IMG/VR virus record: IMGVR_UViG_3300028388_004678
Span: 1 to 24,709 of that record
Direction: 5' to 3' (one strand)
Origin: a virus
DNA: 24,709 nucleotides
Shown here: in pieces, positions 1 to 24,709 of the stretch
Numbering within the stretch: position 1 is the first letter of the stretch
Layout of the letters: every line of letters begins with the position of its first letter
Notes under the pieces: model-generated
Seen by the model: only the letters and a program-made list of their open reading frames with translations
Told to the model about the DNA's origin: nothing
Database searches by the model: none
Made by a program: the position numbers and the translations under genes

Positions 1-227
1 TGTGCAAGACCATTACCATTACCATGATCAGTAAGAGCCCAAGCGTCCATGCCTTGCGATTCAGACAAAACAAAGTCAATATGATCTGCTGGGTAGCCTA
101 GTCCATCAAATGTAGATACCTAGGAGAAGGTTGAATGGGCATGCAAACCAACGAATCTGTCGGGTCTAAGCATATCAAGTTCAACCTTCTCTAGGCACCT
201 CCTTTCTGTGTTAAATGTGTTATTCAT
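1..227 (-). CDS. dnaE: DNA polymerase III alpha subunit (DnaE), N-terminal part with in-frame TAG; runs off the left edge
   Basis: This is the 5' end of a replicative C-family polymerase; only its PHP-domain start is in the window. After position 119 the frame encodes STFDGLGYPADHIDF, then GMDAWALTDHGNGNGL, matching the PHP pattern (HxH near the start, then ALTDHGN). The ATG at 225-227 follows AAAGG by 6 bases and opens a 35-codon stretch ending PDRFVGLHAHSTFS, which supplies the HxH motif. A TAG at 120-122 then interrupts the frame, and reading resumes in the same frame after it. An alternative ATG lies at codon 19. The HAHSTF codons differ at nearly every synonymous site from the detached copy at 1242-1307, so this start seems to have come with the endonuclease gene upstream. 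The family call is firm. Whether the stop is bypassed, read through or an error cannot be seen here. Confidence 0.82.
119..195 (-). repeat. Strong inverted repeat enclosing the recoded dnaE start
   Basis: The arms at 119-135 (cctaggagaaggttgaa on the plus strand) and 180-195 (ttcaaccttctctagg) pair over 16 bases with one bulged base. The 44-base loop (136-179) holds the codons for residues DMLRPDRFVGLHAH. In the mRNA the 3' arm contains the codons STFS, the UAG stop and the next two bases. The hairpin could affect translation at the stop, or it could be a scar of fold-back DNA synthesis. Confidence 0.75.
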
Positions 228-260
228 TATATACCTTTTTAATATGTTTAAATTTGATTT

Positions 261-289
261 ATTATAAAATACAATGTTATTATTTACAC
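261..289 (-). promoter_or_regulatory. Promoter P1 for dnaE (GTGTAAAT-N15-TATAAT)
   Basis: Read on the minus strand, GTGTAAAT (282-289) is followed by 15 bases and TATAAT (261-266). It lies just after the endonuclease stop codon and about 34 bases before the dnaE ATG. The same two boxes with the same spacing recur in front of other genes in this window. Confidence 0.7.
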
Positions 290-294
290 GTATT

Positions 295-1203
295 TTATTT
301 ACCTTCCCATAAAATCTTATCTGAGTAAGATTTTCTTAGAAAATCATATTCGTCGCCTGAGATTATTGCTAACGTTACGTCTGGGCGTGACTTCTTAAAT
401 TCAGAAATTTTTTCTGCTGATCGATTGTCCATATATCCTTTAATTTCAAAATATATGTTTCCAACCTTAAAATCTGGTGTATAAGTTATACCTTCAGATA
501 TTTCGAACGTATCTGGCTCATATTGAAATTTTATTTTATTATACGTTAAAACTCTAGCAAAGTTAGCTTCCCAGTTGCTTCTAACATAAAGATTTATGTC
601 CTCTCTAAAACCTCCGTTGCCAAAAGAGTATATTTTATATTTTTTAATTCTTTTTGCAGCATCTTTTGACATGTTACGTCTAACTTCTTTTGAAAACTTA
701 AAACCTTTTCTTAATTTTGAAAGTTTTGTTTTTGCTTGACTTGACTTTGTCCAGTGATCGACGCCATATTTTTTTAAGCAAGTTTCTTGAGATTTGTTTT
801 TCATTTCTCCAGAAGCCCATCTTTCTGTTAGGCCTTTTGAAAGCTTTTCTAAAGCTTCTTCACTAAATTTTCTTTCGCCATTGTCATATTGTCGCTTCAA
901 AGTTTCAGACAATTTTTTGTTTTGTTTTTCAGTTCTTTTATAAGATCCGTTTGTCTTTCTTGTTTTAACACCTTTTTTAAGTTTACAAGATTTACATTCC
1001 GTCTTTTGTTTAATCTTAGTTTTATCTAAAAATTCTTTATTGCAAATATTACATTTTTTTTGTTGCGCTGGTGATGTGTTCTTATTTTTCTTTCTAAGCT
1101 TGTAAGCACATTGTTTACTACATGTCTTTTGTGTCCTCTTCTTATAAATTACTTCAAATTCTTTATTACATATTTCGCATTTGTTTTTAACGTATCTTGG
1201 CAT
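295..1203 (-). CDS. Homing endonuclease, zinc-finger plus PD-(D/E)XK type, inserted in dnaE
   Basis: About 302 residues. The N-terminus has two Cys4 modules, the first C9-x2-C12 with C28-x3-C32, the second starting near residue 51. A basic Lys/Arg-rich middle follows, of the kind found in NUMOD-type DNA-binding linkers. The C-terminus carries RSNWEANFARVL, then YEPDTF, YTPDF and YFEIKG, the order expected of a PD-(D/E)XK or Vsr-like nuclease core with Asp in PDF and Glu-x-Lys in EIK. The ATG at 1201-1203 is chosen because AAAGGAGGT precedes it by three bases; the longer frame to 1230 lacks such a site. It sits between a detached dnaE 5' fragment and the rebuilt dnaE start, so it is very probably a mobile gene targeting the conserved HAHSTF codons. 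The closest relative here is the gene at 7682-8452, with the same domain plan. Cleavage specificity is inferred only from position. Confidence 0.85.
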   Translation of the reverse strand: MPRYVKNKCEICNKEFEVIYKKRTQKTCSKQCAYKLRKKNKNTSPAQQKKCNICNKEFLDKTKIKQKTECKSCKLKKGVKTRKTNGSYKRTEKQNKKLSETLKRQYDNGERKFSEEALEKLSKGLTERWASGEMKNKSQETCLKKYGVDHWTKSSQAKTKLSKLRKGFKFSKEVRRNMSKDAAKRIKKYKIYSFGNGGFREDINLYVRSNWEANFARVLTYNKIKFQYEPDTFEISEGITYTPDFKVGNIYFEIKGYMDNRSAEKISEFKKSRPDVTLAIISGDEYDFLRKSYSDKILWEGK

Positions 1204-1241
1204 ACTACCTCCTTTAAGGTAAATATACACATACTAAGTTT

Positions 1242-1307
1242 TTAAAATGTGCTGTGCGCATGAAGGCCGACAAATCTATCTGGAGGAATAATATTGTTTA
1301 ATGACAA
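1242..1307 (-). pseudogene. dnaE: Detached dnaE 5' fragment, copy 1 (fossil start)
   Basis: Twenty-one codons from a TTG start (1305-1307), preceded by AGAAAGG seven bases upstream. They encode a peptide ending NNIIPPDRFVGLHAHSTF, then TAA. The residues PDRFVGLHAHSTF are identical to those at the rebuilt dnaE start. It stops exactly where the continuing dnaE codons (STFDGLG) begin on the far side of the endonuclease gene. This is the upstream half of the original gene, separated by the insertion. It keeps a promoter (P2) and ribosome binding site, so a 21-residue peptide could still be made. Confidence 0.8.
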
Positions 1308-1330
1308 TTTATAACCTTTCTGTTTTTTAT

Positions 1331-1380
1331 TTATTATATCAACATTATATTTAATTTATTATATCAACATTATATTTAAT
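1331..1380. repeat. Tandem direct repeat, two 25-base units
   Basis: Positions 1331-1355 and 1356-1380 are identical. Each unit contains ATTATA, so the minus-strand TATAAT box is doubled. The unit resembles the sequence at about 3459-3485 in the promoter region of the photolyase-like gene. Confidence 0.85.
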
Positions 1381-1386
1381 TTACAC
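1358..1386 (-). promoter_or_regulatory. Promoter P2 before the detached dnaE fragment, copy 1
   Basis: Minus-strand GTGTAAAT (1379-1386), 15 bases, TATAAT (1358-1363). A second TATAAT lies 25 bases downstream because of the tandem repeat. The plus strand continues as GTAAAAGATAT toward the gene at 1413, and TTTAC-AC-GTAAA forms a short dyad. Confidence 0.65.
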
Positions 1387-1412
1387 GTAAAAGATATTAC
1401 TAGGAAACATAA

Positions 1413-2064
1413 ATGAGCAAGTTAAATAGAAAAGAATTTAAAGATTTACTATTAGAGTGGAACAAAAACTTTGTTAAAAAAACAATCTTAGAAAGAGGAT
1501 TGTCTAGCAATAAAATAAAAGATATCCAAACACATATCCAAACTAAAAGAGTAGATTTTAATTCTCTTAGAGACAAAAGCCCAGTTATTTTGCCTATTAT
1601 GTATATTATGGTCAATACACGACTTATATCATATATATTTAGAAGATGAAATTCAATTTAACATACAAACTAAATTTGAACAAAACGATTTATATCTGTT
1701 TAATGAATTTATAATGCAAGCTCTTTCTTCAAAAGATTACCCGCACTTTTTTGATGCTGAAGACAGTATGCCTTCTATTTTTGCTTTTCTATATCTTTTC
1801 ATTATAGAGTTCAATGAAAAAACAAAGATTTTTGATATTGCAAAATCAAATTATAATATTGAAAACTTAAAAAACGATTTACAAAACTTTAACATTTCAG
1901 ACTTTATAAGTAAAGATGAATATCCATATTACTTAGAAGAAGAAACTTTTATTGACGTTGAAAGCCTTGTATCATTAATAAAGCAAATAAATAAAGATAT
2001 TTGTAATGAATTAGCAAAAAATATTTCAAGTAAAAATAAAAAAATTACATTAAGTTTAGTGTAA
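1413..2064 (+). pseudogene. Unknown phage protein, broken by a frameshift near 1620
   Basis: I do not recognise the function. Translation from ATG 1413 (TAGGAA upstream) gives an N-terminus with KEFKDLLLEWNKNF and runs to a stop at about 1649. A second frame, open from before 1620 to 2064, continues with HDLYHIYLEDEIQF, NEFIMQALSSKDYPHFFDAED and an acidic, helix-rich C-terminus. Skipping one base near 1620 joins them into one protein of about 217 residues. It is therefore one gene with a one-base insertion, a programmed frameshift or a read error. The N-terminus resembles those of the genes at 17209 and 20142, with ILE at residues 25-27 as a possible prohead-protease site. It lies between two detached dnaE fragments and reads away from both. 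Confidence 0.6.
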
Positions 2065-2082
2065 AAGATTTAATTAAATCTT
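2065..2082. terminator. Perfect 18-base palindrome after the frameshifted gene
   Basis: AAGATTTAATTAAATCTT starts directly after the TAA of the upstream gene and can fold to a 7-base stem with a 4-base loop. It lies between the convergent ends of that gene and the dnaE fragment copy 2. The stem is AT-rich and weak, so terminator function is only a suggestion. Confidence 0.35.
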
Positions 2083-2103
2083 ATTTAATGGTTTCTTCGT
2101 CGC

Positions 2104-2163
2104 TTAAATGTGGGCATGAAGCCCGACAAATCTATCTGGAGGAATAATATTGTTTATTGACAA
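2104..2163 (-). pseudogene. dnaE: Detached dnaE 5' fragment, copy 2
   Basis: Nineteen codons from a TTG start (2161-2163), preceded by AGAAAGG, encode NNIIPPDRFVGLHAH, then one Ile and TAA. The nucleotide sequence is almost the same as copy 1 (three differences in about 53 bases, leader included), unlike the recoded main copy. Compared with copy 1, a few bases are missing after the HAH codons. It is a second remnant or duplication of the same 5' end, with its own promoter P3. Confidence 0.75.
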
Positions 2164-2188
2164 TTTATAACCTTTCTTGTTTTTGTTT

Positions 2189-2217
2189 ATTATATTATTA
2201 TTGTAAAATATTTACAC
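2189..2217 (-). promoter_or_regulatory. Promoter P3 before dnaE fragment copy 2
   Basis: Minus-strand GTGTAAAT (2210-2217), 15 bases, TATAAT (2189-2194), followed by AGAAAGG and the TTG start of the fragment. It is a near copy of P2 without the tandem repeat. Confidence 0.65.
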
Positions 2218-2237
2218 GTAAGAGATGATAACATTGC

Positions 2238-3443
2238 TTACTTAGCAGGCTTAATGATTTCTTTGCCGCTTAAAAGTCTAAAAGTTCTTTCTTCGTTAAA
2301 CTTCATAACCTTACCATATTTAAGTCGCATGCTTTCTATACAACTTACTATATTGTTTGGGCTTTGTGCGTCATCGCTATATAGATTAAAAAACTCTATT
2401 AAAGCTTCTAGAGATTTAAACCCGCCACCTAGGCCCCAATAACATTCGCCTGCAAACCACATTCTTGCTCTATTGGGCATCCATCTGTTTTCAATGCAAA
2501 GTTTTATTTCTGTGTCGAGTCTCTCTAATCCTGTGTTTCCACTAAACAATTGATCTTTTGTAAAAACAGGATCAAACTCGTTGCTTTTAAGGTTATCAAT
2601 AGATGCTTTGTCAAGAAGTTTAGCAGCAGTTTCTGCTACTTTGTCGTGAAGACCTATTTCTTTTGTTCTTGTTTTTCTAATTGATATTTCTCTAAAAGCT
2701 AGCTGTCTTAAAAAAGGTATAAACTTGTTGCCTTTTTGTAGGTTATTACCTGCTATTGAAAGTATTAGATGTGTTAGGTCTCTTGCGTCTATTATTCCGT
2801 GATGTAAGTAGTCTGAAATGTTTGTGCTACCTTCTCGCATATTTCTAGTTGTATTATAGTTTTCTAAAGTAGATTTTAAGTGATTTATCTTGTTAACTAC
2901 TTTTTCTTTTGTTTTGTGTGCCATATCAATGTCAATAGAATGTTTTGTGCCAATTGATTTGTAAAACTTTGTTTCTATGTTTTGTAAACACATATCTTTG
3001 TTGACTATTCTGTTTCTATCCCAAAACATCCAACGACTTTTAGCTGTCATTTTTGTGCAGTCTGGTATATAACTGTCACTATCAATTTCTATTACTTCGA
3101 CATTGCCAGTAAAGTCCAACTTGTCAGAAAACAAAGGTAAGTCGTATAAGATTGTATCAACTTGATTTTCCAAACAAAAGTTTTCTATTTCTCTTGCTGG
3201 ATTTTTTGATTTTAAAATAAAAAGATCTGCATTATACTTTTCTTTAAGTTTGTAGCTTAAATAATTTATTGACTCTTTGTATAAACTTATGTCACACTTT
3301 TTATATAAGTTGTTTGCAGCTTTGTTATAATACCAGTTAGATACGTAAACAATTGAAGCGTTTTCATAAGAAGACAAACCTAGTTTCATTAAAAGACTAT
3401 TGAGTCTAAAACTATGGTCTAGCACAATTAAACATTTAGACAT
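2238..3443 (-). CDS. Photolyase/cryptochrome-family protein
   Basis: 401 residues. The N-terminal third looks like the Rossmann-type antenna domain (LIVLDHSFRLNSLL at 5-18). The C-terminal half carries the FAD-binding signature of the family: SDYLHHGIIDARDL near 210 (compare the S-x-L-S-x-x-L-x-x-G-x-x-S-P-R block), FLRQLAFREI near 243 (the WREF block), and TGLERLDTEIKLCIENRWMP followed by NRARMWFAGECYW near 305-340 (compare TGxPxVDAxMRxL and GWMHNRxRM). Such enzymes repair UV-induced DNA lesions with light. The sequence is divergent: the usual Trp in WMHNR is kept, but surrounding residues and the C-terminal end differ, so lesion specificity, or whether it is a repair enzyme at all, is unclear. 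It starts at ATG 3443 after AAAAAAGGA, reads from promoter P4, and diverges from the 922-residue gene. Confidence 0.72.
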   Translation of the reverse strand: MSKCLIVLDHSFRLNSLLMKLGLSSYENASIVYVSNWYYNKAANNLYKKCDISLYKESINYLSYKLKEKYNADLFILKSKNPAREIENFCLENQVDTILYDLPLFSDKLDFTGNVEVIEIDSDSYIPDCTKMTAKSRWMFWDRNRIVNKDMCLQNIETKFYKSIGTKHSIDIDMAHKTKEKVVNKINHLKSTLENYNTTRNMREGSTNISDYLHHGIIDARDLTHLILSIAGNNLQKGNKFIPFLRQLAFREISIRKTRTKEIGLHDKVAETAAKLLDKASIDNLKSNEFDPVFTKDQLFSGNTGLERLDTEIKLCIENRWMPNRARMWFAGECYWGLGGGFKSLEALIEFFNLYSDDAQSPNNIVSCIESMRLKYGKVMKFNEERTFRLLSGKEIIKPAK

Positions 3444-3461
3444 AACAATCCTTTTTTATTT

Positions 3462-3491
3462 ATTATATCAACATAATATTTATATTTACAC
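3462..3491 (-). promoter_or_regulatory. Promoter P4 for the photolyase-like gene, in a divergent intergenic region
   Basis: Minus-strand GTGTAAAT (3484-3491), 16 bases, TATAAT (3462-3467). The flanks are very similar to P2, including ACATAAAAGATAT on the plus strand, so the intergenic region looks like a reused module. The plus-strand gene starts at 3516 with AAAAGG six bases before its ATG. Confidence 0.65.
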
Positions 3492-3515
3492 ATAAAAGAT
3501 ATAAAAAGGTTTATA

Positions 3516-6284
3516 ATGGCAAGATATAGTTTAAAAGAAAATTTTCTTATTAAAGAAAACAAAGGTGTAGAGTTAAATGGAAACAAACTTTCAGTTTATC
3601 ACTTAACTGGTGCAAAAAAATTCAAACATTACTCTTCTTATGTACAAAGTACAAAACAACCTTTCAAGCCTAAAAAACCAAAAAGAGTCAAAGACAAGGC
3701 TAGGAATATTGTTAATAAAATTACTTATAACAAAGCCAAACTTGGTTCAGCCAAGCAAAGTAAAAGTGACATAGAGTTTTTAGGCATTACAGAGCTACTA
3801 GCAGATCCATATACAGTTGGCACTGGATTTTCACCTGGGCAGGGTGATATGTATGGGCCAGGATTATATACGTGTTACGACTTTAATCCTTCTATTGTTA
3901 GCTTGTATGGTGATATATGTCTTAAGTTTGAAGTTGATATTAGTAATTATATTATATTTTTCGAAGATCTTGCAAAGCAAATTCACGGTGACAGATGGAG
4001 GATAGAAGATCAGATAGAGAAACTGTTTGATGAAAAGTTTTCTTCTCTTGCAGAAAACGAATTGCTTACAAAAACAAAAGAAGACTTAAAGCAATTTTGT
4101 GCTTCACTGACACAACGAATAACTGGAACTAGTTATTTAGTTGACGATCCTAACAATAAACATTTAACTTCGTCTTCTGCTTTCTCTTTTACTAGATACG
4201 TTATGGGCAATTATACACACAAGTATTTAACTTCTGTTATAGACGGAATTATATTTAGAGGAGACCACGATGGACCTGTCTGTGTTATTTACAATCCGCA
4301 GAGAAAAGCAAAAGTTGTAGAGTTAGGCAGAGTTAAAGGTAAAGAGGTAGAATGGCATTCAAATGTTGCAAGCTTTTTTCCAGACAAAGATCTAGCATTA
4401 GACATAGACTTTGAAACGTTAAACGATATTGCGCAAGAAAACGATGTCGATGAAGAAGAATTTAAACAAAATCAGCTTCAAAAAATAGAAGGACTTTTGC
4501 CTACACTTTACTGGTGTGATGAAATCAATAAAGTTGCTGATTCTGCTGATTTAACATACGAAACAGTACAAAAGGTTTACGACTTAGTTGTTAATGATAA
4601 CTTAAAAATAGAAAGTATGTTTATTAATCACGTTTTATTTTCAAATACAAAAAACAAAATAAATAAAGCTGTTGGTACATCTAGTAATCCAATGCTTTCG
4701 ATGAGGGTTGATAAACATAATATAGAAAATATTAGCTTAGAATGTTTAGACTTAATCGCAGAGCTTTGCAAAAAAATAAACTACTTTGCAGACAGTGACG
4801 TTAATTATTATTTTCCAAAATTTATGGATATACTAACTTCTCCAATAAACAAACAAAAAGTAACAAAAAAAGACTTTGAAAAGTTTGTTGATATTTATAT
4901 AGAAAACTCATATGAAGTCAGCTATGGCATGCTAGTTTTTGGTAACATACAATATTCCAGCACGTCATCTGTAAACGATATGTTGTTTTCTAGAAAGTCT
5001 TTAGATAAGTTAAACAGGCTTGACAATAGTCGTTTATTGTTAAATGTAGATATAAGTGGGATTTCTCAGTTAGCAAGGTATCGAAGTCGATTAGATAATC
5101 TTACTGGCCAAGATATACAAAACACCTTAGTAAAAATGCTTTCTTTTTACTTTCCTACAAAAAATAAAAAGTATAATGAAACTGTATGTACGTTGCCTTG
5201 GGAAAGAAAATATTTTACAGCGATACCTGAAGTTCAACAGTTTTTATTTAAAGAGTTAGATTCGATATCTGCAGCGCAAATTGCTGGTTCTATTAATAGT
5301 ATATCTCGTGGCCTTTTTGACTTGTTCCAACCAGAAATAATAAACATCGTTAGCATTGATCTTTTAAATAAAATAATTGATATAATTTTTGAAAGCATCG
5401 ATAGTCTAGGTGCAAAAGCTAGACAAAACGTTGAACAAAATTTATCTAACATTAGCGATGAAAACATTAAAAGACAAATTTCAAATCAGAAATACCACCA
5501 GTTTGTTAATCAAAGGCTTGAAGCAGCAAACGACTGGAGTCCTTTAATTGATCAACTTAAACAGTCACAATCACCTGCAGAAACTCGTTTAATACTTAAA
5601 AACAATAGAAAAGTTGAAACAAAAAACGCAGAATACGCAGAAGCACTAATTACAGGAATAATTTCAGGAGATATTCCTCCAGATATTAGCAGACTCCATA
5701 TGTATTTAAGGTATTTTTATGAGTTAAAGATTCCATTTCAGACTCTTATTGACTTATGCAAAGCTTGTTTTAGATATATCGATGTCAAGCCAAATAACAA
5801 AAAGCATTATAATGATCTTTTAATGTTTTTACTAAGATCTTCGAAAAGTGTAGAACAATATCTTGAGACTATTGAACTGGTAAAAACAATGCCTGAAACT
5901 CATATGAACAGTTTAGACTTAGGTAGAATACATTACATTGGAGGCGAAAATTATTTATTCGAGGAGGTCTCAAACAATTCTAGTCAGCTATCACAGTTTT
6001 TCAGTGGAATGAGCCAGCGACAAGTGCTTAGAATTGTTAAAGAAATACATCAAAGCGTCAATTATGCAATAACGCTTGCAGTTGAAGCCAATCTATACTT
6101 GCCCGAAGAAGGCATAAAAAATGTAATAAATTATATAGAAAAAATGTTTGGTAAAGGATCGGTACTTAAATTAATTAACGATATTAGACAGTTACTTCAA
6201 CAAAAACAAAATCAGCAGTCACAGAATTTACAAGGTCAAAATGAGTCTTTAATTAGAAAGTACATTGCTTTAGTTTTGTCTTAA
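3516..6284 (+). CDS. Large protein with N-terminal ADP-ribosyltransferase-like domain
   Basis: 922 residues. Residues 1-14 form a short tail ending LIKE. LSVYHLTG at 25-32 fits the first ART motif with His29. Around 105-122, PGQGDMYGPGLYTCYDF fits the G-x-G-[LI]-Y motif of PARP-like and related transferases, followed by YGDICLKFEVDI. Near 243-262, DGIIFRGDHDGPVCVIYNP fits the strand that carries the third catalytic residue; no classical Glu is obvious there. From about 300 the rest is helix-rich, without recognised domains, and ends in a Gln/Asn-rich stretch (about 897-912). By analogy with T4 Alt, which is packaged in the head and modifies host proteins after injection, this could be an injected effector; that is inference. 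It is one of only three plus-strand genes, with an independent start. Its end is three bases from a convergent gene. Confidence 0.6.
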   Translation: MARYSLKENFLIKENKGVELNGNKLSVYHLTGAKKFKHYSSYVQSTKQPFKPKKPKRVKDKARNIVNKITYNKAKLGSAKQSKSDIEFLGITELLADPYTVGTGFSPGQGDMYGPGLYTCYDFNPSIVSLYGDICLKFEVDISNYIIFFEDLAKQIHGDRWRIEDQIEKLFDEKFSSLAENELLTKTKEDLKQFCASLTQRITGTSYLVDDPNNKHLTSSSAFSFTRYVMGNYTHKYLTSVIDGIIFRGDHDGPVCVIYNPQRKAKVVELGRVKGKEVEWHSNVASFFPDKDLALDIDFETLNDIAQENDVDEEEFKQNQLQKIEGLLPTLYWCDEINKVADSADLTYETVQKVYDLVVNDNLKIESMFINHVLFSNTKNKINKAVGTSSNPMLSMRVDKHNIENISLECLDLIAELCKKINYFADSDVNYYFPKFMDILTSPINKQKVTKKDFEKFVDIYIENSYEVSYGMLVFGNIQYSSTSSVNDMLFSRKSLDKLNRLDNSRLLLNVDISGISQLARYRSRLDNLTGQDIQNTLVKMLSFYFPTKNKKYNETVCTLPWERKYFTAIPEVQQFLFKELDSISAAQIAGSINSISRGLFDLFQPEIINIVSIDLLNKIIDIIFESIDSLGAKARQNVEQNLSNISDENIKRQISNQKYHQFVNQRLEAANDWSPLIDQLKQSQSPAETRLILKNNRKVETKNAEYAEALITGIISGDIPPDISRLHMYLRYFYELKIPFQTLIDLCKACFRYIDVKPNNKKHYNDLLMFLLRSSKSVEQYLETIELVKTMPETHMNSLDLGRIHYIGGENYLFEEVSNNSSQLSQFFSGMSQRQVLRIVKEIHQSVNYAITLAVEANLYLPEEGIKNVINYIEKMFGKGSVLKLINDIRQLLQQKQNQQSQNLQGQNESLIRKYIALVLS

Positions 6285-6287
6285 TAT

Positions 6288-6521
6288 TTATACACATTTA
6301 GACTTAGTAACCCATAGTCCATCTTGATTTTCTAAATCTATTGTTTCTCTAGATGTTCCATTTAAATAAACGATCAGTCCTTTTATAAAATAGTGATCTT
6401 GAATAATTTCTACAACTAAGCAGTTATTTTTAATTTTTTTGCCATAGAAAAACACGTCAATCATGTCACCTTTTTTAAGCTGCGACACAAATCGTATTTC
6501 TTTTTCATATTTATTGGACAT
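6288..6521 (-). CDS. Small SH3-like protein of unknown function
   Basis: 77 residues, start ATG 6521 overlapping the end of the VWA gene by 11 bases. The pattern KKGDMIDVFFYG, then NCLVVEI, KGLIVYLNG and a closing WVTKSK, is that of a small beta barrel opening with a G-D-[LM]-[IV] turn. The genes at 9750, 10016 and 10233 have the same strand pattern and may be paralogues. I do not recognise a specific function. Confidence 0.55.
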   Translation of the reverse strand: MSNKYEKEIRFVSQLKKGDMIDVFFYGKKIKNNCLVVEIIQDHYFIKGLIVYLNGTSRETIDLENQDGLWVTKSKCV

Positions 6522-7725
6522 TTAACTTAGGTTTTCCCCATCTTAAAGTAATTTGTGCATTATTATCTAGCATGTTTGTGCATATATTAAAAGGTTCTAC
6601 ATCATAAAACTTTATAATTTTATAAAGATTGTCGTACAAATAGTCAACACCTTCATCTAAAACTTGTTGGTCATTAAAAACATTTAAACTACCTTCAGCA
6701 AGAACAGGGCCTATTCTGCACATAATTTCTTCTATGATTGCGTTAAATGCAGCAGTGACTTGATTTGCGTTAACGACAAAAGAAAACTCGTTAGGTGCTG
6801 TATTAATTGTATTGCCACTTATAGACTGTAAAGCGCTTGTATTTGCATTATCAACCCCTAGAGTATAAACAGTAATGCATGGCTCTGCTGATGTAGAATA
6901 TATGCAGTTGTTATCGTTAATGCTTCTTATATTGTTTTGCACAAATGTCTGTGAGGGTCCAGATCCTTCGTTAGGCGATCCGTCTGAGATAAGAAGAATA
7001 TAGTAAGCTTCGTAGTTTGTCGTTTGAATTTGTGACATTGCTTCTTGCAAAGGCACAACGAAGTTTGTTCCTCCACTCGGGCTTCTATTGTTAACGATAG
7101 AAAGAACAGATTGCTTGTGTTGCTGACTTTTTCCAATACCTGATTTTTCTATCACACTGCTGTTATAAAGGATAACAGAATAACTTAGATTAAAGTCTGA
7201 GTTAATAAACTGTGTTACTGTGTCTTTAAGTTGCTGTATTCTGTTTCCTCCCATCGAACCGCTGTAGTCTAATAGCATAATAACAGCAGCATTAATTAAG
7301 TCAACATCATGAACTTCTTCAGCAACAGACACAGTTACAGACTTTGAAGTTTCTCCTCTTCCAGGATTATAGTTTGAGGTAATACCAAACTTTCTTACAC
7401 ACACGCTATCAGGCGTACATTCTAGACCTAAGTCAATGCACTCAAAGTCAGGAGAAACATTTTGTGAAATATAGCTAGCACATTCGTTAAGAGAGTCTGT
7501 ACTGCACAAGGCTTGAACATCATTAGTTTCTATTACAGACAAGCCTAAACCTACGCTACACGAGTCTAAGATTTGTTTTTCTTCGTAGACATTTAAAGCA
7601 ATTCTTCCGTATTGTATTGCTGAAAGAGATAAAAGTGCGAGCAAAGCAGCAATCATTGCAGTTGTCAAGGCGGCAAAACCTTTATGACGACGATTTTTTG
7701 AGGTATATAAGATGTCTTGTTCCAT
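6511..7725 (-). CDS. VWA-domain protein with prepilin-like N-terminus (TadG-like)
   Basis: 404 residues. RRHKG followed by FAALTTAMIAALLALLSLSA (residues about 12-36) resembles the leader and hydrophobic helix of TadE/TadG pseudopilins, so the body is probably outside the cytoplasm. The cysteines at about 54-110 support disulfides. A complete VWA domain follows: MIDAS motif DYSGSM near 151, the Thr in GGTNF, and ISDGSPNEG. In bacteria such proteins belong to Tad pilus or adhesin systems. In this phage context it may be a host-derived surface or superinfection protein, or a decoy; the role is unknown. The chosen ATG lies inside the end of the upstream endonuclease gene (44-base overlap) and has no clear ribosome binding site. 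Base composition matches its neighbours. Confidence 0.72.
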   Translation of the reverse strand: MEQDILYTSKNRRHKGFAALTTAMIAALLALLSLSAIQYGRIALNVYEEKQILDSCSVGLGLSVIETNDVQALCSTDSLNECASYISQNVSPDFECIDLGLECTPDSVCVRKFGITSNYNPGRGETSKSVTVSVAEEVHDVDLINAAVIMLLDYSGSMGGNRIQQLKDTVTQFINSDFNLSYSVILYNSSVIEKSGIGKSQQHKQSVLSIVNNRSPSGGTNFVVPLQEAMSQIQTTNYEAYYILLISDGSPNEGSGPSQTFVQNNIRSINDNNCIYSTSAEPCITVYTLGVDNANTSALQSISGNTINTAPNEFSFVVNANQVTAAFNAIIEEIMCRIGPVLAEGSLNVFNDQQVLDEGVDYLYDNLYKIIKFYDVEPFNICTNMLDNNAQITLRWGKPKLNVQ

Positions 7726-8452
7726 TATAATTTTTGTTTTCTATATTGTCTATATTCCAATAATGATTACTTTGCTTTATCTGAGTATAAAATTCATGCA
7801 TTAGCAAAACGTCAATGTTTACACCTTGCTGCTTCAAGATATCAGCAGCTAAAAGGTTAGAATTAAATTTTCTGTCTCTTCTTATAGCTTTAAGCTCTAC
7901 GTATCTATCTTCGTCCGGGTGATAAAAGTCTGGTGTATATTGCTTATCTCTGCCATCATACTGAACTGTGAATGTTTTATGCTCGTAAACATACGGCTTG
8001 TTTGTAGCTTCACACCATCGTGCATAGTCTGCCTCTAAAGACGACTTAAAAAAGTAGTTAGAAGGTAAATCATGCCTAAATCCCATTCTACCGTTAGAAG
8101 GTATTTCGTGAAGACCACTACTTTGTGCTTTGTTTTGGCAATCTTTACCACAGTACTTAGTTTCTCTGCCTATAGGCTTCTGGTAGTCACTTCCACAATA
8201 ATCGCACTTTAAATCGACTCTTTCAAGCTTGTTCTTTTTTAAGTAACATTCTCTAGTACAATAAGTTTTTCCTCTTTTTGACTTAAATTCTTTGCTACAT
8301 ACTTCACAATTTTTTAAAGTATACTTGGTGCTAGACTTATTTTTACATTCTCTAGAACAAAATTTAGATGTGTTTGCTCGAGATTTAGGTTTTTTGTATT
8401 TAACTTTACAGCTTTCACATTGTAAAGTTACTTGTGTTGATGCTTTTGACAT
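7682..8452 (-). CDS. Homing endonuclease-like protein with three zinc fingers and PD-(D/E)XK core
   Basis: 256 residues. Three Cys4 modules are visible in the first 110 residues (CESC with CSREC, CEVC with CTREC, CDYC with CGKDC). The C-terminal part has KSSLEADYARW, then YEHKTF, YTPDFYHP and RYVELKA, the same nuclease motif order as the gene at 295-1203; Asp in PDF and Glu-x-Lys in ELK are the expected catalytic residues. The start ATG 8452 follows AAAAGGAG. It lies between the epimerase and the VWA gene, and its last codons overlap the start of the VWA gene, so it has probably invaded that junction. Free-standing nucleases of this kind spread between related phages by cutting nuclease-free genomes. 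Confidence 0.8.
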   Translation of the reverse strand: MSKASTQVTLQCESCKVKYKKPKSRANTSKFCSRECKNKSSTKYTLKNCEVCSKEFKSKRGKTYCTRECYLKKNKLERVDLKCDYCGSDYQKPIGRETKYCGKDCQNKAQSSGLHEIPSNGRMGFRHDLPSNYFFKSSLEADYARWCEATNKPYVYEHKTFTVQYDGRDKQYTPDFYHPDEDRYVELKAIRRDRKFNSNLLAADILKQQGVNIDVLLMHEFYTQIKQSNHYWNIDNIENKNYNGTRHLIYLKKSSS

Positions 8453-8503
8453 ATCTTCTCCTTTTAGAATAAGTATGTCTAAGCGTTAAAACCCTAAAAC
8501 AGT

Positions 8504-9487
8504 TTATTTAGGAAAGAATTTTTTTAGATCAACGCCTTTCTCGTTAGCTTGATTTAAATATTTTAAAGGATTATAGTCTTCACCTGAGTTTTTGATAGAT
8601 TCCCATGACTGTCTAATTCCTTCTTTAAGAGATCTTGCTTCTGAATGACCTGTGAACTTAATGAACTTTTCATTAGAGAGTCTATGATTACCTAAATAGT
8701 CTGTGTCCGGATGCCACTTTACAATATTTTCTAGACTGTGTCCTGTTACTTCTTCAATCATATTAACAATCTCTAAAGTATTATATGGATTGCATGCTGT
8801 AATATTAAAGTCTTCGTTTCTTATATTAGAGTCGATTAACCTTACAACGTTACTGCAAAAGTCTTCAACATGCATATAATCTTTAATCTTTTCAGGACTT
8901 AAAAACATATCAATATTTTTGATACCATTTTTAATGCCGTACAACGATTTTGCAATCAACGAATTCATGTCACCTACTCCACCGTATGCAAATAAAGGCC
9001 GAGTAACAAGCCATTCTTTTGCGTTATTTCTAACTAACATTTCACCTGCATATTTTTGCACTGCATAGTTTGTTCTAGGAAAGATTTCACTATTTTCTAA
9101 GATGTCTGACTCTTGATATTTGTACGTATCGTAAATAACTGTAGTGCCTGTATAAACGACTAAGATGTCACATTTATTTGCTGCTTCAACAATTGTTTGT
9201 GTACCTAGAATATTAGTGTTCATAGAGTGCTCTGGATTTAAGGCAACAACATCAGTTCCTACAACTGCAGCATTATGTATAACAACATCAATTTCACAAT
9301 CCTTAAAAAGGCTAACCCAGTCGTCTACACTATTTCTATATACACAAACTTCGTCAGTTTCAGTATACTCCATGTTACTCATAGCATGCGAATTATCAAA
9401 AGACATAAAGTCGTGTCCTTGATTAACAATTTCTTTTGCTAAGTTAGTTGCGATAAAACCTTTTTCTCCCGTAATTCCAATTTTCAT
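8504..9487 (-). CDS. NAD-dependent sugar epimerase/dehydratase (extended SDR)
   Basis: 327 residues. The N-terminus has the glycine motif GITGEKGFIATNL of the NAD-binding Rossmann fold. NAAVVGTD near 73 and TGTT near 113 fit the active-site strand, and YAVQK near 141 is the Tyr-x3-Lys catalytic pair. TRPLFAYG follows, as in UDP-sugar epimerases and dTDP-sugar dehydratases. The length is typical. The substrate cannot be read from sequence. In a phage it could change surface sugars, support a glycosylated structure or take part in DNA modification. The ATG overlaps the stop of the upstream gene by four bases, so the two are probably co-translated. Confidence 0.85.
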   Translation of the reverse strand: MKIGITGEKGFIATNLAKEIVNQGHDFMSFDNSHAMSNMEYTETDEVCVYRNSVDDWVSLFKDCEIDVVIHNAAVVGTDVVALNPEHSMNTNILGTQTIVEAANKCDILVVYTGTTVIYDTYKYQESDILENSEIFPRTNYAVQKYAGEMLVRNNAKEWLVTRPLFAYGGVGDMNSLIAKSLYGIKNGIKNIDMFLSPEKIKDYMHVEDFCSNVVRLIDSNIRNEDFNITACNPYNTLEIVNMIEEVTGHSLENIVKWHPDTDYLGNHRLSNEKFIKFTGHSEARSLKEGIRQSWESIKNSGEDYNPLKYLNQANEKGVDLKKFFPK

Positions 9488-9735
9488 TTGTTAATTCCTT
9501 TCATAACTTTAATAACTTTTATGTCTCGTGTTTTTATATTGTATATTTTGTTGCTTTGTGTATCTAACATTTTATAGTCAAAAAATTTTCTTACGCCGTA
9601 TTTTGTTTTATTTTCAAACAAAAAGTCTCTACTTAGAACTAGTGCTGTTCGTGGTCCTGAGTATTGGTTTTTAAATATTTTATGTTTAAAAACCACAAGA
9701 TCACTTGCTTGTAAGCCTTCGCTATATTTTGACAT
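9484..9735 (-). CDS. Small basic protein of unknown function
   Basis: 83 residues, Lys-rich, with predicted strands (SDLVVFKHKIF, RTALVLSRDFL, KIYNIKTRDIKVIKVM). The opening ASDLV resembles the G-D-L-[IV] turn of the neighbouring small beta-rich proteins, so it may belong to the same SH3-like group. No function recognised. It overlaps the epimerase start by four bases. Confidence 0.5.
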   Translation of the reverse strand: MSKYSEGLQASDLVVFKHKIFKNQYSGPRTALVLSRDFLFENKTKYGVRKFFDYKMLDTQSNKIYNIKTRDIKVIKVMKGINK

Positions 9736-9749
9736 GTATTGTTGCTTTC

Positions 9750-10010
9750 TTAATTTAAGAATTTAATTTGTATTTCGCTGAAATTTGTCATTAATACTTC
9801 TTTTATACTGTTGTTATAAAGTAGTAACATTGATTTAGGCCTTATTTTTTTATTATCATATGTCACGTCTATTAACAAGCAGTTTTCGTAGATTGTTAAA
9901 ATATTATAACGGCCAGAGTCAATTATTACACATATAAGTTCTCCAATATCGTGAACGTCTAAATAGTAGTCTCTTCCAAGTCTAACAAATCCTTCTCTAA
10001 CGTCGGGCAT
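9750..10010 (-). CDS. Small SH3-like protein of unknown function
   Basis: 86 residues with DIGELICVII, NCLLIDVTY, KSMLLLYNNS and EIQIKF, the strand pattern shared by the small genes at 6288, 10016 and 10233. It is tightly packed, 14 bases upstream of the next gene, with a weak ribosome binding site. No specific function can be assigned. Confidence 0.5.
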   Translation of the reverse strand: MPDVREGFVRLGRDYYLDVHDIGELICVIIDSGRYNILTIYENCLLIDVTYDNKKIRPKSMLLLYNNSIKEVLMTNFSEIQIKFLN

Positions 10011-10015
10011 TTTTA

Positions 10016-10249
10016 TTACTTGATATTTTTCAGAGATGTAACTTTAACAATTATACCGCTCTTGTCTTCAATATCAATTGATTTTATTCGTCCCTCATCA
10101 GTTAAGAATACTAATGAACTCTTAAAAGTCTTTTCTTTTTCAATTCGAAGTATAAGACAGTTTTTATAATAAGCAGTAAAATTAAATATTGGATATTCAA
10201 CAGCTATGTTTTTTACGCTGTTAATATGCTGTTTAAATTTTTCTATCAA
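10016..10249 (-). CDS. Small beta-rich protein of unknown function
   Basis: About 77 residues from a TTG at 10247-10249, which has GGAG ten bases upstream. A longer reading from GTG 10282 would overlap the previous gene by 50 bases and is less likely. NCLILRIEKEKTFKSSLVFL, then IKSIDIEDKSG and IIVKVTSL, repeats the pattern NCL[VLI], then a [LV]-x-[FL]-x strand, seen in the neighbouring small proteins. No function recognised. Confidence 0.45.
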   Translation of the reverse strand: MIEKFKQHINSVKNIAVEYPIFNFTAYYKNCLILRIEKEKTFKSSLVFLTDEGRIKSIDIEDKSGIIVKVTSLKNIK

Positions 10250-10439
10250 GAATTTTATACTCCATAATATTGTATGGAACACAGTCTATATCATTATTAT
10301 AGACAATATACACCATAGCAGAAAAGTTATAGTCTTTCTTAAGCTTGTAAACAATACCAATTTTTTCAGGTTCATTTGAGTACAAAAAGTTATATTTTAT
10401 TAAATCACCTATTTTAATATCAAGAAAGTCAAGAGTCAT
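10233..10439 (-). CDS. Small SH3-like protein of unknown function
   Basis: About 68 residues. The ATG at 10437-10439 is preferred because TAGGTG precedes it by six bases and it overlaps the stop of nei. DIKIGDLIKY, then KIGIVYKL, AMVYIVYNND and a short closing strand, is the clearest member of the small barrel family here. Similar small proteins are common and mostly uncharacterised in large phages. Confidence 0.5.
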   Translation of the reverse strand: MTLDFLDIKIGDLIKYNFLYSNEPEKIGIVYKLKKDYNFSAMVYIVYNNDIDCVPYNIMEYKILDRKI

Positions 10440-11232
10440 TTTTAACACCTACTATTTGTCTTTCTTTTACCCAGTGTGTTGTTCTCTTATCAAGAGTCTG
10501 ACTTTTTATTACATCGTGTCCGTTAAAGTCTTTTTCTCTTCCATAAACAACAAATCCTTGTGATGCAGATCCTTCTTCACCGTTAAATGTATAGTAGCTT
10601 TGTATTGTGGCACCTTGCTCTGCGTATGATTTATTAATTACAAATACAATCGCTTTTTTAAGTGTTTCCAGATTTGTGTCTGTTAAATCTTTAATCAGCA
10701 CAAATGGATTAATACGTGAATACCATAAAGATTCTGCCTTGATATAATTTCCAACTCCAGAAATTACTTTTTGATTCATTATAACTTCACAAATATTTTT
10801 ATGATTATATTTTCTTAAACGAGCGACAAAGTCATCGGGAGGATTAGAAAGCATATCTGGTCCAATAGACTTTAACTTCTTTTCTAATTCAGATCGAGTC
10901 TTAACTTGAAAAGTGCCAAAATTTCTGATATCGTTAAAATAGAGTGTATCGTTTTCGTAAAAAGTAAATTCTATTCTTGAGTGTTTTGATTTTTCTCGAG
11001 ACCAATTTCCAGTCATTCCTAGAGTATTGAAAACAATTACGTCATCTAAGTCTATCCAAATAAACTTGCCTTTGCAGTCAAATGATTGAATTTCTTTACC
11101 TACTAGACTATTTAAGTTTTCTATTGGCTTTTTTAAATACCTACCACTCATCACTTTAACAGACTTAATCATGTTATATCTAAAGTTTTGATTAAGTCTT
11201 TCTACAAATAACTTTACTTCAGGTCCCTCAGG
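10429..11232 (-). CDS. nei: Fpg/Nei-family DNA glycosylase without a usable start codon
   Basis: From position 11232 the frame encodes PEGPEVKLFVERLN, the family N-terminus in which Pro is the catalytic nucleophile and Glu follows it; total length of about 268 residues is normal. GVGNYIKAESLW near 155 matches the helix-two-turn-helix GxGNxxxxExL. The C-terminus (DKRTTHWVKERQ) has the hairpin Arg of the zinc finger but no cysteines, a zincless finger as in NEIL1 and plant Fpg. The codon before Pro is TCG, not ATG: AAGGAGAATTAAATCGCC would be a perfect start if the single C were absent. The next ATG (11172) would lose Pro and Glu, giving an inactive enzyme. A GIY-YIG nuclease gene lies directly upstream, and a detached ATG-Pro-Glu start lies beyond it at 12125. 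Activity is doubtful as written. Confidence 0.82.
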   Translation of the reverse strand, partial: PEGPEVKLFVERLNQNFRYNMIKSVKVMSGRYLKKPIENLNSLVGKEIQSFDCKGKFIWIDLDDVIVFNTLGMTGNWSREKSKHSRIEFTFYENDTLYFNDIRNFGTFQVKTRSELEKKLKSIGPDMLSNPPDDFVARLRKYNHKNICEVIMNQKVISGVGNYIKAESLWYSRINPFVLIKDLTDTNLETLKKAIVFVINKSYAEQGATIQSYYTFNGEEGSASQGFVVYGREKDFNGHDVIKSQTLDKRTTHWVKERQIVGVKNDS

Positions 11233-11236
11233 CGAT

Positions 11237-12052
11237 TTAATTCTCCTTCCGAAATAATCGGCGTTGATAATTTAACAATATTTTATCCAAAGTAGTCTTT
11301 GTTATAGGATTATGCTTAATTATACAGTTTTTTGTCATATTTTCATTATAGTATAAATTTTCATATTTTACAATTTCTTTATGAGAAAGCTCTTCATAAG
11401 ATATTTTAGTTCTTGGCTGAAATGTTCCGTCAATAATTTTTGTAAAAGTTAATCTACTAATTCTTTCTTGCTTTTGAAAAGCTCTAGCACTAGATCCTCC
11501 TGATTCTAGGTACTCTTTCCAGGCTTGTTTTATTTCTTCAACTCTTTTAGCATTTGGTTTTAAAGATTGTTTTTTTCTTTTACCGTACACTCTTTCATAC
11601 TCTTCTGTACCTTTTATAAACTTTTTTCCTTTATTAGATGGTGTACGACCAGTGCCGCTTTGTTTTCTATTTGCATAATATTCTCTTCCCATAGCTTTCA
11701 TTGCTTTGCTAGTCTTTTCTGAAATTAATTTTTTTGTAGCATCTGTGTGAGTATCACCTTTATCAAACCCACCACAGTTTTCTGAAAGATTGTAAAAGTC
11801 TTCATTGTTTTTTGCGTCATAGTATGATATCCACTTTTCTTCTGCAATAATAGCTTCTTTTATGTCTCCGTATATTTCTTCCAGCGTTGATCTTTCAAAG
11901 TTTTCTTTGCCATGCTTTTTGATTGAAAGCTTAAGCCACTTACCTGAGCCTAGGTATCCTGCTTCCCATGCAGCTATATTAGAGCATCTTCCTACGTATT
12001 TCTTACCATTTAACTTGTTTGTTGTAATATAAATATAGTGATTTGTCTTCAT
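11237..12052 (-). CDS. GIY-YIG homing endonuclease inserted at the start of nei
   Basis: 271 residues. HYIYITTNKLNGKKYVGRC at the N-terminus is a variant of the GIY and YIG motifs. GSGKWLKLSIKKHGKENF and the Glu near 73 fit the remaining catalytic motifs. GGFDKGDTHTDATKKLISEK is a NUMOD3-like DNA-binding element, followed by basic repeats and a helix-turn-helix-like C-terminus. The start ATG follows GAGGAGGT. The leader ATATTTAC with GGAGGTAGTATG closely matches that of the unrelated nuclease gene at 295-1203. Its stop codon is five bases before the Pro codon of nei, and its last codons carry the AAGGAG that would serve nei. It is a mobile gene that separates nei from its original start. Confidence 0.88.
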   Translation of the reverse strand: MKTNHYIYITTNKLNGKKYVGRCSNIAAWEAGYLGSGKWLKLSIKKHGKENFERSTLEEIYGDIKEAIIAEEKWISYYDAKNNEDFYNLSENCGGFDKGDTHTDATKKLISEKTSKAMKAMGREYYANRKQSGTGRTPSNKGKKFIKGTEEYERVYGKRKKQSLKPNAKRVEEIKQAWKEYLESGGSSARAFQKQERISRLTFTKIIDGTFQPRTKISYEELSHKEIVKYENLYYNENMTKNCIIKHNPITKTTLDKILLNYQRRLFRKEN

Positions 12053-12077
12053 ACTACCTCCTCTATTTATAGTAAAT

Positions 12078-12125
12078 ATGCCAGAAGGTTGCTTTGTTTT
12101 AAATTAATTTCTCCTCTTCTGGCAT
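12078..12125 (-). repeat. Inverted repeat covering the fossil nei start codon
   Basis: ATGCCAGAAG (12078-12087) and CTTCTGGCAT (12116-12125) are perfect 10-base arms with a 28-base spacer. In the mRNA the fossil start codon and the next two codons are paired, which would hide that start from ribosomes. Confidence 0.7.
12099..12125 (-). pseudogene. nei: Detached nei start (fossil): ATG-Pro-Glu
   Basis: Six bases after AAAGGA and two after the stop of the upstream gene, ATG CCA GAA encodes M-P-E, the expected first residues of Nei; the frame closes after eight codons. The true gene body resumes at 11232 with Pro-Glu spelled CCT GAG. The position, operon-like spacing and ribosome binding site suggest this is the original nei start cut off by the endonuclease gene. 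Confidence 0.6.
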
Positions 12126-12127
12126 GT

Positions 12128-12340
12128 CTAGTCCTTTAGAATTGTACGATTAACTTCTGGAACATCATTTTCTGTGTTTGCTGTGTTTACTTCTTCAACA
12201 CCTTCTTTTGGAAGAGTTTGATCATGAACTTTATTAGCTAAATCTGATTTTCCTATCCAGTTTAAGATCTGCATCATAGGATGACCTATAATATTATGGA
12301 ATGCATAGTTTTTAAAAAATTTTTCGTATTTAAGATTCAT
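12128..12340 (-). CDS. Small conserved-looking phage protein of unknown function
   Basis: 70 residues from the ATG at 12338-12340, which has GAGGTG four bases upstream. The core FHNIIGHPMMQILNWIG, with HDQTLP shortly after, resembles a small motif I recall from other large phages, with possible membrane-interfacial helices. The C-terminus is acidic and probably disordered. It overlaps the upstream gene by 11 bases. It ends with TAG, showing that TAG is used as a real stop in this genome. Confidence 0.55.
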   Translation of the reverse strand: MNLKYEKFFKNYAFHNIIGHPMMQILNWIGKSDLANKVHDQTLPKEGVEEVNTANTENDVPEVNRTILKD

Positions 12341-12620
12341 AGAACACCTCAATTATTTCTTTATCACTGAAATATACTTTTTCATTGTCTTCACCTAACG
12401 CACAATAATATCCAAGTGGAAAGTTGTTTGTTTTAAAAAACAAAGGAATTGCACTTGACTTTTTACTAGTTTCCTTATCTATAAAGGTTATTAAGTAAGA
12501 CTTTTCAAATATAAATCTTCTTTCAGCTCTATTATTAAAAAGATCTTTGTATTTTGCATTTTTATAATGCTTAGTATCTTTAAAAGACCAGAACTTTAAA
12601 GTTTCTTTATTCAATTGCAT
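12330..12620 (-). CDS. Unknown small protein
   Basis: About 96 residues if read from ATG 12620; a longer frame reaches 12647 but overlaps the upstream gene by 41 bases. KFWSFKD, RFIFEKSYLITFID, SSAIPLFFK and GYYCALGED suggest a beta-rich fold. No known domain is recognised. It is translationally linked with its neighbours by overlaps at both ends. Confidence 0.5.
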   Translation of the reverse strand: MQLNKETLKFWSFKDTKHYKNAKYKDLFNNRAERRFIFEKSYLITFIDKETSKKSSAIPLFFKTNNFPLGYYCALGEDNEKVYFSDKEIIEVFYES

Positions 12621-13056
12621 CTGCGTAAGGCTCAATTGGTAATTCACCTGAATTGATTGTTCGATCTAGATAGTCTTCTAATTCTTCAAAAGAAGTACAT
12701 ACCTTAATACCACTTCTTGCCAACATTAAATTAAACTTTGCACCTTCTGGTAGTCCTGCGCAAAAATAAACAATTGGTCGCTTATGTGCAAAAGCATATC
12801 CTGCTTCCCAAATAGTGCCAATATCTTTGTCACGCGTATTAACTAGTAAGAAGTCTGCTGTTTCAATATGATGTAAATTACCTTCAAAAGTTTCATCTTG
12901 AACTTCTTTTGGTGCATTTGGCGGGCAAATAAAGATTCTTCGAGGTGAAGCTAATTCAAAATGTTCTGCTCGGTCATCAAAAATCTTTTCAAGTTGTGTA
13001 AGTTCTGCATCTTGTGTAGGGTTAAACCATCCGCTAGCTAAATAAATCTTTTTCAT
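12607..13056 (-). CDS. Nucleoside 2-deoxyribosyltransferase-like protein
   Basis: 149 residues. The N-terminal IYLASGWF is the first strand and loop of the family. HHIETADFLLVNTRDKDIGT is followed by IWEAGYAFAHKRPIVYF, where the Glu in W-E-x-G-[YF]-A is the expected catalytic nucleophile and D-x-GT-x-WE is the conserved block. Such enzymes exchange or hydrolyse bases on deoxynucleosides or nucleotides; phage relatives may clear or rebuild the nucleotide pool. The exact substrate is unknown. Start ATG 13056 after AAAAGGAAAA. The neighbouring ThyX-like gene supports a nucleotide role. Confidence 0.8.
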   Translation of the reverse strand: MKKIYLASGWFNPTQDAELTQLEKIFDDRAEHFELASPRRIFICPPNAPKEVQDETFEGNLHHIETADFLLVNTRDKDIGTIWEAGYAFAHKRPIVYFCAGLPEGAKFNLMLARSGIKVCTSFEELEDYLDRTINSGELPIEPYADAIE

Positions 13057-13130
13057 TAAAGTTTTCCTTTTATAATTAAATTTTTATGTTTATAAATGTT
13101 TTACAATAAAGTTTGTTGACTATAACTGTT

Positions 13131-13943
13131 TTAAAACTCTTTATCAAGTTGTTGTTTGATCAAGTTTACAGCTTTAACATCATCATTCCACATCTTCGTA
13201 AAGATCTTTTCTTCACCAGACTTGTTACCATTAATTTCTTCTCGTCGACAGACTTCTGGTATTGCTGTGCAAACAATTTTTGCAATACGTGTTGCGATGA
13301 TATTGTCCACTTCAGGCTGGATTTGTACATCTTGTCGTTGTCTAATAAAACCAATCAGATCTTTAAGATTAAATCGCGCAACATAGAAAGTTTCTAGTGC
13401 TTTAGGTAGAATAACTCGTGCATCCATAAGAGATACAACACGTGAGTCAACCATGTCAGCATAGAGTTGCTTTGCTGCAGATGCAACATCAATAAATCGT
13501 TGGTGAAAGTCTGAATTTTCTACAGACTCAGGCACCAAAACGTTGTCATTTCTAAGATCACGATCACCTGTACATTGCGCTGCAAAAGAACCTGCACGGT
13601 GTCTAATTAAATGTGTTACAGTTTGTGTATCAATACCGCTAATCTTAAAAGTAAAGCCTAAACATTCCATTGGTGTAGGAAGTGCTCTAAAGTTAAGCAC
13701 ATCTTGCAAGTTAAGTGAAGCCTCTTCAGGAGTTGCATTTTCAAATGCTGTTTCGTTAGGTGTATCAGCCCATGTTGCTTTAGTCATATGCCAAGCAATT
13801 TTCTGTGCTTGCTCTCTTGTTGGGCCATCAATAAGCTCGATATTTAATGATTCTAGATTATTAATAAAATGAGTAACTTGTGGTTGATCGAATTTAAGGT
13901 CCATAGGAAGAGTAACTGGTTTAAGATCATTATTAATTGGCAA
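13131..13943 (-). CDS. Divergent ThyX-like flavoprotein
   Basis: About 271 residues. THLIRHRAGSFAAQC near 149-163 carries the RHR of ThyX, and NLKDLIGFIRQRQDVQIQPEV near 220 matches the C-terminal N-L-x-x-x-x-x-F-[LI]-x-x-R block. ThyX makes dTMP from dUMP with FAD and folate. Compared with the canonical RHRx7S motif, the Ser is a Cys, and the Gln before RHR, the Glu in the loop and the following Arg/Tyr are changed, so substrate or chemistry may differ. The TTG at 13941-13943, eight bases after GGAG, is preferred over ATG 13970, which lies only three bases from the promoter -10 box and could not be on the transcript. It is a second family member beside 15663-16367. Confidence 0.75.
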   Translation of the reverse strand: MPINNDLKPVTLPMDLKFDQPQVTHFINNLESLNIELIDGPTREQAQKIAWHMTKATWADTPNETAFENATPEEASLNLQDVLNFRALPTPMECLGFTFKISGIDTQTVTHLIRHRAGSFAAQCTGDRDLRNDNVLVPESVENSDFHQRFIDVASAAKQLYADMVDSRVVSLMDARVILPKALETFYVARFNLKDLIGFIRQRQDVQIQPEVDNIIATRIAKIVCTAIPEVCRREEINGNKSGEEKIFTKMWNDDVKAVNLIKQQLDKEF

Positions 13944-13972
13944 ATTATTTCTCCTTTTGTTATTTACCATTT

Positions 13973-14001
13973 ATTATAATTTTTTTTTATTTAATTTACA
14001 C
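13973..14001 (-). promoter_or_regulatory. Promoter P5 for the divergent thyX-like gene
   Basis: Minus-strand GTGTAAAT (13994-14001), 15 bases, TATAAT (13973-13978). It lies three bases from the first in-frame ATG, which argues for the internal TTG start. Confidence 0.65.
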
Positions 14002-14009
14002 TTTTAGTA

Positions 14010-14654
14010 TTAACTTAGTTGTTTTTTTAACTGTCTTATAAGATCTGCGTCTTCATTCAGTATTTGTATTTTTTCTAGTGCAGATTCAAATTCAATATTT
14101 TTCAAATGTGATATACACATTACAAGCTCTAAGTTTGCGTCGATATCTGAAACAATCAAGTCTTTGTTTTCTATGTCTAAGTGAAAAACGTTTTTGTTTA
14201 TTGCAAACTGCAATTCTTTTACTATTGATTTAAAGAAGCACAACTTAAATTCGTTAATATTCTTTACTTGCAAATTTGATGATATAATGCATTCTATAAA
14301 GCCTTCATCATCTGCTACAGACTTGTCATAATAGTACTTACAGCTAATAGCCTCAAAATAAAAGTCCGTAGTTGTATTAATAATGTTGACTGTGATGTCT
14401 ACCACAAAGTCATAACACAAATTTAATGAATGTATAAAGTCAGGGTTGTAAGTTTTATTTAATATTGTTCTAAAGTTTGATGTTGCTATTATTTGTATGC
14501 AGTCAGATTCTAAGGTAATAGTAATATTGCCGTTGCTTACCATTCCTGAAATAAACAACAAATCAAATTGTATTGTTTCCCATACGCTTGAAATATATTT
14601 TAACGATCTAAAATCTTGATTTTTATAGAATTCTAAATCGTCATGAAAAAACAT
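14010..14654 (-). CDS. Unknown protein, 214 residues
   Basis: I do not recognise this protein. It has no signal peptide or clear membrane helix. The first two thirds look beta-rich (NITITLESDCIQIIATS, DFVVDITVNIINTTTDFYFEA), and the last third looks helical and acidic (ANLELVMCISHLKNIEFESA). AAAGGA lies five bases before ATG 14654. It sits between nucleotide-metabolism genes, which gives only weak context. Confidence 0.5.
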   Translation of the reverse strand: MFFHDDLEFYKNQDFRSLKYISSVWETIQFDLLFISGMVSNGNITITLESDCIQIIATSNFRTILNKTYNPDFIHSLNLCYDFVVDITVNIINTTTDFYFEAISCKYYYDKSVADDEGFIECIISSNLQVKNINEFKLCFFKSIVKELQFAINKNVFHLDIENKDLIVSDIDANLELVMCISHLKNIEFESALEKIQILNEDADLIRQLKKQLS

Positions 14655-14668
14655 TTTAGTCCTTTAGA

Positions 14669-15046
14669 CTAATAACCTTTAACTAGCCTTTCTTTAATTA
14701 TCTCGTCTTTTCTATTAAAAGCATTATAAAATTCTTCTACGTCTACTCCCATAAGAATCATTAAAGAATAAAAGTAGTTAAAAGCGTCAACAATTTCTTC
14801 TAAAAACTCTTCTCTATCGATCTCAGGAACTTCAGTGTCTCTATGAGGCTTCCAGTTTTTAAGATGTCCAAGTGCCTCAAACATTTCTTCAACGCCTTTT
14901 AAAGCAGTCTCTCTAAGCACAACTTGACTAGTTTTGTTAGATATATCTACTGGCCAAGAAGGATATGCATCTTGGTATTTATCTTTAATTGAAAGCATAA
15001 AATTTTCACGCTTGTTAAATATTTCTGCTAGCCTATCTTTACTCAT
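14669..15046 (-). CDS. All-alpha NTP pyrophosphatase (dimeric dUTPase/MazG-like)
   Basis: About 125 residues. ALKGVEEMFEALGHLKNWKP provides the E-x2-E metal-binding helix, and REEFLEEIVDAFNYFYSLMI gives the second E-x3-D helix. A C-terminal NRKDEIIKERLVKGY with the K-x-x-x-N/x-x-R pattern is typical of dimeric dUTPase/dCTPase proteins. They hydrolyse dUTP or related NTPs to the monophosphate, which would feed ThyX and keep uracil out of DNA. The ATG at 15044-15046 is chosen because AGAAAGAGAAAG precedes it and it overlaps the upstream stop; a longer frame starts in a Lys/Arg-rich non-conserved stretch. A trimeric dUTPase is encoded as well at 22631-23116. Confidence 0.68.
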   Translation of the reverse strand: MSKDRLAEIFNKRENFMLSIKDKYQDAYPSWPVDISNKTSQVVLRETALKGVEEMFEALGHLKNWKPHRDTEVPEIDREEFLEEIVDAFNYFYSLMILMGVDVEEFYNAFNRKDEIIKERLVKGY

Positions 15047-15257
15047 CTTTCTCTTTCTGCATTTCTTGCGATGCACTTAGCATTTTTTGAATTTGTGATT
15101 CAAAAACATCAGCGTATTCGCTGTCTAAAACAATCTTGTTGTTATCGTTAACTTCCAGTAACATCATTCTTAAGTGATCAACAATATCAGTGCCTGTAAT
15201 TAAAGCCATCTGAATAAGTTTTACTATTTGTGCAATTGTTGTATCGTCTAAATTCAT
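15039..15257 (-). CDS. Unknown small helical protein
   Basis: 72 residues with a helical, Leu/Ile/Met-rich first half (IAQIVKLIQMALITGTDIVDHL) and an acidic, coiled-coil-like end (MLSASQEMQKEKDE). Start ATG 15257 follows AGGAG. It overlaps the pyrophosphatase start by eight bases. No function recognised. Confidence 0.5.
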   Translation of the reverse strand: MNLDDTTIAQIVKLIQMALITGTDIVDHLRMMLLEVNDNNKIVLDSEYADVFESQIQKMLSASQEMQKEKDE

Positions 15258-15265
15258 TTTTTCTC

Positions 15266-15631
15266 CTAAATTATTAGTGGGGTTTTTTCTATTTTGCTAT
15301 TTATAACTTGATCATCGTGTTCCATAACTTTAATCATGTCAATGCCGTCTACTTTTTTAAGTGACCTAATCATAGTCATAAACGGATCTTTGTCTTCAAT
15401 AAAACTAGGAATGTAAGAAACGTTTAGTTCTATAAGTCTGTGGCCATAAGAGGTTACTACATCTGATATTGGCCTTGTTTGTCTAACTGTCACAACGCCT
15501 GGTAAAGCTCTCATATCTGTCATTATATCTAAAACAGTCGGGTCATCTCTGTCTTCGATTTTAATTCTACACCTAATTAAGCAATTAATTAAATCACTGT
15601 GTCTTTCAAGTAAAAGATTTTTTATTTTCAT
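15266..15631 (-). CDS. Unknown protein with ferredoxin-like strand pattern
   Basis: 121 residues. DIMTDMRALPGVVTVRQTRP, then HRLIELNVSYIP, then a helix and a final strand (GIDMIKVMEHD), suggests a beta-alpha-beta ferredoxin-like fold; similar short proteins with the R-x-L-P-G-V-V-x-V pattern occur in other phages, from memory. Function unknown. AAGGAG lies ten bases before ATG 15631. The N-terminus has LLLE at residues 6-9, but this is weaker than the N-terminal tags on other proteins here. Confidence 0.5.
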   Translation of the reverse strand: MKIKNLLLERHSDLINCLIRCRIKIEDRDDPTVLDIMTDMRALPGVVTVRQTRPISDVVTSYGHRLIELNVSYIPSFIEDKDPFMTMIRSLKKVDGIDMIKVMEHDDQVINSKIEKTPLII

Positions 15632-15662
15632 GTCAATTATCTCCTTATAACAATTAATTATT

Positions 15663-16367
15663 TTATTTACTTAAATTGTTATAAGACATTACCGTAACAG
15701 GCCACAATTCTTTAATAATATTTAGCATTCCCACAGCTAGTTTTTGAATTTCCCATTGCGCTCCTTCGTGGGTTCTTAAACTAATAAACTTTAAAATATT
15801 GTTAAGATTTGCTGTAGCGTAATATTCTGTGTATAAGTTTTGTGGTAGTATCATTCTTGCTTGTTCTCTTGCGATACCTTTGCTAATCATATCGTTATAT
15901 AGTGTAATAGAATTTTGGACATGATAGTCGACTGCTTCATTACAGAGCCTACTTTCTAAAAGAATGGGAAAAGAATCCATTTGAGGATTAATCTTTTCTT
16001 CGATGTTTGAAGCCTGTCTATTTGATTTATGTTGAGTTCTATACTCTTGAGGAATATAAAACTCCATGTTTACATCTGTATACCTTCTTGATATTTCATT
16101 ATAAGACCAAGTTCGATGACGATGATGTTGTGATCTAATAAAGAGCGGTACCTTAATTCTAAAGGTAGCAATATTATGCTCTAGTGTAGAAGTGTGCTGG
16201 TGCTTAATTAAATAATTAATTAACTTCTTGTCTTTGTCATCTAGACAGTTTTTCTCTACGCCAAAAGATACTCTAGCAGAGTTAACGACAGTAATGTCTT
16301 CACCCATTGATTGGACTAATTCAATTTTACCAATATTATCGTCGTAAAGATAGTGTGTTTTTGTCAT
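15663..16367 (-). CDS. thyX: Flavin-dependent thymidylate synthase ThyX
   Basis: 234 residues. The signature RHRTWSYNEISRRYT (near 83-97) is the canonical RHRx7S motif. NLNNILKFISLRTHEGAQWEIQ near 192 is the C-terminal substrate and folate-binding block. ThyX methylates dUMP to dTMP using FAD, NADPH and methylene-tetrahydrofolate. It fits with the dUTPases and ribonucleotide reductase encoded nearby, which supply dUMP and deoxynucleotides for phage DNA synthesis. Start ATG 16367 with AGAGG seven bases upstream; promoter P6 precedes it. Length is normal for the family. The second ThyX-like gene at 13131 lacks several of these active-site residues. Confidence 0.92.
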   Translation of the reverse strand: MTKTHYLYDDNIGKIELVQSMGEDITVVNSARVSFGVEKNCLDDKDKKLINYLIKHQHTSTLEHNIATFRIKVPLFIRSQHHRHRTWSYNEISRRYTDVNMEFYIPQEYRTQHKSNRQASNIEEKINPQMDSFPILLESRLCNEAVDYHVQNSITLYNDMISKGIAREQARMILPQNLYTEYYATANLNNILKFISLRTHEGAQWEIQKLAVGMLNIIKELWPVTVMSYNNLSK

Positions 16368-16393
16368 ATTTAACCTCTTGTTTAATAATATAA

Positions 16394-16422
16394 ATTATAT
16401 GACAAAAATAATTATTTTACAC
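16394..16422 (-). promoter_or_regulatory. Promoter P6 for thyX
   Basis: Minus-strand GTGTAAAA (16415-16422), 15 bases, TATAAT (16394-16399), about 27 bases before the thyX ATG. Confidence 0.65.
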
Positions 16423-16427
16423 AAAAT

Positions 16428-17222
16428 TTAAACTATATTTTCATCTAATCCGTAATATAGTTTTTCTGCCCAAGGAATGACATCCCACTTCTTAGCTGAG
16501 ATGTTGTGGTGTCCTACAATACTATATTTAGTAGCTTCTCCTACTGACATAACTTCTAAGCTTTCACATACAGGTTTGTCTTCAAGACCTGTTGCTTCTT
16601 TTAAAGACTGTAAGAATTGACGGCAAACAGCAGAAAAATCATCACCAATCATTACTGTTTTTCTACCTCTTACTCTGCTATCTGGAATTTTGCACACTTC
16701 AAGGCTTGCGTCTGGGTACCAATTTTTTGTTTTATCCCAGTATTTTTCTTCCGGATGCATGCAAATATCAACGCCAATAGAGTGTTTATTAAATTTACCT
16801 GCATGGTAGGCAACTAATCCTGTGTCTAAACACTGCAAAATTTCATATTCACCTGTTTTATGATTTCTACCGATTAAAAAATGCGAAGACACATGACGTC
16901 CTCTTGCAAGATTAAAAACATTATAGCAGTGCCTTGTATTAAGACCACCCCAGTGCACACAAATTGTGCTTGGGTCTTTCTTTCTATTATACCAATTTTT
17001 TGTTCCATCATCGAGTTCATATAAAGGCAAATCCCAGTTAACTTCTAACGGTGAATCAATTGGCACTACTTTACCCATATGCATCATAATTGGCATGCCG
17101 TAGTAATTTCTAACAGCTCTGTGAGTGTTAGGTCCGTAAATACCATCAGCTTTGACACCAACCTCTTGTTGTAATGATGTCACGTATTCTTTGTTTTTAT
17201 TTAAAGTACTAAACTGTTCCAT
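16428..17222 (-). CDS. N-acetylmuramoyl-L-alanine amidase with peptidoglycan-binding domain (endolysin-like)
   Basis: 264 residues. Residues about 14-45 (SLQQEVGVKADGIYGPNTHRAV) form a PG_binding_1 repeat. The catalytic amidase_2 domain follows: ICVHWGGLNT with the first zinc His near 87, SSHFLIGRN, LVAYHAGKFNKHSIGVDICM, and GHHNISAKKWDVIPW near 240 with the second His and the Lys/Asp region. It cleaves the bond between muramic acid and the stem peptide. No signal peptide or membrane segment is seen, so it would need a holin or act from the virion; neither partner is in this window. Its ATG overlaps the previous gene by 14 bases. Confidence 0.87.
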   Translation of the reverse strand: MEQFSTLNKNKEYVTSLQQEVGVKADGIYGPNTHRAVRNYYGMPIMMHMGKVVPIDSPLEVNWDLPLYELDDGTKNWYNRKKDPSTICVHWGGLNTRHCYNVFNLARGRHVSSHFLIGRNHKTGEYEILQCLDTGLVAYHAGKFNKHSIGVDICMHPEEKYWDKTKNWYPDASLEVCKIPDSRVRGRKTVMIGDDFSAVCRQFLQSLKEATGLEDKPVCESLEVMSVGEATKYSIVGHHNISAKKWDVIPWAEKLYYGLDENIV

Positions 17223-17643
17223 GTTTTGCCCTCTCTTTTTCTATTTTATTTCTAAGACCTTCTATCGAATTTTCAGACTTTAAAAAAGGCTTATCTTTCA
17301 ATAGGATTTCTATACACTGAATTGTAAATTCTATAAAGTCTCTTACGTTGTCATCAGTTAACTCTTCTTCACGTTTATATAAAAAACTTTTTTTTAACCT
17401 AAATCCTAAGAATTCGCTATCAGCATCGTTTACTATTTCTAGATATTTTGTATAAGAAGAAAGATTTTCAATTAATAAATTTAAGCAATAAAATGCAGAT
17501 AAATCAGTTCTTACAAAACTATCAATAAAGTCTTTTGCGCTGCTATAGTCCTGATTTATGGTTTTTTGACTAATCTCATGCAATAAACTATTACTTGACA
17601 AAAAACTTCTCCACTGATTAAACATTTCATGTATGTTTTTCAT
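17209..17643 (-). CDS. Unknown helical protein with phage-type N-terminal tag
   Basis: 144 residues, almost all predicted helical, with no recognised domain. The first 23 residues (MFNQWRSFLSSNSLLHE) match the short amphipathic pattern W-x-x-F-L ending [L/I]-x-E seen on several unrelated proteins in this window. LLHE could be a cleavage site of a T4-type prohead protease, so the protein could be head cargo; that is inference. AAAAAGG lies seven bases before ATG 17643. It lies directly upstream of the amidase gene. Confidence 0.5.
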   Translation of the reverse strand: MKNIHEMFNQWRSFLSSNSLLHEISQKTINQDYSSAKDFIDSFVRTDLSAFYCLNLLIENLSSYTKYLEIVNDADSEFLGFRLKKSFLYKREEELTDDNVRDFIEFTIQCIEILLKDKPFLKSENSIEGLRNKIEKERAKHGTV

Positions 17644-17676
17644 ATTTAGCCTTTTTAAATTTAAGTATTATAAGTA

Positions 17677-18282
17677 TTATTCTAAGTCAATTGACACAGA
17701 TACTTTTGCTTTTAAGACTGGAACTCTTAGTTGTTGAACTAGATTATGTTCTTTTGCCTCTTCAGCTTCTAAAAACCAATCAGCATGACCTTTGTCATGA
17801 ATAAGATTTAAAAAGTAATCATCAGGCTTTCCACAATTTCTAGCCATCATTGTGTAAAGTTTCTTGTTAAGCCTTTCAGCTTCTCTTGCATCTGATTTGA
17901 GCTCTTCTACTTTGCCAAAAGCTGATGCTGCAACGTCATGAATCATTAAAATTGCATCTTTGTCCATAAACCTAAGACCGTCTTCACCAAAAGAAGCGAG
18001 AAGAGCTCCGCATGACATGGCTTTACCTTTTACAATAGTTGCAATAGGTATCTTAGAAGATTTAATAGTGCCGATCATTGAAAGTAAAGAATAAGCTTGA
18101 CCTCCGTATGAATCAATTACAACTGGAATTACCTTCTGTCCTGTATTTTGTGCAGCACTCACTAGATTTGAAAACTCATTAGCAGACTCCTCGTCAAATT
18201 TGTTTACTGTAATTACTACAGGATCAGCATGTAGTTCTAACTCTTTAACAAGTGAAGATACGTCTGCAATAAAATTAATCAT
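17677..18282 (-). CDS. ClpP-like serine protease
   Basis: 201 residues. PVVIDSYGGQAYSLLSMIGTI is the oxyanion-hole strand of ClpP. GKAMSCGALLASFG near 107 carries the catalytic Ser; AILMIHDVA near 132 the His; and HADWFLEAEEAKEHNLV near 180 the Asp of the S-H-D triad. ClpP-fold proteases in phages often act as prohead maturation proteases, but this gene lies among metabolic rather than capsid genes, so it may instead work with a host or phage unfoldase. No ClpX- or ClpA-like gene is in the window. It starts at ATG 18282 after GAAAGG and has its own promoter P7. Confidence 0.85.
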   Translation of the reverse strand: MINFIADVSSLVKELELHADPVVITVNKFDEESANEFSNLVSAAQNTGQKVIPVVIDSYGGQAYSLLSMIGTIKSSKIPIATIVKGKAMSCGALLASFGEDGLRFMDKDAILMIHDVAASAFGKVEELKSDAREAERLNKKLYTMMARNCGKPDDYFLNLIHDKGHADWFLEAEEAKEHNLVQQLRVPVLKAKVSVSIDLE

Positions 18283-18311
18283 TAAATTTAGCCTTTCTTT
18301 TGTTTTTTATT

Positions 18312-18340
18312 ATTATATTAGTAAAGATGTTTTTTTACAA
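18312..18340 (-). promoter_or_regulatory. Promoter P7 for the clpP-like gene
   Basis: Minus-strand TTGTAAAA (18333-18340), 15 bases, TATAAT (18312-18317). It overlaps the thioredoxin stop codon. The upstream box deviates at two positions from GTGTAAAT but spacing is the same. Confidence 0.55.
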
Positions 18341-18574
18341 CGATCGAAGTGAATCAATAGTAGTAGCGCCTATTTTTCTAGATACTTCTTTACCGTCTTC
18401 AACAACTACAAAAGTTGGAACATTCATTACTTGATATTGTGTAGCTAAATCCATATCTTCAGTAATGTCAACTAACTTTATCTTTAGTTCATCTCTAATA
18501 GTTTCAGTTAACATGTTTTTCATTTGCTTACAAGGTCCACACCACGGTGAACTAAAAAATAATATTTCTTTCAT
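18335..18574 (-). CDS. Thioredoxin-like protein
   Basis: 79 residues from ATG 18574, which has AAAGAG upstream; a longer frame to 18598 overlaps nrdB and adds a non-conserved tail. FFSSPWCGPCKQM has the WCGPC redox motif, and NVPTFVVVEDGKEV has the cis-Pro loop. It is short but complete for a phage mini-thioredoxin. Directly downstream of nrdB, it is the likely reductant of the CxxC tail of NrdA. Confidence 0.9.
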   Translation of the reverse strand: MKEILFFSSPWCGPCKQMKNMLTETIRDELKIKLVDITEDMDLATQYQVMNVPTFVVVEDGKEVSRKIGATTIDSLRSL

Positions 18575-18590
18575 TATATAATCTCTTTCT

Positions 18591-19556
18591 TTATCCAATT
18601 AATTCCCAACCCCAGCTATCACCGCTCATTCCATCTGCATTATAGTCTGTAACTGTTCCTTCAAAGAAGTTTTTGAAGCTATCACCATTTATAATCCAGT
18701 CGAGCCAGTCTAGAGGGTTAGTTTTTACTTTAAAGTTAGGTTTAAGACCAAGCTGAATGAGTCTTCTATCTGCTAGATATCTAATATATTGCTTTACTTC
18801 TTCTTTATCTAGACCTTCAATATCACCCATTTCATAAGCAAGATCAATAACCTTGTCTTCTAGCTTAACAGCTTGACGGTACATTTTATAAATTGATTTT
18901 TTAAATTCGTCATTAACAATCCTTGGATGTTCTTTAACATACTCTCTAAATAATTGTGTCATACCTTGAACATGCATAGTCTCGTCTCTAATACTCCACT
19001 CAACGATCTCGCACATTCCTTTCATTTTACCAAACCGCTGATAGTTTAGTAGCATTACAAATGCTGAAAATAGACTCATTCCTTCATTGCAAGCAGATTG
19101 CGCTAAAGCTAAACCCAAGCCTTTCTTGGTGCTTACATCGTTTTGCTGCATAAACTCTATTTTGTCACTCATTTCTTTATATTCTAAAAATGCGCTATAC
19201 TCCTCTTCAGGAAGACCTAGAGTGTCATTGAGGAGAGCGTATGACCTCTGGTGTGTGCCTTCACGATTTGCAAAGCTTAATAACATACTCCTGATTTCAT
19301 TATTCTTAAACTTAGGAATAAACAGGTCGCAATAATTGCCGCCTACTTGCACGTCGCTTTGTGTGAACAATCTTAGTATTTGTGTAATATGATTTTTTTC
19401 TTCTTTAGAAACTTTGCCGCCTTTCCACTGATTAACATCTTCAGCAAGCTTTGCTTCCCAGCTTCCCCAATGAATTTTTTCGTGGCTTTCTGCAATTTCC
19501 ATTGCCCACGGGTATTTAAAAGGCTTGTACGTTGTATTATATTTAAGTAATGACAT
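18591..19556 (-). CDS. nrdB: Class I ribonucleotide reductase beta subunit
   Basis: 321 residues. The di-metal ligands are present: Asp in FTQSDVQVGG, Glu and His in REGTHQRSY near 98-106, Glu in CNEGMSLF, and Glu and His in RDETMH. The Tyr four residues after the His of REGTH is in the place of the radical Tyr, so this looks like a tyrosyl-radical enzyme. The C-terminus (SGDSWGWELIG) would dock on NrdA. Start ATG 19556 after AAGGA. It lies in the same strand run as thioredoxin (downstream) and nrdA (upstream, separated by Nudix and a plus-strand gene). Confidence 0.93.
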   Translation of the reverse strand: MSLLKYNTTYKPFKYPWAMEIAESHEKIHWGSWEAKLAEDVNQWKGGKVSKEEKNHITQILRLFTQSDVQVGGNYCDLFIPKFKNNEIRSMLLSFANREGTHQRSYALLNDTLGLPEEEYSAFLEYKEMSDKIEFMQQNDVSTKKGLGLALAQSACNEGMSLFSAFVMLLNYQRFGKMKGMCEIVEWSIRDETMHVQGMTQLFREYVKEHPRIVNDEFKKSIYKMYRQAVKLEDKVIDLAYEMGDIEGLDKEEVKQYIRYLADRRLIQLGLKPNFKVKTNPLDWLDWIINGDSFKNFFEGTVTDYNADGMSGDSWGWELIG

Positions 19557-19580
19557 TTTTATCCTTAATTTTTATTTATC

Positions 19581-20084
19581 TTACATGTTGCTAAACACTT
19601 TTTTAAGTGTATCTTTTACAGTTGGAACAAATTCATAATTGTTTATTTCATCTTGACTAATCCAAGAGTAGTCCATTGATTCTGAAAATCCTAGTTCATC
19701 GCTAATCGGTAATTTAGAGTTTCTATCATCAGCATTATAAATATTATCAGGCAACTCATTTGAATTTGTATATGCTTTAAAAGTTTCAAGTATATAACTT
19801 CCGCCATCAAAATACCCCATAGACTCGACATCTTTTTCGCTAATTACTATATTTGTTTCTTCTTTTATTTCTCTCACAACAGCATGCTCATTATTTTCTC
19901 CAGAATCAACCATACCTCCTGGCAAATTCCATTTTCCAGGCATCCATGGTGCAGTATCACCTCTTTGTAAAATTAAAATTTTATTACCTTTAATAATTGC
20001 TGCTGCTACAACTTTTCTTTTATTATCAATTTTAGAAGTAGTCTCGTTTAAGTATAACTTAATATATTTTTTTAAAACAAACAC
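19581..20084 (-). CDS. Nudix hydrolase with phage-type N-terminal tag
   Basis: 167 residues, GTG start at 20082-20084 with AAGGA seven bases upstream. The Nudix box is nearly complete: GGMVDSGENNEHAVVREIKE followed by ETNI, fitting Gx5Ex7REUxEExGU except that the last Gly is Asn. VVAAAIIKGNKILILQRG and KWNLPGG are typical flanks. Substrates cannot be told: dNTP cleaning, NAD or mRNA caps are all possible. The first 14 residues (VLKKYIKLYLNE) precede the domain and end in LNE, like the other tagged proteins here. Promoter P8 lies upstream, in the region shared with the divergent plus-strand gene. Confidence 0.85.
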   Translation of the reverse strand: MFVLKKYIKLYLNETTSKIDNKRKVVAAAIIKGNKILILQRGDTAPWMPGKWNLPGGMVDSGENNEHAVVREIKEETNIVISEKDVESMGYFDGGSYILETFKAYTNSNELPDNIYNADDRNSKLPISDELGFSESMDYSWISQDEINNYEFVPTVKDTLKKVFSNM

Positions 20085-20101
20085 TGTCTTTTCCTTACCG
20101 T

Positions 20102-20130
20102 ATTGTATATGTATATTTAAATATTTACAC
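20102..20130 (-). promoter_or_regulatory. Promoter P8 for the Nudix gene, in a divergent intergenic region
   Basis: Minus-strand GTGTAAAT (20123-20130), 15 bases, TACAAT (20102-20107). The plus-strand gene starts only 12 bases from the upstream box. Confidence 0.55.
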
Positions 20131-20141
20131 TAAGATGATAT

Positions 20142-20813
20142 ATGAAAAACAAAGAGTTTAAATTATTAATTGAATCATGGCAAAATTTCTTAAATGAGTC
20201 AGAGTCTGCTTATGAAGAATTACATTTGTATGATTTTGACGATACTTTATTTAGAAGTCCTTTTCCGCCTGATTGGTGGTATGAAGATATTTCTGTGTAC
20301 AAACTGTGGGATCCTAAAAATCCTCCTACACTTGCTAAAAACATTACAGAAGAATGGGACACTAGTACAGAAAGCCTTGGCCCGCCTTTTATGCCTTTAA
20401 ATCCTCCGTTAAATAATAAATATTGGAAGACTGATGTTGTTAAAAATGCTATTGATTCACAAAACAATGTAAGAGTTTATAATGTATTTTGTACAGGAAG
20501 AAACATTATATTAAAAAATCACATAGAAGATATGATGTCTAATGTAGGACTAAACTTCGACAAAGACAAAATGTTTTTAAGAAAAGATGACAGCCCAAGC
20601 GTTGTACAATTTAAAGTAAATGTTGTTAAAGACATTTTAGATAAAAATCTAAGCATTAAAAAAGTTCAAGTTTGGGAAGACAGTTCAACAAACTTAAATG
20701 AAATTGAACGTTTATGTAAAGAATATAATATAGAATTTGTTGGTCACAAAATACCAAGAGATCCTATTGTAATAGAAATGACAAAAGAAGAATACTTAAA
20801 AATTAAAAATTAA
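20142..20813 (+). CDS. HAD-superfamily phosphatase-like protein (RNA-repair HAD type)
   Basis: 223 residues. LHLYDFDDTLFRSP near 27-40 is the D-x-D-x-T nucleophile motif. VFCTGRN near 113 is motif II, and KVQVWEDSSTNLNEI near 180 the acidic motif. The layout, including PPDWW after the first motif, resembles the HAD domain of Swiss-army-knife RNA-repair proteins, so it may remove phosphates from nucleic acid ends; the substrate is not proven. Residues 1-19 (KEFKLLIESWQNFLNE) are a clear copy of the N-terminal tag ending LNE. It lies against the flow of the nucleotide genes, and its stop overlaps the nrdA stop by four bases. Confidence 0.75.
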   Translation: MKNKEFKLLIESWQNFLNESESAYEELHLYDFDDTLFRSPFPPDWWYEDISVYKLWDPKNPPTLAKNITEEWDTSTESLGPPFMPLNPPLNNKYWKTDVVKNAIDSQNNVRVYNVFCTGRNIILKNHIEDMMSNVGLNFDKDKMFLRKDDSPSVVQFKVNVVKDILDKNLSIKKVQVWEDSSTNLNEIERLCKEYNIEFVGHKIPRDPIVIEMTKEEYLKIKN

Positions 20814-22615
20814 CCTTGGCAGCTCAAGCATTCATCAGGATCAGCAAAATCTTGTAGTTTATCTTGCTTAACACTTTGACTTACCTTTTCAGCAGCTGCC
20901 CCTGCGTTTGTCCTAAGATAATATAAGCCTTTTAAATTCTTTTTCCAAGCTCTAATATGAACTGCATTAACAATAGACTTATCAGTTCCTGCAGGAAAGA
21001 ATAGATTAACACTCTGCCCTTGACAGACATATTCTTGTCTATCACCTGCGTGATCAACAATCCAGCGCTGATCTAGTTCAAAAGCAGTCTTAAATACTTG
21101 TTTGTGCCAGTCTGTCATCCAATCTAAATGTTGCACAGAACCTTCTGATAGTATGATTGACTTCCATTGATCTTTTAACCACTGTTCTTTTTTGTTATCA
21201 CTTATGTTTTTATCTGCATAGCTATGCATTACAGTTTCTAAATGTGGGTTTTTAACAAGATAAGATCCTACTCTTGTACGATGTGTATATGCATTACTCT
21301 TCCAAGGCTCAATTGAAGGTGATGTTCCTGCAATAATAGAAGAGTTTGCATTTGGTGCAATAGCTAGAAGATGCGCGTTTCTTACACCATATCCTACACC
21401 ATCAGGACACTCACCCTTTATTTTGGCCAGCTCTATTGTTTTCTGTTTTGCCTTTTCTTTAATATCCATAAATATACCTTTGTTTGCCGCAACAGCAATA
21501 CCAGATTCAAACGGGATATTCTTTTTTTGTAGGTATGCATGAAAACCCATTGCACCTAAGCCTAAGCTTCTTTCTGCTCTTGCTGAGTTAATTGCTCTAG
21601 ACAAGCTGTCAGGTGCGTTGCTAATAAAGTATTCTATTACATTATCTAGATATTCAATAAGATCTGCAACAATTGTTGTATCTTTCCACTCGTCGTATTT
21701 CTCAATATTAAGAGAACTTAAACAACAAACTGCACTTCTTTCAGGAGAAGTCGCCAAATGGATCTCATTGCAGAGATTTGATCCATGTATTTTTAACCCT
21801 AAATCCTTTTGAAACTGTGGTAAGTGTCTATTTGCTTCGTCGATAAAATTAACGTATGGCTCGCCTGTTCTAAATCTAACCTGAAGAATTCTTTGCCATA
21901 ACTGTCTTGCATCAACAGTATCTCTAACAGTTCCTTCGTTAGGATCTTTAAGGTCCCAAGATTCTCCAGCAACTACTGCCTCCATAAACTCATTTGTTAC
22001 ATTAACAGCATTGTTTAAGTTGAAGCACTTACGATTAACATCACCACCTGTTGGAACTCTGATATTTAAAAACTCCATAATGTCTGGGTGACTTACATCA
22101 AGATAAGCTGCATAAGAACCTTTTCTTGTTTTACCTTGACGATATGCTGTCATGTCGCTATCAACAGTTTTAAGAAACGGAATAGGCCCGGGTGAAATAG
22201 AGCTGTTTGATCTAATATCACTCCAATGTCCTCCTACACCTCCACCTTTTACAGACATCCATCTTAGTTCATCAGAGTGTGAAATAAGGCCTTCAAGGGA
22301 GTCGTCAACATAAGTTAAAAAACAAGATATAGGAAGGCCGCGAGTTTTTTGATTAGGCTTTGGTGCATTAGACAAGATTGGAGAACTAAACATAAACCAT
22401 CCGTTTGATGCATAATCGTATACTCTTTGAGCTAGCAGTTTGTTGTCTTCTGAAGACATATCTCCTGAGAATGCTACAGCTGCTCTTGCAAAACTTTCTT
22501 GAGGAGATTCTTCATCTTCATTCATATAGTAATCTCTTAATAAGTTTCTAGAGAAGTCTGTTAAAAGATTATCCTTGTCTAAATCTATAGTAATACCATA
22601 GCATTCTTTTTTCAT
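20810..22615 (-). CDS. nrdA: Class I ribonucleotide reductase alpha subunit
   Basis: 601 residues, shorter than bacterial NrdA because there is no N-terminal ATP cone. Key motifs: ISCFLTYVDD (redox Cys), KGGGVGGHWSDIRS, GSNLCNEI (thiyl-radical Cys with Asn and Glu), VCCLSSLN (second redox Cys), LYYLRTNAG (Tyr pair of the radical path) and a C-terminal ECLSCQG tail that is reduced by thioredoxin. It reduces ribonucleotides to deoxyribonucleotides with NrdB. Lack of an ATP cone suggests no dATP feedback inhibition, which suits rapid phage DNA synthesis. ATG 22615 follows AAAAGGAA. Downstream of dut in the same direction. Confidence 0.94.
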   Translation of the reverse strand: MKKECYGITIDLDKDNLLTDFSRNLLRDYYMNEDEESPQESFARAAVAFSGDMSSEDNKLLAQRVYDYASNGWFMFSSPILSNAPKPNQKTRGLPISCFLTYVDDSLEGLISHSDELRWMSVKGGGVGGHWSDIRSNSSISPGPIPFLKTVDSDMTAYRQGKTRKGSYAAYLDVSHPDIMEFLNIRVPTGGDVNRKCFNLNNAVNVTNEFMEAVVAGESWDLKDPNEGTVRDTVDARQLWQRILQVRFRTGEPYVNFIDEANRHLPQFQKDLGLKIHGSNLCNEIHLATSPERSAVCCLSSLNIEKYDEWKDTTIVADLIEYLDNVIEYFISNAPDSLSRAINSARAERSLGLGAMGFHAYLQKKNIPFESGIAVAANKGIFMDIKEKAKQKTIELAKIKGECPDGVGYGVRNAHLLAIAPNANSSIIAGTSPSIEPWKSNAYTHRTRVGSYLVKNPHLETVMHSYADKNISDNKKEQWLKDQWKSIILSEGSVQHLDWMTDWHKQVFKTAFELDQRWIVDHAGDRQEYVCQGQSVNLFFPAGTDKSIVNAVHIRAWKKNLKGLYYLRTNAGAAAEKVSQSVKQDKLQDFADPDECLSCQG

Positions 22616-22630
22616 AAAAATTCCTTTTAT

Positions 22631-23116
22631 TTAATCTGAACTTCCTACTTTGCCGGCCTGCCTTTGGGAAGATTGGGTAATATCTAAATATTCTTCTTCG
22701 CTAACAATGTTAAATTCATTATCACACTTAACGACAACAATTTGAACTGGAAGTTTTTGGTTTCTATCTATTTTATATTCTTCATTACTAGTGTTAATTA
22801 AATTAACAAATACCTCTCCAGTATATCCACTATCAATAACACCTGCTCTAACCTTAAGAGGCGTCTTTGTAATTGATCCTCTTTCTTGAACTAAAGCTAC
22901 CCAGCCTTTTGGCACAGCTAAATGTAGGCCTGTACCTATTAAAATTTTTGAGTTTTTTGGCAAAACAGTTTGAGGTAAAAGTGTGACCTTGTCTCCTGCG
23001 TTAAAAAGATCAAGACCCGCACTCTCTCCATTATATGCCGGGACATAGTCTTTTACATCAATATTATTTGTTTTAAGTGCAAATTTTAAATTTTCGTTTA
23101 AATGAATATTAATCAT
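22631..23116 (-). CDS. dut: Trimeric dUTPase
   Basis: 161 residues. The five motifs are visible: SAGLDLFNA, QERGSITK, RAGVIDSGYTGEVFVNLIN, the NQKLPVQIVV strand, and the C-terminal RQAGKVGSSD. It converts dUTP to dUMP, keeping uracil out of DNA and feeding ThyX. The ATG overlaps the stop of the helicase gene (eight bases). The Gly-rich tail has Val where Phe is usual (GFGS). Length is normal. Confidence 0.93.
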   Translation of the reverse strand: MINIHLNENLKFALKTNNIDVKDYVPAYNGESAGLDLFNAGDKVTLLPQTVLPKNSKILIGTGLHLAVPKGWVALVQERGSITKTPLKVRAGVIDSGYTGEVFVNLINTSNEEYKIDRNQKLPVQIVVVKCDNEFNIVSEEEYLDITQSSQRQAGKVGSSD

Positions 23117-24482
23117 CTTTTTTATTTACCTCTTTCCATTTTTCTCTTAATTTTTCTTTCATTGTGTTGTTATCTTGAGTAACAACTTCATTTAAAGTCA
23201 TTTCAGTATCATCAAGAATTTCAAACTTTGATTTAGCAGTATCAATATGAAGCGGGAATAACAAACCATCTCTACCCGCACGGTTCTTTGCCACAAAGAT
23301 ACGACCTCCACCTGTTGACTTTTCCATAGGCTTTCGACTAATTGAAAGCACTACATCAGCTACTTGAGCTTTACCGTAAGATTCTCCTAAGTTTTCTAGT
23401 CCTACAACATCTGATTTTGATGAATCTTTATTTGCTTGAGAAGCTGTCCAGATAGGAATATTAAGTTCAACTGCAAGATTTCTTAACTCTGTATATATTA
23501 GTTTTAACTCGTGTCTTAATGAATCGTATGCTTTAGATGACTTCATAACATCAGCATAATCTACTGTTACAAGACTTGGCTTAAAACCTTTTAAAGTAAG
23601 CTTTTCAATATGATTGCGAAGAGTCATTACAGATGCAGATCCTGTTGGATATTCCTTGATAATAAGCTTTCCTAGCTCCATCTTATTATATTTATCAATT
23701 ACTTCTTGCTTTCTTTCAATAATCTCGTTAGAGGGAATATCACAAAGGTTTGAGTCATATCTTTTACCAGTATCATGTTCTGATAATTCAAATGTGTAGT
23801 GTATTACATTTTTACCCGCACGCATAGCTGCACATCCCATAGCAACAAGGAAGTGAGATTTACCTACACCTGTATTTGCTGCAACTACACCTAGCTCACC
23901 TCGGCCTAAGCCTCCTCGAAGAATATCTTGTGAGTCAATCTTATCTAATCCAGTCGGACAAACCTGCCTGTTTATCTGAACAAACCGAGCTTCAATGTCA
24001 TCAAAGAAGTTGTGGCCTGCAGTATTAGGCATACCTACAGAAATTGCTTCTTTCATAATATTAAGAACAGATTCATACTTTTCAGTTTGAATTAGTTCTA
24101 CACTTTGTTCTAATGCATCGCGAAATGCTTGTCGCTTACAAAATTCAAGAGACTTATCTTTAACATATTGTAGATCACCCATGTCTGGGTTTGTTTTCAT
24201 ACGATGAAGATACTCGATAATCTGATCTCTTAAAACGTGATCCTTAGACTTAGATAAATCTTCTTTAATAATCGTAATTAAGATTGTTAAAGTTGGAAAA
24301 GTCTTGTATTTATTGTAATATGAGTAGTATCTTTCACAAAGAAAAGAAAGGTATTTAAGATCAAAGTATTCAGGACTCATAACTTCGATCATTTGTGCAG
24401 ACCAGTTAATGTCTGTAAGCATGCTTTGAAAGACTTTTTCTTGAAAAGGCTTGCCAAATTTAGAAAAGTTTTGTTGACTCAT
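23109..24482 (-). CDS. Replicative DnaB-family helicase
   Basis: 457 residues. An N-terminal helical domain (first about 130 residues) is followed by a RecA-like ATPase: Walker A VVAANTGVGKSHFLV near 200, HYTFELSE (the catalytic Glu region), Walker B LVTVDYADVM near 310, and TASQANKDS with the sensor Gln. The C-terminal KNRAGRDG motif supplies the Arg finger. It would be the replication-fork helicase, equivalent to T4 gp41, and would work with the DnaE polymerase encoded at the left edge. It ends overlapping dut and starts one base after the previous stop codon region. Confidence 0.92.
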   Translation of the reverse strand: MSQQNFSKFGKPFQEKVFQSMLTDINWSAQMIEVMSPEYFDLKYLSFLCERYYSYYNKYKTFPTLTILITIIKEDLSKSKDHVLRDQIIEYLHRMKTNPDMGDLQYVKDKSLEFCKRQAFRDALEQSVELIQTEKYESVLNIMKEAISVGMPNTAGHNFFDDIEARFVQINRQVCPTGLDKIDSQDILRGGLGRGELGVVAANTGVGKSHFLVAMGCAAMRAGKNVIHYTFELSEHDTGKRYDSNLCDIPSNEIIERKQEVIDKYNKMELGKLIIKEYPTGSASVMTLRNHIEKLTLKGFKPSLVTVDYADVMKSSKAYDSLRHELKLIYTELRNLAVELNIPIWTASQANKDSSKSDVVGLENLGESYGKAQVADVVLSISRKPMEKSTGGGRIFVAKNRAGRDGLLFPLHIDTAKSKFEILDDTEMTLNEVVTQDNNTMKEKLREKWKEVNKKDD

Positions 24483-24667
24483 TAATTATTATTCCTTAAA
24501 GACGACTTAAGTGCTATTAAAAATGTGTGTATGTTAAAAAAGTTTAAACCTTCTCTGTTTAAGATTTTTAAAAGGTTCATTTTATTAATGGTTGACTCTT
24601 TATTATCGTACTGATGGTTTATTTTTTTAATTTGATCAGCACTTAGCATTGCTGAGTCCAAGTACAT
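24482..24667 (-). CDS. Unknown small protein upstream of the helicase
   Basis: 61 residues, start ATG 24667 after GGAAG. Helical, Lys/Asn-rich, with no recognised domain. It overlaps the helicase start by one base, so the two are probably translated together. The sequence to the right edge is AT-rich and ends in ATTTATTAT, possibly a promoter -10 region cut by the window. Confidence 0.5.
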   Translation of the reverse strand: MYLDSAMLSADQIKKINHQYDNKESTINKMNLLKILNREGLNFFNIHTFLIALKSSLRNNN

Positions 24668-24709
24668 TAACTTCCAATTTTTATATAGTTGTGATTTATT
24701 ATTTATTAT

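Follow-up and report, generated by a model that had tools for sequence, protein, structure and literature searches.

A nuclease-bearing cassette in the PHP motif of phage dnaE with a predicted translational bypass element

A mobile homing cassette appears to have invaded a phage dnaE gene at the codons for its PHP motif, bringing a T7-endonuclease-I-like nuclease gene, a programmed translational bypass element and a new start with its own promoter; from sequence comparison, we assign this reading a probability of about 0.8. The cassette lies in a linear IMG/VR virus record (IMGVR_UViG_3300028388_004678; 24,709 nucleotides, here called the window) whose 5' part opens inside a minus-strand dnaE gene. 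In all, 35 distinct phage dnaE genes were found interrupted, and the PHP metal-binding motif is hit at one and the same position in every one. Efficient programmed bypassing in phages has one established example, T4 gene 60, and counterparts have long been presumed (PMC5009743).

Anatomy of the interruption

The features of the window that bear on the interruption are as follows.

115..1244, minus strand: mobile cassette, consisting of the nuclease gene, the new promoter and the new dnaE 5' end with its putative bypass element; sits between HAHSTF and STFDGLG, as placed by the empty-site comparison
1242..1307, minus strand: stub of the original dnaE start, LSLNNIIPPDRFVGLHAHSTF; codons 1307-1245, then TAA 1244-1242
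295..1203, minus strand: homing-endonuclease-like gene, 302 residues; N-terminal Cys pairs (zinc-finger-like) and a C-terminal T7-endonuclease-I-like PD-(D/E)xK domain
255..294, minus strand: new promoter-like stretch ACGTGTAAATA...TATAATAAA, recognised by sequence; resembles the repeat preceding the old start
123..227, minus strand: ORF1, the new dnaE start, 35 codons MNNTFNTERRCLEKVELDMLRPDRFVGLHAHSTFS, the last being the putative take-off codon; new ATG at 227-225; pN/pS 0.20 across type A
198..205, minus strand: internal Shine-Dalgarno-like AAAGGAGG, directly 5' of the stem
180..200, minus strand: 5' arm of the predicted stem, core GAGAAGGTTGAA at 191-180; from folding and covariation across types
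114..135, minus strand: 3' arm of the predicted stem, core TTCAACCTTCTC at 135-124; extended pairing includes the gap and landing codon (z = -6.1)
123..125, minus strand: putative take-off codon TCC (Ser), rare here
117..122, minus strand: coding gap TAG GTA, stop codon first; identical in all TCC type A genes
114..116, minus strand: putative landing codon TCT (Ser); decoding would restart at ACA 113-111
1..113, minus strand: dnaE body, cut off by the contig end; homologous loci run on to full-length DnaE (for example L003, 1169 aa, TIGR00594 E = 9e-165)

Much of this anatomy had been described in the first-pass annotation, which proposed that a homing-endonuclease-like gene splits an essential gene and provides it with a substitute promoter and 5' end, and here it stands. 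The nuclease ORF (295-1203, minus strand) is present in the sequence. Flanking it 5' is what is left of the original dnaE start (codons 1307-1245, then TAA), and 3' of it come a promoter-like stretch and the new ATG (227-225); in the second PDRFVGLHAHSTF, exactly 11 of 13 codons differ synonymously and no residue changes. The original dnaE promoter now stands before the nuclease gene, and the likeness of the new promoter-like stretch to stretches near 1385 and 2215 was judged by eye. Where the annotation went wrong is at the junction, since it had the recoded copy joined straight to STFDGLG, and TCC TAG GTA (125-117), with an in-frame TAG, intervenes. The recoded copy ends in a stop and does not, as had been supposed, restore an open gene; rescue of dnaE is possible only by recoding, which is best explained as translational bypassing.

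The recoded HAHSTF is followed by TCC TAG GTA TCT and then by ACATTTGATGG, and the frame across the junction (TTC TCC TAG GTA TCT ACA TTT GAT) reads HAHSTFS*VSTFDGLG, with the TAG one codon past HAHSTF. A skip of 9 nt, from Ser TCC to Ser TCT, yields HAHSTFSTFDGLG, which is the reading of L012 and L049 (loci are given as L numbers), two uninterrupted relatives found by searching with the dnaE body, in which HAHSTF-STFDGLG is gapless. These close relatives provide the empty site that the annotation had suggested looking for, and their codons there are like those of the old stub and unlike those of the recoded copy. Alignment to L049 sets the bounds of the insert, with window 1358-1245 corresponding to L049 3886-4000 (95.7%) on one flank and window 114-4 to L049 4003-4113 on the other; L012 gives the same picture.

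Seven other contigs carry the nuclease (70-92% identical), and in all of them the TAG is at the same place, so a sequencing error is ruled out; the new start is also present in these contigs, as is the truncated stub wherever it is visible. The stub breaks after HAHSTF in L003, L004, L006, L008, L022, L034 and L106 as well. An assembly error at the contig end was ruled out by the same junction in independent contigs and samples, and because this recurrence goes together with the covariation described below, such an error cannot account for the interruptions.

The dnaE 5' end occurs a third time, as MSINNIIPPDRFVGLHAHI* at window 2109-2214, in a copy absent from the first-pass annotation; it is 87% identical to the stub at 1253-1358, and the plus-strand ORFs between the two (1413-2064) resemble the beginning of a neighbour gene read divergently. 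An earlier insertion or recombination may have left this copy behind.

A varied family of interrupted dnaE genes

The 35 interrupted genes were gathered by further dnaE scans together with nuclease scans, and all the sequences come from uncultured sources. Their gaps are 2-65 nt long and often out of frame (total shifts of 5, 7, 8, 9, 10, 11, 12, 38, 42 and 68 nt), and they were sorted into the following types.

Type A: TAGGTA or TAGATA
Type B: TAAATAAAA
Type C: TAAAGTT
Type D: TGAATAA or TAAGTAA
Type E: TAATAA, TAATAATA or TGAAAAA
Type F: TA
Type G: TAGCT
Type H: TAATGGT
Type I: TAGC
Type K: TAATAA
Type M: TGAATA or TAAGTA
J types (strong hairpins): J1, L045, 35 nt; J2, L051, 65 nt; J3, L168/L282, 39 nt

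Types C, D, F-I, J1 and J2 and two E variants are out of frame; types A, B, K and M, together with L088, L168 and L282, are in frame. A strong hairpin within the gap is found in L045, L051, L168 and L282, and the short-gap types have no hairpin of their own.

Across these types, a stop codon lies immediately 3' of the serine take-off codon in 34 of the 35 genes (the exception is L051), including the 12 of type A, where the take-off codon is TCC or, with the gap TAG ATA, TCG. In this AT-rich phage, no serine codon is used less than these two (4 and 19 of 512). If the landing codon is defined as the triplet preceding resumed reading, it matches the take-off codon at two or three of three positions in all 35 genes: it is identical in L120 and L045 and agrees at two positions in the remaining genes. 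The take-off/landing pairs include TCC/TCT, TCG/TCA, TCG/ACG, TCC/GCC, TCC/ACC, TCG/TTG and TCG/TCG, with ACG, ACC, GCC and TTG among the imperfectly matching landing codons. Removal of the gap gives, in each of the 35, residues of the kind seen in uninterrupted relatives, for example HSCFSVFDGLG in L160 (cf. L164), HSGFSIFDGLG in L184 (cf. L169) and HSGFSTFDGLG in L045 (cf. L044).

Searches of isolated phages found no close relative of this DnaE (best match, 50% over 38 aa; ~30% across the domain) and none of the nuclease (partial matches of about 30-43%). Bacillus phage vB_BpsS-140 has an unannotated dnaE that is uninterrupted at this site, and a scan of GTDB genomes returned a single match, on one archaeal-MAG contig.

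Both sides of the gap evolve as protein

In the type A genes, pN/pS upstream of the stop is 0.20, where the two remaining frames give about 1.0 and 2.5, and over the 21 codons from the landing site to the first in-frame ATG it is 0.087; both flanks are under purifying selection as protein. The DnaE bodies of full carriers, at about 1170 residues, are matched to DNA polymerase III alpha. Among 12 carrier contigs examined, 11 have a DNA_pol3_alpha match (the twelfth, L048, is cut at the contig end), with one dnaE locus per matching contig as far as match positions show; neither a second intact dnaE nor a family B polymerase was seen in these 12. In the carriers L016 (a 239 kb contig), L048, L043 and L045, stub and nuclease are both missing, so that the stop-containing start is the sole dnaE start, and L022 and L034 have kept the stub with the nuclease deleted down to its last codons.

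A conserved RNA stem and an internal Shine-Dalgarno-like site

Most interrupted genes contain a covarying stem of 7-14 bp in the upstream coding sequence, with a 3' arm that touches the take-off codon; in the short-gap types, the sequence before the take-off codon pairs with a stretch 32-44 nt 5' of it. When helix scores were compared with those of shuffled upstream sequence, 22 of 31 interrupted genes exceeded them at p <= 0.01 vs none of 72 uninterrupted genes (Mann-Whitney P = 3e-14), the type A genes among them being related and hence not independent. Types B, C, E, G, H and I pass this test too, type D is borderline (0.010-0.012), and the type F stem is weak (p 0.06-0.41). The direct statistics fail for types F and J, in which folding gives a 7-bp core (type F) and an AUGCGCG/CGCGCAU stem (L045 and L168). 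The arms vary by type (GAGAAGGTTGAA/TTCAACCTTCTC, GAGAACCCTGTG/CACAGGGTTCTC and GAGAAGCAGGGG/CTCCTGCTTCTC), with compensatory, two-sided changes at 9 of 12 pairs and none of 500 shuffles as good; this alignment of 12 rows was built with the best register per sequence, so the shuffled-sequence test is the fairer control. In the window, the predicted stem (-40.7 kcal/mol, z = -6.1) also takes in the gap and the landing codon. An AGGAG-like Shine-Dalgarno site stops 3-6 nt short of the stem in 26 of 31 loci examined and, with the stem folded, would come about 5 nt from the take-off codon.

The stem also bears on the recoding of the second copy, which the annotation had linked to escape from cleavage: conservation of the RNA stem (GAGAAGGTTGAA / TTCAACCTTCTC), and not such escape alone, largely explains the synonymous changes at the copy's end.

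The nuclease and its association with interrupted genes

The Pfam profile Phage_endo_I (PF05367) matches 5 of 10 members of the nuclease family (best 9e-7), the PHROG match is to endonuclease / Holliday junction resolvase, and the top five PDB fold matches are all T7 endonuclease I, albeit weak (E = 0.014). E212, E229, D244, E253 and K255 are invariant. Of 35 interrupted dnaE genes, 19 have a gene of this family as their immediate upstream neighbour, vs 1 of 197 uninterrupted ones (Fisher P = 2e-17), a count made over 232 distinct dnaE loci collected by dnaE similarity alone, whose 35 interrupted members overlap with, and are not identical to, the 35 genes of the family described above. No upstream nuclease was found within the stretch examined for 14 of 35 interrupted genes (L022 and L034 have remnants, and L160 is cut by the contig end).

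The interrupted state is scattered over the DnaE tree, changing at least 13 times on strongly supported branches and 21 times by parsimony, and L003 (interrupted) and L012 (uninterrupted) are nearly identical in the dnaE region. Stubs derived from different dnaE alleles are all cut after the same codon.

In L104, L107, L206, L211, L213 and L342, the same nuclease family is directly upstream of an uninterrupted dnaE (degenerate in L107), possibly an earlier stage or a case of protection by sequence difference.

Alternative explanations

One alternative, in which readthrough of the stop codon or code reassignment would fuse the two parts at the cost of additional residues within the PHP motif, is improbable, although the gap is in frame in types A, B, K and M and in L088, L168 and L282. 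As a general explanation it was ruled out by the out-of-frame gaps and double stops: most other types shift by a number of nucleotides not divisible by three, and L088 and L338 would need two adjacent stops to be read. Moreover, the gaps use TAG, TAA and TGA alike, the ordinary genes of the window end in all three as well, and the extra residues are absent from uninvaded DnaE at this site. A tRNA search of the window found none, and hence no suppressor tRNA there. Because the type A gap is in frame, readthrough in the window itself (product S-X-V-S) is excluded by analogy with the other types only. Even less probable is that the gene is broken or makes two polypeptides, a short N-terminal peptide and a body re-initiated downstream. 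ORF1 does strictly end at the TAG and an in-frame ATG (MDAWAL) is available downstream, but the sequence between the landing site and that ATG is strongly conserved (pN/pS 0.087), most gap types have no start codon near the landing site, and in the DnaE tree the interrupted proteins are at near-zero distance from uninterrupted ones.

There is very little to recommend a group I or II intron with a nuclease ORF that would join the old stub to the dnaE body. Precise insertion and a stub ending in T (HAHSTF) would fit an intron, but there is no Rfam intron match at E <= 1, L016, L048, L043 and L045 have no alternative 5' exon, the gap itself is just 2-65 nt, and the recoded internal copy evolves as protein. 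A specific group I candidate, with its 5' site between HAHSTF and TAAAA and its 3' site between TAG and GTATCT, was ruled out by the missing Rfam match and by the carriers with a single 5' end. Hardly any weight can likewise be given to the version put forward in the first-pass annotation, in which an open, cleavage-proof 5' end rescues dnaE with no recoding event; the 11 of 13 synonymous codon changes speak for it, but the in-frame TAG is kept in all carriers and the sequence refutes the open-gene part.

Proposed mechanism and relation to known systems

Programmed bypassing, as one rule, would explain all gap types. In the scheme that we infer, the ribosome would read 35 codons up to the serine take-off codon TCC, bringing the stop codon into the A site, and the RNA stem, preceded by the Shine-Dalgarno-like site, would refold around or behind the ribosome. 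Peptidyl-tRNA(Ser) would then release and re-pair with the landing codon TCT 9 nt further, and decoding would restart at ACA to give wild-type DnaE. Since the insertion site, where the nuclease would cleave empty genes, is also where the gap lies, the occupied gene should resist the nuclease and the essential protein would be kept; the natural reading of the gap is that it shields the cassette from its own nuclease, in which sense 'cleave and rescue' may be an apt description. At even odds, in our judgement, is the broader proposal of a large family of nuclease-borne bypass elements at a single codon position in an essential polymerase gene, with many independently arisen gap variants, spreading among phages as a natural cleave-and-rescue drive and using a composite signal that is not known from gene 60, namely an internal Shine-Dalgarno site that a stem, by folding up the coding sequence in between, brings beside the P site.

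F-CphI of cyanophage is a free-standing T7-endonuclease-I-like homing endonuclease that acts at the psbA intron insertion site; it shares with the dnaE cassette the nuclease fold and a gene that adjoins the presumed target, and no bypass element is known for it. SXT-type ICEs in prfC likewise supply a new 5' end and promoter for the gene they enter, but they are integrase-driven and reading continues without interruption.

The comparison with T4 mobA/gene 60, made in the first-pass annotation, proved a good lead. There, too, a homing endonuclease splits an essential phage gene (topoisomerase gene 39/60) and the insert has been proposed to protect against the nuclease (PMC5009743, PMC11194080, PMC2988022), and the two systems share a stop right behind the take-off codon, matched codons and a 5' stem-loop (PMC5009743, PMC11194080). 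Types J1-J3 also have a gap hairpin, and the short-gap types none of their own. However, the target here is the DnaE PHP motif, the nuclease is T7-endonuclease-I-like where that of T4 is HNH, the codons are Ser and not Gly, and gaps of 2-65 nt in many variants contrast with one 50-nt gap. In addition, ORF1 has 19-35 codons, a Shine-Dalgarno-like site precedes the stem, and the KKYK nascent-peptide motif of gene 60 is absent from ORF1 of every type, where another signal is possible. Since gene, nuclease, codons, gap lengths and nascent peptide all differ, the dnaE element, though apparently working like gene 60, is probably not descended from it.

The mitochondrial byps of Magnusiomyces capitatus (81 short bypassed inserts) resemble the dnaE gaps in being many and short and in their two-of-three landing matches (PMC5009743), and they too lack the KKYK signal. 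They differ in occurring in many mitochondrial genes, seemingly independently of mRNA context, whereas the dnaE case involves one site in one gene, a conserved RNA structure and a link to a nuclease. The terminase gene of Streptomyces phage Hau3 also has a short gap in a phage gene, but it is a candidate bypass tied to UUA decoding, with no homing endonuclease noted (PMC5009743). A search of the open-access literature found no dnaE bypass.

The combination of bypass and nuclease looks like a widespread route by which selfish genes enter an essential gene without killing it, and suggests more generally that homing endonucleases may colonise the most conserved codons of such a gene with neither intron nor intein. 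With gaps that range from 2 to 65 nt, both in frame and out, and with covarying stems and varied landing codons, the set would allow rules for take-off and landing to be derived by comparison. Gene callers would miss or mis-start polymerases interrupted in this way.

Other mobile-element-like features

Downstream of the PHP motif, further breaks of about 1-3 kb with in-frame extensions occur in dnaE near residues 428, 461 and 859 in L004, L005, L022, L034, L060, L088, L120, L168, L170, L016 and L043; they look like split inteins with a nuclease between the parts. L009 has a contiguous intein-like insert in dnaE between STAC and LHPDTTL. More distant relatives of the C-terminal nuclease domain (L217-L268) are directly upstream of another phage gene, MAAYKEQYYNLAEEEMQDLI..., perhaps encoding a sigma-factor-like protein. 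Elsewhere in the window, a second zinc-finger PD-(D/E)xK homing-type nuclease (7682-8452) overlaps the end of the neighbouring gene, and a GIY-YIG (SegE-like) endonuclease (11237-12052) lies beside a formamidopyrimidine-DNA glycosylase gene.

Follow-up and report, generated by a model that had tools for sequence, protein, structure and literature searches.

Background

In fungal mitochondrial elements of the Allomyces atp6 type, a homing endonuclease gene (HEG) brings a substitute for the interrupted end of its target gene, and it is the 3' end that is replaced. To our knowledge, translational bypassing in phages is known essentially from gene 60 of T4. It is marked by a stop codon that immediately follows the codon of take-off, by a landing codon resembling the latter, and by a hairpin where take-off occurs (PMC5009743). 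The nuclease I-TevI represses its own gene through a copy of the homing site that acts as an operator (PMC2988022).

Here we describe a window of 24,709 nucleotides, the 24.7-kb record of a marine virus infecting bacteria, which carries T4-like phage genes and is coded mostly on the minus strand; all window features given below lie on that strand. Two of its genes, nei and dnaE, have a HEG in their 5' ends. These cassettes resemble the Allomyces atp6-type elements in replacing a gene end, but the ends replaced are 5' ends. The arrangement at nei is like that of the free-standing GIY-YIG HEGs of the T4 Seg family and I-TevI in that a GIY-YIG gene lies beside its target in a T4-like phage, with a late-promoter-like octamer (in the window) and a candidate leader hairpin or operator-like copy of the target (PMC2988022). 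Unlike those genes, the nei HEG would target a start codon, sits inside the start of the coding sequence, leaves a stub behind and is found in carriers that use ATC, TTG or TCG at the start of nei. The dnaE cassette is closer to mobA and gene 60 of T4, with a HEG upstream, a stop after the take-off codon, a stem loop and similar take-off and landing codons (PMC5009743). It differs from gene 60 in that the gap, at dnaE and at a third target, is 4-6 nt as against 50 nt, that the target is dnaE or a KWDGAPA gene, and that the sequence of a new N-terminal extension forms the hairpin.

Results

The native start of nei lies upstream of a nuclease gene

The order at the locus is small gene, displaced nei start and stub, leader, GIY-YIG HEG, new 5' junction of nei and nei body. 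The small gene (12128..12352; PHROG 36447, conserved, function unknown) ends with TAG at 12130-12128, and this stop marks where the native start of nei belongs. After the two letters AC comes ATG CCA GAA GAG GAG AAA TTA ATT TAA, in which the motif ATGCCAGAAG (12116..12125) opens a stub of eight codons, MPEEEKLI* (12125-12099). Three HEG-free relatives (L013, L015 and L019) have the same small gene, followed a few nucleotides later by ATG CCA GAG or ATG CCA GAA opening an uninterrupted nei. Because ATG CCA GAR opens nei immediately behind this gene in these relatives, we identify ATGCCAGAAG as the displaced native start of nei, and a chance origin of these codons is excluded.

A leader of 46 nt separates the stub stop from the HEG (11237..12052, 271 aa), whose own stop TAA occupies 11239-11237. 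The new junction (11233..11250) consists of the Shine-Dalgarno (SD) sequence GGAAGGAG at 11250-11243, the HEG stop, a single A and the triplet TCG (11235-11233) at the start-codon position; it aligns to TTG in L049 and L150 and to ATC in L008 and L230. From 11232 the sequence continues with CCT GAG GGA CCT GAA, the first CCT encoding the catalytic Pro1 of the nei body (10429..11232), a DNA glycosylase of the Fpg/Nei family.

A preliminary description of this DNA had taken the ATG CCA GAA after the preceding stop for a fossil start and had proposed that the nuclease entered the 5' end of nei and supplied a new SD and start region. Both readings are borne out by the sequence and by the HEG-free relatives. 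It had also named what would speak against the fossil start, namely nuclease-free relatives in which the preceding gene is also followed by ATG-Pro-Glu; we find this sequence, but as the start of intact nei genes, which supports the original reading. The respelling of the first codons extends to two codons and is, as that description had allowed, weak evidence on its own. Insertion of the HEG into nei with displacement of the native start is nearly certain.

Joining the old ATG CCA GAA to GGA CCT GAA would give exactly MPEGPEV, as would follow from excision of the insert at the RNA level or from ribosomes passing over it. We regard this as very improbable, since a search of the window returned no Rfam intron family at E<=1, known bypasses are far shorter than the insert of about 880 nt, and the old start is missing upstream of the HEG in the four other carriers. 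A self-splicing group I or II intron around the HEG was likewise rejected, the ORF being flanked by no more than 63 nt on its 5' side and 1 nt on its 3' side. An arrangement of take-off, stop and landing of the gene 60 type was found neither at 11225-11260 nor in the nei cassettes of L008, L049, L150 and L230.

The nuclease gene is mobile at a fixed site

The catalytic domain of the HEG matches Pfam PF01541 (E 7e-5, 23.5 bits against a cutoff of 22.6) and has the GKKYVGR that is invariant in A5, identifying it as GIY-YIG. The gene matches PHROG 314, homing endonuclease (E 4e-28), and has an orthologue in L008. Against annotated phages only distant Seg-like matches were obtained, covering <=64% among the matches listed.

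A HEG lies next to nei in five carriers: the window (W), L008/L020, L049, L150 and L230. L008/L020 have the same HEG as the window, while L049, L150 and L230 have a diverged relative. The carriers occupy two separate and distant parts of the nei tree, and the HEG-free L013 is nested between W and L020. Between W and L008, dS is 0.18 for the N-terminal 120 codons of the HEG, whereas nei has 0.53 and a neighbour gene 0.72; the HEG, with its lower value, was exchanged more recently than the genes around it. In L021 the HEG is gone, but 39 nt from its 3' end remain as a scar (31/39 positions identical; score 23, compared to a shuffle mean of -1.5 with sd 3.4). The patchy presence before nei in two clades, the lower dS and this scar establish mobility at a fixed site: the same nuclease family recurs directly before nei in two distant clades and has been transferred between lineages. 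The C-termini of the HEG differ between close carriers (W and L008; L150 and L230), which makes repeated exchange of the right junction probable.

Elsewhere in the window, an endonuclease-like gene at 7682-8452 overlaps the start of the next gene. An orthologue stands at the same place in L004, and it is perhaps an ordinary phage gene.

The nei gene is conserved and its start codon is not ATG in carriers

The nei body matches the Pfam families H2TH (6e-14) and Fapy_DNA_glyco (2e-13) and PDB entry 3a45 (E 8e-42), and combines an N-terminal PE with the H2TH domain. In the window the codon before Pro is TCG, and the reading frame from its last stop to CCT contains no ATG, GTG or TTG, so that we confirm the earlier observation that a usable start is missing. 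Members of the Fpg/Nei family need Pro1 at the N-terminus, where it is the nucleophile. Given this requirement and TCG at the start position, the exact sequence of the window would give no active Nei unless initiation is highly unusual, and active Nei is probably not made from it, or barely. A +1 frameshift at GCC UGA was considered and rejected, as it would yield an N-terminal Ala in place of the required Pro.

One explanation is plain chance, the HEG having landed beside a dispensable nei that then lost its start, with start codons free to drift. Decay of this kind would account for a TCG that is no known start and for the abundance of non-ATG starts in the nei family. Yet the body is intact over 263 codons, and its dN/dS, about 0.1 in comparison with L006 and 0.11 with L002, resembles that of HEG-free pairs: nei is under purifying selection. 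A clear SD precedes the nei start position in most carriers, and two distant clades share the nuclease family at this position. We therefore consider chance insertion and decay unlikely.

We compared the start codons of HEG-associated and HEG-free nei genes, the former comprising five carriers and one scar that are mutually non-independent. The carriers have TCG (window), ATC (L008 and L230) and TTG (L049 and L150), and the L021 scar has ATT. The 39 HEG-free genes have 22 ATG, 13 TTG, 2 CTG and 2 GTG, with no ATC or ATT. Thus ATG is found in 0/6 compared to 22/39 (Fisher p 0.012) and ATC or ATT in 3/6 compared to 0/39 (Fisher p 0.0014), both values being subject to the relatedness of the carriers. 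A TTG start alone proves nothing, because TTG is common in HEG-free nei and also starts ThyX in 13/20 loci of these phages. For the latter reason, resistance is not a convincing explanation of the non-ATG excess among HEG-free nei genes.

Three one-step routes lead to TCG: an extra C in ATG, a change of TTG to TCG, which fits L049 and L150, and insertion of G into ATC, which fits L008 and L230. The preliminary description had chosen the first, a single inserted C that broke an ATG, whether by mutation or by assembly error, in an otherwise normal Nei. Deleting one base does restore the SD and ATG CCT GAG at good spacing, and the HEG-free L039 has AAAATGCCTGAAGG. The HEG-linked alleles, however, never have ATG, and in the homologues with the closest spacing, L049 (AATTTAAATTGCC) and L150 (ACGTTGCCTGAGGG), TTG aligns exactly with the TCG of the window, one transition away. 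The one-C route is thus possible but not favoured, and as an account of the locus it is decidedly unlikely.

Two kinds of HEG-free allele were also observed. In L031 and L033 nei starts with CTG directly after a small gene ending in KEN*, which resembles the new junction of the window. L013 and L028 keep ATG but read MPESPEV or MPEAPEV, with a change in an otherwise invariant Gly codon that lies within the presumed recognition site; these could possibly be resistance alleles.

The HEG leader carries an antisense copy of the nei start

The leader of the window HEG contains CCTTCTGGCAT (12078..12088), the reverse complement of ATGCCAGAAGG, as a candidate operator; it is also complementary to the HEG's own SD. 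The corresponding motif CCYTCNGGCAT, the reverse complement of ATG CCN GAR GG, is present in 5/5 nei-HEG leaders, as CCTTCGGGCAT in L008, CCCTCGGGCAT in L049 and CCTTCAGGCAT in L150 and L230. Within 1.1 Mb of loci plus the window, it occurs in that orientation in nei-HEG leaders only. Scanning IMG/VR for the motif followed by SD and ATG gave four contigs, all with nei-HEGs, and in 257 Gb of bacterial genomes an identical scan found seven matches before unrelated genes and none before a HEG. Copying of the downstream gene start gave no general signal among HEG leaders in an exact-match test of 144 HEG loci, a weak test in which some end coordinates are wrong.

Upstream of the window HEG we also find the T4-late-promoter-like octamer TATAAATA (12064..12071). 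A late promoter as a constant part of nei-HEG leaders was rejected, the octamer being absent from those of L008, L049, L150 and L230; it is present in HEGs of the third target.

The motif might be nothing but the 5' arm of a hairpin that sequesters the ribosome-binding site, as in T4 HEGs, its match to the nei start being coincidental. CCYTC can pair with GGAGG, leaving the variable base as a bulge, and the leaders of L150 (-13.8 kcal/mol, z -3.5) and L049 (-10.9, z -2.0) are consistent with this. The GGCAT half, however, is largely unpaired in the leaders of W and L008 when folded alone, with stability barely above that of shuffles, and the motif matches the start of the neighbouring gene in 5/5 cases. 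Third-target HEGs, which belong to the same wider family, also copy their own target: their leaders carry GAACACATWGAAGATGAA, a sense copy of the target's EHIEDE codons, directly before TATAAATA, a layout similar to the I-TevI operator. This strengthens the operator reading, and we regard a hairpin with a coincidental match as conceivable but doubtful. The two roles of the motif are not exclusive. By analogy with I-TevI, the motif may be an operator that mimics the homing site and serves self-repression.

A model for homing at nei

A free-standing GIY-YIG HEG, whose target we propose to be the start of nei, has inserted into codon 4 of nei, leaving the native start as a stub while the right end of the cassette supplies a ribosome-binding site, a start-codon position and the Pro-Glu codons. 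The nuclease would recognise about ATGCCNGARGG, and the copy of this sequence in the leader would serve as the operator through which it represses its own gene, like I-TevI. The changed start codon would shield the carrier allele from cutting, at the cost of weak or HEG-coupled translation of Nei; the nuclease should then cut ATGCCAGAAGGACC DNA selectively over versions with TTG, ATC or TCG. We hypothesize that the start codon is the one changed because base changes there, and nowhere else, leave the protein the same. From the sequences compared, homing specific to nei, with protection through the loss of ATG, is likely but not proven, and the complete model, with insertion, protection by a non-ATG start and a leader operator, appears somewhat better than evenly supported.

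A second cassette with a candidate stop-hop at dnaE

The dnaE cassette occupies window positions 1-1330. The native start (1242..1307; TTG...LHAHSTF, then TAA) is near-identical to that of the intact, HEG-free L010 and lies upstream of a HEG (295..1230) of an unrelated nuclease family with endonuclease- and Holliday-junction-resolvase-like PHROGs. On the 3' side of this HEG is a second copy of the promoter region and N-terminus, at a repeat spacing of about 1.1 kb. The replacement N-terminus (106..227, ATG at 227-225) reads MNNTFNTERR...HSTFS, then TAG GTA, then TCT ACA TTT GAT GGA, and the stretch had no match in phages.

The in-frame stop is flanked by the Ser codons TCC and TCT (TCC-TAG-GTA-TCT, 125-114) and is kept in seven relatives (L139-L144 and L146), L144 having TCG TAG ATA TCT. 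A hairpin with arms at 200-180 and 135-114 reaches as far as the stop and landing codon; it has 21 pairs and about -40 kcal/mol, with 99% of cells paired. Among the changes within it are GU, CG and UA alternatives; double-sided change, seen in 1/21 pairs, is not separable from chance by shuffles. In the 22 codons that separate the stop from the first Met, variation is almost entirely synonymous, a pattern that may partly predate the insertion. The window dnaE and its close relatives thus combine a hairpin at take-off with a stop behind the take-off codon and a landing codon similar to it, in the form UCC/UCG-UAGGUA/UAGAUA-UCU, and on this comparative sequence evidence the ribosome probably hops over the conserved stop, making this a candidate programmed stop-hop. 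The more distant dnaE genes of L147 and L148, with a HEG upstream and without the old start, keep the stop as TAA in a different setting, TCG TAACG ACC, where the landing codon is unmatched, and a hairpin of their own (L147:3467-3555, L148:3262-3350; GUGAGAAUG/CAUUCUCAC against GUGCGAGUG/CAUUCGCAC).

In L011, dnaE has an apparent intein-like segment (CLHPDTTLQTSSG...), which suggests that several mobile elements use this gene.

A third target, a ligase-like KWDGAPA gene, was found outside the window in L151, L152, L153, L158 and L159. Its layout is HEG, late-promoter octamer, hairpin and a Glu-stop-Glu junction (L151:1769-1850, L152:2447-2528) that reads CTT GAG TAAT GAG CAT or CTT GAA TAGCT GAG CAT. 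At this place the native Melnitz phage has CTAGAACAT (LEH), and native phages read HLEHIED uninterrupted. The hairpin has z about -6 against mononucleotide shuffles, three doubly changed pairs and 100% of cells paired. Since the frame change differs between cases, hopping suits the data better than one kind of frameshift.

Discussion

The preliminary description had seen at nei the same arrangement as at dnaE, with two unrelated nuclease families. This stands insofar as both 5' ends have been invaded, native starts displaced and new ones supplied. The common strategy drawn from it holds in outline; in detail dnaE has a duplicated promoter and N-terminus, a hairpin and a stop, and nei has only an SD and start region. 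We suggest that nei has no hop cassette because a hop adds N-terminal residues that Nei, with Pro1 as its nucleophile, would not tolerate.

Cassettes that enter the 5' ends of genes in these phages may leave the target functional yet uncuttable, by a non-ATG start at nei and by a hairpin and hopped stop at dnaE and the third gene, a reading that we judge almost as likely as not. It would amount to a recurrent and mobile form of T4 gene-60-like bypassing. The dnaE locus of the window suggests that bypassing is a repeated companion of homing nucleases, in which case many short natural stop-hops would be available for study. If the reading of the start codon is right, a selfish nuclease that reads this codon would explain the drift of a repair gene to AUC, AUU and UUG, and host gene and nuclease would be co-evolving at the one codon where the DNA, and not the protein, can change.
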